From NCBI GenBank assembly GCA_002720855.1, contig PBIN01000015.1, positions 248,001 through 312,000 of the forward strand: a stretch of 64,000 nt of DNA, read 5' to 3'. Numbering within the stretch: the stretch's first letter is position 1; each line of letters starts with the position of its first letter. The notes beneath the pieces were generated by a model that ran no database searches, had not been told where the DNA came from, and saw only the letters and a program-made list of their open reading frames with translations. Source of the stretch: Rhodospirillaceae bacterium (GTDB lineage: Bacteria > Pseudomonadota > Alphaproteobacteria > MPNO01 > UBA2964). This document shows, in pieces, positions 1 to 64,000 of the stretch. A program made the position numbers and the translations under genes.

Positions 1-189
1 TCAATAAATTTCGTTCAACGCAAAAAACACCGGTGTGCGAACACTCGCAGACCGATGGTCACCCCTGGGCGATAAAACCTTTACTGGCCTTGGGTTGAGC
101 GGGAATTTAAGCCTGAATCAGAGAAAGTCAAGCAAAAGCAGGGGGTCGATCCTTGACGAAAGCTAGGCGAAATGTGCCTAATTTGGATC

Positions 190-987
190 ATGTCGGAACC
201 ATCTGTATTTGCAGTTCTTCGCCACGCCGAGCGGATTTGGGCGATTCCTTCCATTCATGGCGATGCCGACAAGTTTCACGCCCTTCAAAAAACGATCTCC
301 CAGAAATTTGGCCCCGGCGACCGACTGGTTTTTCTGGGCAATATTTTAGGGCGCGGCGAGCGGGTCAAAGAAACCGTTGATGCAGTACTAGCCTTCCGAC
401 GTCTAATCCTTAGCCGCCGCAACATGCTTGGTCGTGACGTCGTTATGTTGCGGGGTGCGCAGGAGGAAATGTGGCAGAGGCTAATGCAGCTCCAATTCGC
501 GGTAAACCCATCCGAAATTCTCGACTGGATGCTTGACCAGGGTATTGGAACGACACTGGAGGCGTACGATAGCGGGCCAGAAGATGCCAGAGCAGCAATT
601 CGTCAGGGCGCAATGGCGGTAACCCATTGGACAACGAAGATACGCGCCGCATTTCAGGCTGCTGGCCATCAGGAATGGCTCAGTAGCTTGAAGCATGCGG
701 CCTACACTCGTGACGGCACTCTTCTGTTTGTAAATCGGGGCATTGATCCGGAAAGACCCTTGGACGCGCAGGCAGATGAGTTCTGGTGGGGGGCGCATGC
801 TTTCGACACCATAGAAACGTCATATAGTGGATTCGACAGGGTTGTTCGCGGCTTCGACCCCGCTGCACGAGGTTTAACCGAAACGCCGTACACGATTAGC
901 TGCGATGGGGGTTGCGGCCGGGACGGAACCTTAATGGCTGCCTGTATGGACAATGAAGGAAATGTGCTCGAAATCGTGGAGGCATAA
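190..987 (+). CDS. Metallophosphoesterase-fold protein with substituted metal ligands
   Basis: About 265 residues with the architecture of a calcineurin-like (PPP-type) phosphoesterase. Every metal-binding motif is present as a degenerate copy. The GDIHG block reads PSIHG (about residues 20-24), GDxxDRG reads GNILGRG (about 50-56), GNHE reads GAQE (about 89-92), the HAG block reads NRG, and the late VHGH block reads VRGF. The fold is probably kept but metal-dependent catalysis is unlikely. The start at 190 (MSEPSVF) is preferred because the 6 upstream residues from an ATG at 172 do not resemble the family; neither start has a clear ribosome site. The DUF1194 gene follows after 3 bp, so the two are probably co-transcribed. 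A regulatory or scaffold role is inference. Confidence 0.75.
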   Translation: MSEPSVFAVLRHAERIWAIPSIHGDADKFHALQKTISQKFGPGDRLVFLGNILGRGERVKETVDAVLAFRRLILSRRNMLGRDVVMLRGAQEEMWQRLMQLQFAVNPSEILDWMLDQGIGTTLEAYDSGPEDARAAIRQGAMAVTHWTTKIRAAFQAAGHQEWLSSLKHAAYTRDGTLLFVNRGIDPERPLDAQADEFWWGAHAFDTIETSYSGFDRVVRGFDPAARGLTETPYTISCDGGCGRDGTLMAACMDNEGNVLEIVEA

Positions 988-990
988 GCC

Positions 991-1855
991 ATGCGATGTC
1001 TGTCATTTCTGTTTTGCTTTGGCATTTTGATCGTCACCCAAACTGCGGCACAAATCGCCCCTCAAAAAGCGGTCACAGAAGTCGATCTCCAACTAGTCCT
1101 TGCCGTGGATGTGTCAGGCAGCGTCGATGAACAAGAGGCGCTTTTACAGCGAAATGGCTACATCGCGGCCATCAATGACCCGGCAGTTCTCAAGACCATT
1201 ACGTCAGGGATTTTGGGCCGTATCGCGGTCAGGGATTTTGGGCCGTATCGCGGTCACCTATTTTGAATGGGCTGGCGACGGTTGGCAGCTGCCGGTCACA
1301 GGTTGGGAGTTAATAGACAGCGCTGAGACTGCAAAGTTATTTGCGGTAAAATTACGGAACGCACCGATTGGTGCCGGTCCTTGGACATCAATTTCCGAAG
1401 CGATCGAGCGCGGTGTCACATTGATCGAAAGCAGTCCTTATCGAGGCTTGCGCCGCGTAATTGATATTTCGGGGGATGGTCCCAACAATACGGGAGGTCT
1501 TGTCGTTCCAGCGCGGGATGCCGCGATCGCAAAACGAATTACCATCAATGGGCTGCCCATTATCAATGAGAGACTTAATTTTGGACGAACGCCTATGCCG
1601 AACCTGGATTTATATTATCGTCATTGCGTCATCGGCGGCCCTGGCGCTTTCTTGATCGTGGCAAACGGCTTTAAAGATTTCGCACGGGCGATCAAACGCA
1701 AATTGATCCTGGAAATTGCTAACCTACCTGCGCCTCATAGCCCGATAAAAACAGGCCAACTCGCGCAGGCAACGGGCACCACAACAAGCACGCGTTGGGT
1801 TCCGCCCTGCACCGAAGGTGAAAAACGCTTTCGTGGCATTATTGATGATGAATAA
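991..1855 (+). pseudogene. DUF1194 (VWA-like) secreted protein gene, frameshifted
   Basis: The first part (from 991) encodes a signal peptide and the conserved opening VDLQLVLAVDVSGSVDEQEA. It runs into an out-of-frame stop at 1264-1266. The rest of the DUF1194 domain continues in the next frame to 1855, with conserved blocks ISGDGPNN, INGLPI and FARAIKRKLILEIA. The break coincides exactly with a 25-bp tandem duplication at 1203-1252; removing one copy restores a single frame. DUF1194 proteins carry a MIDAS-like DxSxS motif, visible here as DVSGS. The gene is probably inactive in this genome, or an assembly/sequencing error, or a reversible slipped-strand switch. Confidence 0.85.
1203..1252. 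repeat. Perfect 25-bp tandem duplication
   Basis: Two identical 25-bp units, 1203-1227 and 1228-1252, followed by 4 further matching bases. The unit length is not a multiple of three, and it causes the frameshift in the DUF1194 gene. Confidence 0.95.
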
Positions 1856-1919
1856 GTCGTCGTGTCACGGAACCGCAATTCAGTAGACGTATAGCGCCGT
1901 TAGACCCTATAAGGCGCCT

Positions 1920-2768
1920 ATGACTGATATCGCATTTACCAAAATGCATGGCTTGGGCAACGACTTTGTTGTCATCGATACGCGGAAAACGCCTCGTGAT
2001 CTTACGGCTTTGCAAGCGCAATCCATTGCAGATCGCCATACAGGCGTCGGATGCGATCAGTTGATTCTGCTCGAATCCCCGCCCGCAGATAGCGCGCTTC
2101 AGGATGCTGATATTTTTATGCGGATTTACAATGCCGACGGCTCCGAGGTTGATGCATGCGGCAATGCAACGCGATGTGTTGCCGACCTGATTATGGCGGA
2201 GACGACACAACCCAAGGCTAAAATTGCTACGGGCGCGGGAATTCTGATGGCCGAAGAATTTCCGGATGGTCTTGTTGCTGTCGACATGGGAAGGCCCCGG
2301 TTCGACTGGCAGGACATCCCGTTGTCCGAACAAAAAGACACGTTGCACCTCGATATCGAAGCCTGGACACTGGCGGATCCAACTGCGGTCAGCATGGGCA
2401 ATCCGCATTGCGTCTTCTTCGTCGATGATGCTGAAGCGGTGCCGCTCGACGAAATTGGACCTATTCTGGAGCATCACGAGCTGTTTCCTGAACGCGCCAA
2501 TATCGGCATCGTGCAAATCAAGAATAGTGGTGCTGTTCGTCTGCGTGTATGGGAACGCGGAGCCGGTATTACTCAAGCGTGTGGTACAGGAGCATGTGCT
2601 GCCGCCGTGGCTGCCCATCGTCGCGACCTGACCGGTCGAACGGTATTGATCGAGCTAGATGGCGGAAACCTGACCATTGATTGGCGAGCCGACGATCATG
2701 TGATTATGATTGGGCCCACGGCGATCAGCTTTAAGGGCGCGTTCAATGCAGCGCTAATTGAGGGTTAG
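1920..2768 (+). CDS. dapF: Diaminopimelate epimerase
   Basis: A 282-residue DapF, which interconverts LL- and meso-diaminopimelate in the cytosol for lysine and peptidoglycan synthesis. The N-terminus has the family signature FTKMHGLGNDFVV. The two catalytic cysteines lie in ACGNATRC (about C80) and ACGTGAC (about C221), so both halves of the cofactor-free two-base site are intact. The length is normal. It is followed by mtaB with only 4 bp between stop and start, and then ftsY, an order common in alphaproteobacteria; the three are likely one operon. Confidence 0.97.
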   Translation: MTDIAFTKMHGLGNDFVVIDTRKTPRDLTALQAQSIADRHTGVGCDQLILLESPPADSALQDADIFMRIYNADGSEVDACGNATRCVADLIMAETTQPKAKIATGAGILMAEEFPDGLVAVDMGRPRFDWQDIPLSEQKDTLHLDIEAWTLADPTAVSMGNPHCVFFVDDAEAVPLDEIGPILEHHELFPERANIGIVQIKNSGAVRLRVWERGAGITQACGTGACAAAVAAHRRDLTGRTVLIELDGGNLTIDWRADDHVIMIGPTAISFKGAFNAALIEG

Positions 2769-2772
2769 GAAA

Positions 2773-4023
2773 ATGTCTCAACCCGAAATACTCACCTTCG
2801 GCTGCCGATTAAATACCTATGAATCTGAGGTAATCCGCAACCATACCGAAGCTGCAGGCATCGATGATGTAATTGTGGTGAATACCTGTGCTGTGACGGC
2901 CGAAGCGGAACGCCAGGCTCGACAGGCAATCAGGCGCGCCCGGCGAAACAAGCCCGATGCCAAGATTGTGGTAACGGGTTGTTCAGCGCAAATAAGCCCC
3001 AGCCAGTATGACCAAATGGACGAAGTAGATGTCGTTCTTGGCAATGAAGAAAAACTCCAACTCGAAAGTTGGCAGGCTCTCGAAATTGGCAAATCTTCAA
3101 TTCGCGTAAACGACATCATGTCTGTTACCGAAACCGCCAATCACTTTATCGGTGGATTTGATGATCGCGCCCGCGCATTTGTGCAAATTCAGCAAGGCTG
3201 TGACCATCGCTGCACTTTCTGCATCATTCCGTATGGTCGCGGACCGAGCCGGTCAACGCCTGTTGGCGAGGTAATCCGCCAGGTGCGGTCGCTGGTCGAG
3301 AATGGTTATAAAGAGATCGTTCTAACCGGCGTCGATCTTACGGATTACGGCAAAGACCTTCCGGGACAACCAACTCTTGGTAATCTGAGCCGACGTCTGC
3401 TTATGCAGGTACCTGCGTTGCCGCGGTTGCGCCTGTCCTCGCTGGATCCTGTGGAAATTGATGACGATTTATTTGGGCTCATCGAGAAAGAGCGTCGGCT
3501 GTTACCCTATTTCCACCTCAGTCTACAGGCTGGGGACGATATGATTCTCAAGCGGATGAAAAGGCGCCATAACCGGAGTGATGCGATCGACATATGTTCG
3601 CGTATACGGCAATTAAGGCCCGACTCCACATTTGGTGCCGATTTGATCGCTGGTTTTCCCACAGAAACCGACGAGATGTTCGAAAATACATTGGCAATCG
3701 TTGACGAATGCGACTTAACGCATCTCCACGTTTTTCCATATTCCGAGCGAAGTGGGACACCCGCCGCTAAAATGCCGTCGGTTCCGAAAACCATCCGCCG
3801 TGAGAGAGCTTCGCAACTCCGAGCAGCCGGTCAAAAAAGATTGGCCGCTCTTATGAAATCGAAGATCGGTAAAACTGCGCAAGTTTTGGTCGAAAAGGAA
3901 AACGCGGGTCGCTGCGAACAATTCCTCACCGTAAGACTCGATCATGAAGCAGAGCCCGGAACGATTCTCCCCTGTCACATTATCGGCAGCGACGGCAATC
4001 AACTAGACGCACAAGCAGCATGA
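2773..4023 (+). CDS. mtaB: tRNA (t6A37) methylthiotransferase MtaB
   Basis: A 416-residue MiaB-family radical SAM methylthiotransferase that converts t6A37 to ms2t6A37 in tRNA. It opens with the MtaB-type signature FGCRLNTYESEVI in the N-terminal UPF0004 domain, which carries its own cluster cysteines (C at FGC, NTCAVT and TGCSAQ). The radical SAM cysteines are C143, C147 and C150 in CDHRCTFC. A C-terminal TRAM-like stretch follows. The start at 2773 is chosen for the GAGGGTTAGGA ribosome site just upstream. Its stop overlaps the ftsY start by 4 bp (ATGA), indicating translational coupling. Confidence 0.95.
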   Translation: MSQPEILTFGCRLNTYESEVIRNHTEAAGIDDVIVVNTCAVTAEAERQARQAIRRARRNKPDAKIVVTGCSAQISPSQYDQMDEVDVVLGNEEKLQLESWQALEIGKSSIRVNDIMSVTETANHFIGGFDDRARAFVQIQQGCDHRCTFCIIPYGRGPSRSTPVGEVIRQVRSLVENGYKEIVLTGVDLTDYGKDLPGQPTLGNLSRRLLMQVPALPRLRLSSLDPVEIDDDLFGLIEKERRLLPYFHLSLQAGDDMILKRMKRRHNRSDAIDICSRIRQLRPDSTFGADLIAGFPTETDEMFENTLAIVDECDLTHLHVFPYSERSGTPAAKMPSVPKTIRRERASQLRAAGQKRLAALMKSKIGKTAQVLVEKENAGRCEQFLTVRLDHEAEPGTILPCHIIGSDGNQLDAQAA

Positions 4024-4952
4024 GCGAAACGTCTGGAGGATGGCTTTCCCGTCTTAAATCAGGACTAAGCCGGACATCCGAAAAATTGTCCGGCGGCATC
4101 TCTTCTGCATTGACCGGAAAAACGCTTGATGCCCAAACCCTGGAACGGCTTGAAGAAGCATTGATCGGAGCTGATTTGGGTGTGTCGACCGCCGCGAAAC
4201 TCTCTGCGGCGCTCGCAAAAGAGAAGTTTGACAAAGAGATTAACGACACCGAGGTCAGAGAAGCACTCGCGCAAAATATTTCTAGCATTTTGGAACCGGT
4301 GGCCGTTCCGCTGGAAATTTCCGCTGCGAAGAAGCCTCACGTTATTTTGGTCGTTGGCGTCAACGGGTCAGGAAAAACAACGACGATCGGAAAACTGGCT
4401 AAAAATTGGGTCGGTCACGGAAAAACCGTTGTCCTTGCTGCTGGAGATACGTTCAGGGCCGCAGCCGTGGAACAACTCAAGATCTGGGGAGAACGCACCC
4501 ATTGCAAGGTTATCGCCCGGGATACCGGTTCTGATGCCGCGGGTCTTGCCTTCGAGGCCCTGGAGCAAGCCCGGAACGAGAACGCTGATATTCTCCTGAT
4601 CGACACAGCCGGTCGCTTACAAAATCGTGACGACCTCATGGGGGAGCTTGCGAAGATCATACGGGTGCTACAGAAGCTCGATCCCGAGGCGCCCCATAGC
4701 TGTTTGCTTGTTCTCGATGCAACCGTTGGCCAGAACGCCCATTCGCAGGTTGAAACTTTTAAAGAGATGACTGACGTGAGCGGGCTGGTAATGACCAAAT
4801 TGGACGGTACTGCCCGGGGAGGTGTCGTTGTCGCCCTCGCTGAACGGTTCGGATTGCCGGTTCATGCCGTCGGCGTGGGAGAAGGTGAAGACGATCTTCA
4901 ACCTTTTGATCATGAAATATTTGCGCGTAACCTTCTTGGTCTTAATCCTTAA
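4020..4952 (+). CDS. ftsY: Signal recognition particle receptor FtsY
   Basis: A 310-residue SRP GTPase that docks SRP-ribosome complexes at the inner membrane. It has a short N-terminal region (SGGWLSRLKSGL, amphipathic), then the helical N domain, then the G domain. The P-loop GVNGSGKTT lies at about residues 113-121, with DTAGR at about 195 and TKLD at about 259. The long acidic A domain of enterobacterial FtsY is absent, as is usual in alphaproteobacteria. It overlaps mtaB by 4 bp and closes the dapF-mtaB-ftsY operon; the converging NUDIX gene ends 12 bp downstream. Confidence 0.97.
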   Translation: MSETSGGWLSRLKSGLSRTSEKLSGGISSALTGKTLDAQTLERLEEALIGADLGVSTAAKLSAALAKEKFDKEINDTEVREALAQNISSILEPVAVPLEISAAKKPHVILVVGVNGSGKTTTIGKLAKNWVGHGKTVVLAAGDTFRAAAVEQLKIWGERTHCKVIARDTGSDAAGLAFEALEQARNENADILLIDTAGRLQNRDDLMGELAKIIRVLQKLDPEAPHSCLLVLDATVGQNAHSQVETFKEMTDVSGLVMTKLDGTARGGVVVALAERFGLPVHAVGVGEGEDDLQPFDHEIFARNLLGLNP

Positions 4953-4964
4953 CAGGAACGTACC

Positions 4965-5510
4965 CTAGTCACTCATTTGACCGAGCTCACCAGGCGGGTT
5001 TGAGCGGGTTTGAATAACGGTCTCGTTCTTGGCTTCCTTGTAATGATCGAGAGCCCACTTCACAGAGGGAAAGGCGAGGTCACCCCACGGAATATCATCC
5101 CAGTCGAAAAGCGCTACTTCTTGGCTTTCCGGACCTGCAGCAACTTCAGGTGAAATGAGATCCGCTAGATAAAATATCTGCACCTGGCTAATTCTGGGGA
5201 TGCTGTACACAGCCAAAATACCGCGTGGCTCAAATTTCGCGAACGCCTCCTCCCAAGCTTCGCGTTGCGCGCCCTCAAGGGACGTTTCTTTTTCTTCCAT
5301 ATAACCGCAAGGCAGCGTCCAGAACCCTATACGCGGATTAATCGCTCTCCGGCACAACAGAATTTTTTCATCCCACACAGCTACAGCGCCGACAACAACC
5401 TTCGGGTTTTCATAGGCAATAAAGCCGCAATCGGGGCAGACAAGGCGCTCCATATTATCGCCTTGGGGAATTTCACGAACCGACGGTCCGGCAAGGTCCT
5501 GTTTGCTCAT
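4965..5510 (-). CDS. NUDIX hydrolase with N-terminal zinc ribbon
   Basis: About 181 residues. An N-terminal rubredoxin-like knuckle (CPDCGFIAYENPK) precedes a complete Nudix box (GYMEEKETSLEGAQREAWEE, matching Gx5Ex7REUxEE). It probably cleaves a nucleoside-diphosphate-linked substrate; the substrate cannot be told from sequence. Ribbon plus Nudix resembles the NudC/ADP-ribose group but the protein is shorter than NudC. The ATG at 5510 is preferred over an in-frame TTG at 5534. It converges on ftsY and appears monocistronic. Confidence 0.88.
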   Translation of the reverse strand: MSKQDLAGPSVREIPQGDNMERLVCPDCGFIAYENPKVVVGAVAVWDEKILLCRRAINPRIGFWTLPCGYMEEKETSLEGAQREAWEEAFAKFEPRGILAVYSIPRISQVQIFYLADLISPEVAAGPESQEVALFDWDDIPWGDLAFPSVKWALDHYKEAKNETVIQTRSNPPGELGQMSD

Positions 5511-5567
5511 GCAAAAATTTAGGCCCAATTCCAAAGATCAGGCAAGTGTCACAGCAGCGTATAAGCG

Positions 5568-5813
5568 TCAGACAACGATGTCGATAAAACTGCCCCGGGG
5601 GAAGTTTTGTGCGGGTTGCAGCGGTATTTCCCTGCTAACTGTGCCGCCACCTTGGATTTCTGCTGATGAACGCGGAGCGGGCTGCAAAATTTGTTGTTTT
5701 TCAGCCGATTTTTGAACTGTTTGTGGTTGTGGCGGATTGTTTTGTATCGAACCCGATTGCGCGGCGGATCCGGACACCGTCTGAAAGAGGGCATTTCCGG
5801 GATGAATCTGCAT
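5568..5813 (-). CDS. Small low-complexity protein, function unknown
   Basis: An 81-residue protein rich in Gln, Ser, Pro and Ala, predicted to be mostly disordered, ending in PRGSFIDIVV. The start at 5813 has an AAAGGG stretch 8 bases upstream; a longer start at 5852 adds 13 residues without a good ribosome site. The non-random composition and defined tail argue for a real gene, but no domain is recognised. The rest of the gap between the NUDIX gene and the DUF2336 gene (5814-6026) is AT-rich with no clear signal. Confidence 0.42.
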   Translation of the reverse strand: MQIHPGNALFQTVSGSAAQSGSIQNNPPQPQTVQKSAEKQQILQPAPRSSAEIQGGGTVSREIPLQPAQNFPRGSFIDIVV

Positions 5814-6026
5814 ATAGAGGGCCCTTTGTCTCTCAATGTTCGAGCAATTCATATTGGGAACAGGTTAAAAGCCCGTTGATTTATATCGTTAATTGAAAAC
5901 TTTGTTGAAAAAGCAGTTCAAATTGAATTCGAAACCATCCGCAGGTTAAGGATAATTTAAGGGCTTAAGCACCACTTTGTATGCATCGTTAAAGATAAAA
6001 TGTGCATAACCTAGAAGTGGATTTGG

Positions 6027-7199
6027 ATGGCACTATTGCCTGACACCGACTTGGAAAACTTGCTCGATTTGGCACGGGATAAATCCGCCGATGGAAAGTC
6101 CCAGCTCGTTCAAATTGTAGGCGACTTGTTCTTTGAGGAATCTCGGGTTCTGAATGAACGAGAACGGTCATTAATGACCGATATTCTCAAACAACTCATT
6201 CAAGATGTAGAGCATTCTGTCCGAAAAGCGCTGGCCGATAAAATGGCCGAAGACGCCGATGCCCCAAATGATCTAATCAGTATCCTTGCCAATGACGATG
6301 AAGATGTCGCTCATAATATTCTGCTCAAGAGCGAGGTACTTCAGGACCTGGAATTGGTCGAAATCATTCAGCATCGTACTTTCGAGCACCAACTAACAAT
6401 CGCGATGCGAAACAAGGTTTCAGAAACCGTTTCGGATGCTTTGGTCGAAACCGGGAATACGGATGTTATTAAAACGCTCGTGGAAAATGAAACGGCACAA
6501 ATTTCTGACGACACAATTGAAACGATTGTCGATGCCTCCAAAACCAACGAACCCTTGCAGGGGTCATTGCTCAACCGGCCGGATTTGAGCCCCCATCTTG
6601 CAAAACGAATGTATTGGTGGGTATCAGCGGCCCTTCGAAAACACATCGTCGAACAATATCAAATCGACCCTACCGAGCTGGATCAGAAAATAGAAAGCAC
6701 AATCAAAGATCTTCTGGGAGAGCCCGAATCGGGTGGCGGTGAAGGAACCATCGATACGGGGTCACTCGAACAGGCATCGCGACTAGCCCAGAAACTCGCC
6801 GACAAACAAGCCATAACGCCGCAGGTCCTTCTTCAGACCTTGCGAAAAGGCGAGGTCAAGATGTTCGAAGGAATGTTCGGAATGCTAACTGGACTTCGAC
6901 CCAACCTCATCCGCCGCCTCGTATTTGAACCCGGGGGCGAAGGCCTCGCCATCGCCTGCAAGGCAATACAAATGACAAAACCGGATTTTGGCTCGTTGTT
7001 TCTCTTGAGCCGCTCCGCACGTCCGGGCGACAAAGTCGTTGATCCGCGCGAAGTTTCCCGCGCGATGACCTTCTTTGACCGGCTGCGTCCTGACACCGCT
7101 CAAAAGGTTGTGGAACGCTGGAAGCTTGACCCCAACTATCTGTTTGCGCTTAAGCAAATCGAGGGCGGCGGCGATCAGCAGGCAGCTGCAGCGGAGTAA
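6027..7199 (+). CDS. DUF2336 domain-containing protein
   Basis: A 390-residue cytosolic all-helical protein of the DUF2336 family, typical of Rhodospirillales and relatives; the molecular function is not established. Recognisable family features are the N-terminal NERERSLMTDILKQLI helix, the middle repeat region (LANDDEDVAHNILLKSEVL) suggestive of HEAT-like helices, and the C-terminal block FEGMFGMLTGLRPNLIRRLV. No signal peptide or membrane segment. It is single, with its own terminator at 7223-7247. A divergent paralogue lies at 37749-38891. Confidence 0.88.
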   Translation: MALLPDTDLENLLDLARDKSADGKSQLVQIVGDLFFEESRVLNERERSLMTDILKQLIQDVEHSVRKALADKMAEDADAPNDLISILANDDEDVAHNILLKSEVLQDLELVEIIQHRTFEHQLTIAMRNKVSETVSDALVETGNTDVIKTLVENETAQISDDTIETIVDASKTNEPLQGSLLNRPDLSPHLAKRMYWWVSAALRKHIVEQYQIDPTELDQKIESTIKDLLGEPESGGGEGTIDTGSLEQASRLAQKLADKQAITPQVLLQTLRKGEVKMFEGMFGMLTGLRPNLIRRLVFEPGGEGLAIACKAIQMTKPDFGSLFLLSRSARPGDKVVDPREVSRAMTFFDRLRPDTAQKVVERWKLDPNYLFALKQIEGGGDQQAAAAE

Positions 7200-7222
7200 C
7201 GAAAATCTGGCTCTATGCTGTT

Positions 7223-7247
7223 ATCCCGCAAAGCGGGATTTTTTTTT
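7223..7247 (+). terminator. Rho-independent terminator after DUF2336 gene
   Basis: Perfect 7-bp stem ATCCCGC / GCGGGAT (7223-7229 with 7233-7239), loop AAA, then a run of Ts to 7247. It lies 23 bp after the DUF2336 stop. Confidence 0.92.
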
Positions 7248-7328
7248 GTATCTGCGGATTGAAGTTTTGCACTTTCAAGCGTTAAAACATTCTGACAAAT
7301 TGCAGCGTCAATTTCAGAGGTGACGGCT

Positions 7329-9674
7329 ATGGAAGGCAAGGTATTTGGTGGGCGCGTCAAGCGACTCGAAGATCCTGCGCTGCTGCGTGGCCGCGGGCGG
7401 TTTATTGATGACATCAAGCTTCCCAACATGGCCAATGCCTCTTTCATTCGCAGCCCCTTCCCCCATGCACGTCTAAAACAGATAGATAAAACGGCTGCTG
7501 AAGCGGTTGACGGTGTTTTCGCCGTATATACGTTTGAAGATTTAAGGCCGCATTTGACCGATGAACGGCTACCGGTTGAGTTTCCGGGGGGTGTCCCCAA
7601 CGCCGAAACAGCAGGCCCGGTCATCATGGTATTCGATGAAACCATGTATGCCGGAGAATGCGTTGCCATCGTTATCGCCGAGACCCGTCACATCGCGGAA
7701 GACGCTGCTGCTTTAGTTGAAATCGACTGGGAACCATTGCCGGCTGTGGGCGATTGCAAGAAAGCACTTGAAGCGGATTCACCTACAGCCTCAATCCATA
7801 GTGATAGCAACCTCATGATGGAGATGGTGCAGGAGTATGGAGAAGTCGATGACATCTTCAAATCAGCGCCGAATACGTTCAGAGAAAAAATCTGGCAACA
7901 CCGCGGCAGTGGACACCCGATGGAGTGCCGGGGGGCCGTTGGAAGATACGACCCTGTTCAGGACCTAACCACTTTGTGGTCTTCTACCCAGATGCCCAAT
8001 TTAGTTCAGGGCTTTATCATAAAATTGCTGGGTGCCAACGAGAACCAGCTTCGAGTCATCACGCCAGATGTTGGCGGCGGGTTCGGTCCAAAGTTTGTCT
8101 TTTATTCTGAAGAGCTCGTCGTCGCATTGGCCGCCAAAATTTGCGGTCGGCCTGTCAAATGGGTCGAAGATCGGCGTGAACATTTCATTTCGACCGTCCA
8201 GGAACGTGATCAATACTGGGATGCAGAGATCGCAATCGACAACGACGGCATAATTCAGGGCGTGCGCGGGACCCTGATTCACGATCACGGCGCCTACACC
8301 ATTCAGGGCATTACGCTTCCCTATAACGCCGCCACTTGTATTCCGGGGCCCTACAAAGTTCCGCATTATCGGATGAACCAGAAACTCGTATTTACAAACA
8401 TGATGCCCTGCGCACCTGTCCGTGGCGCCAGCCATCCGCAAGGTACCTTTGTGATGGAACGATTGATGGATCGAGCCGCCCGTGAACTCGGCTTGGATCG
8501 TGCCGAAATCCGCCTAAAGAATATGATAGCGGGCGAAGAGATGCCCTACAAAAAGCCGCTTAAAACGCGTGCAGGTGTCAATATCACCTATGACTCGGGC
8601 GATTTTCCCAAAGCGCAGAAAATGGCAATGGATACCGCTGGCTATGGTGACTTCGCGGAACGGCAAAAAGCGGCCCTCGCCGAAGGCAAATATCTTGGTA
8701 TCGGAATTTCTTTCGGGGTCAAGGGTACAGGTCGTGGCCCATTTGAAACCGCTGTGGTTCGAATAGGTACTTCCGGAAAAATTTCCGTATATACCGGCGC
8801 TGCTCCCATGGGACAGAGTACCCGCACCATGATGGCCCAGGTGGTCGCCGAACAGCTCGGCGGTGATATGGAAAATGTCGAGGTGGTCGCCGGCGACACC
8901 GCCCAGATCCCAATGGGAATGGGTGGATTCGGAAGCCGTCAGACGATAACCGCGGGCTCTTCTGGCCATATTGCGGCCAAGGAGGTTCGTGAGAAGGCGC
9001 TCAAAGTCGCTGCGCATTTGCTTGAAGCTTCCGAAGAGGACCTCGAGATCGAAGGCAAAGAAATCCGCGTTAAGGGTGTGCCTGAAATGTCAGTTTCTTT
9101 GGGAAAGGTTGCCCATGCGGTCGCGGGGACACCGGGCTACGCCCTGCCTGGCGGTATCACACCGGGGATGGAATCAACGCAAAACTTTCTGACCGATCCG
9201 CTCGCCTACTGTTACGGCGCGCACATTTGTGAGGTCGAAGCCGATCCAGAAACGGGCGGCGTTCACATTCTAAAATATACCATTGTACATGACTCTGGCG
9301 TCCTCATTAATCCTATGATTGTCACCGGACAGATAACCGGCGGCGTCGCGCACGGTATTGGAAACGCAATTTTCGAATGGATGGGCTATGACGATGATGC
9401 GAATCCCGTGACCACCAATTTTGGTGAGTATTTACTACCGTCAGCACCAGAAACGCCAAGTTTTGACGTGGAGTTTTTGGAAAGCCCGTCTCCGTTGAAT
9501 CCGCTCGGTGTCAAAGGGGCCGGCGAAGGCTCTACCGTACCTGCTGCAGCCGCGGTAATTTCAGCCATTGAAGATGCTCTAAGCCCTTTCAACGCACATA
9601 TAGCCGAAGCACCAGTAACGCCAGCACGGCTTGTCGAATTGGTTAAAGAAGGTCAGGCGGGTCAGGCAGCCTAG
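7329..9674 (+). CDS. Xanthine dehydrogenase-family molybdopterin-binding large subunit
   Basis: About 781 residues, the full length of a CoxL/XdhB-type molybdenum hydroxylase large subunit. It begins with the usual RLEDPALLRGRGRFIDD. Cofactor-binding glycine-rich segments are visible (DVGGGFGPKF, APVRGASHPQG). The C-terminal GVKGAGEGS carries the glutamate that acts as catalytic base in the family. The ATG at 7329 follows CAGAGG; a GTG 9 bases earlier is less likely. No FAD (CoxM) or 2Fe-2S (CoxS) subunit gene is adjacent; the next genes converge on it. Substrate unknown. Confidence 0.9.
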   Translation: MEGKVFGGRVKRLEDPALLRGRGRFIDDIKLPNMANASFIRSPFPHARLKQIDKTAAEAVDGVFAVYTFEDLRPHLTDERLPVEFPGGVPNAETAGPVIMVFDETMYAGECVAIVIAETRHIAEDAAALVEIDWEPLPAVGDCKKALEADSPTASIHSDSNLMMEMVQEYGEVDDIFKSAPNTFREKIWQHRGSGHPMECRGAVGRYDPVQDLTTLWSSTQMPNLVQGFIIKLLGANENQLRVITPDVGGGFGPKFVFYSEELVVALAAKICGRPVKWVEDRREHFISTVQERDQYWDAEIAIDNDGIIQGVRGTLIHDHGAYTIQGITLPYNAATCIPGPYKVPHYRMNQKLVFTNMMPCAPVRGASHPQGTFVMERLMDRAARELGLDRAEIRLKNMIAGEEMPYKKPLKTRAGVNITYDSGDFPKAQKMAMDTAGYGDFAERQKAALAEGKYLGIGISFGVKGTGRGPFETAVVRIGTSGKISVYTGAAPMGQSTRTMMAQVVAEQLGGDMENVEVVAGDTAQIPMGMGGFGSRQTITAGSSGHIAAKEVREKALKVAAHLLEASEEDLEIEGKEIRVKGVPEMSVSLGKVAHAVAGTPGYALPGGITPGMESTQNFLTDPLAYCYGAHICEVEADPETGGVHILKYTIVHDSGVLINPMIVTGQITGGVAHGIGNAIFEWMGYDDDANPVTTNFGEYLLPSAPETPSFDVEFLESPSPLNPLGVKGAGEGSTVPAAAAVISAIEDALSPFNAHIAEAPVTPARLVELVKEGQAGQAA

Positions 9675-9680
9675 ACTGAT

Positions 9681-10034
9681 TCAGTTTTCCTCTGCGGACC
9701 CCAAACGCTCCTTTGGTGGAACGATATCGGTTACCAAATCGCGAATAAGGGTTTTGTTGGCCAAGGGTTCAACCGTGACGGCACCCGCACTGAGCCGCGC
9801 AGTACAGGCATAGTTGACCTTGCCATCGACCAGAACCATGCATTCCTTGCAGGCATTGGCACTTACGCAGGCATATCGAAATGCAAGAGAAGCATCTTCA
9901 TTTTCCCGAACCCATACAAGCGCATCGAGAACAGACGCGCCTTCTTCATGAGGCACATCAAATTGATCGTAGTGTGGTTCTTCGCCTTCCGCGCCGCGAT
10001 AAACCTTAAGTGTGGTTTTCAGATTTCCACTCAT
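9681..10034 (-). CDS. Minimal 2Fe-2S protein, SdhB/FrdB N-terminal domain only
   Basis: A 117-residue protein matching just the plant-ferredoxin-like half of succinate dehydrogenase/fumarate reductase iron-sulfur subunits. Cluster cysteines are in YACVSANACKECM plus NYAC, giving C-x4-C-x2-C followed by a distal Cys. The second domain, which normally carries the 4Fe-4S and 3Fe-4S clusters (total about 240 residues), is absent with no remnant downstream. It overlaps the upstream flavoprotein gene by 4 bp (ATGA), so the two proteins are very likely partners. It probably passes electrons between the flavoprotein and an unidentified acceptor. Confidence 0.82.
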   Translation of the reverse strand: MSGNLKTTLKVYRGAEGEEPHYDQFDVPHEEGASVLDALVWVRENEDASLAFRYACVSANACKECMVLVDGKVNYACTARLSAGAVTVEPLANKTLIRDLVTDIVPPKERLGSAEEN

Positions 10035-11752
10035 ATTTCTGCGGCCTGTTTCTCTTCAAGTGCGAAGGAAATTCGAGGGACCTCGGCCCAACCTGTAATG
10101 ATATCGCTCCCGTCAAGCTCTACCGTCTGGTTAATTTCCAGATCGGGAGAGGCATCGGTAATATCCTCTCTCTGGTGTGCGCCCCTGCTTTCCTTACGAT
10201 TAATCGCAGCAAGTGTTACAGACTCAGCGCATAACAATCCAGCCCGTAGTTCATACCAATCCAGCAATGCTTGATTAAAGGGTTCATCATCGGGAATCGT
10301 AATGTTGCGCAAATCATCGTTTTGCATTTCGCGAATACGTTCCAGCGCCTGCTCAAGTTTTTCGCTTGTCCGGAATAAACCTACCTTGTCCCACATCAAT
10401 TCTTGTAACTCAGCCATCAGCGCTGTAGCGCTTCCATCCGGTTCAGCGCCCTTCTTAAGCTGAGCCTTCGGTTCAGATAAGACCGAGGACGCTGTTTGAT
10501 CGTCGATGGAAACCCTCTTCCGATTTTTAGCGTAAGCTGCACCGAATTTTCCGGCGCGTTCTCCGAAGACGAATGCCTCAGGAATGGCGTTCCCCGACAA
10601 ACGTGTCGCCCCGTTCGCCCCGCCGACGGCTTCACCGGCGGCGAAAAGCCCGGGCACCCGTGTTTCCATCTCGGTGTTCACACGAATGCCACCCATATGA
10701 TAATGAGCGATCGGTGAAACCTCGACAGCTTGCTTCTGCAGATCAATCCCGTTTTTGGCGAGACGCTTGATCATCGGCCCGAATTTCTCCTTCATAACGT
10801 CTTCCGCGATGTGCTCGAAACTCAACCATACGCCGCCGTGCGGAGAGCCACGCCCTTCTTCGACTTCTTTGTATATTGCGTAGGAAGCAAGATCGCGACG
10901 AGCGGTATAGGTTCCGCCATCGGTGGCCCCGTAATTATGGATAAATTCTTCGAACTCGCCATTTAGCAACTTGCCGCCGACCTTATAGCGAAACGGATCC
11001 CACATGATTGGGTCCATCCCGACCATGCGGGGCGCGAGGTGGCCAATGGGGAAGAACTGTACAAATTCCATATCGATAAGTTCGGCACCCGCTCGCAGCG
11101 CCATAGCATAGGATTCGCCGCCCATATTGATTGAAGCGCTATTGCGTTTGTAAAGCTTGGTTAGTCCACCCGCCGCCAGAACCACAGCCCCGGCCTCAAC
11201 CAAAACGGTCTCGCCACTTTCGACGTCCACGGCGACAGCGCCAATCGCCTCACCATCCTGAACGACTATTTCCAGGACCGCGAGACCGCTTGCCCTGCGA
11301 ATCCCGTCACGCTGGGCGACTTCTCCCCGAAGCGCGCGTGCTACTGCCGGTCCGGTATTGAGATAGTCGACATAGACGCACCGTTTTAAACCGTGTCCCG
11401 GCGCATGAACCTGTGTCATTCGGCCATCGACACGTGCCCAACCAACTTTCCATTCATCCATCTCTAGAATTCTGTCGACCGACTCTTCGCATAGGATCGC
11501 GGAGAGTTCTTCATTGCAAAGCCCGTGACCGGCTTCAATCGTATCAGCAAGATGATGGGTCCAATGATCGGGTTCTTCGTGTCCAACAGCAGATGCCACG
11601 GTCATCTGTGCCATGATGGTTGCACCGCCGCGGCTTATCAGACTCTTGTCAGATAGGATGACATCAGCACCCGCGCGTGCGGCGGAAATCGCCGCGTACA
11701 TACCTGCGCCGCCCGCACCAACTACAAATACATCTGTCGAAACACGCATCAT
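10031..11752 (-). CDS. FAD-binding protein of the fumarate reductase/succinate dehydrogenase flavoprotein family
   Basis: A 573-residue soluble flavoprotein. The N-terminal Rossmann motif is VVGAGGAGMYAAISAARAG. Family blocks include ISRGGAT, the capping-domain region and the C-terminal GLFAAGEAVGGANGATRLSG, which binds FAD. SPIAHYHMGGI aligns with the active-site region of fumarate reductase/aspartate oxidase-type enzymes. A GAGG ribosome site precedes the ATG at 11752. No membrane anchor genes are nearby, so it is not a conventional complex II. The substrate is unknown; adenylylsulfate reductase-like and aspartate oxidase-like alternatives are weaker. Confidence 0.88.
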   Translation of the reverse strand: MMRVSTDVFVVGAGGAGMYAAISAARAGADVILSDKSLISRGGATIMAQMTVASAVGHEEPDHWTHHLADTIEAGHGLCNEELSAILCEESVDRILEMDEWKVGWARVDGRMTQVHAPGHGLKRCVYVDYLNTGPAVARALRGEVAQRDGIRRASGLAVLEIVVQDGEAIGAVAVDVESGETVLVEAGAVVLAAGGLTKLYKRNSASINMGGESYAMALRAGAELIDMEFVQFFPIGHLAPRMVGMDPIMWDPFRYKVGGKLLNGEFEEFIHNYGATDGGTYTARRDLASYAIYKEVEEGRGSPHGGVWLSFEHIAEDVMKEKFGPMIKRLAKNGIDLQKQAVEVSPIAHYHMGGIRVNTEMETRVPGLFAAGEAVGGANGATRLSGNAIPEAFVFGERAGKFGAAYAKNRKRVSIDDQTASSVLSEPKAQLKKGAEPDGSATALMAELQELMWDKVGLFRTSEKLEQALERIREMQNDDLRNITIPDDEPFNQALLDWYELRAGLLCAESVTLAAINRKESRGAHQREDITDASPDLEINQTVELDGSDIITGWAEVPRISFALEEKQAAEI

Positions 11753-11885
11753 CGAAATCGAACCTCAAAAATCGCGTGCAACATAGCGCACTGATCGCGT
11801 TACGGCCAGTTCTGGGGCTTGCGGCAACACCGCACACTCGCTAAGTTCCTCGCGTTCTGACAGATAAGCGAAAAAGGATTTTCCA

Positions 11886-12626
11886 ATGGCCACAAAAATG
11901 CAGCAGCTGATTGATACCGCGACGCCCTACTGGGATGCTGAAGCTGAAATCGCAAAGCGATTTTATAAAAAGGCCAAAAGGGAAGATCATGCCTTTTATC
12001 TGCGCGCTCAACTCTGGAAAGAACTCAATCCTGTCGACGGCTTCTTTAACGGATTACATCGCGAACTGACCGAAGCTGTCGAAATGTTTCCTAAAGTCGG
12101 GAAAACCATTGATCGCCACGATTATTACTTCCTCCTCGAACAGCTAGTCGCGGAATATAACCACTTCGTCATGCTGGCTGATGTCTTGGAGTATGTTCAG
12201 GGCCGCAAGATTTCCAAACGCGATCTCAAGCAACTGCCTCAGGAAAAGAAACTCGGTGATATCCGCCGCAACTATGTAAAAACAGGCGGAGCCATCGGAA
12301 AAGCCGCAGTTGGCATCACAGAAGGTGGTGGCACTGCTTTATTCCGGGTTGGCAAGAACCTAAAGGGCAGCAGGATCAACCAAATGACGGCTAAAGTTAT
12401 GAAGGTGATCTGGGAGGACGAAAAAGACCACTATATGGTTCAAGCAGATATCGCCGCCAAGATGATCAAAAACAAAGCCGACATGAAAAAGATGCAGGAG
12501 GCTATGGTCGACGTCAGCCTTCAGCGCGTCTGGATGCGCAATGAAATGTTCCTTAATCCGATGACTACCGATGAGGTAGAATCCTATATCGCACGGCGTA
12601 CACGTGCGATCGCAAATCGGTCGTAA
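11886..12626 (+). CDS. Helical protein with two ExxH motifs, possible ferritin-like di-iron protein
   Basis: A 246-residue, Lys/Glu-rich, all-helical protein with no signal peptide. I do not recognise a named family with certainty. Two helices carry ExxH motifs (EYNHFVMLADVLEYV and EDEKDHYMVQADIA), each a candidate half of a four-helix-bundle di-iron site, and Glu-bearing helices precede each. Between them is a Gly-rich segment (TGGAIGKAAVGITEGGG) that is unusual for ferritins. It is divergent from the flavoprotein/2Fe-2S pair and ends right beside the converging pgk gene. The di-iron proposal is inference. Confidence 0.55.
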   Translation: MATKMQQLIDTATPYWDAEAEIAKRFYKKAKREDHAFYLRAQLWKELNPVDGFFNGLHRELTEAVEMFPKVGKTIDRHDYYFLLEQLVAEYNHFVMLADVLEYVQGRKISKRDLKQLPQEKKLGDIRRNYVKTGGAIGKAAVGITEGGGTALFRVGKNLKGSRINQMTAKVMKVIWEDEKDHYMVQADIAAKMIKNKADMKKMQEAMVDVSLQRVWMRNEMFLNPMTTDEVESYIARRTRAIANRS

Positions 12627-13844
12627 CTATTCGCTGGTTTCCAGTGCCGCAACACCTGGTAGTTCTTTTCCTTCCAGCCATTCTAGGAAAGCACCGCCTG
12701 CGGTAGATACGTAAGAGAAATCCTCGAGAGCATCTGCAGCGGCCAGTGCGGCCACTGTATCGCCGCCGCCCGCAACCGAGCGCAGCTTGCCCTCCGCTGT
12801 CAATTTCGCTGCCGCCTGCGCGACAATATTTGTTCCCCTATCGAAGGGACGAATTTCAAACGCGCCCATCGGCCCATTCCATAGAACGGTTTTACAGTCA
12901 GCCAGGCTGTCAGCCAGTGCTTGAGCGGTTCCCTCACCTACATCGAGGATCATGGTATCTGCGCGAACAGCTGCGATAGGCACTGTTTCACATTCCGCAC
13001 CTGCTTCAAATTTCTCTGCAATCACAACATCGCGCGGCAATACAACTTCGCACCCTGCCTCATCTGCGCTCGCCATCACGGCACGTGCAGTATCTGCCAT
13101 ATCGTTTTCGCAAAGGGACGCGCCAACATCCGTCCCAAGCGCGTAGAGGAAGGTATTCGCCATCGCACCGCCGATCACCAGCCGGTCGACCTTGGCGACA
13201 AGATTGGTCAGCACAGCAAGCTTGGTCGACACTTTTGCACCCCCGACAACTGCGAGCACGGGACGGTCCGGATCACCAAGCGCCGTTTCAAGAGCTTCCA
13301 ATTCGGCCTGCATCGACCGACCCGCAGCAGATGGAAGGATATTGGCAATACCCGCCGTCGAAGCATGTGCGCGATGCGCCGCGGAAAACGCGTCATTAAC
13401 AAAGGCATCGCCCAGAGCCGCGAGCGCCTTGATAAATGCATCTTCATTTCCTTCTTCACCGGCATGAAATCGGAGATTCTCCAAAAGCGCGATACCGCCA
13501 TCTGGCATCGCGTTGATCGTCGTTTCTGACGCTTCTCCGACACAGTCATCAACGAAAGTGACATCGCGCCCGCCAAGTGCCGCCTTTAATGGCTCGACGA
13601 GCGGTTTGAGTGACATTTCGGGAACAATCTTGCCTTTCGGCCGATCGAAATGCGACATCACAACGACTTTGCAGCCACGATCCGCGAGTTCCAATATTGT
13701 CGGTGCCAGCCGTTCAATACGGGTGGAGTCCGTAACGATACCATCCTGCATTGGAACATTGAGATCGCCCCTTACGAGGACACGGACGCCTGCCGCCTGC
13801 TCATTCAAAGCGGGCAGAGTATCGAGCGTTTCAAAACGCGCCAT
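12627..13844 (-). CDS. pgk: Phosphoglycerate kinase
   Basis: A 405-residue PGK interconverting 1,3-bisphosphoglycerate and 3-phosphoglycerate with ATP formation. Substrate-binding RGDLNVPM is near the N-terminus, FDRPKG and [12 protein letters not shown] follow, and the C-terminal nucleotide domain has WNGPMGAFE and the Gly-rich [11 protein letters not shown]. It is the last gene of a tkt-gap-pgk cluster, 28 bp after gap. Such clusters serve glycolysis/gluconeogenesis and the pentose phosphate pathway; no Calvin-cycle gene is seen in the window. Confidence 0.97.
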
Positions 13845-13872
13845 AGTCTTTACTCAATCGAGGAACGACCGA

Positions 13873-14883
13873 TCAGCCGAGCTTACCCATCTTCACAGCC
13901 GTATCCGACATGCGATTTGAGAAACCCCACTCGTTGTCATACCAGGACGCAACGCGGCAAAGTTTGCCATCGATGACTTGGGTTTGGGTCAGATCGAAAA
14001 TCGAACTCGCCGGGTTGTGGTTAAAGTCTGACGACACAAGAGGCTCATCGTTCGTTGTCAGAATATTTTTAAACGCGGGCGTATTGGCCGCTTTGACGAT
14101 TGCCTTATTGATCTCTTCGGCGGTCGTTTTGCGTTTCGCAGTAAAGTTCAGATCAACGATGGAAACATTCGCTGTTGGCACACGGATCGAAGTTCCATCG
14201 AGTTTTCCATTCAATTCGGGCAATACCAGGCCTACTGCTTTTGCGGCACCAGTCGATGTCGGGATCATCGAATATCCTGCTGCCCGTGCCCGGCGCGGGT
14301 CAGGATGCAATGTGTCCTGCAGCCTTTGATCACCCGTATAGGCATGAATGGTCGTCATATAACCTTGCTGAATTCCGATTGCTTTGTGCAGTACAGCAGC
14401 CACCGGTGCGAGGCAGTTTGTGGTGCAGGATGCGTTGGACACCACCTTGTGACTCTTACGCAGTTTTTTGTCGTTTACACCGCAAACAACGGTAAGGTCT
14501 TCGCCAGATGCGGGTGCTGAAATCAGTACTTTCTTTGCGCCCGCAGCAATATGTGCTTCGGCATGTTCACGCTTGGTGAAGATACCCGTACATTCCATGA
14601 CGACATCGATACCGAGTTTTTCCCAAGGCAGGTTAGCTGGGTCACGCTCGGCGAAAACGCGGATTGTTCCTTTACCAAGATTGATACCGGTTTTTGTGGC
14701 TCTTACTTTGCGAGGAAAAGGTCCGTGAATGGTATCCCGCTGAAGCAAGAGTGCGTTTGCCTCGATGCTGCCGAGATCGTTGATCGCAACAAATTCAATA
14801 TCTTTGCGACCGCTTTCATACGCCGCCCGTAATACCAGCCGTCCAATGCGGCCAAATCCGTTGATGGCTACCCTTACTGCCAT
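13873..14883 (-). CDS. gap: Glyceraldehyde-3-phosphate dehydrogenase, type I
   Basis: A 336-residue phosphorylating GAPDH. The NAD site is [14 protein letters not shown] at the N-terminus, the catalytic cysteine sits in [12 protein letters not shown], and the C-terminal [13 protein letters not shown] is intact. It lies between tkt (25 bp upstream) and pgk (28 bp downstream) on the same strand, consistent with a single transcript. An AGGATATT stretch lies directly before the ATG. Confidence 0.97.
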
Positions 14884-14908
14884 AATATCCTCCGTCTAAA
14901 ATGCAATC

Positions 14909-16885
14909 CTATAACCGCTCTTTGGCCGCTGCAGCGACCGCTTCTGCGGTAATTCCAAAATGTTTAAATAAATCACCAGCAGGTGCTGAAGCACCAAAAC
15001 TAGACATACCGACAAAACCGCCGTCGGCACCAATATATTTTTCCCAACCTAACGACACAGCCGCCTCAACGGCAACTTTAACGGTATTCTCGCCAAGAAC
15101 CGAACTACGGTACTCTGGAGACTGCGCATCGAACAATTCCCAACATGGCATCGACACGACATCGGCTGCAATGCCATCGGCTGCCAAGATCTCCTGCGCT
15201 TGCACAGCGACCGAAACTTCAGATCCCGTTGCCAATAATGTTACCCGGGCATCACCGTTCGCCGGGGAAATTATATAAGCGCCATTGGCACATTGGTTCT
15301 CGCCATCAGCATCTTTTCTCAATGTCGGAATGCCCTGACGGGTCAACGAGATTGCCGACGGGGTCTTCTCCGATGCAACGGCTATTTCCCAACATTCAGC
15401 TACCTCGACGGCATCGCCCGGTCGAAATACGTTTAAGTTCGGAATAGCGCGCAGGCTTGCCAAAGTCTCGACAGGCTGATGCGTCGGCCCATCCTCGCCA
15501 AGACCGATGGAGTCGTGGGTTAAAACATGAATGACCCGCTGTTCCATGAGCGCGGACAACCGCAATGCCGGGCGCAAGTAATCGGCAAAAACCAGAAAAG
15601 TTCCTGCGTAGGGAATAACACCTCCATGTTGCGCCATCCCATTCATCGCGGCAGCCATGCCATGTTCCCGAATGCCGTAGTGAATATACCGGGCGCCGAA
15701 ATCCTCTTTGGAAATCGCTGACATATTTGAGGTTCTGGTGTTCACCGAGCCGGTTAGATCAGCCGACCCACCCATTAATTCGGGTATTGCACCAATGAGT
15801 TTTTCCAGCACTGCACCGGATGAAACACGTGTCGCCTGTGTCGGAGCGTCTGCTACGAACGCTGCCTTAATATCATTGATGGCGGCCTGCCAATCCGCAG
15901 GCAGCTCACCGGAGAGAGCCCGGTTGAACTCATCGCGTACAGAACTGTCTAGCGCATCGACACGGGTTTGCCAGGCTTGCCGGTCTGCCGCACCTTTGGA
16001 ACCTGCTTCCCGCCAAATACTGACGATTTCCTCCGGCATTTCAAATGGTCCGTGGGGCCACCCTATTGCATCTCGTGTCCCGGAAATTTCCTCATCGCCC
16101 AGAGGCGCACCATGGGAACCAGATGTTCCAGCTTTGGTTGGAGCACCGAAAGCGATAGTCGTCCGACAGGCGATTAATGACGGTTTATCCTCGCGTTGCG
16201 CTGCTTCTATCGCTGATGCGACGGCGGCTGGATCATGTCCATCGACAACACAGGTATCCCAGCCATAAGCGGCAAATCGCGACGGGACATCATCTGACCA
16301 CGACAGCGACGTGCTACCATCAATCGAAATACCATTGTCATCATAAAGGACGATAAGCTTCGAAAGTCCGAGATGGCCTGCAAAGGAGGCCGCTTCATGG
16401 CTGATCCCTTCCATGAGATCACCATCACCGGCGATAACATAGGTGAAATGATTGACGACCTCGTCTCCGAAACGTGCCGCCAGAATGCGTTCCGCCAACG
16501 CCATACCAACTGCTGTTGAAATTCCCTGGCCGAGCGGTCCTGTTGTTGTTTCGATACCTGCTGCGTGACCAAATTCGGGATGACCCGCTGTTTTGCTGCC
16601 GAGCTGACGAAAATTCTTTATCTCTTCGATATCGATATCGGGGTATCCCGTCAGATACAGCAGGGAATAAAGCAACATGGAGCCGTGACCAGCCGAGAGA
16701 ACAAACCGGTCGCGGTCAGGCCAGTCAGATGCAGAAGAATCGTATTTCAGAAACCGGGTGAAGAGCACGGTAGCAACATCTGCCATACCCATAGGCATGC
16801 CAGGATGGCCAGAATTCGCCGCCTGAACGGCATCCATCGAAAGAGCGCGAATGGCGTTGGCGAGGTCCTTATGTTCGGTGGTCAC
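14909..16885 (-). CDS. tkt: Transketolase
   Basis: A 658-residue thiamine diphosphate enzyme of the pentose phosphate pathway. It starts with the family pattern [20 protein letters not shown]. The ThDP motif runs from GDGDLMEG to the downstream asparagine, and the pyrimidine domain has [13 protein letters not shown] and [19 protein letters not shown]. Length and motifs are normal. It is the first gene of tkt-gap-pgk; the promoter should lie in 16886-17039, which contains the palindrome at 16954-16966. Confidence 0.97.
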
Positions 16886-16953
16886 GTTATTTCCGGATGT
16901 TAGGTTAGCGGTTGGTTTTTGACGTCATTCAATACAAATACACGCACTACATA

Positions 16954-16966
16954 GCCGGTTACCGGC
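16954..16966. promoter_or_regulatory. Candidate operator upstream of tkt-gap-pgk
   Basis: Perfect inverted repeat GCCGGT-T-ACCGGC about 70 bp upstream of the tkt start. A second, widely spaced inverted pair GTTAGGTT (16899-16906) / AACCTAAC (16975-16982) flanks it. No regulator is assigned. Confidence 0.35.
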
Positions 16967-17039
16967 ACGTTCTCAACCTAACGCGAATCGGCTTCGGGGT
17001 GGAGTCATGCGGCGTAAAATGGACGAATTATTATTAAGT

Positions 17040-18566
17040 CTAATTTTCTTCGGTAAGCAAAGAAATGCCCAGCAATGCCCGTCGTTTTAACCAGGGGCTT
17101 GGTCGATAGCGGGGGTCGCCATAAAAGTCGCTCATGGCATTGAGAACCGCCAAGATGCGGCGGGCGCCGACGGCATCACCCATCGTGAGAGGACCGCTTG
17201 GGTAACCCAGCCCCAATGTTACCGCTTTATCTATATCGCTGGGGCTCGCAATTCGCTGCTGAGCTATATCGCAGGCGATATTCACTATTGTTGCAACGAC
17301 GCGCTGGTTTACGAAACCCGGACTGTCGTGAATAACTGTTACGGCGTGGTCATCGGCCGCAAGGGCCGCGTGAACCATATCGCGAAGATCGGGATCAGAT
17401 ATCGGCGACCCCATCAATGTCCGACGCCCCTCCAATCCAAACATGGTATCAACGGCGAATGATCTCTCCGCTTCAATCCCTTCGGCTACGGAGGCGCTCG
17501 TCACATCCCGCCCGATGGGCGTGAACAAACAAAGGCTTCGGGTCGAAGGCTTCTGGCCATCATCGATTTCGACGACATCCGCAAGCGCTGCTGCCAGCAT
17601 TTCGCGTCCTGCTGGTTCAGCGTTGCTAATCCAAACTGCTTCCGGAAGAGTTTCGGGTAAATCTGGTGGCGTTGATGGCACCTTTTTATTGTCTTCATAG
17701 CTATAAAAGCCTCGCCCTGTTTTGCGGCCATGGAGACCGGCAGCGGCCCGTTGACGGGTCATAGGTCCCGGTCGAAAGCGTGGTTCCTCATAAAACTGTT
17801 TATAGATCGATTCCATTACGGGGTGAGAGACATCGAGGCCCGTCGTGTCCATTAGCTCAAATGGTCCCATGCGAAAGTTGGGGCCTCCCTCACGCAACAG
17901 ATCATCGACACCGGCAAAATCTGCAATACCCTCAGAGATAATTCGAACGCCTTCAGTATTGAGACCGCGTCCGGCATGGTTGACCAAAAAACCGGGAGTG
18001 TCCTTGGCGCGCACCGGCTCATGCCCTGCACGGCTGGCAACAGAGACAAGAATTTCCGCCGTCTTTGGCGTAGTTTCGACACCATTCACCACTTCGACGA
18101 CCTTCATCAACGGCACTGGATTGAAAAAATGAAAACCGGCAAATCGTTGCGGATGGTCCAGCGCCGCAGCGATGGCAGCAACTGACAATGACGATGTATT
18201 GGTCGCCAATACACAGTCCTCCGAAACGATTTCTTCCAAACTCGAAAAGACCTGCCGTTTAACGTCCAAATCTTCCAGAACGGCTTCAATAACAAGATCC
18301 GCATTCGTGAAGTCTGACAAACTTGTAATGACTTTGAGTCGTCCAACGGCTTCCTGTGCGTCTTTGTCGTCAAGTGTTCCTTTTTCCGCCGCGCGCAAAA
18401 TCATGCGCTCGGCAAATTCTCGGCCAGCTTCCGCTGCGCCGTCATTGGTATCAAACAGCAACACCTGCATGCCACCGGTTGCCATGATCTGCGCTATACC
18501 ACGGCCCATCGCGCCGGTACCGACGACCCCTACGGTAAAGTCTGCACTGTTCGGATCATTCGCCAT
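17040..18566 (-). CDS. 3-hydroxyacyl-CoA dehydrogenase, PaaH-type with doubled C-terminal domain
   Basis: A 508-residue NAD-dependent enzyme oxidising 3-hydroxyacyl-CoA to 3-ketoacyl-CoA. The Rossmann motif is VVGTGAMGRGIAQIMA. The active-site His and Asn regions are FAGFHFFNPVPLMKVVEVV and NTSSLSV, and the C-terminal domain has DTPGFLVNHAGRGLNTEG. A second, shorter copy of the C-terminal domain (DSPGFVNQRVVATIVN, LGLGYPSGPLTMGD) follows, as in PaaH/PhaB-type enzymes of about 500 residues. It is last in a long minus-strand run of CoA genes. Confidence 0.92.
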   Translation of the reverse strand: MANDPNSADFTVGVVGTGAMGRGIAQIMATGGMQVLLFDTNDGAAEAGREFAERMILRAAEKGTLDDKDAQEAVGRLKVITSLSDFTNADLVIEAVLEDLDVKRQVFSSLEEIVSEDCVLATNTSSLSVAAIAAALDHPQRFAGFHFFNPVPLMKVVEVVNGVETTPKTAEILVSVASRAGHEPVRAKDTPGFLVNHAGRGLNTEGVRIISEGIADFAGVDDLLREGGPNFRMGPFELMDTTGLDVSHPVMESIYKQFYEEPRFRPGPMTRQRAAAGLHGRKTGRGFYSYEDNKKVPSTPPDLPETLPEAVWISNAEPAGREMLAAALADVVEIDDGQKPSTRSLCLFTPIGRDVTSASVAEGIEAERSFAVDTMFGLEGRRTLMGSPISDPDLRDMVHAALAADDHAVTVIHDSPGFVNQRVVATIVNIACDIAQQRIASPSDIDKAVTLGLGYPSGPLTMGDAVGARRILAVLNAMSDFYGDPRYRPSPWLKRRALLGISLLTEEN

Positions 18567-18584
18567 CTTTTGTGCTTCCTATAG

Positions 18585-19577
18585 TCAGTTTGGATCGAGT
18601 CCAGCCAATCGGTCGCGCGCGACTATCGCATCATTGAGAATGTCATCGAATATTTTCTCGACACTGGCAATCTCAGTCGCGAAGGCAGCACTTTGTCCCA
18701 TGGAAAGCGTACCTCGGTCAAAGTCACCGGTTGCATAGGCTTCGCGCTGATTTGGCCCTTGAACGAATGGACGATATTGCTCGAAATCGGTGATGCCTTG
18801 TTCTTCCAGTTCATTAACCGCCCGAGAGGTCGCATTATCCAAGACCCGCGAATTATCGTTAAAGACCGACATAACAATTCGCGTATCACTTTGACTTATC
18901 TCCTTAATCCGCTGTTTGTATTTTTCGTCTGCCCAAATTTCCTCAGCAACCGTCATCCGCGATCCCAATAGAATACCGTCAGCGCCAAGCGCTAAAGCTG
19001 CAATAAGTTGGCGCCCGGTTCCCAATCCGCCCGCGAGAACAACGGGCACGTCTAATCCCTCGGGTACAACAGCGCCTTGCACGATACCTCCGATCATCTC
19101 CATACCAGGGTGGCCGCCAGCCTCTGCACCTAATATCGTTATCGCGTCGACACCGGCGCGAACGGCGCTTTGCGCGTGCCGCAACGTGGTACATTTATGT
19201 ATGACAGTTATCCCTGCATCTTTGATTTTTGGCATGAAAGCCTTTGGGCTAAAGCCCGCCGTTTCTACGAACTCAACCTTTTCCTCGATTGCAACATCAA
19301 GAAATACGGCGAGTTCCTCATTGGCCTCCGGGCGCGCTGAAACATAGATGTTTACACCAAAGGGCTTTCCCTCTGTTATCTCCCGGCATTTGTGCAGCTG
19401 TGCCCGATAATCGTCGACTGTCGGAAAACTCCGCGGCGTAATAAACCCCATCCCACCTGCATTGACGACAGCGCCGACATAGTTGGCATCGGCTAACCAC
19501 ATAAGGCCTCCACACAGGATCGGGTGATCAATACCAAACAGGTCGGTGATACGAGTTTTAAAGACTTGAGCTGTCAT
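18585..19577 (-). CDS. Nitronate monooxygenase family FMN oxidoreductase
   Basis: A 330-residue TIM-barrel flavoprotein of the 2-nitropropane dioxygenase family. Family features are HPILCGGLMWLA near the N-terminus, GVNIYVSARP, ILGAEAGGHPGME and VVLAGGLGTGRQLIAALALGADGILLGSRM, which binds FMN phosphate. Catalytic His positions are not certain. Members oxidise alkyl nitronates or act as other FMN-dependent oxidoreductases or enoyl reductases. In this operon, surrounded by CoA-thioester genes, a reductase role is possible but unproven. Confidence 0.88.
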   Translation of the reverse strand: MTAQVFKTRITDLFGIDHPILCGGLMWLADANYVGAVVNAGGMGFITPRSFPTVDDYRAQLHKCREITEGKPFGVNIYVSARPEANEELAVFLDVAIEEKVEFVETAGFSPKAFMPKIKDAGITVIHKCTTLRHAQSAVRAGVDAITILGAEAGGHPGMEMIGGIVQGAVVPEGLDVPVVLAGGLGTGRQLIAALALGADGILLGSRMTVAEEIWADEKYKQRIKEISQSDTRIVMSVFNDNSRVLDNATSRAVNELEEQGITDFEQYRPFVQGPNQREAYATGDFDRGTLSMGQSAAFATEIASVEKIFDDILNDAIVARDRLAGLDPN

Positions 19578-19585
19578 ATCTTTGT

Positions 19586-20002
19586 TCAGCGTAAAGGCAC
19601 GAATTTAGTGCCATAGCGCACGATACCTTCCTGGTCATAAAGTCGGCGAATGACCGCACGAAGTTTCATCCCGATTTCCAACTCTTCTGGATCCATATCT
19701 GCAAGACGGACCATGACACGCGGACCTTCTTTCAACTCGACGACGCCGCATAAAACATCGCCGGTCATTGTCTGTTCGTCATCGAACTCTGATGGCGCGC
19801 CATTTCCAGCGACCAAGCTATATGTATAAAGCGTCGCATCACCCGATAACGGTACTTTTTCAAATTTATCGCTGCCGCACTCCGTGCAAACCGGTCTTTG
19901 TGGATAGGCGAGTTTCTCACAGGAATGGCACCTTCCGGCGATAAGCCGCATTCGCTCATCAATACTGGCGCTATACATTGGCAGGGAAATATATGACGTC
20001 AT
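19586..20002 (-). CDS. DUF35 OB-fold protein with zinc ribbon
   Basis: A 138-residue protein. The N-terminal zinc ribbon has paired cysteines in CHSC and CTEC, and the C-terminal OB fold includes SGDATLYTYSLV and GVVELKEGPRVMVRL. DUF35 proteins are acyl-CoA-binding partners of thiolase-superfamily enzymes, for example in archaeal HMG-CoA synthesis, PhlB of the phloroglucinol acetyltransferase, and steroid side-chain retro-aldolases. Its start overlaps the HMG-CoA-synthase-like gene by 4 bp, and the thiolase gene lies just beyond, so a three-protein complex is likely. Confidence 0.9.
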   Translation of the reverse strand: MTSYISLPMYSASIDERMRLIAGRCHSCEKLAYPQRPVCTECGSDKFEKVPLSGDATLYTYSLVAGNGAPSEFDDEQTMTGDVLCGVVELKEGPRVMVRLADMDPEELEIGMKLRAVIRRLYDQEGIVRYGTKFVPLR

Positions 20003-21009
20003 CCATCCCCTCCAAACCTGCTAGAAAGCATACGGCGATGTTTAAGATAGGTGACGTAATCGACAGTTTTTCCTGCCTCTACAAGATCGGCCACCTTCGC
20101 TCCTTTTCGACGGCGCTTCGCAAGTTCCTTGCCAACGGTGAACAGCAGTGCTGTCGCTCCGGACCCAACAGCGGCGCACAGGATTTGATCGCCTGAGCGG
20201 GCACCATCAAGTGCATCTGCTAAAGCAAACGGCGCTGAAGCGGCACCGGCGTCGCCGATGACACTCCAAAGAGATTCCGTTACGGCACTTTCTTGTCCCA
20301 GAGTTTTTGCTGCATTTCGCATCAATCCGGCATCTGCACCCAGCGCGAGCCGTTTTACCTTGTCGAGTGCCGCGAAACGGGGATTTCCAGCCAAGGCTTG
20401 CAAACTCGCCAAACTGTCGCGTGTTCTCAGTTCCAGATCGGAAAGAGTATCGTCGCCATGTCTTCGGAACCGGGAACCAAAGGTTTCGCGCGTAACGGCA
20501 AAACTGTCATTAAATTCAGCAACAACACCATTGGGCCCCACGACGAATGCCGCTCCAGCGGCGCCAAGTGCATGTTCAAAACCCGCGTCGGCCGGGGCAC
20601 TCGGTGCATCAGCGGCAACAGCGAGTGCATAACGATTTCTTCCTGACTTGCAGTATTCAATTGCGGATATTAGTGCCTGGACGCCTGCTTGAGGTGAACC
20701 AGTTATTTCAGTTACTCGAATGTCCGAACGAGCAAACAGAGCTGTCGCGATCGTGGATGCAGATGGTTTCTCTTCATACGGCGGGGTTGTTGCGCCAAAA
20801 AAAACAGCGCTTACATCACGGGCCTCGGAAATTCGCTTCAAAGCCTCTCGCGCCGCATCTATTCCCAAGGTGACCGCATCTTCATCATAGGCGCAGAATG
20901 CTTTTCGTTTTAGTCCACGTGCTGCGCATGCTCCCCAGGCTTCAATATAAGCACTTGCGGAGAGCCTCAATGTCGGCAGGGCAACACCGTAACTTTCAAT
21001 GCCTGCCAT
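19999..21009 (-). CDS. HMG-CoA synthase-like thiolase-fold protein lacking catalytic residues
   Basis: A 336-residue member of the HMG-CoA synthase/ketosynthase III group. It keeps the N-terminal GVALPTLRLSASAY and the DEDAVTLGIDAAREAL block. Where active enzymes have the nucleophilic Cys (archaeal-type ACKAGTEAL), this protein reads SPQAGVQAL, so the Cys is replaced. The segment expected to hold the catalytic His (vfHqP) reads LALGADAGLM, so the His seems missing too. It sits between thiolase (3 bp upstream) and DUF35 (4-bp overlap). It probably acts as a non-catalytic partner in a complex; the residue alignments are by eye. Confidence 0.8.
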   Translation of the reverse strand: MAGIESYGVALPTLRLSASAYIEAWGACAARGLKRKAFCAYDEDAVTLGIDAAREALKRISEARDVSAVFFGATTPPYEEKPSASTIATALFARSDIRVTEITGSPQAGVQALISAIEYCKSGRNRYALAVAADAPSAPADAGFEHALGAAGAAFVVGPNGVVAEFNDSFAVTRETFGSRFRRHGDDTLSDLELRTRDSLASLQALAGNPRFAALDKVKRLALGADAGLMRNAAKTLGQESAVTESLWSVIGDAGAASAPFALADALDGARSGDQILCAAVGSGATALLFTVGKELAKRRRKGAKVADLVEAGKTVDYVTYLKHRRMLSSRFGGDG

Positions 21010-21012
21010 GAA

Positions 21013-22185
21013 TTACTCCACCGCCTTCAGGATATGAACGGCAACAGCGGCTCCTGAACCGCCGACATTTTGTGTAAGGCCATAGCGAACGTTTTTGAGT
21101 TGGCGCTCTGCGGTATCGGCGCGCCCTCGAAGCTGATTAACCACCTCGTAAATCTGACCCGTTCCCGTCGACCCAATGGGATGGCCCTTAGCAATCAACC
21201 CACCCGAATTATTGACCGGTCGTTTTCCATCTCTCGCCGTCGCGCCGCTGGCAACATACTTTCCCGCACCACCCTCTCTGCAAAAGCCGAGATCCTCATA
21301 GGCCAGCAATTCCGCAATTGCAAAGCAGTCATGAACCTCTGCGAAGTCGATGTCCTTAGCCGAAATTCCTGCCATTTCATAAGCCTGTTTGGCAGCACGT
21401 TTGGTGCCTTCCAAGGTCGTCATCGATGTCCGGTCGTGAATCGCGACAAAATCGCTTGCACCACCCGAACCAACCACCAACACAGGCTGGTCGGTAAAAT
21501 CTCTTGCCATATCCGCCCGGCACATAATGACCATCGACGCTCCATCGGTAATTCCACAAGCATCTGAAAAGGACAGCGGCGATGCCAAATTGGGGGCCTT
21601 CATGGCACGATCCAGATCTAATGGTGCCCGAAATTGTGCCTTCGGGTTTGCGAGTGCGTTGTTGCGGTTTTTCACGGCTGCCATTGTGATTTGTTTTTTA
21701 GTGGTGCCAAACTCGTGCATATGGCGCCGCGCCATCATGGCGTAAATCCCGGCAAAATTTGTTCCTGCCAGCCGTTCCCACTCAACATCGCCAGAAATAC
21801 CGAGCCACAAACGGTTTTTCTCTCTCGGCAAATCAGACATTTTTTCTATACCACCGGCGACGGCGACCTTGGCCCGACCGGAAGCAATTGCGGCAACCGC
21901 GTCGCGCATGGCGAATCCGGAAGACGCACAGGCGTTCTCGATATGGCGCGCACTGGCCCCGACCATTCCTGCGGCTTCCATCATCAATGGGGCAAAATTG
22001 CCAAGCTGCGCGCCCCCGGTTGACAGGGTCCCAATAAAAGCTTCCTCGACATTGGCGGGATCCAAACCTCTGTCGACGTCCTTCAGTGCGTTCGCCGCTG
22101 CTTCATGGAACAGGTTTTTGAGTGTTCGCTCCGGAAACATGCCGTAGCGTGTCTGCCCAACACCAATGACCGCAACATCAACCAT
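21013..22185 (-). CDS. SCP2/archaeal-type thiolase
   Basis: A 390-residue acetyl-CoA acetyltransferase-like thiolase. The nucleophilic Cys is in ENACASSGFAM (about residue 86), followed by HDCFAIAEL and GGLIAKGHPIGSTG with the active-site His. The C-terminal CxG of classical thiolases is replaced by NVGGSGAA, as in SCP2-type and archaeal thiolases that partner with DUF35 proteins. It begins on the last base of the enoyl-CoA hydratase stop (TAATG), so translation is coupled. It should make or break a C-C bond between acyl-CoA units; the substrate is unknown. Confidence 0.93.
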   Translation of the reverse strand: MVDVAVIGVGQTRYGMFPERTLKNLFHEAAANALKDVDRGLDPANVEEAFIGTLSTGGAQLGNFAPLMMEAAGMVGASARHIENACASSGFAMRDAVAAIASGRAKVAVAGGIEKMSDLPREKNRLWLGISGDVEWERLAGTNFAGIYAMMARRHMHEFGTTKKQITMAAVKNRNNALANPKAQFRAPLDLDRAMKAPNLASPLSFSDACGITDGASMVIMCRADMARDFTDQPVLVVGSGGASDFVAIHDRTSMTTLEGTKRAAKQAYEMAGISAKDIDFAEVHDCFAIAELLAYEDLGFCREGGAGKYVASGATARDGKRPVNNSGGLIAKGHPIGSTGTGQIYEVVNQLRGRADTAERQLKNVRYGLTQNVGGSGAAVAVHILKAVE

Positions 22186-22955
22186 TAATTCCGAAAGTCT
22201 GGTTTGCGCTTCTCAAGAAAAGCGGCACGCCCTTCTTCAAGTTCCGACCCCACAAAGGCGAGTGATTGCGACATCACCTCCATCTCAAGGGCTTCTTCGA
22301 GAGATTGCGGTTCCATGGCGAGATGACGCTTGGTCAGCGCAAATGCGTGCGGCGGCATTTTTGCAAGCGCTTGCGCCTTCTCGATCGCGCAAGTCTCTGC
22401 CTGCCCATCCTCGACCAGGTCATCGGCAAGGCCGACTTCAATGGCTGCTTGTCCCTTGAGCATTTCTGCATAGAGCAAAATCTGCCGCGCCTTTGCCTGG
22501 CCAACACGGCGCGCCAGCGTGAACAGAATTCCATAATCTGGCGTCAGGCCTATTCGAAAAAACGGAAAACCGAGCGCACCGCCTTTAGCCAATACAATTG
22601 TATCGCACAACAACGCTATACCGGCGCCGGCACCGACGGCGAAACCCTCTACACCTGCGACAATTGGCTTCTCTGCCTCGGCCAGCAATCGTACGAGACG
22701 ATGGTTTTCTTTCATCCGTACACGCCCAGATGCAACATCAAGGTCGGTCATGGAATCAATGTCGCCACCGGCGCAAAAATGGCCCTCGGTACTCCCGAGA
22801 ACGATGGCATGTATGTCATCATTGCCTAACGCCTCCGACACCACATCGATTAGTGCGTTGCGCGCCTCGGGACTTACTGCATTTCGCTTGTCGGGACGAT
22901 TGATCGCAATTCTGGCGATATTGGGCGCAGCGATTTCGTTGATGACGACTGACAT
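22185..22955 (-). CDS. Enoyl-CoA hydratase/isomerase family protein
   Basis: A 256-residue crotonase-fold protein. The oxyanion-hole region HFCAGGDIDSMTD and the EGFAVGAGAGIALLCD block are clear. The second catalytic region (LGFPFFRIGLTPDYGILFTL) lacks the Glu of classical hydratases (GxxPE...), so it could be an isomerase, a hydrolase or another crotonase activity. It overlaps the thiolase start by one base and belongs to the same operon. Confidence 0.9.
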   Translation of the reverse strand: MSVVINEIAAPNIARIAINRPDKRNAVSPEARNALIDVVSEALGNDDIHAIVLGSTEGHFCAGGDIDSMTDLDVASGRVRMKENHRLVRLLAEAEKPIVAGVEGFAVGAGAGIALLCDTIVLAKGGALGFPFFRIGLTPDYGILFTLARRVGQAKARQILLYAEMLKGQAAIEVGLADDLVEDGQAETCAIEKAQALAKMPPHAFALTKRHLAMEPQSLEEALEMEVMSQSLAFVGSELEEGRAAFLEKRKPDFRN

Positions 22956-22970
22956 TCTATTCTCTCCGCG

Positions 22971-24080
22971 CTAAACCGCCGGCGCCTGATCGCCAAGCGC
23001 GATTTCCATGGCCGCGGCCAGGTCATCTGCTGTTACCCCGGCAAATTCGACATCATCCCGCGCGAGAAAGGTGGCAGCGCAATCTTTGAGACTGGCTACA
23101 TTCGCCGCGCAACCAGTCAGGCTGTCTTCCAACCAACCAACACTATCCAGGGGCCTCGGATGCCAATCGCCATTGATGATGGCCTTGAGCACAGCGCCAT
23201 CGCGTAATACCAATGTCGCCCAGATCAAACCGCCCATGGCTTTCGCCCGACCGCGCCCAATCGTATCGCCATCCTCTAGAAGGTCGGCAAATCGTGTTTT
23301 TTCGCTCTTGGCAAACAGCCATTCTTCGCTCTCATACTCCGCGCGGAAATCGTCGGCATATGCGTGCTCGGTATCCGTCACAGATCCCAGCGTTAGATGA
23401 CTTTCCCCAAAAGCGTGTGTTGTTGCTTCCCGCACCATTGCTTCAAGCTCTGCCGCGTCGATGGGCTTTCCGGCCTCCCGCTCGAGACAGGTAAAGCGCG
23501 ACGTCATGTCTTTGAGCTCCTTATCTTTCACTTTTTCGGGTGCCATCGGCATAATCTTACCGGCGAGCTCCGTATCAATGGGTTTTACATTGATAACGAT
23601 CCGGAACGTCATCACACCATCTTCGATTTTCAGAGAGGTCGGCACCAACTTTCGGCCCTCAACCTGGACGTCGTTGAGTGGACGGTATTCGGCAGGGAAT
23701 CCATATCGCTCAGCCAGGGTTTCTGCGAAGGCCGTCAATACCTTTGGGAATGCCTCGGTTGTCGTATCAGGCACCTCAGAATGACTTGTTGGCAGAAAAA
23801 ACACCAAGAAAGCAGATCCTGCTCCGGCATAAACCGGGCCGCCGCCATTCGGACGGCGCCGGAAAGAAACGTTGTTCTCGCCGCAAAATTTCAGATCGAG
23901 TGCCTGTTGAGGGTCTTCATTGACACCAATCGTGATCGAATCTGTGTCAAAAATATTCAGATAAACGGTTGGGGGTGCCTCGCCATTCACGACTGCTTTT
24001 TCAACAGCGGGCGAGACCGAAACCGAGAAATCCGCGTAAGAATTCTCATCGACAATCAGCCGCCAGTTATCATCCGACAT
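22971..24080 (-). CDS. Lipoate-protein ligase A-like protein
   Basis: A 369-residue protein of the biotin/lipoate A/B ligase superfamily with the C-terminal LplA accessory domain. The lipoyl-AMP-binding signature appears as RRPNGGGPVYAGAGS, and the conserved ligase lysine region as NDVQVEGRKLVPTS. The N-terminal SITIGVNEDPQQAL matches the family. It lies between the enoyl-CoA hydratase and PaaK-like ligase genes with gaps of 2-15 bp. No lipoylated subunit or glycine-cleavage gene is nearby, so its target (a lipoyl protein or another acyl-transfer role) is unclear. Confidence 0.8.
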   Translation of the reverse strand: MSDDNWRLIVDENSYADFSVSVSPAVEKAVVNGEAPPTVYLNIFDTDSITIGVNEDPQQALDLKFCGENNVSFRRRPNGGGPVYAGAGSAFLVFFLPTSHSEVPDTTTEAFPKVLTAFAETLAERYGFPAEYRPLNDVQVEGRKLVPTSLKIEDGVMTFRIVINVKPIDTELAGKIMPMAPEKVKDKELKDMTSRFTCLEREAGKPIDAAELEAMVREATTHAFGESHLTLGSVTDTEHAYADDFRAEYESEEWLFAKSEKTRFADLLEDGDTIGRGRAKAMGGLIWATLVLRDGAVLKAIINGDWHPRPLDSVGWLEDSLTGCAANVASLKDCAATFLARDDVEFAGVTADDLAAAMEIALGDQAPAV

Positions 24081-24082
24081 TC

Positions 24083-25258
24083 TTAGCTTCCTCTTGTATC
24101 CACCAGCGACGGACCATCCTCTAATTCAGCCATAATTGAAATCTCATCTACAGAAACCAACGTCTGGCTTTTGAAACGGTTTGATATCAATTCAGCGGCG
24201 GCATCGCCTCCGGTGCCTTTAAGCGCCAAGGACAGGCTATCCCCACCACCTGGCTTTCCCGAAACCGTAAGTCTGTAAGCACCATCAAGCCCATCGATAC
24301 CAAGCAGCACCGATCGAATTTCGGAAGGATAGAGTTTTACGCCTTTGACCTTCACCATTTCATCAGTTCGGCCAAAAACGACCCTGGGCAAACATATCGT
24401 GCGGCCAAATACGGAAGGTGTTTCGATCTTCACCGTTAGATCTCCGGTACGATACCGGACAAGCGGCTGTGCTTCTTTTTGAAGATGGGTGAGAACCAAC
24501 TCACCCCGCTCGCCATCGTCAACCGGCTGCAGTGTCTCGGGATCAATAACTTCGGCAAAGACGAGCTCGTCAAAAATATGGACACCCTGGCCGCCAGGGA
24601 AAGTTCGCCCGACAGGCAGGAATTCCGACAAAGAGAACGAGTCGACCAACATCGTATCCGGCATAGCGTCGGCAACCGTATTGTAAAGCGTCGGATTGCC
24701 CGTAAATGCTTCACCTCCGGCAAAAAAGACCTTTGGCGGTTTGACGCCCGCCTCAAGGAGCCTCAGTGAAAAACTTGGATTGCCCGCGAGAATATTGACG
24801 TTGTGGGTACTGCAAATTTCAGCCGCGCGGTCCGCCTCACCAGGGCCTAACGGAATGCAGGTAACGCCGTGCGCCTCCATTTGTGTCTGGTAAAAAAGCC
24901 CGGCAACAAACAGGTGGTATCCAAAGAACACCGCACAGACGTCGCCCTCTTCAACGCCACAGGCGTCCAGATGTGTCCGGCACGCTCCGGTCAAACGATC
25001 CAGATCTCGTCGGGTCTGCATCACGGGGACTAAACCACCGCCCATCGGGCTCAGATTCATACGAACTGCCTTGACCCCACCAAATGCTCCGTAGTCGGGC
25101 TTTTGCATTTCAGCTACTAGGTCGGTTCGAGACATTAGTGGAACGGACTCGGCATACTCGGATGCACCCGAGACCTCAGCAGGAAATTTGCCGCTGTAAA
25201 ATGCGTGTCGCGACAACCGGTCAAGCGTCGCGTTTATGGAATCGAGAGGAAAACTCAT
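24083..25258 (-). CDS. Phenylacetate-CoA ligase (PaaK)-like adenylate-forming enzyme
   Basis: A 391-residue AMP-binding protein of the PaaK type, somewhat shorter than classical PaaK (about 430). Recognisable are GGEAFTG, the DSFSLSEFLPVG adenine region, PLVRYRTGDLT and the C-terminal domain GRTDEMVKVKGVKLYPSEIRS with a downstream regulator-like tail. The Ser/Thr/Gly-rich P-loop is degenerate (LSPMGGGLVPVMQTRRDL). It probably activates an organic, perhaps aromatic, acid to its CoA thioester at the head of the operon, but the degenerate P-loop leaves doubt about activity. Confidence 0.85.
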   Translation of the reverse strand: MSFPLDSINATLDRLSRHAFYSGKFPAEVSGASEYAESVPLMSRTDLVAEMQKPDYGAFGGVKAVRMNLSPMGGGLVPVMQTRRDLDRLTGACRTHLDACGVEEGDVCAVFFGYHLFVAGLFYQTQMEAHGVTCIPLGPGEADRAAEICSTHNVNILAGNPSFSLRLLEAGVKPPKVFFAGGEAFTGNPTLYNTVADAMPDTMLVDSFSLSEFLPVGRTFPGGQGVHIFDELVFAEVIDPETLQPVDDGERGELVLTHLQKEAQPLVRYRTGDLTVKIETPSVFGRTICLPRVVFGRTDEMVKVKGVKLYPSEIRSVLLGIDGLDGAYRLTVSGKPGGGDSLSLALKGTGGDAAAELISNRFKSQTLVSVDEISIMAELEDGPSLVDTRGS

Positions 25259-25318
25259 GATCTATGTTGTAAAAGGCGTACCCGACAGGGGCAAGAGTGC
25301 GAATGAAGGACAGTCAAC

Positions 25319-25699
25319 TTATCTGGTCGCGCGATCCGCCATTCCTCCAAGTCGTTCCTCATTGAGAGGCAATTTGTCCCCCAACCAGAAACCAAAAATG
25401 ATGTGATCGTTCCAGGCATTTTCAGTTAACGGATGAACCAAAACACTTAGGCCATCGCGGTTAACTGTGAGCCACTGCACAAGCTCATCAAACTGATCGA
25501 CGCTAAAAGCGATCTGATACATAGCGACAAGATGCGGTCCCACAGCTTCATCATGCCAGCTACCCATTCGCGTTTCCGGAAATTCTGTGACAATTTTTTC
25601 GCGCAAAGCGGCAGCCGAACCCTTGGTTTCTTCGGGATCGTAATAGATGTGAGCGTGCCAGCCCTCAATTGCATCAGCGGGACGATTAGGAAACGACAT
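25319..25699 (-). CDS. DOPA 4,5-dioxygenase family protein
   Basis: A 126-residue protein with the family's histidine motifs WHAHIYYDP, RMGSWHDEAVGPHLVAMYQ and LSVLVHPLTENAWNDH. These ligands suit a mononuclear iron extradiol-type ring-cleavage site. Bacterial members are mostly uncharacterised; fungal and plant relatives cleave DOPA. It is 60 bp upstream of the PaaK-like gene on the same strand and may lead the operon. Confidence 0.87.
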   Translation of the reverse strand: MSFPNRPADAIEGWHAHIYYDPEETKGSAAALREKIVTEFPETRMGSWHDEAVGPHLVAMYQIAFSVDQFDELVQWLTVNRDGLSVLVHPLTENAWNDHIIFGFWLGDKLPLNEERLGGMADRATR

Positions 25700-25857
25700 A
25701 TATTCCTCACGAACAAAGCTGTCCTTTTATTCTAGCCTAACCTAAATAGGGTCGTACAACCCCATAAACAGTATTCAATCGCGGAGAGGTGGTTCTTGCC
25801 CTTTAGGTGCCGGTAGGCCACATTCACGGCCAGCGATTTCGAACTGGAGTTATATTG

Positions 25858-26541
25858 ATGAGTTATGCAATTCCCAGCTGGGATTTACCGAGCGTGCCTG
25901 TTGCGGGCAGCGATAATCTGTTCCCCGTCCGCCGCATATATTGCATCGGGCGAAACTATGCCGCCCACGCGAGAGAGATGGGAGCGGACGAACGCGAACC
26001 GCCATTTTTCTTCTTAAAGCCCGGTGACGCTATCGTACAGAACGGCGCGACGATCCCCTACCCTCCGGCAACCTCCAATTTTCACTATGAGGCTGAACTC
26101 GTTGCAGCAATCGGAACAAGCGGAGCAAATATCTCGGTCGACGACGCAAATGATCATATTTTCGGATACGGCGTCGGGCTCGATATGACTCGCCGCGACT
26201 TGCAGGAAGAAGCAAAAGGCATGCGCCGGCCCTGGGATATGGGAAAAGGGTTCGACGCTTCCGCGCCATGCAGTGAGATTTATCCGGCGGCCTCCATCGG
26301 GCATCCAACCAATGGTGCTATTACTTTGACGGTCAACGGGGAAACCAGACAATCCGGCGATATTGCCGATATGATCTGGAATATTCCTGAAAGCATTTCC
26401 TATCTTTCGGGACTGGTTACGTTAGAGCCCGGCGATTTAATCTACACTGGAACGCCTGAAGGTGTGGGCGCCGTCAATCGAGGTGAAGAAATCGTCGTAC
26501 ATGTCGACGGCGTTTGTGATTTAACACTCAATATTTCCTAA
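25858..26541 (+). CDS. Fumarylpyruvate hydrolase (FAH family)
   Basis: A 227-residue FAH-family hydrolase. IYCIGRNYAAHAREMG and FFFLKPGDAIV are typical of NagK/fumarylpyruvate hydrolases. Metal ligands are the glutamates in HYEAELV and the Asp in GLDMTRRD, with TGTPEGVG near the C-terminus. It would split fumarylpyruvate (or maleylpyruvate) into fumarate or maleate and pyruvate, the last step of the gentisate pathway. The start at 25858 follows a GGAG ribosome site. The MarR gene follows after 14 bp; gentisate dioxygenase is the converging neighbour. Confidence 0.9.
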   Translation: MSYAIPSWDLPSVPVAGSDNLFPVRRIYCIGRNYAAHAREMGADEREPPFFFLKPGDAIVQNGATIPYPPATSNFHYEAELVAAIGTSGANISVDDANDHIFGYGVGLDMTRRDLQEEAKGMRRPWDMGKGFDASAPCSEIYPAASIGHPTNGAITLTVNGETRQSGDIADMIWNIPESISYLSGLVTLEPGDLIYTGTPEGVGAVNRGEEIVVHVDGVCDLTLNIS

Positions 26542-26555
26542 ACCGCTCCCGATTA

Positions 26556-27029
26556 ATGACAAAAACACCGGACAAACCTGACGCAATCGATATGGCGAAA
26601 TTACCCGATTTAATCGGGTATAATCTTCGATGCGCTCAGGTTGCGGTTTTTCAACATTTCAGCAAAACCATAGGCGAAGCGGAGATCTCGCCACCACAAT
26701 ATGGCGCACTCGTTCTTATCAGTGCCAACCCGGGGATCAGCCAGTCGGCCATCGCCAGCGCTTTACGGTTTGATCGGTCCACATTGGTTCAGATCATTGA
26801 CCGGCTTGAGGATCGCGGTTTGGTGGTTAGGGAAGTTTCAGCAACCGACCGGCGGTCGCATGCCCTAAAACTTACAGAAGCAGGACAAACCTTGCTCAAT
26901 GACCTCAACGAACGTGTTCATCAACACGAACAGCATATGACGCGCAATTTATCAGTTGACGAACGTCAAACGCTGATGAGCCTTCTTGCCAGGGTCTACA
27001 AAGAGGAAGCAGACCCTTCATCAAACTGA
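26556..27029 (+). CDS. MarR family transcriptional regulator
   Basis: A 157-residue winged-helix regulator. The DNA-recognition helix region is ISQSAIASALRFDRSTLVQIIDRLEDRGLV, followed by the wing REVSATDRRSHALKLTEAG. It is co-oriented with fumarylpyruvate hydrolase (14 bp gap) and converges on gentisate dioxygenase. By analogy with MarR regulators in aromatic operons it probably represses these genes until a pathway metabolite binds. Confidence 0.92.
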   Translation: MTKTPDKPDAIDMAKLPDLIGYNLRCAQVAVFQHFSKTIGEAEISPPQYGALVLISANPGISQSAIASALRFDRSTLVQIIDRLEDRGLVVREVSATDRRSHALKLTEAGQTLLNDLNERVHQHEQHMTRNLSVDERQTLMSLLARVYKEEADPSSN

Positions 27030-27064
27030 TGAAAGATTCTACGGCTATTAATCAATTAATAAGA

Positions 27065-27084
27065 AGCTGCCCCAACGGGCGGCT
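27065..27084. terminator. Candidate hairpin between convergent MarR and gentisate dioxygenase genes
   Basis: An 8-bp stem (27065-27072 with 27077-27084, one T-G pair) and a 4-base loop, in the 62-bp convergent gap. On the minus strand it is followed by the T-rich TTCTTATTAATT, so it most plausibly ends the gentisate dioxygenase transcript. The T tract is imperfect. Confidence 0.4.
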
Positions 27085-27091
27085 CACATTG

Positions 27092-28159
27092 TCAGCGAGA
27101 TAGATTTCCACGCTTTTCGCGATAGAGACCAAGTTTTTGATGCACGGCCTTGTCAGTGAAACTGAACAAGAATGCGTCTTCATCGTTGCATTCATGACGA
27201 TGCGGCAACCAACCTGGCACCACAAAAACATCGCGAGGTCCCCATTCGTAAGGTGTACCGTTAATGACGGTCCGCCCGGTGCCCTCCACAACCGAATAAA
27301 GCCAGGTCGCGGTACTTTGATATTCTTGTGTCACCATTTTGGGCGGCAATAACTGCATATAGCAATCCAATGTCGGCATCGTCGGCTCGCCCGTGTGCGG
27401 ATTGATGTACTGCATCTTGATACCGTGGAACGGATCAATTTCATCGGCTTTCTTAAGATTGACCAGCGCGCTCCGGGTCTCTTCATAGGGATAATGAAAT
27501 ACCGGTGAATGCGGGCCTTCAGTTTCATAATCCATCGGGCGCATATTGGCGCCAAAGCGCGCCATATTGTCGAATTTGGGACGCCCTTCGGGATGCGTGC
27601 CGCCTTCTTCATACAAATCCGTAAACATGGTTCCAAGAAACCGGATTAACGGAATATCCAATCCATCGAGCCACACAACGGGTTCATCGCCAAGGTTCCC
27701 ATGGTCATGCCAAACTCCTGACGGTGTAAGGATCAAATCACCTGGTTTCATCGGGGCTTTCTCGCCATTGATCGCTGTATAAGCCCCGTCACCTTCTACA
27801 ATGAAACGAAGCGCTGCCGGGGAATGGCGATGCGTCGGCGCGATTTCACCTGGCATAATCAGTTGGAAGCCCGCAAACATCGAATCGCACGCCGCTGTTT
27901 CACCCTTCAGGGCCGGATTCTCCAATATGAGGACACGCCGTTCTGCTTCCTCCGCGGTAATGAGAGTCGCCGTTTCCATTAGGCTCGGACGAATCTTGTC
28001 GTATTCCCAGACATACGGAGCGGCACGCATTTCCGGCTCTTTTTTCATAAAAGTGAAGAGCCGTTCCCACAGAGGTGCTACAGCGAGCGGATCGATCTTG
28101 TCGTAAAACGCTTCGCGTTCAGGCGTAACCTCAGGTCTCTCGTGCAGGCTCCTAGCCAT
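27092..28159 (-). CDS. Gentisate 1,2-dioxygenase
   Basis: A 355-residue bicupin that cleaves the ring of gentisate between C1 and C2 to give maleylpyruvate. The first cupin has PTHRHSPAALRFIVEG and VWHDHGN, whose histidines bind Fe(II). The second cupin has VFVVPGWLPHRHE. GTHPEGRPKFDNMARFG and FHYPYEETR are family blocks. The start at 28159 has a strong AAGGAGGA ribosome site. It is downstream of the TRAP transporter genes on the same strand (130 bp gap), suggesting the transporter brings in gentisate or a precursor. Confidence 0.93.
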   Translation of the reverse strand: MARSLHERPEVTPEREAFYDKIDPLAVAPLWERLFTFMKKEPEMRAAPYVWEYDKIRPSLMETATLITAEEAERRVLILENPALKGETAACDSMFAGFQLIMPGEIAPTHRHSPAALRFIVEGDGAYTAINGEKAPMKPGDLILTPSGVWHDHGNLGDEPVVWLDGLDIPLIRFLGTMFTDLYEEGGTHPEGRPKFDNMARFGANMRPMDYETEGPHSPVFHYPYEETRSALVNLKKADEIDPFHGIKMQYINPHTGEPTMPTLDCYMQLLPPKMVTQEYQSTATWLYSVVEGTGRTVINGTPYEWGPRDVFVVPGWLPHRHECNDEDAFLFSFTDKAVHQKLGLYREKRGNLSR

Positions 28160-28289
28160 GTCTTCCTCCTTGCCGGTACTTCGGCGCATACTGTGCTTTT
28201 ATAATGGGGTGCGAAGCCACAGCAGGCAACCGGGTTATATTCATTTGGCCTCTTTTGACAGTGCTTTCTGTTCCATTGGGCCCGAGGCC

Positions 28290-29594
28290 TCAATTGATCA
28301 TCGTGTTGGGAAGGAACAACGCAATTTGCGGGAAAGCGACCAACAGAAGAAGACAAACGCCCATGGCGAACCAGAAGGGCAAAATGCCGAGAAAAATATC
28401 GCTCATCGGAACATCGCCGGCGATCCCTTTCACAACGAATACATTTACCCCCACCGGCGGGCTTATCAGCCCCATCTCGAGAACGATAACCATAACCACG
28501 CCAAACCATATGGGATCATATCCCAGGGCAATGATCAGGGGATGTACAATGGGTAGGGTCAACACCAGCATGGCGAACCCTTCGAGGAATGTTCCCAAAA
28601 TAATGTAGGTCAGCAGAATAATGAGCAGAGCCGTCACACGCGACATCGATTGATCGCCGAGTAATGCTGCGAGGTCCTCCGGAATGTTAGTCAGCGCGAT
28701 AAATGGACTGAAGATATGAGCACCCACGATAATCAGAAACACCAATGCTGTTGTTCTAACTGTCCGGAGTAAAACATCAGCCATTGCCGATGTGGTCACA
28801 CGGCGGCGTACCAGGGCGAGTAAAAGTGCAAGGAAGGCACCCACACCAGCCGCTTCAGTTGGACTAAAGGCACCGATATAAATGCCACCAATTGTAACAA
28901 TGACGATGACGACCATGGCGCTGGCCTGACGCAACGCGGTAAATTTTTCGCGAATAGGTGTCTTCGGCCCCGACGGTCCAAGTTCAGGCTTGATACGACA
29001 TTGGATATAGATCGCGATCATAAACAACGCCGTCAACAGCAGCCCAGGCAGAATGCCTGCAAGAAACAATCGACCGATAGATTCCTCGGTAAGGATTGCA
29101 TAGATGACGAAGCCGGTACTCGGCGGAATTAATATGCCGAGGGTGCCACCAGCAGCGATACAGCCCGTCGACAGCCGGGAACCATATTTATAGCGGCGCA
29201 TCTCCGGCAAAGCCACGCGTCCCATCGTTACCGCGGATGCTACGGAAGAACCCGAGACAGCGGCAAAACCGGCGCAAGCGGCAATCGTCGCCGACGCCAA
29301 TCCGCCTCGCCAATGTCCGAACCAAGAATAGGCCGCCTGATAAAGATCACGGCTCATCCCGGAAATACTGGCGAGATTGCCCATAAGAACGAAAAGCGGA
29401 ATCACGACCAATTCAAACGATGAGCCAATAACAAACGGTTCCCGCCCAAGCTGCGCCATTGCTGCGGGCCAACTATTGAGGACGCCAAAGCCAATCGTGC
29501 CGACGACCGCCATCGCAATGCCCACCGGCATTCGAAGCGCCAGCAACGCAAACAAACCTAGCAAACCGTATATACCGACGAGTGTGGGTGTCAT
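28290..29594 (-). CDS. TRAP transporter large permease (DctM family)
   Basis: A 434-residue membrane protein with about 12 hydrophobic segments, typical of the sodium-coupled large subunit of tripartite transporters. Landmarks are AVSGSSVASAVTMGRVALPEM, AAGGTLGILIPPSTGFVIYAI and the C-terminal ISPPVGVNVFVVKGIAGD. Its start overlaps the small permease gene by 4 bp. With the neighbouring small permease and binding protein it makes a complete transporter. Confidence 0.95.
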   Translation of the reverse strand: MTPTLVGIYGLLGLFALLALRMPVGIAMAVVGTIGFGVLNSWPAAMAQLGREPFVIGSSFELVVIPLFVLMGNLASISGMSRDLYQAAYSWFGHWRGGLASATIAACAGFAAVSGSSVASAVTMGRVALPEMRRYKYGSRLSTGCIAAGGTLGILIPPSTGFVIYAILTEESIGRLFLAGILPGLLLTALFMIAIYIQCRIKPELGPSGPKTPIREKFTALRQASAMVVIVIVTIGGIYIGAFSPTEAAGVGAFLALLLALVRRRVTTSAMADVLLRTVRTTALVFLIIVGAHIFSPFIALTNIPEDLAALLGDQSMSRVTALLIILLTYIILGTFLEGFAMLVLTLPIVHPLIIALGYDPIWFGVVMVIVLEMGLISPPVGVNVFVVKGIAGDVPMSDIFLGILPFWFAMGVCLLLLVAFPQIALFLPNTMIN

Positions 29595-30109
29595 GATTCA
29601 CCAGGGTCATCGATTGGTTCGCCACGCGCCGCACGCGAAACCTGAACCAGAAGAACAATGCAATAAACAACAGACCCAAACGCCAGAACGCCAAAAAATG
29701 GCGCTAACGGAATCTCAAGCTCGTTAGTCCCCTCGCCCATCTCAATCGCATCCAGGCCCTGTTGAAGCCCAAACCAAGCCATCAGGGCGACCAAAACAAA
29801 ACAACTTGCCCGAATAATGACATCGATAATCTTCACGAACCTGGGCGGGGCAATGACGCTTATAAAATCAACGGCAATGTGGCCACCAGTCAGACCGCAA
29901 TACCCTAATCCGAAGAACACGAGCACGACCAATCCCATGCGCCCGACATCCAAAGCCCACAGAATTGGGGCGTTGAATATGTAGCGCATGACCACCGCAT
30001 AGACGGTCAACATCATCAATAAGAGAAGCGCCACCCCGGCCACAAGGGCGAGGTGACGCACACTCTTTCGGACGATGCTTTCTATTGGACGATCAGAAGG
30101 CACCGACAA
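29591..30109 (-). CDS. TRAP transporter small permease (DctQ family)
   Basis: A 172-residue protein with four predicted membrane helices. The DctQ-type block LVVLVFFGLGYCGLTGGHIAVDFI lies between the second and third helices. The assumed start is a TTG at 30109, with a GTG at 30103 as an alternative. It lies 5 bp after the binding protein gene and overlaps the large permease by 4 bp. Confidence 0.92.
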   Translation of the reverse strand: MSVPSDRPIESIVRKSVRHLALVAGVALLLLMMLTVYAVVMRYIFNAPILWALDVGRMGLVVLVFFGLGYCGLTGGHIAVDFISVIAPPRFVKIIDVIIRASCFVLVALMAWFGLQQGLDAIEMGEGTNELEIPLAPFFGVLAFGSVVYCIVLLVQVSRAARGEPIDDPGES

Positions 30110-30114
30110 TCAGT

Positions 30115-31143
30115 TCAGGAACCTGCGTTCATTGCCGCAAGAATTGCTTTCGCAGGTACACCACCCTTTTCGAGCTGTTCGATATACTTGGCACGCGCTT
30201 TGAGCAGAATGGATTTCATTTTAGCCCGTTCCGCTTTGGAAAAAGCATAGACCTTATGTTTTCCAGTATTCCGAACGCTATCAAGCCCTTTGGCACCCGC
30301 TTTCATATAGATAGCGGTGGCCTTCGCGCTCCATTTCGCACCTGTCGTATTGGTTATCAAGATTTTCTGGCTGTCCGAAAGTCCGGCCCACGCCTTTTTA
30401 TTCATAACCAAAAAGAAAGGTGAACGCCCAAAGGCTGCTGCCAAACCAGTGGTATAATGTTTGGCGACCTCACCGATCTTAAAGCTCTTGATAACGCTCG
30501 GCGGCACGAGAAGTGCATCTACGCGACCGGTTTCAAGCGCACGATAAACCTGAGTAATGGGCATGGAGACCGGGGTCGCACCCAATGCCTTCAACCACCG
30601 CGACTGATTAGCCGACGGGGTGCGAATTTTCATTCCCTTAAGATCAGCCAAGGTGCGGATCGGTTTCTTGCGACTCATAAAGATTGGTGCTTCGCCAACC
30701 CACATCGCAAGAAGTTTCACCTTTTTATATTCCGGGGCTAAAAGCTTGTGGGCGTTCCACATCTTTTTAACCAACTCGTTAGAATTACTAGCCACACCCG
30801 GAAGCTCGACCATCGCCGTCCGTTTGAATATTTTGGAGGTATAACCCTGAAGACCCCAGCTTATGTCGGCGATACCATCAACGGCACGCTTAAACTGGGC
30901 ACGGGGGCCTTTTCCAAGCTTACCGCCTGGGAAAATTTTGATGGATAGCGTTCCCGCAGACATCGACGCGACTTTCTTTGTCCAAGGCCGCATAAAAAGC
31001 CGATCCATTGGATGTTTCGGTGATGAAAAATGCGCCAGCCGCAGTTCCTTTGCGGAAACATCCTGCGACCCAACAAATTGGGCGCTTCCCAGCGCAACTG
31101 CTCCCAATAGAGCGGCAGATATAAACTTATGTGTCTTCGTCAT
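30115..31143 (-). CDS. TRAP transporter solute-binding protein (DctP family)
   Basis: A 342-residue periplasmic protein with a signal peptide (KFISAALLGAVALGSAQFVG) and the DctP fold. The substrate carboxylate-binding Arg region appears as LADLKGMKIRTPSANQS, followed by GATPVSMPITQVYRALETGRVD. These proteins bind organic acids; the nearby gentisate pathway suggests an aromatic or dicarboxylic acid. The start at 31143 follows the ribosome site AGGGAGGAA. A candidate operator lies about 130 bp upstream (31270-31289). Confidence 0.93.
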   Translation of the reverse strand: MTKTHKFISAALLGAVALGSAQFVGSQDVSAKELRLAHFSSPKHPMDRLFMRPWTKKVASMSAGTLSIKIFPGGKLGKGPRAQFKRAVDGIADISWGLQGYTSKIFKRTAMVELPGVASNSNELVKKMWNAHKLLAPEYKKVKLLAMWVGEAPIFMSRKKPIRTLADLKGMKIRTPSANQSRWLKALGATPVSMPITQVYRALETGRVDALLVPPSVIKSFKIGEVAKHYTTGLAAAFGRSPFFLVMNKKAWAGLSDSQKILITNTTGAKWSAKATAIYMKAGAKGLDSVRNTGKHKVYAFSKAERAKMKSILLKARAKYIEQLEKGGVPAKAILAAMNAGS

Positions 31144-31269
31144 TTCAATTCCTCCCTGAAAAGTTCTCAAAAATGTCAGGTGATAATCCGTGTTTCGGTC
31201 CTATACCGATAAATTACGCTAACACCATTTCCCTGAATGAGTCTCGCGTCAAAATCATTGGAACGTTAA

Positions 31270-31289
31270 TTTGTTGACAAGTCAACATT
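31270..31289. promoter_or_regulatory. Candidate operator upstream of the TRAP genes
   Basis: The core is the perfect 16-bp inverted repeat TGTTGAC-AA-GTCAACA (31272-31287). Read as half-sites it is TTTGTT-N8-AACATT, one base per half from the perfect ATTGTT-N8-AACAAT sites at 44095-44114 and 54537-54556. A partial, non-symmetric copy (TTGTTGATCAGTTGAT) follows at 31310-31325. It lies between the divergent DctP and glycosyltransferase genes. Confidence 0.6.
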
Positions 31290-31401
31290 ATCGAACGGGA
31301 TAAATTTGGTTGTTGATCAGTTGATTATCGTCAGGTTGCTATTTCATCTCCGCTTAAATAGACATTTAGAGTAGCCAATCGTGACAAGCATGTGGAGACC
31401 C

Positions 31402-32565
31402 ATGCGTATCCTTCATATCCTGGATCATTCTATTCCCCTGCAAAGCGGTTATAGTTTTCGAACACTGGCAATCCTAAATCAGCAACGTGCGCTGGGTTGG
31501 GATACAGCTCATTTAACGTCCCCAAAACATTCGAGACCCTTTGTCGCCGAGGAACAAATTGACGGTTGGCCATTTTTTCGAACGCCACCAGTCGGAAAGA
31601 CGATTTCCGCAATTCCTCTGGCACGAGAGTGGGCCCTTATGCGGAATACGGAAAAACGCATATTGGAGGTTATTGAGTTTGAAAAGCCTGAGATAATTCA
31701 TGCGCATTCTCCCGTTCTAAACGCGGTGCCCGCTATCCGCGTAGGGAAACGCATGAAAATTCCGGTTGTCTACGAAGTGCGTGCATTTTGGGAGGATGCC
31801 GCCGCCAGCCATGGGACCGGCAGCGAAGCTGGGCCACGTTATAAAGCCACACGATGTCTTGAAACATGGGCGCTAAAACGTGCGGATGCTATCACGACAA
31901 TTTGTGAAGGCCTGCGGGGCGATATTGTAAACCGCGACATACCTGCAAATCGGGTCACTGTTATACCCAATGCTGTCAATGCCGAAGAGTTTGGAGGTGG
32001 ATCGGCACCAGATCCAAAACTCCTTAATGAATTAGGCCTGACTGACTGTATAGTTTTGGGATTCGTCGGATCATTCTATGGATATGAGGGTCTGCATTTG
32101 ATTTGTCAGGCAATGCCGCAGATTTTACAGAATCAACCAGACACCAAATTACTCCTGGTCGGCGGTGGTCCTGAAGAAGAAACCTTGAAGACCCTGATCA
32201 GGGATTTATCGATTCAGGACAATGTCGTGTTTACCGGACGGGTTCCGCACGACCAGGTTCAAAAATACTACGATTTAATCGACTTGCTTGTTTACCCGCG
32301 TACACGTATCCGTCTTACGGATCTCGTGACGCCGCTCAAGCCGCTGGAGGCCATGGCCATGAACAAGATTATGGTCGCTTCTGACGTTGGCGGTCATAAA
32401 GAACTCATTCGTGACGGGGAAACCGGCAATCTTTTCAAAGCTGATGACGTGAACGATCTGGCAAAGACTGTTTTGCAAGTCCTGGCGAAAAGGAGCGACT
32501 GGCCGATTCAAGCAATTCAATGCATTGTTCATCGAGTATCCCACCGGAAAAAAGTAATGCAATGA
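31402..32565 (+). CDS. Family 4 glycosyltransferase, PEP-CTERM/exosortase-associated type
   Basis: About 387 residues. The N-terminus MRILHILDHSIPLQSGYSFR, then VVYEVRAFWEDAAASHGTGS, is characteristic of the glycosyltransferases that accompany exosortase/PEP-CTERM exopolysaccharide loci. The donor-binding GT-B domain has GFVGSFYGYEGL, LLLVGGGPEE and KPLEAMAMNKIMVASDVGGHKELI. The start at 31402 follows TGGAG. The C-terminus (after LQVLAKRSDWP) diverges from the family and stops about 20 residues early, suggesting a recent frameshift or truncation. No exosortase gene is in the window. Confidence 0.88.
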   Translation: MRILHILDHSIPLQSGYSFRTLAILNQQRALGWDTAHLTSPKHSRPFVAEEQIDGWPFFRTPPVGKTISAIPLAREWALMRNTEKRILEVIEFEKPEIIHAHSPVLNAVPAIRVGKRMKIPVVYEVRAFWEDAAASHGTGSEAGPRYKATRCLETWALKRADAITTICEGLRGDIVNRDIPANRVTVIPNAVNAEEFGGGSAPDPKLLNELGLTDCIVLGFVGSFYGYEGLHLICQAMPQILQNQPDTKLLLVGGGPEEETLKTLIRDLSIQDNVVFTGRVPHDQVQKYYDLIDLLVYPRTRIRLTDLVTPLKPLEAMAMNKIMVASDVGGHKELIRDGETGNLFKADDVNDLAKTVLQVLAKRSDWPIQAIQCIVHRVSHRKKVMQ

Positions 32566-32697
32566 GCACCGTAAGCGATGTGATTTTTAAAATTGAAATT
32601 CAGGATCAAGTTACGTGAAAAACGCGATTCATTTTCCTAACATGCGTTAGTCTTTTATCTCCGACGCAATTAATCTCAAGCTGCTAAAATCCATTCT

Positions 32698-33795
32698 ATG
32701 ATCACAGTTCATCTTATCGCGGCTGCAAGGCCGAACTTCATGAAGGTGGCACCTCTTTATCATGTACTCGCGGAATCTGACTGGTGTAGTCCAATCGTCG
32801 TTCACACCGGACAGCATTATGATGCAAACATGTCCGATAGATTTTTCGAGGAACTTGGACTGCCTACGCCCGATATTCATCTAGGAATAGGTAGCGGCAG
32901 CCACGCGGAGCAGACCGCGGGAGTCATAACCGCTTATGAAGCAATAATATTACGCGAGAAACCTGATTGGGTTGTAGTTGTTGGCGACGTCAATTCAACC
33001 ATGGCCGTTACTTTGGCGGCGAAGAAGCTTCACATCCCGGTTGCCCATTTGGAAGCTGGATTACGCTCCGGCGACCGTACAATGCCCGAAGAAATAAACC
33101 GGCTGGTCACGGACGCACTTGCCGATGTGCTTTGGACACCGTCAGCCGATGCCGACCAAAACCTGATTGACGAAGGAGTTCCAGAAGAAAAAATCACCAA
33201 TGTTGGCAACATCATGATCGATTCCTATGAGCTACTGCGGGATCAGATTGAAAATGAAAAAGCACCTGAAAAATTTGGTCTCGCAGCCCAGCCGTACGGC
33301 GTTGTTACGATGCATCGGCCTAGTAACGTAGATGACCGGGAAACACTTACGCTCCTGACCGATCACCTTTGTGAGGTTTCGCGAGATATTCCGTTGCTGT
33401 TCTCCCTCCACCCACGCACCAGAAAGAACCTACAGGAATTTAATCTGTTAAACCTTCTTACTGAAGCAAAAGGGATGAATACAACAGAGCCCCTTAGTTA
33501 TATCCGGTTTATGGGACTTGTGCGTTCTGCCAAATTTCTGATCACTGATTCTGGAGGTGTACAAGAAGAAACCAGTTACCTCGGCATTCCCTGTGTGACA
33601 CTCAGAGACACCACCGAACGACCAGTGACTATATCTTTGGGAACGAATCGATTGGCCAAACCCGACCAAATAGTAGAATGCATTTCAGAAATTTCCGCCG
33701 GGACATGGCCAAAAGGACAATGTCCACCCTTGTGGGATGGCAGGACAGCCAATCGGGTTGCTGATGACCTGCTGAAACGATCGAGTGACGCCTAA
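32698..33795 (+). CDS. wecB: UDP-N-acetylglucosamine 2-epimerase (non-hydrolysing)
   Basis: A 365-residue GT-B-fold epimerase making UDP-ManNAc for surface polysaccharide. Family blocks are VVHTGQHYDANMSD, VVVVGDVNSTMA, VAHLEAGLRSGDRTMPEEINR, VTMHRPSNVDD and ITDSGGVQEETSYLGIPCVTLRDTTERP. It is complete and of normal length. It follows the glycosyltransferase on the same strand and overlaps the converging phosphotransferase gene by 4 bp at the stop codons. Confidence 0.95.
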   Translation: MITVHLIAAARPNFMKVAPLYHVLAESDWCSPIVVHTGQHYDANMSDRFFEELGLPTPDIHLGIGSGSHAEQTAGVITAYEAIILREKPDWVVVVGDVNSTMAVTLAAKKLHIPVAHLEAGLRSGDRTMPEEINRLVTDALADVLWTPSADADQNLIDEGVPEEKITNVGNIMIDSYELLRDQIENEKAPEKFGLAAQPYGVVTMHRPSNVDDRETLTLLTDHLCEVSRDIPLLFSLHPRTRKNLQEFNLLNLLTEAKGMNTTEPLSYIRFMGLVRSAKFLITDSGGVQEETSYLGIPCVTLRDTTERPVTISLGTNRLAKPDQIVECISEISAGTWPKGQCPPLWDGRTANRVADDLLKRSSDA

Positions 33796-34772
33796 ATTGA
33801 GGCCACTGAAAGGTCATTTTTTAATTTGGCTACCAATCGAGAAAAGATAAAATTCTCATATAAACTATGGATCGATGAATTTGTATCTTGGCGTTCTGCC
33901 CAAAGCCTGAGCGCGGCTAATAATCGAAACCATAACAACGAACGTCGAACATCGATAGAAAGTCCACCATAGCCGCGAATAAAAACCGCAGCGAGATGTT
34001 CGTGCATCAAAAATAAATGCCAGCTCCGAGGATCAAAAATACCTAGCGCCAAATGGTTCAGGAAATACCCCACATCCAACAAAACGGTATTCTCAAAGTT
34101 TGCACCCGCATCGAGACCATAAATCCGTTCCCCAACAATCATTAAATTGTCGGACTTATAATCGCCATGGACCCAGCTATGGGGAGTTGAAATCTTTTTC
34201 ACGCCACTCACCGTTTCATGCAGGAAGGCAACAGGGGATTTCACATCGTGTCGATGAAGAAACTCATCCGGGGTCTCCTCCAAGGCAGCTCCGAGCAGTC
34301 CCAAAGCCCAAACAGTATCGAGAGTTGTCTCTGGCACCCGATGGGCATCATGAAAGGCCTTGAGCCACTCTCCGGCCTTTTCGACGCCTTGTAAAACCGT
34401 GTTTGTACCAACCGTCGGTTGGCGCAACATTTTTGTTAGGGAATTTCCATCTATCCATTCTGCAACCAGCAGAGCATGTTCCTCCAAAAGGCCGACTGGC
34501 CTCGGAACAGCGTATTTCGTATTCGGAGGCAAAGCTTGATAAACTGAATTCAAAGCGTTGAATTGCAAAGCGCAATCCTCACTAGCATCGAGTCCAATTT
34601 GGGGTAAGTCCAGACATCGCTTTATTGCGACTGAAAATGGGAAGCACTCTCCATCGCCGCGATAAACAATGGAATTTGTACTGTGATAAACCGGCCCGGA
34701 TATCGAAAGATCTCCCTGCAACTGCAATCCCGACTTGAGCTGTTCGGCGATGAGAGCAACGTTGTCAAACAT
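33792..34772 (-). CDS. Aminoglycoside phosphotransferase/choline kinase-fold protein
   Basis: A 326-residue kinase-like protein. The catalytic loop is WVHGDYKSDNLMI, with the usual HGDxxxxN arrangement, followed by the metal-binding Asp in IYGLDAGANFE. The N-lobe is less clear. Its place among polysaccharide genes suggests it phosphorylates a sugar, lipid or amino alcohol, but the substrate is unknown. It is the reverse complement neighbour of wecB and has no obvious operon partner other than the upstream propeller/helix protein. Confidence 0.8.
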   Translation of the reverse strand: MFDNVALIAEQLKSGLQLQGDLSISGPVYHSTNSIVYRGDGECFPFSVAIKRCLDLPQIGLDASEDCALQFNALNSVYQALPPNTKYAVPRPVGLLEEHALLVAEWIDGNSLTKMLRQPTVGTNTVLQGVEKAGEWLKAFHDAHRVPETTLDTVWALGLLGAALEETPDEFLHRHDVKSPVAFLHETVSGVKKISTPHSWVHGDYKSDNLMIVGERIYGLDAGANFENTVLLDVGYFLNHLALGIFDPRSWHLFLMHEHLAAVFIRGYGGLSIDVRRSLLWFRLLAALRLWAERQDTNSSIHSLYENFIFSRLVAKLKNDLSVASI

Positions 34773-34897
34773 TTGATCTTAAAACGTTAGTAGAGTGATA
34801 AGATTACCGAGGGTCTGATCGAACAAACATCGCTTCGCTGATCGGAGCAAACGTTCTGGTACGAGAGGTTTCTTGGAGATTACAGGCTTCGAGTAAC

Positions 34898-36616
34898 TCA
34901 ACCAATTCCGCCGCTGATATAGGTATCAGAAATTTCCGTATGGACAGCACGACTTTTTACGATGTGCCCGTAATAATGGGACCGACGTAGTGTTGATCGC
35001 ACAACCCGCAACTTATCAATGATACCGGCATAAATTAAATGCATGGGCTCCTGACCACGGGCATGCCCAATATCTTCGATCAGCGTGTCTTCAACAATGA
35101 GCGCACCACCCCAATTGTCGGTGAGAATGCCCATTTCAGCATTCGATATATGCGATTTTCGAACCGTCACGTTGAAGTTTTTTCCCTCTATTTTTATACC
35201 GGCACAGTTACCGCATCTTATGGGGTCAAAAGTACGAAAATTCTCGATTATCACCGGACCCTTTGCATTCTTAATAAGCAAGACGCCTTTACCATGCGTC
35301 GGCCCAATTATCCGCACATCCTTCATGTCTAACTTTAGAGATTTGTTAATTATAGCGCCCGCCTGGTAAATCCCCGGCGGGATCTTTACCGTCTCTCCTG
35401 GCTTTGCTTTTTTGAGAAGCGGCTGAATACTGGATGTATTTACCGGTTTTCCTTTTTCGGAAATTGGGTGGCGATAAACCCATGCACTGGATTTCGCATC
35501 GGCATAGCCGACATAGACATCGTATCGCGGCAGCCAGACCCATTTCGAATATACCCGGCTCCCGATTTTCGGACCCTTTCCTGCCCAATCGAAAAGGCGC
35601 CATTCCTGGGTTTCGGGATCATAGGTGTGAATGTAGGACGCGCCGTTCCAAAATATAAGCTTGTCGTCCCGAGTCCTCGCTATTCCGCTAAAACCATCGA
35701 CTCCAGCGCCAGATTTTGACAGTAACCGGCCGATTTTAGGCGGTTTCGTAAACACCAATCCGTGCCGATGAACTGACCAAATTCCCTTCCGTTTCGGGTC
35801 ATAGATGGATGTCCCGGCACCATAATTGGGCCGCGAACCAATGCGCTTCCACGAATTTTCTTTCACATTATAAATCGATTCAAAAACGCCATTGCTAACG
35901 TAAAGGCGCCCATCTTCAAATTCCGCCGTTCGATAATATTTCCACTTCATTTTTTCCGGCATAAGGTCGCGTTGCCGCCAAGTCAGTGGTGCAAGGCTAT
36001 TTCGTGTCTCTGTTTTCGAAGGGTTAAACTCCCACATTTCACGATCGGGATTGAGTGATCCCCGCACACATCCGTATACACTTGGGATCATAAATATTGT
36101 CCGCGTCGATCTTGCGAAGATAAATCCGTCATACGTATGTGAGGAAGGGGGGCCGGAGACAGGAACCGGGCAGCGCACCTCTTTGGTTGGGGGTGGGATA
36201 TAGGCGGGGTCTGTAAGGCGCGACCACTTCCCGCGAAGCAGATCGAGCTCGTAAACTTCATTGCCGCCATAATCCCGATGGCCACCGCCATGGAAATACA
36301 TTTTCAGATCAACGGGATCGAAAGCAGCGCCATTCCAGGCAGCGATGACGCTATTAGGTCCAGATACCATCTTGATTTCTGGCGACATTGGTTTTGGAAA
36401 TATTTTACTGATACTTGCGCCACGCAGTTCGCACCATCCGGGTTTTTTGTTTAAAACCCTGACGCAATCCAGGAGAGTCGTTTTGGTAAGCGCTTCCTTT
36501 ACATCAACAGGAGTAGGAGATTTTTGCTTTTCTTGGCTACTGGAAACAGTAGAAACAATCAGACCTAGTGCCAAACTGGCAACAAAAAGGGTGCTAGGGT
36601 ATGCGTTAGGCCACAT
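34898..36616 (-). CDS. Secreted protein with beta-propeller and right-handed beta-helix regions
   Basis: A 572-residue exported protein, family not recognised. An N-terminal hydrophobic segment (TLFVASLALGLIVSTV) looks like a signal peptide. The middle contains Kelch-like blades (VYELDLLRGKWSRLTD, IYNVKENSWKRIG, IHTYDPETQEWRLFDW). From about residue 385 it has the start of a pectate-lyase-like coil (LKKAKPGETVKIPPGIYQAG) and repeated beta-helix rungs. The end ISGGIG is abrupt for a beta-helix. The next frame stays open for about 33 more codons past it to 34798-34800, so a frameshift near 34905 is possible. Confidence 0.65.
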   Translation of the reverse strand: MWPNAYPSTLFVASLALGLIVSTVSSSQEKQKSPTPVDVKEALTKTTLLDCVRVLNKKPGWCELRGASISKIFPKPMSPEIKMVSGPNSVIAAWNGAAFDPVDLKMYFHGGGHRDYGGNEVYELDLLRGKWSRLTDPAYIPPPTKEVRCPVPVSGPPSSHTYDGFIFARSTRTIFMIPSVYGCVRGSLNPDREMWEFNPSKTETRNSLAPLTWRQRDLMPEKMKWKYYRTAEFEDGRLYVSNGVFESIYNVKENSWKRIGSRPNYGAGTSIYDPKRKGIWSVHRHGLVFTKPPKIGRLLSKSGAGVDGFSGIARTRDDKLIFWNGASYIHTYDPETQEWRLFDWAGKGPKIGSRVYSKWVWLPRYDVYVGYADAKSSAWVYRHPISEKGKPVNTSSIQPLLKKAKPGETVKIPPGIYQAGAIINKSLKLDMKDVRIIGPTHGKGVLLIKNAKGPVIIENFRTFDPIRCGNCAGIKIEGKNFNVTVRKSHISNAEMGILTDNWGGALIVEDTLIEDIGHARGQEPMHLIYAGIIDKLRVVRSTLRRSHYYGHIVKSRAVHTEISDTYISGGIG

Positions 36617-36669
36617 ATCAATTTCCCTTTTTCATTCACTCCATTGCCAACTGTGGCATTTCCTAAATA

Positions 36670-37650
36670 CTAAACGCCCTCGTAGGATTTGAACCAGTCA
36701 ACAAATTTTGGGACCCCAATATCGATTGGTGTTGTTGGCGCATAACCGAGATCAGCGGTTATCGCGTCTATATCGGCGAAGCTTTCTTTGACATCTCCCG
36801 GCTGCATGGGCTGAAAGTCAATTTCAGCCTTTTTTCCAAGCGCGCCCTCTATGAGCTCAATCATCCGCATCAAAGGTTCGCTCCGATGGTTACCGATATT
36901 GTAGAGACGGCACGGCGAATTGCCGTTTTCAACCTTAGGCGGATTATCCAAAGAGGCAATAACGCCAGAAACGATATCGTCGATGTAAGTAAAGTCTCGT
37001 TTCATATCCCCATTATTGAAAACCGGAATGGGGCGCCCTTCTGAAATTGCTTTGCAGAAAATATACATGGCCATGTCAGGCCTGCCCCACGGGCCGTAGA
37101 CGGTGAAAAACCGTAAGCCAGTTTGCGGAAATCCATAGAGATGGCCGTAACAATGGCTCATCAGCTCGTCAGCCTTTTTAGTAGCGGCGTACAACGAAAC
37201 GGGCGTATCCGTACGGTCATATACAGAGAATGGTAGTTTGGTGTTGCCGCCGTAAACGGAACTCGAACTGGCATACACAAGATGTTCAAAGTTGGGTTGA
37301 TGGCGGCAAAACTCAAGAATGGCCATTTGGCCAACAAGGTTCGCCTGAACATAGGCGAATGGGTTTTCTATGGAATAACGAACACCTGCCTGAGCGGCAA
37401 GATGGATCACACGATTAACATCTCCCAAACCGTCAGCAATAGATTTCAACGCTTCAAGATCAGATATATCGACCCGATGAAAGGAAAAACCATTTTGGTT
37501 CTGCAATCGTGACAAACGGGCTTCCTTGAGCCGCACGTCGTAGTAATCATTGATATTATCAATACCAACGACTTCTTCACCACATGCAAGCAAGGTTTTG
37601 CAAACATGGTATCCGATAAATCCTGCGGCACCGGTGACTAAAATGGCCAT
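36670..37650 (-). CDS. UDP-glucuronate 4-epimerase-like NAD-dependent epimerase
   Basis: A 326-residue extended SDR. The Rossmann motif is VTGAAGFIGYHVCKTLL. The catalytic YxxxK appears as SLYAATKKADE, with the Ser/Thr in YASSSSVYGG. IDNINDYYDVRLKEARL and GRPDMAMYIFCKAI are typical of UDP-glucuronate 4-epimerases, which make UDP-galacturonate for polysaccharides. It is on the same strand as the propeller/helix gene, 53 bp upstream. Confidence 0.93.
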   Translation of the reverse strand: MAILVTGAAGFIGYHVCKTLLACGEEVVGIDNINDYYDVRLKEARLSRLQNQNGFSFHRVDISDLEALKSIADGLGDVNRVIHLAAQAGVRYSIENPFAYVQANLVGQMAILEFCRHQPNFEHLVYASSSSVYGGNTKLPFSVYDRTDTPVSLYAATKKADELMSHCYGHLYGFPQTGLRFFTVYGPWGRPDMAMYIFCKAISEGRPIPVFNNGDMKRDFTYIDDIVSGVIASLDNPPKVENGNSPCRLYNIGNHRSEPLMRMIELIEGALGKKAEIDFQPMQPGDVKESFADIDAITADLGYAPTTPIDIGVPKFVDWFKSYEGV

Positions 37651-37748
37651 CTAAATTTCTCGTTTTGAACCTATGTCGAGATCGGCGAAACACTTAACAT
37701 GTTTCTCCATAATTACCAGTATTCGTTATCTCGATAGACGGATTTCAA

Positions 37749-38891
37749 TCACATCGCCAATGGGTTGTGGGCGCTCCTAACTTCCCAAATAGCCCTTTGA
37801 TATTGGGTTCCGCGTTTCCAATATGCACAAACTTTGTTTGCTGAATCCGTCGAGATTCCATTGCGAGGACCAAGAACCGTCCTTGCTTCTGCGGAATTCG
37901 GGGTAAAAATGTGGCCCGAAGCGGCGGTCGCTACGTCCGAAATAAACTCGATATCACTTTCGTCAAGATTCAGAACTTTTGATAGGACCAATACTCCAAC
38001 ACCGCCATCTTCAAAGAGCAATCGGCGAATCAGAGCGACTTCGATTCCCGTTGCGTGCGCTATCAATGCCTCAAACATTTTAAAATCGCCGGTCCGCAAA
38101 ATTGCGGCATATGTCCTCGGATCTATGGACTCCACATCATGCAATTCGGTTTCGACCAAAGCAGAGACCCCGGGTCCTCCGCTATCAGTGTTTTCAAGCA
38201 AATTTGCAGCGGCCTGCTCGAGAGCGGTATCGACGCTCGTAATCACGTCGTCAGTATGGCGTGCCAAACACCATTCGAACGCTGCGGCGACACGCCAAAC
38301 AAGCGAAAATCTCATTTGTGGATTGAGTTCCTTAAGATACAGAACCGGGTTGTTGAACGGGTCGCGTCGCCCCGTGTCAGATGGCTGCACATTTTGGACA
38401 CGATGGCGGATTGAAGAGTTGGGAGGAAGGCCAGGCAAAAGGGCGAGCAGGTCCTGTTCAGGGTCGGAACCGCGTAGTCGTAATTTGTCGCCACCGCGTT
38501 TTACGATCTGTTCAGCGCTGGTTATACAAAGCTGCATGACGGCTTCCTCAATTAACGCGCTGCCGCATAGGGGCCTATTCGAAAACAAACATTCGAAAAC
38601 TTCCATCGACCGGTTTATCGATAACGATTTTAGGGTTTCATCCTCAAGGTCATGCGTGTCAGTGGCGACTGGCAGCTGGTTCTGAATGGCAGAGACGACT
38701 TCAAAAATCAGTTCCTTGAGCATTTGCATTACACATGCACGATCCCGGTCCGTCAAAAGTGTCGACATTCCACCCAAAATTTCAGATTCTACAGATTCGA
38801 AGACGCGCCGATTCTCAGCCGCCTTTAGTCTCGCATAATGCAAAACGGCATCAACCGTCCATTCCGATATTTCCGTTTCATCTAACGTCAT
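37749..38891 (-). CDS. DUF2336 domain-containing protein (second copy)
   Basis: A 380-residue protein with the same plan as the DUF2336 protein at 6027-7199. It has the N-terminal LLTDRDRACVMQMLKELIFEV helix and the C-terminal FKMFEALIAHATGIEVALIRRL block, but the middle is strongly diverged and lacks obvious HEAT-like repeats. It is at the edge of the polysaccharide patch. Function unknown; the upstream 260 bp (38892-39153) is AT-rich and holds no other gene I can support. Confidence 0.82.
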   Translation of the reverse strand: MTLDETEISEWTVDAVLHYARLKAAENRRVFESVESEILGGMSTLLTDRDRACVMQMLKELIFEVVSAIQNQLPVATDTHDLEDETLKSLSINRSMEVFECLFSNRPLCGSALIEEAVMQLCITSAEQIVKRGGDKLRLRGSDPEQDLLALLPGLPPNSSIRHRVQNVQPSDTGRRDPFNNPVLYLKELNPQMRFSLVWRVAAAFEWCLARHTDDVITSVDTALEQAAANLLENTDSGGPGVSALVETELHDVESIDPRTYAAILRTGDFKMFEALIAHATGIEVALIRRLLFEDGGVGVLVLSKVLNLDESDIEFISDVATAASGHIFTPNSAEARTVLGPRNGISTDSANKVCAYWKRGTQYQRAIWEVRSAHNPLAM

Positions 38892-39153
38892 CGCCGCGCT
38901 TTACGTGCAAATTGACCGCAACCGTTTCGTATACGTGATCTTTCGCTCCAATCACCGATCGAACGATTAAAATAACGAAAAATAGTTAATTTTATTGTTG
39001 TGACAGCCATTGATTATTCTCATTTGAGATCAAATAACGGCCACCAAAGAGCAATTATAACGGGAATGTTATGATGAAAAAAGAGGTTTACCACTACTTT
39101 TCCGACAGCAACTCTTTAGACGTCGATTGAGACGACACATCCCAAATTTGATT

Positions 39154-40209
39154 TTATTGTGAAAAGTGCGGAATAACCTTGTCGCCAAATAGCCTCAGAG
39201 ATCTCTCTGCTTCATCGGGTGGTAATGTCGTAAAATTGACCTGAAGAGACCCATCGTCAAAGCCGCCGACTTGATCGTTGTAGTCTTCGATCATTTCAAT
39301 CAGTTCTTTTGGTGTTCCGACCCAGGCGGAACTTTTTTCAATCTGCGTATCGAGATTCTCCTTGCGGAGCGTTTCTATAATCTTGTCGTAATGAGCATAA
39401 TCATTCGACGTAGAACCCGTCGTCCAACCACTGGCGGCATCACACAAAGAGACGAAATAATTATCAACATGAGGTCGCGCAATTCGCAGCGCCTCATCGT
39501 GATCCTCATGACAAAACATAAAGAATGCCAACATCACCCTGCCCTGGCCCGGGTGCCCGGCCGCTTTCCAGGCATCTCTATAGATATCCAGCAATTCCCG
39601 CATTTTTCCACCGGCAATTGGAATGCCCATAATCCACATGCCATTGCGTCCCGCTTTTTCAAACGATGCCTCGGTGGCAACTGATGCCGACCAAAGCTTT
39701 GGGTGTGGTTTTTGCGTTGGCCGAGGATAAGAGGTGACATTTTCAAAACTGTGGAACTGCCCATCTGATGTCACATTCTCTTCGGTCAGTAACCGAATAA
39801 TCTGATCAACACCTTCGTCGAAACGGGCCACACTTTCATCGAGGCTTACTTTAAAGACTTCAAACTCTCGTGGAATAAAAGCGCGCGCCAAACCCACTTC
39901 AAGCCGGCCATTGGAGATGCCATCCAGCATCCCAATCTCACCGGCAAGCTTCAGCGGGTTGTTAAAAACGGGCAGAACCGCACCAGTAATCACCCGCGCT
40001 TTCTTTGCGCGCTGCGCGGCCGCCGCGAGAAATACGATCGGATTTGGGCTGTACCCACCATAAGTATGGAAGTAATGCTCTACAATTCGGACATGGGTGT
40101 ATCCATACTCATCTAAAAGATCGCAAAGATTGAGACATTCGCCAAAATACTGCGCGCCGGATTTGTCCTCGGGCGATATATTGGGGAAAAACTGAACACC
40201 AAAATCCAT
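39154..40209 (-). CDS. LLM class flavin-dependent oxidoreductase (luciferase-like)
   Basis: A 351-residue TIM-barrel monooxygenase-type protein. VRIVEHYFHTYGGYSPNPIVFLAAAAQRAKKARVITG corresponds to the FMN/F420-binding region, and GRLEVGLARAF and PRPTQKPHPKLWSAS are family landmarks. It would use reduced FMN to oxygenate a small substrate. It is about 100 bp downstream of the iorB stop on the same strand, so it may be read through from iorAB. Confidence 0.9.
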   Translation of the reverse strand: MDFGVQFFPNISPEDKSGAQYFGECLNLCDLLDEYGYTHVRIVEHYFHTYGGYSPNPIVFLAAAAQRAKKARVITGAVLPVFNNPLKLAGEIGMLDGISNGRLEVGLARAFIPREFEVFKVSLDESVARFDEGVDQIIRLLTEENVTSDGQFHSFENVTSYPRPTQKPHPKLWSASVATEASFEKAGRNGMWIMGIPIAGGKMRELLDIYRDAWKAAGHPGQGRVMLAFFMFCHEDHDEALRIARPHVDNYFVSLCDAASGWTTGSTSNDYAHYDKIIETLRKENLDTQIEKSSAWVGTPKELIEMIEDYNDQVGGFDDGSLQVNFTTLPPDEAERSLRLFGDKVIPHFSQ

Positions 40210-40307
40210 AATGCGTCTCCGCGGCTCTCTTTATTCTGCCTATCTTAGGCTTAACTGATTTTCGGCTCTGTGTCGAAGGCAAGGCGAACGAAAAGCCGCA
40301 GTCACTA

Positions 40308-41852
40308 TTAATCCGCGACCGTTGATGAAACCGAATTTTCTATTTCTTCTGTCATATCCGCAAGTCGTGTTCCCTCAGGATCGCTTAGAGCAGCTGCGCG
40401 TGCATTGGCGATTACATCCGCCGCACCTTCAATGGCCAACCGATTGCTAAGCGCAGGCAAAATGGCCTTGTCCCGAATAATATTAAAATTTGAAGTGCCA
40501 CGCCGATGTGTATCTCCGTAGCCCTTTATCAGGCGAGCGCATTCAACGATTTCGAGGGCAAGATGTGGATCGAGGTCTAAGCCCGCCTCAACATCAGCCA
40601 ACCAGGTTTCGATGGAAGCTTGCTCCTCAGTGTAGCGATAGGTTCCACGCCGCCAGCGTTTTAGGCTGGCCAGAAACCGCAGCTGCAAATATCCGGTGAC
40701 CGTTGTGCTTTTAAGATGAAGTCCGAAATTACCCTTATCTTGCCATCCTCGTCGTTCCGCAAACCCCATTACCCAACGGCCAAAAGTCGCAGGAAGAATT
40801 GAACAAAGCTCGTCAATGCCAGGCTTTAGATAATCGACGACGACTACCGGCTCGTCCTGTTTTGCTCCAACTTCTTCGCGAATACGCTCCAGCCGGTCAG
40901 GCGCAGATTTTAACTGAGCCACTCTGATGACATCTTCATAAGACATTCGCAGGGCCAATTGCCGACCAGTCTCCGCCGTCACCTCGCCAAAACCATCTGC
41001 GTCATTCTCTTTCTTCCAAATGGGAGCCAACCGATCCAGGTATTGAGCGGCATAGTCGGTATCCTGATAGTGTGAAAGACGCGTAATGCCTTCCAAAAGA
41101 ACCGCATGACAGAAAATGGGAAATTCGTCGTGAACCCTGCTCTGTAACTTTGATGATGATGACTCATTTGTTTCAGCTGTCACGGACGTTGCTCCGGAAG
41201 CAGCCCGATTTTTTTCGAATTCATGGTTGAAGCCAATTTCGAAACCCTGGGCATTCGACCCCACCGCGAGTCCGGATTGTTCGATTGCAAATAGATAATC
41301 TGCTTTTGTCATTGGCAGTATATCGATGCTGGCCAGAACACCGAGCAATACCGCGTTGAGACTGATGCCTTTCGCTTGCGCAAGCTGCCGATAATCGGCG
41401 AGATATGATGCCTTTGTACGTTCCTCCGCTGCAGTATAAAGACGGTCAGTATCATAGCGTCCGTCTGCCATATTGCTTCGCTCGTCAATTGCATAAACAC
41501 GATGGGTGGACGCAATTAAATGTGTTCGATCCGGGGTCACGAAACCGTTTGAGATTGCTCTGCCGGCTTCAGCAAATTCACTTGCCAACATAATATCGAT
41601 ATCACCAACGCCAGGATAAAGCGCCAACACAGGTCGCTTGCCATTCAGATTTGCGATAGGTACCGGGAAAACTTCCAAATAATAGATTGTCGCCCCGGTA
41701 CGTTGCGCAACGCCCGGAATCGAGGTGCTCTGGACGGGATATCCCGCGTGTTGTGCTGCAGCGACAATCCAGCTCGCAAGAACACCGCCGCCCTCACCGC
41801 CAATCGCCGACACTTGCAACGTAATCGGACGAATGTCTTCTAACGGGTTCAC
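40308..41852 (-). CDS. iorB: Indolepyruvate ferredoxin oxidoreductase subunit beta (fused DUF6537-type)
   Basis: About 514 residues from a GTG at 41852. The N-terminal gamma-type pyruvate oxidoreductase domain has VSAIGGEGGGVLASWIVAAA and SIPGVAQRTGATIYYLEV. A long C-terminal domain of the DUF6537 type follows, as is usual for the larger alphaproteobacterial IorB. The GTG start overlaps the iorA stop by 4 bp (GTGA); an upstream ATG at 41915 would create a 67-bp overlap and is less likely. With IorA it oxidises arylpyruvates to aryl-acetyl-CoA and reduced ferredoxin. Confidence 0.92.
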   Translation of the reverse strand: MNPLEDIRPITLQVSAIGGEGGGVLASWIVAAAQHAGYPVQSTSIPGVAQRTGATIYYLEVFPVPIANLNGKRPVLALYPGVGDIDIMLASEFAEAGRAISNGFVTPDRTHLIASTHRVYAIDERSNMADGRYDTDRLYTAAEERTKASYLADYRQLAQAKGISLNAVLLGVLASIDILPMTKADYLFAIEQSGLAVGSNAQGFEIGFNHEFEKNRAASGATSVTAETNESSSSKLQSRVHDEFPIFCHAVLLEGITRLSHYQDTDYAAQYLDRLAPIWKKENDADGFGEVTAETGRQLALRMSYEDVIRVAQLKSAPDRLERIREEVGAKQDEPVVVVDYLKPGIDELCSILPATFGRWVMGFAERRGWQDKGNFGLHLKSTTVTGYLQLRFLASLKRWRRGTYRYTEEQASIETWLADVEAGLDLDPHLALEIVECARLIKGYGDTHRRGTSNFNIIRDKAILPALSNRLAIEGAADVIANARAAALSDPEGTRLADMTEEIENSVSSTVAD

Positions 41853-43993
41853 AACGAAGCGACCGATTTCATCTTTGGCGACAATATGGAAATGAAGCCG
41901 CGTCGCAACTTCCACAACAATTTATCCATCGTGTTCGGATTGCGGACAATGCGGGCTTCAAAGAAAGACGGACAAAGAACCGCTGCATGCGAAACCTCTC
42001 CGCAGACACCGCAGCCCACGCAATCATTATTTACGTGAGCTACCGGATCGGTTCTAAGCGGATCCGAGGAAGGTTTGATGGTCAGGGAAGGGCACCCTGA
42101 GAGACGGATGCAGGAATGATCCCCTGTGCAGACGTCTTCATCGACCCCAAAACGGGTACGAACGTCTCGCTTGCCATCTTTTAGCCGCTTGGCAATTTCG
42201 GGCCGTATTCGGCGCTGACGGGCGAGTTGACATTCGCCGTCAGCAACAATGACCTTCAAACCACCTTCTGGCGTGGTCATCGCTTTTCGAAGGGTCTTGA
42301 CCATACGCGCTATCGAATAGGAACGGATGACTTTGAGCCAGCGAATGCCAAAACCACGAAGGACTCTTTCAATCGACATATCGCGTTTTTTGCCATACCG
42401 ATCGCGCAAACTTGACGGTAATAGCTGCCATCCCGTCGCCGAGGTATAGCCATTCTTTACGACCAGCAGAACCGCATCATTCCCATTGGCCTGCGCGGCG
42501 GCGACTCCACTCGACATACCATTATGCCAAAATCCGCCGTCGCCCATGATGCTGATTACGCGTTTGTGAAAGCTTGGAGCCAGGCCTGCAGAGCTCGCAA
42601 GGCCAAGGCCGTACCCCATCACCGTGTTGCCAACATTAAAGGGCGGCAGAGCCGCAAACGTATGGCAGCCAATGTCCGCGCTGATATGCGCTTCACCCAG
42701 CTCTTTCTCCATGATTTTTAACGCGCTGAATATCGGACGCTCAGGACAGCCAGTACAAAAGCTCGGCGTTCTCAACGGCAAGCTGTCACCAAGGATTTCC
42801 CGGACGCCTTCGCGATCAGAAAACAAGGCATCAATTCGTTGCAACGCGTCATCAACATTCAATCCGTACGGCGCATAATTCGACAGAAACCCGTGTACAC
42901 CTTTAAGCATCACTTCAGATGTATATTCACCCGCCATCGGAAAGACGTCTTTCCCAACAATCTTCGTGTTGACATCTTTTCTTCTCAAAATGGCATTTAT
43001 GGCTTGCTCAAGAAATTCCGGTTGGCCTTCCTCGACAACGAGTACCGCATCCTTGCCAATACAGAATTTCGCGATTTCTTCAGGGGCTAGTGGGTAGGTT
43101 ACGTTCAATACAAGAGTGGAAATCCGGCAATTACCATAGCTGTCCGCGAGTCCGAACTGACGCATCGCACGCATCAGCGTGTTGTAAATACCGCCTTGAA
43201 CGATGACACCAATTTCCGGAACATCGCCGTCGAACACCTCATTCAAATTGTGCTCGGTGATATAGCGCACCGCTGCCGGCAAGCGGTGTTCGATCTTGTG
43301 TTTTTCCTGGCTATAGGTCGCCGGCGGCAAACACACACGCGAGAAATCGAACTCGGCATTCGGAATCCGGTTGTTGCGGGAAAATTGCGGATTGGCATTA
43401 TCCTTCGCATCAAAATGTCCATAAACATGGCAAGCCCGGATACGCAGTTCCAAAATTGAAGGCATGTTGGAGGCTTCAGAAAGCCTGAATGCTTCTTCAA
43501 CCATCCGAACGATAGTCGGTAATTCTGGCCTGGGATCGATCAGACACATTGCAGATTTCATCGCATAAGCATGTGTCCGTTCCTGAATAATGCTGGAACC
43601 TTCGCCGTAATCTTCGCCAACGACGATTAACGCGCCACCTTTAACGCCTGCAGATGCGAGATTGGAAAGACCGTCCGCTGCGACGTTGGTTCCAACTACA
43701 GACTTCCAGGTGACAGCACCACGAATTGGATAGTTGACCGACGCCGCAAGCATGGCAGCCGCCGAAGCCTCATTGGCACAAACTTCAAAATGAATGCCAA
43801 GTTCATCCAGCAATGGTTCAGCGTCGGACAAGACATCCATTAAGTGCGAGACCGGCGCACCTTGATAACCACCAACATAGGAAACGCCAGACTGTAACAG
43901 GGCCTTGGTTACACCAAGAATACCCTCACCATGAAATGTCTCGCCGTTGCCAATGCGGAGCGTCTCCACCTCTTTCTTAAAAGAACGTTCCAT
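41849..43993 (-). CDS. iorA: Indolepyruvate ferredoxin oxidoreductase subunit alpha
   Basis: A 714-residue ThDP enzyme subunit. The N-terminal half has the pyruvate oxidoreductase fold (GNGETFHGEGILGV, GGYQGAPVSHLMD). The ThDP motif is IMGDGGFWHNGMSSG with the downstream NGYTSATG. A ferredoxin-like C-terminal domain carries Cys groups at CTGDHSC and CVGCGVCGEVSHAAVLC. It is first of the iorAB pair, divergent from the acyl-CoA synthetase at 44168, and a perfect operator-like inverted repeat lies between them. Aromatic amino acid breakdown by the Ehrlich-type route is the likely job. Confidence 0.95.
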   Translation of the reverse strand: MERSFKKEVETLRIGNGETFHGEGILGVTKALLQSGVSYVGGYQGAPVSHLMDVLSDAEPLLDELGIHFEVCANEASAAAMLAASVNYPIRGAVTWKSVVGTNVAADGLSNLASAGVKGGALIVVGEDYGEGSSIIQERTHAYAMKSAMCLIDPRPELPTIVRMVEEAFRLSEASNMPSILELRIRACHVYGHFDAKDNANPQFSRNNRIPNAEFDFSRVCLPPATYSQEKHKIEHRLPAAVRYITEHNLNEVFDGDVPEIGVIVQGGIYNTLMRAMRQFGLADSYGNCRISTLVLNVTYPLAPEEIAKFCIGKDAVLVVEEGQPEFLEQAINAILRRKDVNTKIVGKDVFPMAGEYTSEVMLKGVHGFLSNYAPYGLNVDDALQRIDALFSDREGVREILGDSLPLRTPSFCTGCPERPIFSALKIMEKELGEAHISADIGCHTFAALPPFNVGNTVMGYGLGLASSAGLAPSFHKRVISIMGDGGFWHNGMSSGVAAAQANGNDAVLLVVKNGYTSATGWQLLPSSLRDRYGKKRDMSIERVLRGFGIRWLKVIRSYSIARMVKTLRKAMTTPEGGLKVIVADGECQLARQRRIRPEIAKRLKDGKRDVRTRFGVDEDVCTGDHSCIRLSGCPSLTIKPSSDPLRTDPVAHVNNDCVGCGVCGEVSHAAVLCPSFFEARIVRNPNTMDKLLWKLRRGFISILSPKMKSVASL

Positions 43994-44093
43994 CGCGGCC
44001 TTATTTCCCTTTTTTTGATTTAGTTCCTATCTGCGTGCGGAAATCCTTCAATCATTCCCCGTCGGGCCAATTCGACACCAAACCAATCTTATT

Positions 44094-44115
44094 GATTGTT
44101 GGGTGCTCAACAATC
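44094..44115. promoter_or_regulatory. Perfect inverted repeat in the iorA / acyl-CoA synthetase promoter
   Basis: GATTGTTG-N6-CAACAATC, i.e. ATTGTT-N8-AACAAT at 44095-44114. It is the same half-site and spacing as the site in the hcr promoter at 54537-54556, and close to 31270-31289. Its place in the only gap between two divergent genes fits an operator for both. Confidence 0.7.
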
Positions 44116-44167
44116 TACGATAGAGTAAATTTAAAAAAAAATACAGTGGTGTAGGAGGAAGCATACG

Positions 44168-45715
44168 TTGCTCACGGGTGATATTCTGAGGCTTAGCGCC
44201 GACCGACATCCTGATCGCACAGCACTTATTTGTGGCGATGACCGTATTTCGTACGGAGGTCTGAGCGCTGCCGCCAATCAATTTGGCAACGCGCTGCTGG
44301 GAAATGGGGTCAGCAAGGGCGGCACCTGGGCGATCATGTCGCGCAACCTGCCAGAATATGTCATGGCACATTTTGGCAGTGCCCAAACCGGAGCAATGGT
44401 TGTCAATTTGCTGCCGGCCTACGCCAGCGATGAATTGGTTGCGATACTAAAAAAGACCAGCGCATCACTTATCGTCGTCGAAGAAATCTTTCAGCAAAAA
44501 ATTGTGGATATATTGGACCAGGTACCGGCTTTACAATCGGTGATCGTGATTGGCCAACCATTGAAAGACAGCTGGGTTTCCTTCGAACAATTTATATCGG
44601 GGCAGCCAGCGACAGCATGCCGGACTGACATTTCTGACGACGACCCGTTTGCCATGACATTCACTGGCGGCACGACGGGATTGCCAAAAGGTTGCCTCGT
44701 CAGCCATCGAGCGCGATTTGTCAGCTGCTATACCACAGCGATTGAACATGGCGTTTCCGAGTCCGACACCGTGGCCACGGTAACACCCTTTTATCACGCC
44801 ATGGGATCTTTGGTCTGGTTACCAACGGCAATATTCGCTGGAGCAACGTTGGTCATTGTGACGGGTTGGGATCCAGACGATTTTGTCGAACTGACGGCCA
44901 GACATAAAATTACCTGCACATTTATGGTGCCCATACAGCTACGGCAGATTCTGTCGGACGAACATTTTGATCGGGATAAATTAAAATCCCTGACCAAAGT
45001 TTCCTGCGGCGGTGCTATTACACCAGCAGATCTGGTACATGAAATTAAAGCTAAAATGCCAGACACCCAGTTCACCAACCACTACGGCCAATCCGAAACC
45101 GGGCCAATTTGTTTCTACCATCCAACGCACCCGAGAAACAAAGCCAACACCGTTGGCCACCCCGCACTTGGTGTTGAGCTAAAAATCGTCGACACAGAAG
45201 GTAACGAAGTAGGCCCCGGGGATACCGGAGAAATTATCGCACATGGCCCATTCCTAATGTCAGGCTATTACAACAACAAAGAAGAAACAGAGGCTTACTT
45301 CAAGAATAACGATGACTGGGGATGGACTGGGGATTTGGCAAAGAAAGATGCAGATGGCTTTATTTCATTGGTTGGCCGATCAAAGGATATGATTGTTTCC
45401 GGTGGCGTGAATATTTATCCGCGGGAAGTCGAAATTGTTCTGGAGAACCACGAAGATATTATTGATTGCGCCGTCTTTGGCATTCCCGACGATCAATGGG
45501 GGGAAGCTCTCGTCGCCTTTGTCGCGGCAAAAAAACCATCTCTTCTGGACGAAACGAAGATCATTGACCATTGCACGGAACATTTGGCGCGATTCAAACG
45601 ACCTAAACATATTCGTATCGTTAAAAGCATTCCCAAAACGCCGTCAGGAAAAGTGCAAAAACCCGTATTGCGCCAAGAATTTCTCGAGCGTCAGAACGCG
45701 GCCGGCAGCGCTTAG
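44168..45715 (+). CDS. Acyl-CoA synthetase (AMP-binding)
   Basis: A 515-residue ANL-superfamily ligase. The P-loop is MTFTGGTTGLPKG, the adenine motif is NHYGQSETGP, then GWTGDLAKKDADGF, and the C-terminal catalytic Lys is in PKTPSGKVQKPVLR. The start is a TTG at 44168, 10 bases after AGGAGG (44152-44157). It would activate a carboxylic acid to its CoA thioester. Divergent from iorA with a shared operator, it may handle arylacetate or a related acid from the IorAB pathway. Its stop overlaps the converging MBL gene by 4 bp. Confidence 0.93.
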   Translation: MLTGDILRLSADRHPDRTALICGDDRISYGGLSAAANQFGNALLGNGVSKGGTWAIMSRNLPEYVMAHFGSAQTGAMVVNLLPAYASDELVAILKKTSASLIVVEEIFQQKIVDILDQVPALQSVIVIGQPLKDSWVSFEQFISGQPATACRTDISDDDPFAMTFTGGTTGLPKGCLVSHRARFVSCYTTAIEHGVSESDTVATVTPFYHAMGSLVWLPTAIFAGATLVIVTGWDPDDFVELTARHKITCTFMVPIQLRQILSDEHFDRDKLKSLTKVSCGGAITPADLVHEIKAKMPDTQFTNHYGQSETGPICFYHPTHPRNKANTVGHPALGVELKIVDTEGNEVGPGDTGEIIAHGPFLMSGYYNNKEETEAYFKNNDDWGWTGDLAKKDADGFISLVGRSKDMIVSGGVNIYPREVEIVLENHEDIIDCAVFGIPDDQWGEALVAFVAAKKPSLLDETKIIDHCTEHLARFKRPKHIRIVKSIPKTPSGKVQKPVLRQEFLERQNAAGSA

Positions 45716-46593
45716 CTTCCCTGAAGAAATCGTATTTCTGTCGATTTCGGAAGTGACCTGCGATTCAAAATTATTGACGAGCCTTCTTCGGATTTTATTG
45801 GATACAGCTTTTTTGCCATTTCAAAAAACTGGTCCGCGGCACCGATAAATCCGAAATGCATTGGAATAACAAGGCGGGGCGCCACTTGTTCAATGACAGC
45901 GAGAGCTTGTTCGTGCTGGATCGTCATTCCGCCATCGATGGGCACGAAAAGAACATCAATCCTGCCGAGCGCCTTGAGTTGTTCTTTAGTCAACACATGA
46001 TGCAAATGACCTAGATGGGCAATACAAAGCCCGGAAATTTCAAACACAAAAATAGAATTGCCATTGCCTTTGGGGTCGCCATATTCACCGATATTCGTTG
46101 GGATATTGAATACCCGCAAATCCTTATGACGAATGTCATGACGCGCCATTTTTCCCTGGACGGTGGACCAACCCCGAAGAGCAAATTTTATCCGCTGATC
46201 GGGCGTGTCGGTATAATGCGTTTCGTGTGAATTATTCATCGTCACGATATCGGGCACAAAATTTGGCGATGACAATCCGTTGAAATCAGTAACCGCGCTT
46301 GCTCCACCAGGGGTCTCGATTAAGAAACTCGAGTGGCCAAGAAATGTAATGCTGACTTTGCCTGCTGGGACAGGGTTTGCCGCCAGTTTAAAGGAGCCAA
46401 ATGAGGCAAGTTTGATAGGCAATGACCTGTCGACCAGCCCTAAAAGACAGGCGGCATTTACGCTCGCCGGGATGAAGGCGACGAAAAGCAAGACAGCCGC
46501 CGCCACATTCAGAAACTGAAAAATTTTGCGGGGAAAAATCGAGAAATCAAGCAATGAAATTCCCCCAAAGTCAGACGATTTCGACGCAATCAT
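45712..46593 (-). CDS. Exported MBL-fold hydrolase, UlaG-like
   Basis: A 293-residue metallo-beta-lactamase-fold protein with an N-terminal hydrophobic segment (FLNVAAAVLLFVAFIPASVNA) acting as signal peptide or anchor. The fold is shown by ITFLGHSSFLIETPGG, SGLCIAHLGHLHHVL, DVLFVPIDGGMTIQ and LVIPMHFGF. The usual HxHxDH is replaced by NSHETHYTD, which appears to be a variant of this subfamily, so metal binding may differ. Substrate unknown. Confidence 0.85.
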   Translation of the reverse strand: MIASKSSDFGGISLLDFSIFPRKIFQFLNVAAAVLLFVAFIPASVNAACLLGLVDRSLPIKLASFGSFKLAANPVPAGKVSITFLGHSSFLIETPGGASAVTDFNGLSSPNFVPDIVTMNNSHETHYTDTPDQRIKFALRGWSTVQGKMARHDIRHKDLRVFNIPTNIGEYGDPKGNGNSIFVFEISGLCIAHLGHLHHVLTKEQLKALGRIDVLFVPIDGGMTIQHEQALAVIEQVAPRLVIPMHFGFIGAADQFFEMAKKLYPIKSEEGSSIILNRRSLPKSTEIRFLQGS

Positions 46594-46743
46594 TCGAGTT
46601 CAGAACAGCTTAAACCGCCCGCTGTAAATTACCAGCACCTAGTGCCAACGCAAAATCACGGGCTCAATTAAATGTGACTCGGCGTGATTTCCCCCGCGAC
46701 GGAAGCCGGTCGTACGCTTGTCGGCAAATGGGTTGCAAAGACA

Positions 46744-47436
46744 ATGGGCGAAACAAATAGAATCTTGCTTGTAGAAGATGATCCAGAGATGCAGAAATCT
46801 CTGCTCGATCAATTGGCCCTGCATGAAGAGTTCGAAATAACCGCTGCAAATGACGGAACAAGTGCGCTGGAAATTGTTGGCGCCGAGCACTTTGACATGA
46901 TTCTTCTTGATGTTGGTTTACCCGATATGGACGGACGCGATACCTGCCGCCTCATTCGCCGGAAAGGCATTCACACACCAGTAATCATGTTAACGGGGCT
47001 CGATAGCGACGCGGACATAATCCTGGGGCTCGATGCAGGAGCCAATGACTATGTCGTTAAACCATTCAAAATGGGCATACTTTTGGCGCGTGTCCGGGCT
47101 CACCTCAGGCAACATGAAGCCAGTGAGGACGCCTCTTTTAATTTGGGTCCGTATAGCTTTAGACCCAGCATTCGTACCCTGATACATCGCGAATCCAAGA
47201 AGGAGATTCTGCTCAGCGACAAGGAATGTGCGATCTTGAGGTACCTTTATCGTGCGGGCGATAAAGTCGTGGGCTGTGACACGCTGTATAGCGAAGTTTG
47301 GAATCACGCTGCACCGTTGGCGACGCACACATTACAAACACATATCTATCGGCTTCGGCAGAAAATTGAACCTAATCCAGCAGATCCATCGATACTGGTA
47401 TCTGAGGCCGGTGGGTACCGGGTCAAACGTCAATAG
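46744..47436 (+). CDS. OmpR/PhoB family response regulator, orphan
   Basis: A 230-residue two-domain regulator. The receiver has ILLVEDDPEM, the phospho-acceptor Asp in MILLDVGLPDMDG and the conserved Lys in DYVVKPF. The winged-helix output domain ends THTLQTHIYRLRQKIE. The ATG at 46744 places the receiver at the N-terminus; an upstream GTG at 46684 would add 20 unrelated residues. No histidine kinase gene is beside it. The next gene downstream is the cytochrome P460 gene, which it could control. Confidence 0.93.
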   Translation: MGETNRILLVEDDPEMQKSLLDQLALHEEFEITAANDGTSALEIVGAEHFDMILLDVGLPDMDGRDTCRLIRRKGIHTPVIMLTGLDSDADIILGLDAGANDYVVKPFKMGILLARVRAHLRQHEASEDASFNLGPYSFRPSIRTLIHRESKKEILLSDKECAILRYLYRAGDKVVGCDTLYSEVWNHAAPLATHTLQTHIYRLRQKIEPNPADPSILVSEAGGYRVKRQ

Positions 47437-47783
47437 ATTCAGTGTTCTGTTCATTGGCCTGTCACAAAAAATTGAGATTGAGTCACTAGCGAAGAACGCT
47501 TCTGCCCGGTTAGGCTTGGCATATAAAAATTAAGGAACCGTACAGTCGAAAACGGCGTACGGAAAATAAACTGAACAGAGAGTGTAAATGATGGAACCCA
47601 TAGATTCCCGCTAACAAGCAATGACGACAACTGACGCACGACCGGCGCAGGCCGAACGTCGTGCGAACGTGCGCATCCAACAATAATTGTTGCGGCAGCT
47701 TCTCTTGCTGTGGGCTGCAATGCCGAAAACCGTGCTGCTGAAGCGGACGCGGAACAAAAAACGATCAACGGAGGGTATTAAAA
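47437..47783 (+). other. Intergenic region with an inverted repeat and a degenerate lipoprotein-like frame
   Basis: Gap of 347 bp before the cytochrome P460 gene. It contains the perfect inverted repeat CAACAAT-A-ATTGTTG (47678-47692), whose half-sites are those of the operators at 44 and 54.5 kb in the opposite order. A CCGTAC / GTACGG pair lies near 47530-47560. From 47678 the frame leading to TAA at 47780 reads TIIVAAASLAVGCNAENRAA, like a lipoprotein signal, but it has no standard start codon after an upstream stop. A 21-codon ATG frame starts at 47621. No complete gene can be supported. Confidence 0.5.
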
Positions 47784-48890
47784 ATGAATTCAATGAAGTC
47801 CCGGTTATTGTCAACAACGGTTATACCACTCGCGATCGCCGCAGGATTTAGCCTCGTGACGGTAGCTGAAGCACCACAGGCTGTCGCTGGCCATCACGCA
47901 AAGGGTTGCTATCCATGTGCCGCCAAGCGTGGTTGTAACCCATGCGCGGCAAAACGCGGTTGCAATCCATGCGCAGCCAAACGTGGCTGCAACCCATGCG
48001 CAGCGCGCGGCTGCAATCCCTGTGCAGCTAAGCGCGGTTGTAATCCGTGTGCTGCCAAACGCGGATGCAATCCATGCGCCGCAAAACGCGGATGCAACCC
48101 ATGCGCAGCGCGCGGCTGTAATCCCTGTGCAGCAAGAGGCTGTAATCCCTGCGGCGCAAACCCTTGCAATCCATGCAACCCCTGTGCCGGTGGCGCAGCA
48201 TCCTTCAGCAGCAAGTGTATCGTTCCACGGCTTGCGAGTGCCAATCCGTGCGCGGCCAAGCGTGGCTGTAATCCGTGTGCCGCGAAGCGCGGTTGTAATC
48301 CATGTGCTGCGAAACGCGGATGTAACCCGTGTGGTGCAAACCCTTGTGGTGCCAACCCCTGCGGCCCTTGCGGAGCAGCGCCAGCGGTTGAACTGACAAA
48401 AGGAGAAACTGTTGCTGTCTACAAATGCCTGCAGGCTGAAATGAAAACGGCCTATGCGAAGTCGGGCAAACTGTGGGCCAAGTGGTATGCCCATTGGAAA
48501 AAATTCTCCAATCAACCCTACGTTTCATCAACACATGGCAGCCGATTTGTTCATAACTTTGCCAGCAAAAAAGCCGCCGCTGCATACGGAAAATTCGAGA
48601 AGGTCGGTAAAATGACTCGAGGTGGTATCCTGGCGAAAGATAGTTTCACAGTTACACCCCAAGGAAGGGTCAGTGTTGGACCACTCTTCTTAATGGAAAA
48701 GATGAAAGCGGGTTTCAACAAGGCAAGCGGAGACTGGCGTTACACGCTTATTATGCCGAATGGCCAAACTGTGGGCACAACCAATGGCAAAGGATCGAAG
48801 AACGTCAAGTTCTGTATCACCTGCCATGCCGCGGTTGCGCAGGAACAAGATGCAATGTTTTTCCTGCCTGAGGAGTTCCGGGTAAATTAA
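47784..48890 (+). CDS. Secreted cytochrome P460 with N-terminal Cys-rich repeats
   Basis: A 368-residue protein in three parts. Residues 1-35 form a signal peptide ending AVA. Residues about 41-198 hold 14 copies of GCNPCAAKR or close variants, with more than 30 cysteines. From about residue 205 comes a cytochrome P460 domain: WRYTLIMPNGQTVG, VGPLFLMEKMKAGF and the haem c motif CITCH (C344, C347, H348). P460 domains bind a modified c-type haem and can oxidise hydroxylamine or act on NO. The start follows GGAGGG. A strong terminator ends the gene. The repeat could bind metal or be heavily disulphide-bonded; this is unproven. Confidence 0.88.
   Translation: MNSMKSRLLSTTVIPLAIAAGFSLVTVAEAPQAVAGHHAKGCYPCAAKRGCNPCAAKRGCNPCAAKRGCNPCAARGCNPCAAKRGCNPCAAKRGCNPCAAKRGCNPCAARGCNPCAARGCNPCGANPCNPCNPCAGGAASFSSKCIVPRLASANPCAAKRGCNPCAAKRGCNPCAAKRGCNPCGANPCGANPCGPCGAAPAVELTKGETVAVYKCLQAEMKTAYAKSGKLWAKWYAHWKKFSNQPYVSSTHGSRFVHNFASKKAAAAYGKFEKVGKMTRGGILAKDSFTVTPQGRVSVGPLFLMEKMKAGFNKASGDWRYTLIMPNGQTVGTTNGKGSKNVKFCITCHAAVAQEQDAMFFLPEEFRVN
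47904..48375 (+). repeat. Tandem 24/27-bp repeat encoding GCNPCAA(K)R
   Basis: Two blocks in the cytochrome P460 gene: about 47904-48195 (10 units plus NPC triplets) and about 48241-48375 (4 units plus NPC/GPC triplets). They are separated by a non-repeat spacer (AGGAASFSSKCIVPRLAS). Unit lengths of 27 and 24 bp differ only by one Lys codon, so copy changes stay in frame. Confidence 0.93.
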
Positions 48891-48909
48891 TTTGCCCATT
48901 TTTCCGGGA

Positions 48910-48940
48910 AGGGCCGGTCATTTGACCGGCCCTTTTTTTT
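48910..48940 (+). terminator. Strong Rho-independent terminator after the P460 gene
   Basis: An 11-bp perfect stem AGGGCCGGTCA / TGACCGGCCCT (48910-48920 with 48923-48933), 2-base loop, then a run of eight Ts. It also sits 13 bp from the end of the converging M20 gene and could serve it on the other strand less well. Confidence 0.95.
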
Positions 48941-48952
48941 ATTTACACCGTC

Positions 48953-50413
48953 CTAAATGAACTCGGGTTTATTTTTTACATAGTGTTCCCGCATAGAAGG
49001 CCGGAACTGTTCCATCATTTCACGATTGAGATCGACCGGAGGCCTCTGGCCCTCCGGAATTAAGGGTTTGTAGACAACCTCCCCTATTTCTTCAGCAAAG
49101 GTCGATTTTGCTCGCTCAACGAGATCAGGTTGTGACAACAAATCGACAATGGTCCCCGCCAAGGTCTTGGCACCCGCAACTGAACCTTTATGGGCAATCG
49201 ACGTTGCGAGAGCCGCACCACCGGCCCAATGATGAAAGGGAACATTCGGCACGTTGGAGGGAAAGCCAACCCTTCCCATTGGAACTTTCCATGAAACATC
49301 GCCGCAATCATTCGAGGGTGCTCGCTGTTCGGTAGGCCCTAGTAGCGGTTTTACCTCGGTCTTAAGCCCGTCGGTCGTAACGTCTGCCGCGTCCTGCAGG
49401 TCTTTTGCAAAGGCTTGTTCTTCTTCGGTCCACTCCGGCACACCAACTGATTCAAGATTACCCTGTATGACTTCGGCCAGGCCCTGATTGGTTCTTACTG
49501 GCCAAACCGCGCTCATTACTACCACCTCCACCTCGGTGTTAGACATCATCGCGGCACCCTCGGCTATTTTTTTGCCCTGCTCGAAAACGACTCTTGCCCC
49601 TTCAGCTGTCGGCGCCCTGAAAGTCCACCAAACAGTTGCCTTTGCGGGAATTGTGTTTGGTTGGTCGCCGCCATCCTTGATAACCCGATGCGCTCGCATG
49701 GTTGGTTCCATATGCTCGCGGAATTGCGCCATTCCCATATCCATCAGAACGACACCGTCAAGCGCATCGCGAGCTCGCCACGGTGCCGTCGAGGCGTGCG
49801 CTGTCTCGCCTCGAAAGGTAAAATATGCCGACACCGCAGCCGAATGCGTCAGGCCATATACCGTCGACATATCGCCACCTATGTGATCGTGGATCGCCAC
49901 ATCAACATCGTCGAACCAGCCATCGCGCACGTAATATGGTCGGCTGATCAGCTGCTCCTCACCAGGTGCGCCAAAGACTTTGAGCGTGCCTTTTAGACCA
50001 AATTCGTCCATCGCACGCTTTGCAGCAATGGCGCCGGACACCATCACCGCAGCATTGCAGTTATGTCCTTCGCAATGGCCGGGGCCATAAGGCGTGATAT
50101 CCCGTTTTTCGGTTTTTCCTGAAGCCTGGCTGTTGTTGGGGTTGGCGTCATATTCGGTATGAAGCGCGATGACGGGTTCACCGGAGCCATATGATGCGCA
50201 GAACCCTGTCGGGAAACCTGAAATACCGCGCTCAACTTTGAAACCTTCTTTTTCCAAGGTCTCTGTCATCAACCCGGCGCTTTCAACTTCCTGCATCCCC
50301 AATTCGCCGAAATAGAAGACCGAGTCCCCGATCGTCGCAACAGCGTCTGCATTGCGCTCGACAAAATCAAATACAAAAGATTTTTCTGGTGCGAGGTTGC
50401 TGTCAGCCATCAT
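48953..50413 (-). CDS. M20-family amidohydrolase, AbgB-like
   Basis: A 486-residue zinc peptidase-fold hydrolase. Metal-binding regions are ALHTEYDANP, YGPGHCEGHNCNAA, FGAPGEEQ and VAIHDHIGG, and the dimerisation domain has GETAHAS. The pattern is that of p-aminobenzoyl-glutamate hydrolase subunit B-like proteins (AbgB). Two adjacent ATGs (50413, 50410) follow AGGGGG; the second has better spacing. The real substrate, probably an N-acyl amino acid or amide, is unknown. Confidence 0.9.
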   Translation of the reverse strand: MMADSNLAPEKSFVFDFVERNADAVATIGDSVFYFGELGMQEVESAGLMTETLEKEGFKVERGISGFPTGFCASYGSGEPVIALHTEYDANPNNSQASGKTEKRDITPYGPGHCEGHNCNAAVMVSGAIAAKRAMDEFGLKGTLKVFGAPGEEQLISRPYYVRDGWFDDVDVAIHDHIGGDMSTVYGLTHSAAVSAYFTFRGETAHASTAPWRARDALDGVVLMDMGMAQFREHMEPTMRAHRVIKDGGDQPNTIPAKATVWWTFRAPTAEGARVVFEQGKKIAEGAAMMSNTEVEVVVMSAVWPVRTNQGLAEVIQGNLESVGVPEWTEEEQAFAKDLQDAADVTTDGLKTEVKPLLGPTEQRAPSNDCGDVSWKVPMGRVGFPSNVPNVPFHHWAGGAALATSIAHKGSVAGAKTLAGTIVDLLSQPDLVERAKSTFAEEIGEVVYKPLIPEGQRPPVDLNREMMEQFRPSMREHYVKNKPEFI

Positions 50414-50494
50414 GTTCCCCCTGCGAGATATATTTTCTTAATTGCACACCGGACACGACCAGAGGTCCAGTGCGAAATCAATTCGCCGGAAAAA

Positions 50495-51454
50495 TCAGCT
50501 TTGGCTGCAGGCGCCTCCACCCAACACACAGAACTTAGCGCAATGCGGATGGTTGAGCGGTATGTCTTTAGAAGAGTCTGCTAGCGTTGTGCCAAGCTCA
50601 AACTGATCGTCATAGGGTAATAACGTACAGGCGATAACCGCCGGTTTTTCTGCCCCTTTACGTTTGACAATCATGCGGGAGGTTGCGCACATCATGGCGC
50701 TTGGCTCAATGTTTAGAATTGACCAGCATTGCTCCGTAATCTCTGGCACATCCTGCGAAGCATCCATTTCCGGAAACAAAACCAACTTCGCCGGGTCATT
50801 CGTATCAACACTAATACCATGCTCCGCAAAGAGAGGCGCATAACCTTCACGCATCGCGGCTTCCTCCTCGCCCCACGGTGTCCGTCCCGCGACGTCCAGG
50901 CAAAAGTCGTTCTGGGACAACCAAATAAGACCTTTGAGCATACGATGCCAGCTGCCAATGCCGCGTTCAGCTTCATGAAGTTCTTGCCTGTAGTGGTCGA
51001 TCGAAACGCGGATGACCAGTTTATCATTGAACCAATATTTGAGTTTTTTGAGAGCATCCTCATGACGCTGCATGGGGCGCATAGCATTTGTTAGAACCAG
51101 GGCTCGGAATCCCCGCGACAAGGTCTCTTCCAGCATCTGCAACATGTCGGGATTCATAAACGGCTCACCGCCGGTAAACCCGATTTCCTCCGTTGCCAGA
51201 TTTTGTTCTCCAATCTCGTCCAGATAAGCGCGCACTTCGTCAATTGTTATGTAGGACAGCCGGTCATTTCGCGGGCTGGATTCGATGTAGCAGTTTTCAC
51301 ACGTCAGATTGCATAACGTGCCAGTATTGATCCAAAGCGTTTTCAGATCATCAAGTGCGACACTGGCGCGGGTATCTCCTGCAGCGGTTACGAGAGGGTC
51401 GCGAAACTTCGCTGGATCAAGAGGTTTGTGATCTGGTGGGCCTGCGCCGTCCAT
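50495..51454 (-). CDS. Radical SAM protein with C-terminal Cys-rich tail
   Basis: A 319-residue radical SAM enzyme. The cluster motif is CNLTCENC, with a following IGFTGGEPFMNPDM for SAM binding. The C-terminus has CTLLPYDDQFELG and CAKFCVLGGGAC, reminiscent of a short SPASM/twitch auxiliary-cluster region. The substrate is not known; no peptide-precursor gene is obvious beside it. It lies 12 bp upstream of nothing but follows the VOC and rhodanese genes on the same strand and could be in their operon. Confidence 0.88.
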   Translation of the reverse strand: MDGAGPPDHKPLDPAKFRDPLVTAAGDTRASVALDDLKTLWINTGTLCNLTCENCYIESSPRNDRLSYITIDEVRAYLDEIGEQNLATEEIGFTGGEPFMNPDMLQMLEETLSRGFRALVLTNAMRPMQRHEDALKKLKYWFNDKLVIRVSIDHYRQELHEAERGIGSWHRMLKGLIWLSQNDFCLDVAGRTPWGEEEAAMREGYAPLFAEHGISVDTNDPAKLVLFPEMDASQDVPEITEQCWSILNIEPSAMMCATSRMIVKRKGAEKPAVIACTLLPYDDQFELGTTLADSSKDIPLNHPHCAKFCVLGGGACSQS

Positions 51455-51466
51455 TTTACTTTCCGT

Positions 51467-52081
51467 CTAGCGTCGCAGCGAAGGATCGTCGAGTGACATA
51501 TCCTGCCCCGGCGGCGCCGTTTCAACCGCATCTTCAAGCGACGCAACCGGTGTCCATTCGCTAGCAGGCCGCGCCTCTTCATCAGGACCGACCTGATCGA
51601 GAAGACAATATATTTCGAGAAAATGGCCATCGGGATCCCGAAATTCAACCGCCACCTGACACCCCGCGCGGCGCCGGCCAGAAAACTCGATATGGACGTC
51701 ATGTTGTTCCAAATGGCTGCGCGCCTTAAACACCTCATCAAGTGACTCGACCTGAAACGCCATATGATGCAATTCGGTATTGTCGACTTCGCGCTCCGAC
51801 CCGCCAACCAGCGCTACGCCATGATGATCTCGATTAAATCTCAAAAAAACCATTTTGCCCGGCATCATACTTTCGGGATAAACGTCGGAAATGCGGAACC
51901 CTAAAACCTGGGTGTAGAATTCTGTAGAGCGTTGAACATCTTTTACGTTCAAAACAACGTGACCGATCTTGGTTATAGCGAACGGCATTTCGTTCGGCGG
52001 CGTGTTTTTCTTCAACGTTACAATGTCGGCATCGCCCAATGCCTCTTGGTCGACATAAGCGCGATTATATTCTTTGGCCAT
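51467..52081 (-). CDS. VOC family (glyoxalase/extradiol dioxygenase fold) protein
   Basis: A 204-residue VOC protein with a central module of about 125 residues (AITKIGHVVLNVKDVQRSTEFYTQVLGF to DPDGHFLEIYCLLD) and short tails. Candidate metal ligands are His in IGHVVL, His in ELHHMAF and Glu in FLEIY, the pattern of extradiol dioxygenases and glyoxalases. The start at 52081 has GAGGAGG just upstream; an earlier TTG-type start at 52096 is weaker. It lies 29 bp downstream of the rhodanese gene. Confidence 0.87.
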   Translation of the reverse strand: MAKEYNRAYVDQEALGDADIVTLKKNTPPNEMPFAITKIGHVVLNVKDVQRSTEFYTQVLGFRISDVYPESMMPGKMVFLRFNRDHHGVALVGGSEREVDNTELHHMAFQVESLDEVFKARSHLEQHDVHIEFSGRRRAGCQVAVEFRDPDGHFLEIYCLLDQVGPDEEARPASEWTPVASLEDAVETAPPGQDMSLDDPSLRR

Positions 52082-52110
52082 AAAAGACCTCCTCAACCCG
52101 TCTGCGCCGG

Positions 52111-52935
52111 TCAGCTTTCGACAGGCACGTCCGGATCATTGCCCCACTCAGACCACGACCCGTCATACCCTTTTATTTTCTCAAATCCGAGAGATTTTAG
52201 CACCATGTAGGTATGGGATGATCGATGATGAGTCTGACAATGCGTAATGATCTCCTTATCGGGAGTCACACCGAGAGAGGAAAACATGGCAGTCATCTCT
52301 TCTTTGGATTTGATCCGCAAATTTCGGTCCCGATCCAACGCCAGCATCCAGTCGAAATTAACAGCGCCCGGAATATGACCACCTCGTGCCGATCGCATAT
52401 CTTCACCCGAGTACTCGGCGGGCGTCCGGCAATCAAGTACCAGTACATCGTCATTATCCAAACTAGATAATATGTAGTCCTTCTCCGCCAAAGCGGCGGC
52501 ACCGATACTGACGGCATAGTCGCTCGATTCAGGGTTGTTCGCTTCTGTTTGGCGTGGATGCCCCTCGGCACCCCAACTATGAAAACCACCATTGAGAAGC
52601 GACGCATTGGGATGACCGATCACATCCAGCGTCCATAGAAACCGGCTCGCCTTTGCTGTGCCTTCCGTATCATAAGCAACCACGTGATGATCCCGCGTTA
52701 GCCCGATCCCCGACAGTGCTGCCGAAATTTGTTCAACGCTTGGCAAGGTGCCCATTGCTGGTGGCCGCGGCCCAATTAGAGATGCGTAGGCCAGGTTTAC
52801 CGCGCCCGGAATATGGTCTTCGGCGTAAAGCGCAGGTTCATTTAAATCCACGATCAAAAGACCGTCCGTACCGAGGGCTGCTTCAAGCTCAGCGGGCTCG
52901 ACAATCAAGGGCAACAGCGGTTCTGATTCAGACAT
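52111..52935 (-). CDS. Two-domain rhodanese sulfurtransferase
   Basis: A 274-residue thiosulfate/3-mercaptopyruvate sulfurtransferase. It has two rhodanese domains, with DLNEPALYAEDHIPGAVNLAY in the first and DCRTPAEYSGEDMRSARGGHIPGAVNFDW in the second. The catalytic Cys is in ITHCQTHHRSS of the second domain; the loop differs from the classical CGSGVTA and CRxG loops, so specificity is unclear. It heads a rhodanese-VOC-radical SAM string. Confidence 0.9.
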   Translation of the reverse strand: MSESEPLLPLIVEPAELEAALGTDGLLIVDLNEPALYAEDHIPGAVNLAYASLIGPRPPAMGTLPSVEQISAALSGIGLTRDHHVVAYDTEGTAKASRFLWTLDVIGHPNASLLNGGFHSWGAEGHPRQTEANNPESSDYAVSIGAAALAEKDYILSSLDNDDVLVLDCRTPAEYSGEDMRSARGGHIPGAVNFDWMLALDRDRNLRIKSKEEMTAMFSSLGVTPDKEIITHCQTHHRSSHTYMVLKSLGFEKIKGYDGSWSEWGNDPDVPVES

Positions 52936-53021
52936 CTTTCAAACTTTCCTAAACGCGAATTCAATACGGCGAACCTAGCCTACCGCCAAGTTGCGGGAAA
53001 GCCGTACTTTAGATGGATCCA

Positions 53022-54416
53022 CTAAATGCCTAAATAGAAAGCGGCCGTCCCCAACGCGGTACAACTGGCGAGAGTTGGAATCATACCGACTTTGAATCTC
53101 AGCATCGCGATCATTGCACCAAGGGAAAGAACAACGGCGGCAATCTCGACGGTTTCCCAAGTCGGCACGTAGAGCCGCAAAGCACCAAAATATTGTTCCT
53201 CAACTTTGTCAAAAGCGACATGCAAACCGAACCAGACCGCAAGATTTAGCACAACACCGACGATGGCAGCCGTTATCGCAGATAGTGCTGATGAGAGCGA
53301 CTTATTCCCGCGCAGAGATTCAATGTAAGGACCACCGAGAAAAATCCACAAATAGCACGGCACGAAAGTCACCCATGTCGTAATCGCCGCACCCAGTACT
53401 CCGGCCAGCATGGGATCGAGCATGCCGGGATTGCGGTAGGCTCCCATAAACCCGACAAACTGGACCACCATTATTAGGGGTCCCGGTGTCGTCTCGGCCA
53501 TTCCCAACCCATCAAGCATTTCACCTGGTGCAAGCCAGCCATAGGTCGCGACAGCCTGCTGTGCGACATAGGCAAGCACTGCATAGGCACCACCGAACGT
53601 TACTACCGCCATCTTGCTGAAAAACAGGCTCTCTTGTGTGTAAACATGGTTCATCCCCAGCCATGTCAGCAGAATGGCAACCGGTCCCAGCCACAAAACA
53701 AGACAGATTGCTGTCACCTTAATTGCTCGTGCCATCGACGGTTTTGTATGGTCGAGTTTGCCTGCCGCTGCGGCGGCATCAATTGCGTCTTTTTCTGTTG
53801 AATCAGATTCGCTGTGGCCAGCATTACCTGAAAACAGACCTGCGTTTATACGGCCACCGATGTAACCGACGAGGGCTGCAGTCAAAACGATCAACGGGAA
53901 TGGAACAGCAAAGAAGAAGATCGCCACAAATGCAATCACTGCAATGGAGATCATCAAGTTATTTGTCAGTGCGCGGCTTCCAATCCTCAACACCGCTTGG
54001 ACAACAACCGCCAAAACCGCCGCTTTGATGCCAAAGAAAATCGCCTGAACAATCGAGAGATCATTGAAGCCCGCGTAAAGGATGCTGAGCAAAAGAATGA
54101 CAACGGCCCCCGGCAGAATAAACAGCGTTCCCGCCACGATGCCGCCCCAGGTTCTGTGCAATAACCAGCCTATATAAGTCGCGAGTTGTTGTGCTTCAGG
54201 CCCTGGCAAAAGCATGCAGTAATTTAGTGCATGCAAAAACCTCGCTTCGCTTATCCATTTCCTGTCCTCAACAAGGACTCGATGCATCAACGCAATTTGT
54301 CCAGCGGGCCCACCAAAACTCAAGGACGCAATCTTGACCCAAGCGCCCAATGCCTCTCGGAAGCTGACGACCTCGGCGGAGTTGTGCGAGCTTTGTGTGT
54401 CAGCGGTTTCGGACAA
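53022..54416 (-). CDS. chrA: Chromate transporter ChrA family protein
   Basis: A two-repeat ChrA of about 464 residues. Each half has the CHR signature: SFGGPAGQIALMHRVLVEDRKWIS with LPGPEAQQLATYIGW in the first, and TFGGAYAVLAYVAQQAV with MAETTPGPLIMVVQFVGFMGAY in the second. It has about 10-12 membrane helices and exports chromate or carries related anions. The start is uncertain: a TTG at 54416 follows GAGG, while a TTG at 54503 would add 29 residues with no clear role. It is divergent from hcrC. Confidence 0.88.
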   Translation of the reverse strand: MSETADTQSSHNSAEVVSFREALGAWVKIASLSFGGPAGQIALMHRVLVEDRKWISEARFLHALNYCMLLPGPEAQQLATYIGWLLHRTWGGIVAGTLFILPGAVVILLLSILYAGFNDLSIVQAIFFGIKAAVLAVVVQAVLRIGSRALTNNLMISIAVIAFVAIFFFAVPFPLIVLTAALVGYIGGRINAGLFSGNAGHSESDSTEKDAIDAAAAAGKLDHTKPSMARAIKVTAICLVLWLGPVAILLTWLGMNHVYTQESLFFSKMAVVTFGGAYAVLAYVAQQAVATYGWLAPGEMLDGLGMAETTPGPLIMVVQFVGFMGAYRNPGMLDPMLAGVLGAAITTWVTFVPCYLWIFLGGPYIESLRGNKSLSSALSAITAAIVGVVLNLAVWFGLHVAFDKVEEQYFGALRLYVPTWETVEIAAVVLSLGAMIAMLRFKVGMIPTLASCTALGTAAFYLGI

Positions 54417-54532
54417 CGCTAGAGACCTCACGGGAATGGAAGTGGCCGCAACCTCGCACGGACCAAATCTCACCACAAGACCGGACACTGACTTGGCCCA
54501 CAATAAATAAAGGGAGCTAAATTAGTTGATAT

Positions 54533-54560
54533 TCATATTGTTTATAATCCAACAATATGA
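54533..54560. promoter_or_regulatory. Perfect inverted repeat in the chrA / hcrC promoter
   Basis: TCATATTGTT-N8-AACAATATGA: perfect 10-bp arms with an 8-base spacer. It includes ATTGTT-N8-AACAAT (54537-54556), identical in half-site and spacing to 44095-44114. It lies 66 bp before the hcrC start and overlaps likely core-promoter DNA (TATAAT in the spacer), so repression is plausible. Confidence 0.75.
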
Positions 54561-54626
54561 TACCCAACGTTTATATCCGCTTTGGCATGTAAGTAGTGGA
54601 TACGCTCCAAAAAGAGGTGGGAGCTG

Positions 54627-55112
54627 ATGAAAAATATAATTTCGATGACATTGAATGGCCGTGCCCGCGACGATGCAATTTCGGGCAACATGCTTCTGGT
54701 TGATTTTTTGCGAGAAATCGTTGGCCTAACAGGCACAAAGATCGGCTGTGACGGTGGCGAATGTGGCTGTTGTACCGTTCTCATTGACGGCAAACCTCGC
54801 CACGCCTGTTTAACACTCGCAGCAGCCTGCGACGGCTCAACCGTGGAGACGATAGAATCTCTCGAAACAAGCGGTAGACTTTCTTCAATTCAACGGGGCT
54901 TTCACGAAAAGCTGGGTGCACAGTGTGGTTTCTGTACGCCGGGTATGGTTATGGCGGCAGAAGGGCTGTTGCGGGAAAACGCCGACCCAAACGAAAGTGA
55001 AATCCGCAATGGAATGGCCGCCAATATTTGCCGCTGTACCGGGTATGTAAAAATTATCGAATCCGTTCAGGCTGCTGCAGAAGAGATTGCTGCCGGTGAG
55101 GATGCCGCATGA
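54627..55112 (+). CDS. hcrC: 4-hydroxybenzoyl-CoA reductase-type 2Fe-2S subunit (gamma)
   Basis: A 161-residue small subunit of a molybdenum hydroxylase family enzyme. The plant-type 2Fe-2S site is CDGGECGCC plus HAC, and the second cluster is CGFCTPGM and CRCTGY. The start follows a GGGAG site. It overlaps the large-subunit gene by 4 bp (ATGA). Assignment to the 4-hydroxybenzoyl-CoA reductase branch rests mainly on its medium-subunit partner at 57463. Confidence 0.93.
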
Positions 55113-57463
55113 ACGAGAACATGCCCATTCAGCCTGAGACCGTTGAGCCGGTTAAGTCCGTCGGGGTGCCAATGCCCCTGGTTGACGGCCCTGAAAAAGT
55201 ATCCGGCAAAGCAAACTACACAGCCGATTTTATCGAACAGGATGCTTTGGTGGGGCGCATTTTGCGCTCGCCTGTAGCCCACGCAGAGATCCTTAGTATC
55301 GATACACGTGCGGCTGAGGCGCTGCCCGGTGTTGAGGCCGTCGTCACTGGTATCGACTTTGCCGGCCAGTTCGGCGTTCTCCCCATCGCACGCACTGAGT
55401 GGCCGATTGCTCGAGAAAAAGTTCGGTATCGCGGTGAACCCATCGCCGCCGTTGCCGCTATCGATGTTGAGACGGCACAAAAAGCTCTTGATCTAATCGA
55501 GTATGAATATGAGGAGCTTCCGGCCTACTTCACTGCACAAGATGCAATGGCAGAAGATGTTTCGCCGCTGCATGAAAAACGACCCAACAATGTCGAACGC
55601 CATGTCGAATATGATCTCGGAGAAGTCGATAAAGGTTTTGAAGACGCCGATTTGATCCGCGAAGGCACATACGATTGTGCCGAAGTTTGTCAGGTCCAGA
55701 CTGAACCGCACGCGGCACTCGCCGCCTACGATGGAGAACGTGATCGGCTGACAGTCCATGCGAGTACGCAGGTCCCCTATTACGTTCATCTGATGCTCGA
55801 ACAAACTTTGGGCATGCCACGCTCTAGAATCCGGGTCATCAAACCGCATATCGGCGGCGGTTTTGGGTGCCGGACGGAATGTCTCCATGTCGAACTAATC
55901 GCTGCCGCCCTCGCCCGTGCCTGCAAGGGTACCGTTCGGATTGTTGTTAGCCGCGAAGAAACCTTCATCACCCATCGCGGGCGTCCTGAACAAAAGACAT
56001 CGCTCAAAATGGGGATGACCAAAGACGGTCGTATTACCGCAGTCGATGCTACAACGACGCAGCGCGGCGGTGCCTATGCCGGATACGGAACTGTCACAAT
56101 CCTCTATTCAGGATCAATGATATTTGCGCTCTATGACATTCAGAACGCGCGATATAATGGATACCGGGTATTGACCAATACACCACCCTGCGGTGCGTTC
56201 CGTGGCCACGGCACGGTCAATGTTCGCTTTGCCTTTGAAAGCCTGATGGATGAGATGGCAACAGAGTTGGGCCTCGATCCATTTCAAGTCCGCCGGAAAA
56301 ACCTGCTGACCGCACCGACCTTTACTGCCAATGATTTGATGGTGAACAGCTACGGTCTGCCTGAATGCCTCAATATCGTTGAGAAAGCCAGTAACTGGAA
56401 AAAGCGTAAAGGCAAGATGGAACCATTCCGCGGCCTCGGCGTCGCCTGCTCACATTATGTAAGTGGTGCCTCCAAGCCTGTAAACTGGACAGGCGAACCG
56501 CACGCGACCGTCAATATCAAGCTCGATTTCGATGGGAGCCTGACGATCCTGACCGGCGCCCCGGAAATCGGACAGGGGTCGAGCACTATTTTAACGCAAT
56601 GCGTCGCCGAGGTTTTGGGGCTTGATGTATCGCGCATCAGAATTGTGACTTCCGACAGCCTGGTAACCCCCAAAGACAATGGTGCTTACTCTTCCCGCGT
56701 CACCTATATGGTTGGTAATGCCGCAATTGATGCCGCGACCAACCTCAAGGCTATTTTGACCGAAGCCGCAGCGCGCAAATTGGATGTGCAGCCCGAAGAC
56801 GTGGAATGTCTGGGTGAAATCTACCGTGCCGGTTCGCAGGATCAGGGAATGACTTTTGAGGAGGTCGTTTATGCCGCCCTTGAAGGAACCGGTACAATCA
56901 CAGCGCGCGGCAACTTCGACACTATCCCCGAAAGTTGGGGCGGCGATAAATATCGCGGTGCTGCGATTGGCGGCACCATGGCATTTTCCTATGCGGCGCA
57001 AGTAGTCGAGATCTCTATCGACCCTGACACAGCAGACATCCATGTCGAAAAGGTCTGGGTCGCCCATGACTGCGGTAAAGCGCTCAACCCGTTGTCGGTC
57101 GAAGGCCAGATCGAAGGTTCTGTCTGGATGGGGATGGGCCAGGCGATGACCGAAGAAACTCGTTACCACAATGGACTTGGGATCACCGGCAATATGCTCG
57201 ATTACCGGGTGCCGACAATTATCGAAAGCCCGCCGATTGAAACGCATATTGTCGAATCGAACGACCCGCACGGGCCCTTTGGGGCTAAAGAAGCTGGTGA
57301 GGCGTCTCTTGCCGGATTTCTGCCGGCTCTGACCAATGCTATTGCCGATGCTCTTGATATTCGTGTCTCCGAACTGCCAATCACGCCCGACCGGCTGATG
57401 GAAATCATGGAAGACAGAAAACGGGAAGCGCGCAATGCGGATGAACAAAAGGTGGATGCGTAA
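55109..57463 (+). CDS. hcrA: 4-hydroxybenzoyl-CoA reductase-type molybdopterin subunit (alpha)
   Basis: A 784-residue large subunit. Cofactor-binding segments are [20 protein letters not shown] and [10 protein letters not shown]. The C-terminal GAKEAGEAS carries the catalytic glutamate. Only about the general fold is shared with the large subunit at 7329-9674, which lacks the FGCRTE form. It overlaps hcrC by 4 bp and its stop overlaps the start of hcrB (TAATG). It should remove the para hydroxyl of 4-hydroxybenzoyl-CoA, or act on a related aryl-CoA. Confidence 0.92.
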
Positions 57464-58443
57464 TGGAGCTGATGCCTAACTTTGATCTGCACCGCCCGAC
57501 CGAAGTCGAGGAAGCGGTGAAGCTGCGGGCAGAGACCGATGGGGCACTCTATGTCGCAGGCGGAACCGATATGATCGTAAATGTCCGGCGGGGCATTGAG
57601 CAACCAGCCGCCCTGATCGATCTTTCATCTGTTCAGGAACTACAGGAAATCGTCGAAGACAACGAGGGTCTTCATATAGGAGCATCTGTCACTCTTCAAA
57701 CGGTCACGAATGATCGACGTATACAGGCGGAATATACTGGCGTTGCCGAAGCAGCTGCAGCCGTCGCCGGACCAACACATCAGAGCTACGGCACCGTCGG
57801 TGGAAATCTTTGCCTTGATACGAGATGTCTTTTCTACAATCAGTCTGAGTGGTGGCGAAAATCAAACGATTACTGCATGAAGGAACGCGGCGATATTTGT
57901 CATGTCGCGCCCGGTGGCAAGCGATGCTTTGCCGCCTTCTCGGGGGACGTCGCACCCACTGCACTCATCCATAACGCCGAAGTTGATCTGGTCGGTCCGA
58001 ACGGGCGCCGTCGGGTACCGCTAACGGATATTTATCGCAATGACGGAATGAACCATCTCGCGATAGAACCCGGTGAATTGCTCACAGTTCTTCATCTACC
58101 AAAAACCGAAGCCGGCCAGCCCAGCGCTTACGAGAAAGCACGAGTTAGAGGATCCATCGATTTTCCACTTGCTGGCGCGGCCGTTTGGCTAAAACAGGTG
58201 GACGGCAAAGTCGAGGAATTGAGGATCGCGCTGACGGCTGTGAACCCATATCCCCAGTTGGTCAAGAAACTGGATAAATTCAGCGGAACAAAACTAGACG
58301 ATTCTGCTCTGGATGAGATTGCCGAAATGGTTCAAAGCCAGGCCAAACCGATGCGGACAACAACTGTAAAACCATGGTATCGCCGCCGCGTTGTCGGTGC
58401 CATCGCCCGCCGTCTGACGGCCAAACTTTCGGAAGCCCGCTAG
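57463..58443 (+). CDS. hcrB: 4-hydroxybenzoyl-CoA reductase-type FAD subunit (beta) with 4Fe-4S insert
   Basis: A 326-residue FAD subunit with the usual YVAGGTDMIVNV and GTVGGNLC motifs. Residues about 117-160 form the insert that distinguishes 4-hydroxybenzoyl-CoA reductase from other family members: cysteines C122, C138, C146 and C155 are spaced as in the extra 4Fe-4S site of the Thauera enzyme (from memory of that family), within DTRCLFYNQSEWWR, DYCMKER, ICHVAP and KRCFAAF. This makes the assignment much more specific than for a generic CoxM protein. Confidence 0.93.
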   Translation: MELMPNFDLHRPTEVEEAVKLRAETDGALYVAGGTDMIVNVRRGIEQPAALIDLSSVQELQEIVEDNEGLHIGASVTLQTVTNDRRIQAEYTGVAEAAAAVAGPTHQSYGTVGGNLCLDTRCLFYNQSEWWRKSNDYCMKERGDICHVAPGGKRCFAAFSGDVAPTALIHNAEVDLVGPNGRRRVPLTDIYRNDGMNHLAIEPGELLTVLHLPKTEAGQPSAYEKARVRGSIDFPLAGAAVWLKQVDGKVEELRIALTAVNPYPQLVKKLDKFSGTKLDDSALDEIAEMVQSQAKPMRTTTVKPWYRRRVVGAIARRLTAKLSEAR

Positions 58444-58498
58444 ACCCTGGTGCACCTCTTATCGTAACCTTGCTGCATAGCAAAAACGGGGTAAGAAA

Positions 58499-59614
58499 TT
58501 GCGTGAAGACGTAATCAAAAAACAGAAAGCGGCTATGGCTGCTGCTGGCTTGGACGTTCTTGTTGCGATCTCGCCTGAAAATTTCGCTTATGGCACTGGC
58601 TTCGTCGTTCCATCCCAACCGTTGATGCGCTGGCGGCACGCCATTTGCGCGATCAATGCAGATGGCAAAGCCGGCATCGTGGCTGTCGACATGGAAGAAA
58701 CCACCGTGCGTGGAAAATTGCCTGATGCGGACATTCGCATCTGGGGTGAATTTACCGACAAACCGATGAACGCATTGGCACAATTGATTTCCGATCTCGG
58801 AGCAACGAACGGCAAAGTCGGCATCGAGATGAATTACCTGCCAGCAGCTGATCATGACCATCTGCAACGGCTCCTGCCGGGCGCGATGCTCGTCGCCGCT
58901 GATGAAATATTCGATCAGCTTCGTCAAATCAAAACACCTGAGGAGATTGAGTTGCTGCGGCGACTATCGCGTATTTCCGATACCGCAATCAAAGCCTCTT
59001 TCGACGCTGTAAATGCGGGAATGACGGAAATGGATATGGCAGCCGCTCTTACACGCAGCGTGTATGAACAGGGTGCGGAACATTTCAAACTTATGATTGT
59101 CGCGACCGGGCCCCGATCGGAATTGCCGAACATTGGCCCAACTGAACGGGTGCTTGAAGCAGGTGATATTTGCCGGGTTGAAATATTTTCCATTATCGAT
59201 GGCTATCATGCAGGCGTATGCCGCACGGCATCCGTAGAAGATCCACCCGAAAAAGCCGTGGAAATTTGGAAGAACCTGGTGGAGTGTAAATATCGCGTTT
59301 TCGATGCAATCAAACCTGAAGCGAGCGCCAGGAAAATTTACGAATTATTTCTGGAGAAATTCGGCGAGCTTGGCCTGCCACCGATCTCTTTCGTCGGGCA
59401 TGGCATAGGGCTGCATCTGCATGAAGACCCCTACCTTGGCAAGTACGACGATTTTACGCTCGAAGCGGGAATGGTGCTCGGTATTGAGCCATTGGTCTAT
59501 CAGACCGGCCATGGCTTTGGACTGCAACTAAAAGATATGGTTGCCATCACCGAAACGGGCGCGGAACTCCTCTCAGATTCAACCGACACCGATACGCTTT
59601 ACCGGATCGCCTGA
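58499..59614 (+). CDS. M24 (creatinase/Xaa-Pro peptidase) fold protein with altered metal site
   Basis: A 371-residue pita-bread-fold protein with an N-terminal creatinase domain. The start is TTG at 58499 after GGGGTAAG. In the metal site of M24 peptidases the first Asp reads Glu (CRVEIFS) and the second Asp is absent (GYHAGVCRT). The His in GHGIGLHLHEDP and one Glu (GIEP) remain, while the last Glu reads Lys (QLKDMV). It may be a metal-independent creatinase-type hydrolase. It is 55 bp after hcrB on the same strand and may be co-transcribed. Confidence 0.85.
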   Translation: MREDVIKKQKAAMAAAGLDVLVAISPENFAYGTGFVVPSQPLMRWRHAICAINADGKAGIVAVDMEETTVRGKLPDADIRIWGEFTDKPMNALAQLISDLGATNGKVGIEMNYLPAADHDHLQRLLPGAMLVAADEIFDQLRQIKTPEEIELLRRLSRISDTAIKASFDAVNAGMTEMDMAAALTRSVYEQGAEHFKLMIVATGPRSELPNIGPTERVLEAGDICRVEIFSIIDGYHAGVCRTASVEDPPEKAVEIWKNLVECKYRVFDAIKPEASARKIYELFLEKFGELGLPPISFVGHGIGLHLHEDPYLGKYDDFTLEAGMVLGIEPLVYQTGHGFGLQLKDMVAITETGAELLSDSTDTDTLYRIA

Positions 59615-59632
59615 TCATAGAATTCAGGATCT

Positions 59633-59953
59633 TCAAATATAGCTTTGTCCCCAATCGCGAAGCGCCAATAGAATTGGCTCCAGAGACTTCCCCTTTTCGC
59701 TGAGGCTGTATTCAACATGCGGGGGAACAACGGGATAAACTTTCCGAATGACAATTCCGTCTCTTTCCAATTCCCTAAGTTGTTTTGTCAACATACGTTG
59801 CGTGACATTTCCAATATCTCTTTTCAGGGCATTGTATCGTTTCGTTCCATCTAGCAAATGATAGAGCACTACACCTTTCCACTTTCCGCCAATCCGTTCG
59901 AGCGCGGCTTCGACAGGGCAGCCTTCAGAGCAGTCATAACGTTCGAATCTCAT
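59633..59953 (-). CDS. HxlR family transcriptional regulator
   Basis: A 106-residue winged-helix protein. The family start CSEGCPVEAALERIGGKW, the GTKRYNALKRDIGNVTQRMLTKQLRELERDGIV recognition region and the VEYSLSEKG wing are all present. The two cysteines before the helix (CSEGC) could sense oxidants or electrophiles, as in some HxlR regulators. Divergent from the DUF1330 gene, which it may control. Confidence 0.93.
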   Translation of the reverse strand: MRFERYDCSEGCPVEAALERIGGKWKGVVLYHLLDGTKRYNALKRDIGNVTQRMLTKQLRELERDGIVIRKVYPVVPPHVEYSLSEKGKSLEPILLALRDWGQSYI

Positions 59954-59981
59954 TTAATCTCCTTAGGATACATTATGTAGC

Positions 59982-59993
59982 TATAGTCCTATA
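59982..59993. promoter_or_regulatory. Candidate HxlR operator
   Basis: Small inverted repeat TATAG-TC-CTATA in the divergent gap between the HxlR and DUF1330 genes. It is short and may be chance. Confidence 0.3.
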
Positions 59994-60062
59994 TTGTACG
60001 TACTTGCGTTTTGATTCCTTGCCCAATATCTCTGATTGGTTCTCACATCAAGGGATGAAGCG

Positions 60063-60365
60063 ATGACCTACTATTCTGTTTTGGCAGTTACACCGACAAG
60101 CGAAGACTGGATTCCTGATTATATTGGCCCGGCAAATGCGCTTGTCGCAAAGCACGGCGGAAAATATCTCGCCCGCACGAGCAGTCATGAACGTCTTGAA
60201 GGTGACGGCGAAGAGGTGGCGCTACGCATCGTCATCGAATGGCCTTCAAAGGAAGACGCGGTGGCGTTTATGAACGACCCTGAATACATGCCACACCTTA
60301 AGGCAAGGGCCGCAGGGTCGATAAGTCATCATTTTCTAATCGAGGGAAAAGACGATCTCGCATAA
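60063..60365 (+). CDS. DUF1330 domain-containing protein
   Basis: A 100-residue dimeric ferredoxin-like-fold protein. The DUF1330 pattern is visible in GPANALVAKHGGKYLARTSSHERLEGD and IEWPSKEDAVAFMNDPEYMPHL. Function of the family is unknown. The start at 60063 begins the domain; an upstream start at 60036 would add 9 residues. It is divergent from and probably regulated by the HxlR protein. Confidence 0.87.
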   Translation: MTYYSVLAVTPTSEDWIPDYIGPANALVAKHGGKYLARTSSHERLEGDGEEVALRIVIEWPSKEDAVAFMNDPEYMPHLKARAAGSISHHFLIEGKDDLA

Positions 60366-60427
60366 ATGAATACGCAGTCAAAATTGAGCGACACCGCTAC
60401 ACAGCGATGGTCCCGTCTTTTGCGTGC

Positions 60428-61519
60428 CTATAATCCGTAGAGTACCCGCGGGTTCGTTCGCAAAATACTATCCTGCAATTCTTGCGACAGATCTCCACGG
60501 GACGCCAGTGACTCAACAAGCATCGGCTCAGCCGAAGGGTCGTTGTGCCCGTAATCGGAGCCAATGATGATATTGTCATTGCCGATGAATTCGGCGAGAT
60601 ACGGAATGTCCTCATCGGCTTCGCAAGCGATAAACATGCGGTATTCTTGAAACAAATCCTGCGTATTGGAGAACTTCCATTTCTTGGCCATCAATCGGCG
60701 CAAAATATGAACAAGAAACGGTGCCCATCCAGCAGAGGCTTCGACAAAGCCAAATCGTAATTTTGGAAATTGCTCTGGAATTGCGTTGTGAATCAGATCG
60801 CGAAACGCAAACAGCGGTAATACCCGGCCATGAGCGAAGGAATGATTGCGATCGATGTCATAGAGATCGATCAAGGTCGGTGCCCCGGAGCCTGTATGAA
60901 TACAGATTGGCAAATCGAGTTTTTCGGCCTCCTGATAAACGGGGAAGAAATAGGGATTATCGAGCGTCATGTCGCTTTCCATGCCACGAAAGAAAATACC
61001 GGTCGCGCCGTTTTCTTTGGCAACACGCATTTCTTCGATAGAAGCCTCGATTGAAAGCAGCGGTAAGACTGCGACCCAGCGCAATCTGTCTTCATCCGCC
61101 CGCCATACCTGGGCCAGCCATTTGTTGTAGGCACGGCATAAGGCGATTTCCAAAGCTGGGTCCTTGGTCAAATAAATCAAAAACAGGGTCGGATAGATCA
61201 CCTGAGTTTCAATGCCAAGCCGATCCATATCTGCCAGTCTGATCTTGGGGTCAGTGATTTCACGGCTCGCGATTGTTATGTCACCGCGAGAACTTTGAGA
61301 CCTGGCTTCAGATGGCGTGACGAGTCGAAACCCGCCTTTACCGGCCGGTTTGGGAAAGATGTTCCCGTCGATCAACCAGAAAACATCAGAGTCGCCGTAA
61401 AGCGTATCATCAGGCACGGACACTCTAACCGGCCGCCGTGGGTACATCTCTTTTTCAAAAAATTCCCAGATACCGTCGGATTCGGAAATGTGTGTATCAG
61501 CATCAACGACACCAACCAT
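60428..61519 (-). CDS. Amidohydrolase family protein (ACMSD-like)
   Basis: A 363-residue amidohydrolase_2-type TIM barrel. The N-terminal metal motif is DADTHI, followed by ICIHTG, the central GATGIFFRGME and a C-terminal GSDYGHND, the pattern of decarboxylases/hydrolases related to ACMSD. It likely decarboxylates or hydrolyses an aromatic acid or its ring-cleavage product. The start at 61519 has AGAGAGGTG upstream. It is divergent from the GST gene. Confidence 0.88.
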   Translation of the reverse strand: MVGVVDADTHISESDGIWEFFEKEMYPRRPVRVSVPDDTLYGDSDVFWLIDGNIFPKPAGKGGFRLVTPSEARSQSSRGDITIASREITDPKIRLADMDRLGIETQVIYPTLFLIYLTKDPALEIALCRAYNKWLAQVWRADEDRLRWVAVLPLLSIEASIEEMRVAKENGATGIFFRGMESDMTLDNPYFFPVYQEAEKLDLPICIHTGSGAPTLIDLYDIDRNHSFAHGRVLPLFAFRDLIHNAIPEQFPKLRFGFVEASAGWAPFLVHILRRLMAKKWKFSNTQDLFQEYRMFIACEADEDIPYLAEFIGNDNIIIGSDYGHNDPSAEPMLVESLASRGDLSQELQDSILRTNPRVLYGL

Positions 61520-61698
61520 TTTACACCTCTCTGTATAGCGCAACCGGCTTTGATGCCGTGCTTTTGTTAAAGCGAAGTGTGTCGAAAAAAGCCGCGCTTC
61601 ACAAGCGCGAGCAAATTTCTGGCGTAAATTGACTACAGATGGCTCGAACCGATTTCTCTTGGTATATAAATTCGAAATAAACCAAGGGGGACGGACCT

Positions 61699-62517
61699 AT
61701 TCTTACACTCTATGACTACGGCAATTCAGTGTGTTGTCAGAAAGTTCGCATCACACTCTGTGCAAAAGGGCTGGAATGGGATGCCGTCTCAGTCAATTTG
61801 TTTCAGGGCGAGCAGTACGATCCGGATTATCTCAAGCTGAATCCAAAAGGAGTGGTGCCGACGCTAGTTCATGACGGAAAGCCAGTAACGGAATCCACGC
61901 TCATCTGCGAATATATCGACAAGGTTTTTCCTGATCCGCCATTGATGCCCGCCGATCCCTGGCAATGCAGCCGCGCAAAGTTTTGGAGCAAGACAGTCGA
62001 CGAGGGACTATTCGAAGGCGTTGTCGTTATCAGCTTTTCGGCGATGTTTCGCGAACGCATGAAAAATGCCCCGGAGGACGTCCGGCGGGCCCGTTTTCAG
62101 AATGTCGGCGATCCAAGACGCCGCGATCGCACTAAATCGACGCTTGAACAGGGCGTGCAATCCCCAATCGTACTACAAGGTATCTACGCCTATGAAAAAG
62201 CCTTCAAAATTCTGGAAGAAACACTGGCGGAAGGCGGTCCGTGGATTATCGGAGACACACCGACCCTCGCGGACATTGCGTTAATGCCATTTACGGCACG
62301 GCTCGACTGGCTCGGTTTGATCGATATTTGGCTCGCGGATCGGCCGCACTGCCGCGACTGGTGGGCAATGGCACAGGAATGGCCGAGCTACCGACGCGGT
62401 CTTGCAGACCTGGTGACCGAAGAGGAAATTGCGGAGATGCAGGAGCACGGACCCAAGCTCAAAGATGACATTTCTGAACTGCTTGAGAGTTTGCGCGACG
62501 GCAGCTGGAATAGTTGA
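61699..62517 (+). CDS. Glutathione S-transferase family protein with apparent ATT start
   Basis: About 272 residues from 61699. The N-terminal thioredoxin fold reads ILTLYDYGNSVCCQKVRITL, with the reactive Ser/Cys region at SVCC, then GVVPTLVHDGKPVTES. The C-terminal all-helical domain has WIIGDTPTLADIALMPFTARLDWLG. The natural start of the first strand falls on ATT (61699), 8 bases after GGGGG. The nearest standard start, GTG at 61729, would delete strand 1; an in-frame TAA lies at 61678. It may detoxify electrophiles or isomerise a ring-cleavage product. Confidence 0.85.
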   Translation: MLTLYDYGNSVCCQKVRITLCAKGLEWDAVSVNLFQGEQYDPDYLKLNPKGVVPTLVHDGKPVTESTLICEYIDKVFPDPPLMPADPWQCSRAKFWSKTVDEGLFEGVVVISFSAMFRERMKNAPEDVRRARFQNVGDPRRRDRTKSTLEQGVQSPIVLQGIYAYEKAFKILEETLAEGGPWIIGDTPTLADIALMPFTARLDWLGLIDIWLADRPHCRDWWAMAQEWPSYRRGLADLVTEEEIAEMQEHGPKLKDDISELLESLRDGSWNS

Positions 62518-62649
62518 ACAAATTCCTCCGTGCAGTCGCGGGCGATTGGAATAGTAGTCGTTTGCCGCGTAACGCTCGGCAGGCGAAGTAGCTGATCCCG
62601 TGCATAAATCACCCTGTGCTCAATCAACGCGTCGTTGAGAGAGGAGGCC

Positions 62650-63525
62650 TCACATACCGATAAGGAACTCTACGAAATTTTTAACCAGGCCATCCCTCGG
62701 TGCGTTCGGCGGCCAAACGGCATACACGCCCAAGGAACTTGGATTCCAGTCCGGCAGAACATCGCACAATGTGCCGTCATCGAAACCCGCCTTGATCAGG
62801 AATACCGGCAAGATCGACAACCCTGCGCCTGCCTGTGTCAGCCTGTAAAGCGCTTGTGCATCATTAACGCTAATTTGCGACGCACGCCGGGCAATCGTTA
62901 CCTCTTTATCGCCATTTCGAAAGGTTTCTTTTCTGGCCCAGATCTGGCCCAGTTCCAGCCAATCCCAATCGCTAAGATCATGGGGTGTATTCGGTTTCGG
63001 TCTTTTTTCCACATATGACTGAGCAGCAACCAGCCTACGGCGAACGCTGAATAATTTGCGGGCCATGAAGGTGCTATCTTTGAGCCACCCCATTCGGATT
63101 GCCACATCAAACCCGTCACCGATTAAATCGCGCCGAACGTCGGTGAAATCGATTGAAAGCTGGACCAGAGGATTCGCCATTGCGAATTCCGCAAAACGGT
63201 CAACGAGCAGTGACTGCCCCAGAACCGAGGGCGCTGTAACGCGCAACACTCCAGACAGTTGGTGATTTTGATCGCCAATCAACTGTAAACCGGCTTCAGC
63301 TGCTTCAATCATTGAGCGCGCCGCAATAAGGAGACGTTCGCCATCCGCCGTCAGCGACAACTTGCGGGTTGAGCGATAAAGCAGTGCTGTGCCCAGGCTT
63401 TGTTCAAGTTGCCCTACATGGTGGCTCACAACAGACGGCGAAAGCCGCAATACGCGGGCCGCTTCACGAAACGATCCGTGGTCGACGGTTTTTGCAAATA
63501 TGGCTATCTGCCGTAGCTGATCGAT
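62650..63525 (-). CDS. LysR family regulator with apparent non-canonical start
   Basis: About 292 residues from 63525. The helix-turn-helix reads FAKTVDHGSFREAARVLRLSPSVVSHHVGQLE, and the effector domain is normal to the end at 62650. The position matching Met-Asp-Gln-Leu in relatives is ATC GAT CAG CTA at 63525. No ATG, GTG or TTG exists in frame between an upstream TAA and a TTG at 63450, which would remove half of the DNA-binding domain. Divergent from the secreted SnoaL-like gene at 63650, its likely target. Confidence 0.82.
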   Translation of the reverse strand: MDQLRQIAIFAKTVDHGSFREAARVLRLSPSVVSHHVGQLEQSLGTALLYRSTRKLSLTADGERLLIAARSMIEAAEAGLQLIGDQNHQLSGVLRVTAPSVLGQSLLVDRFAEFAMANPLVQLSIDFTDVRRDLIGDGFDVAIRMGWLKDSTFMARKLFSVRRRLVAAQSYVEKRPKPNTPHDLSDWDWLELGQIWARKETFRNGDKEVTIARRASQISVNDAQALYRLTQAGAGLSILPVFLIKAGFDDGTLCDVLPDWNPSSLGVYAVWPPNAPRDGLVKNFVEFLIGM

Positions 63526-63649
63526 CTTTATAGAAGAAAACCGAACAATAAAATTTATTTATCATCTCTAATCGTTTATTGGTATGTCGACCATATTCTC
63601 CATGTTGGTATCCGCTAACAGCTAATTTAAACCAAATGGAGAACGGAAA

Positions 63650-64000
63650 ATGACGTTTTTAAGAACTCTCATTGCAGCTACTGCCTTAATTCTTGCGCCT
63701 ATGGCCGGTGGCGCTATAGCGAACGAAAAAGCCGCGGTACAGAAATTCTATGACTTTCTAAGCAACCCCGCATCAAAAGCGCATGCCGCAGAATTCATGA
63801 CGGTTGCCGCAAATAACTGGGAAAGCATTGGCGATTACTCAAGTAAGAAAAAGAGCCGGGAAAAATTTGTCGGACAACTTGCCCATTTTGGCAAACTGAT
63901 CCCGAATTTGAACTGGACAGTGAAAGAAATGATTCAATCTGGCAATCGCGTCATTGTCCGAAGCCGTGCGACCGGAACACCTAAGGGACCGTTTTTTGGC
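63650..64000 (+). CDS. Secreted SnoaL-like (ester cyclase) protein, partial
   Basis: The first 117 codons of a gene cut by the window end. A signal peptide (LIAATALILAPMAGGAIA) is followed by a SnoaL/NTF2-like fold: VQKFYDFLSNPASKAHAAEFMT, FVGQLAHFGKLIPNLNW and VIVRSRATGTPKGPFFG, as in ester cyclases. The start follows GGAGAACGG. Function unknown; it is divergent from the LysR gene. Confidence 0.83.
   Translation, partial: MTFLRTLIAATALILAPMAGGAIANEKAAVQKFYDFLSNPASKAHAAEFMTVAANNWESIGDYSSKKKSREKFVGQLAHFGKLIPNLNWTVKEMIQSGNRVIVRSRATGTPKGPFFG

Follow-up and report, generated by a model that had tools for sequence, protein, structure and literature searches.

Gene order and sequence comparison place the genes for exported cysteine arrays in genetic linkage with a gene for a DUF6969 protein, and often also with one for a secreted FGE-like protein; the recurrent adjacency to DUF6969 suggests a dedicated cysteine-handling or metal-handling system. 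The arrays behave as a mobile module: they stand alone or are attached to a P460 domain or a SoxA/TsdA-like cytochrome c domain. The exported proteins that contain them form a widespread, apparently undescribed family. In the literature searched, we found no mention of the repeat motif NPCAAK or of DUF6969. A preliminary description of one P460-array gene had missed the stand-alone arrays, the other heme domains, and the company of DUF6969 and the FGE-like gene. An odd repeat becomes a testable system: an exported polythiol module on several heme proteins and small proteins, found in many Alphaproteobacteria, including the culturable Thalassospira, and beyond the class.

The P460-array gene and its neighborhood

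The window, a 64,000-nucleotide stretch of DNA from a Rhodospirillaceae bacterium, contains a gene whose product consists, in order, of a signal peptide, a first Cys array, a linker, a second Cys array, and a C-terminal cytochrome P460 domain (Table 1). The leader motif RLLSxTVIPxxxGxG is kept across families and is also found on a stand-alone array protein (L150). The two arrays are parted by a KCxVPRL-type linker containing SSKCIVPRLASA. In an AlphaFold2 model of the protein, built on only 7 sequences, both arrays are predicted to be disordered (residues 155-200, in array 2, have low pLDDT), linker residues 141-146 form a confident β-strand amid them (block pLDDT 85), and the heme domain is of moderate confidence (mostly pLDDT 72-88 by block).

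Table 1. Features of the P460-array gene and its upstream neighbor (positions in the window).
Feature	Position	Strand	Basis
OmpR-type response regulator, directly upstream of the P460-array gene	46684..47436	+	domain match
Complete P460-array gene, 368 aa, ATG start	47784..48890	+	ORF call; relatives share architecture
Signal peptide / leader (MNSMKSRLLSTTVIPLAIAAGFSLVTVAEAPQAVA)	47784..47888	+	by inspection
Cys array 1, residues 41-137: GC[NY]PCAA(K)R units and terminal NPCNPCNPC	47904..48194	+	tandem-repeat finder, motif count
Conserved linker, around SFSSKCIVPRLAS	48195..48239	+	conserved C[VIF]VPRL in relatives
Cys array 2, residues 153-198: three NPCAAKRGC units and NPCGA/CGPC units	48240..48377	+	motif count
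Cytochrome P460 / c'-beta heme domain	48390..48887	+	Pfam PF16694; Foldseek
Lys285, region of the heme-crosslinking Lys of N. europaea P460	48636..48638	+	alignment
CITCH heme c attachment motif, residues 344-348	48813..48827	+	motif, alignment

The heme domain was matched at residues 235-359 by PF16694 (30.1 bits vs a cut-off of 27), and its top Foldseek matches were 7s5o (E 2.4e-4, probability 1.00), 6hih (9.3e-4), and 2je2 (9.9e-3). With the leader and the relatives, these matches bear out the initial view of a secreted P460 domain joined to a Cys-rich repeat. C344, C347, and H348 of the CxxCH motif are invariant among homologs, and Lys285 is invariant in 11 of them. Lys285 aligns with the VTVKE Lys region of 2je2 in a weak profile match (E 0.02); the heme-crosslinking residue of N. 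europaea P460 is Lys70 (PMC11928373). E305, in LMEKM, is nearly invariant and is a candidate distal acid at a position where the alignment to known P460 is gapped. The terms “cysteine-rich” and “fused” are absent from the 2025 review of the superfamily (PMC11928373).

The protein contains 37 Cys, 34 of them within the arrays, in agreement with the count of more than 30 given in the preliminary description, and Cys makes up 17% of residues 1-205 vs 1.4% across the ORFs of the window. The repeat had been described as 14 copies of GCNPCAAKR; a tandem array was indeed detected by TRF, but it is composed of twelve 8- or 9-residue units and further degenerate ones rather than 14 identical copies. 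GCNPCAAKR occurs exactly seven times and GCYPCAAKR once. Counted by core, there are nine nonapeptides ([NY]PCAAKR) and three octapeptides (NPCAARG), besides degenerate NPCGA/NPC units, and [NY]PC motifs total 19 over the two arrays. Unit length thus varies by one codon, as first noted, and the suspected variation in copy number is also seen: same-genus orthologs carry 8, 14, 15, 19, and 20 [NY]PC units, with all variation in frame. Pfam and NCBIfam gave no family match over the arrays. Among the eight perfect NPCAAKRGC copies, the 28 pairs show 153 base changes, every one synonymous; the lack of nonsynonymous changes is by construction, because only perfect copies were selected. Such heavy silent divergence around an intact peptide indicates that the array is old and that its peptide is maintained by selection.

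Elsewhere in the genus, and also in a different family, the P460-array gene again has the response regulator as its neighbor (L046, L047, L050, L049); it is possibly the regulator of that gene. No kinase gene lies beside the P460-array gene in the window, and a histidine kinase gene is found at the small-array locus described below; regulator and kinase could thus be a two-component pair encoded apart. In the gap that follows the response regulator and precedes the P460-array gene, positions 47690-47783 hold a lipoprotein-signal-like reading (VAAASLAVGCNAENRAAEADAEQKTINGGY) with no clear start, possibly a gene remnant. A radical SAM protein encoded at 50495-51454 on the minus strand is akin to Rv1681-type and ArsS-type enzymes, with matches below the family cut-offs. 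Its gene is conserved in the genus, close downstream of the P460-array gene, and is also near that gene in one other genome (G019, L052); as a candidate maturase, it was not seen in the listed array loci of other families.

Spread of the arrays

The window protein was matched in 16 of the 61 related genomes. Across the sample of the class, array proteins were found in 30 families, 26 of them with DUF6969 as well, contrary to the possibility, raised at the outset, that the repeat is an isolated oddity of one genome. We rejected both this and an assembly artifact, given array relatives across many Alphaproteobacteria. More distant relatives use the unit types NPCAAK, NPCNPCAAK, and ACGACGAKK.

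The window's genome also encodes a P460 paralog (L002) that lacks repeats, and a stand-alone array as a small protein of 74-75 aa (L003/L035). Small free array proteins of this kind (about 75-140 aa, exported) are common. The L003/L035 gene has a neighborhood that several genera keep (VTT-domain protein, FAD/Lpd-like oxidoreductase, array protein, histidine kinase): the first three genes stand in this order at loci L035, L038, L039, L042, L044, and L045, and the histidine kinase adjoins them in several. In other classes of the phylum, and at L239, arrays are joined to a SoxA/TsdA-like cytochrome c domain (SoxA-TsdA_cyt-c, 6e-10) and not to P460. At L228, L232, and L239, such genes, with NPCAAK arrays, lie 105-290 bp from DUF6969.

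Linkage of arrays to DUF6969 and FGE-like genes

DUF6969 (PF22308) was first noticed adjoining array genes in three genomes (G027, G042, and G053), and among the 61 relatives only one array genome lacks it. In 387 alphaproteobacterial genomes with completeness of 90% or more, 52 had both arrays and DUF6969, 43 DUF6969 only, 7 arrays only, and 285 neither (Fisher p 2e-30, kinship ignored); counted per genus, the corresponding numbers were 35, 26, 4, and 199 (odds ratio ~67, kinship again ignored). Physical linkage is evidence independent of these tests. Of 42 genomes checked, 30 have no more than 5 kb between the array gene and DUF6969, and an operon of P460-array gene, small array protein gene, and DUF6969, in that order, is found at L104, L138, L147, and L159, and probably at L122.

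The association also appears when DUF6969, rather than the array, is the criterion for picking loci. Searching public genomes for DUF6969 only yielded 80 loci, and a first count put arrays within reach in 26 of them. We then defined array-type ORFs by a signal peptide (crude rule) and at least 7 Cys per 40 aa, and found 42 in 867 kb near DUF6969 vs 3 in 1101 kb away from it in the same loci, which is about 18-fold denser; the ORFs near DUF6969 include some from other classes of the phylum (L228, L232, L233, L235). The Cys peptides near DUF6969 differ greatly (CGAKCGA, EGCCAAEGCC, CAACAAGCAAC, NPCAAK, CGACGAKK, CAAC), so that what they have in common is Cys density, export, and DUF6969. At L192 and L240, lipoprotein-like exported peptides (AEGCCAAEGCC; CAACAAGCAAC) adjoin DUF6969. 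At L095 (G060 C10), one deletion has brought together the C-terminal remnants of two genes, DUF6969 and P460, which lie on opposite strands.

Not every DUF6969 gene accompanies an array. In 43 of the 95 DUF6969 genomes, the main query found no array, and a profile and local scan gave candidates in only some of these; the DUF6969 genes of Azospirillum and Sinorhizobium have other gene contexts; and the window's genome has its DUF6969 gene (contig C8), its P460-array gene, and its small array gene each on a different contig. The role of DUF6969 may therefore be wider, with arrays as one client. DUF6969 and FGE-like genes also occur within a recurrent TAXI-TRAP/UspA/DUF2336 neighborhood (among loci L101-L180), which could reflect their main role.

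DUF6969 proteins are about 250 aa long, have no evident signal peptide, and match PF22308 strongly (285.9 bits at L101 and 296 bits in the window's genome vs a cut-off of 27). A confident structure model (pLDDT 89.7, pTM 0.90) had no fold match at E <= 0.001 in the PDB or a viral structure library, and profile searches found no solved structure. His 66, 84, 86, 95, 97, 99, and 131 are invariant in 36 sequences, and the HxH pairs H84/H86 and H97/H99, on or beside predicted strands, are suggestive of a putative metal site.

The third frequent partner is the FGE-like protein (PF03781, 160 bits), which has a signal-like N-terminus and whose gene is no more than 6 kb away from DUF6969 in 49 of 120 loci. 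Its C263 and C266, within GGSWDDKGCGICR, are kept in 90% or more of homologs. FGE enzymes oxidize Cys. Citing Knop 2017, PMC12452194 refers to FGE as a copper enzyme.

Possible function and comparison with known systems

The explanation that we tentatively lean toward is that the array is a bufferin-like periplasmic soft-metal-binding Cys module, matured or chaperoned by DUF6969. Everything past gene linkage, including metal binding and Cys modification, we infer by analogy. The P460-array gene of the window encodes an exported, heme c-binding P460-fold protein with two flexible Cys arrays, and the arrays would be unstructured polythiol chains with Cys mostly at every third or sixth residue. 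In the periplasm, these may act as ligand or buffer for a soft metal, copper being the likeliest, or for another thiol-reactive species. Before Sec export, DUF6969 would handle the precursor in the cytosol by Cys modification, chaperoning, or loading; after export, the FGE-like protein may act on Cys or copper, and the heme domain may bring redox or NO/hydroxylamine chemistry beside the arrays. The whole would work like a bufferin, without the MNIO enzyme, rather than be one.

Bufferins are Sec-exported, Cys-rich RiPPs that buffer copper, some of them fused to cytochrome c and FGE domains, as in Buf1/Cytochrom_C and Buf1/Cytochrom_C/FGE-sulfatase (PMC12452194). These fusions pair the same partner types as the arrays do, which we count in favor of the bufferin-like reading; against it, no copper gene was identified adjoining arrays. 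Among the three functions first suggested for the repeat, a metal sink would stay the likeliest, by this analogy only, and we found no direct support for an electron relay or a covalent cell-surface link. A more specific proposal, which we regard as doubtful, is that DUF6969 is a metal-dependent enzyme of new fold that modifies the Cys of Sec-exported array proteins, and that these make up a new RiPP-like metal-binding class, fusable to heme c domains (P460 or SoxA/TsdA-like), in parallel to the MNIO-bufferin system. If DUF6969 does modify or load the arrays, there would be a second route, independent of MNIO, to secreted, Cys-rich, metallophore-like proteins, and a widespread DUF would gain a function.

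The arrays might instead be plain, unmodified, secreted metallothionein-like sinks, with DUF6969 linked in some other way, such as a shared regulon or metal delivery. Their composition is CxxC-rich (77% of 830 Cys intervals in array proteins are 3 or 6), and DUF6969 is the neighbor of arrays as divergent as NPCAAK, CGACGAKK, EGCCAAEGCC, and CAAC, which is what one would expect if thiols alone counted. However, a passive sink needs less than what is seen: one enzyme-like family co-occurs with arrays genome-wide and adjoins them tightly and repeatedly in an operon-like manner. We judge the plain-sink alternative unlikely.

More improbable is a role in sulfur, NO, or hydroxylamine redox chemistry instead of metal buffering, in which the attached heme c domain would serve arrays acting as thiol or sulfane-sulfur carriers or as reversible disulfide switches. 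The SoxA/TsdA family, to which the alternative fused domain belongs by its SoxA-TsdA_cyt-c match, handles thiosulfate on Cys, and the P460 domain retains CxxCH, Lys285, and the candidate distal acid; yet small array proteins without a heme domain are common, and the window shows no Sox gene next to the P460 gene. The covalent surface link first suggested, with intermolecular disulfides fixing the protein in the envelope or matrix, would suit the many Cys, predicted disorder, and secretion, but the same arrays occur as small free proteins, and no sortase, surface, or matrix gene was recognized in the neighborhoods inspected, which leaves this reading very improbable.

The window's genome does encode an MNIO (PF05114, 88.8 bits). 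Its gene, at G000 C15:237201-238022 (L037 9202-10026), lies some 10 kb ahead of the window; next come an overlapping gene that has no Pfam match and stands where a DUF2063 partner would be, and a LysE exporter. No precursor gene is evident directly upstream, which would suit modification of array Cys in trans by this orphan enzyme, but it has no match in seven array-bearing genomes (G010, G017, G019, G027, G033, G042, G053), a distribution that largely refutes the idea and makes it scarcely credible. Membership of the array protein in the bufferins was likewise rejected: no MNIO gene was seen in the array cassettes inspected, the P460-array and small array proteins have no DUF2282/Buf signature in Pfam or NCBIfam, and the MNIO of the window's genome does not track arrays.

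Compared with known systems, the window protein shares with the P460/c'-beta superfamily (NeP460 2je2/2je3, McCP-beta 6hih, NeCP-beta 7s5o) the fold, the CxxCH motif, and a Lys at the crosslinking-Lys position, whereas it adds two Cys arrays and a predicted extra strand before the second. The FGE-like partner fits the FGE/SUMF1-like family (PF03781), with two Cys in the region after GGSW; its pair is spaced as CGxC (CxxC), whereas the canonical FGE pair is spaced wider. Like metallothioneins, arrays have a very high Cys content and CxxC motifs; unlike them, they are exported, multi-domain, and tandem, with up to about 45 Cys, have no Pfam family match, and are linked to DUF6969 and FGE-like genes. 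Bufferins and captophorins (PMC12452194, PMC13097082) differ in that they are MNIO-modified, whereas arrays have DUF6969 instead, with no MNIO or DUF2063 partner recognized in the cassettes inspected. The likeness lies in exported, Cys-rich precursors with a signal peptide (of Sec type in arrays, by inspection and the crude rule) and variable Cys motifs, some of them long, in an adjoining putative processing gene, and in known fusions to cytochrome c and FGE domains.
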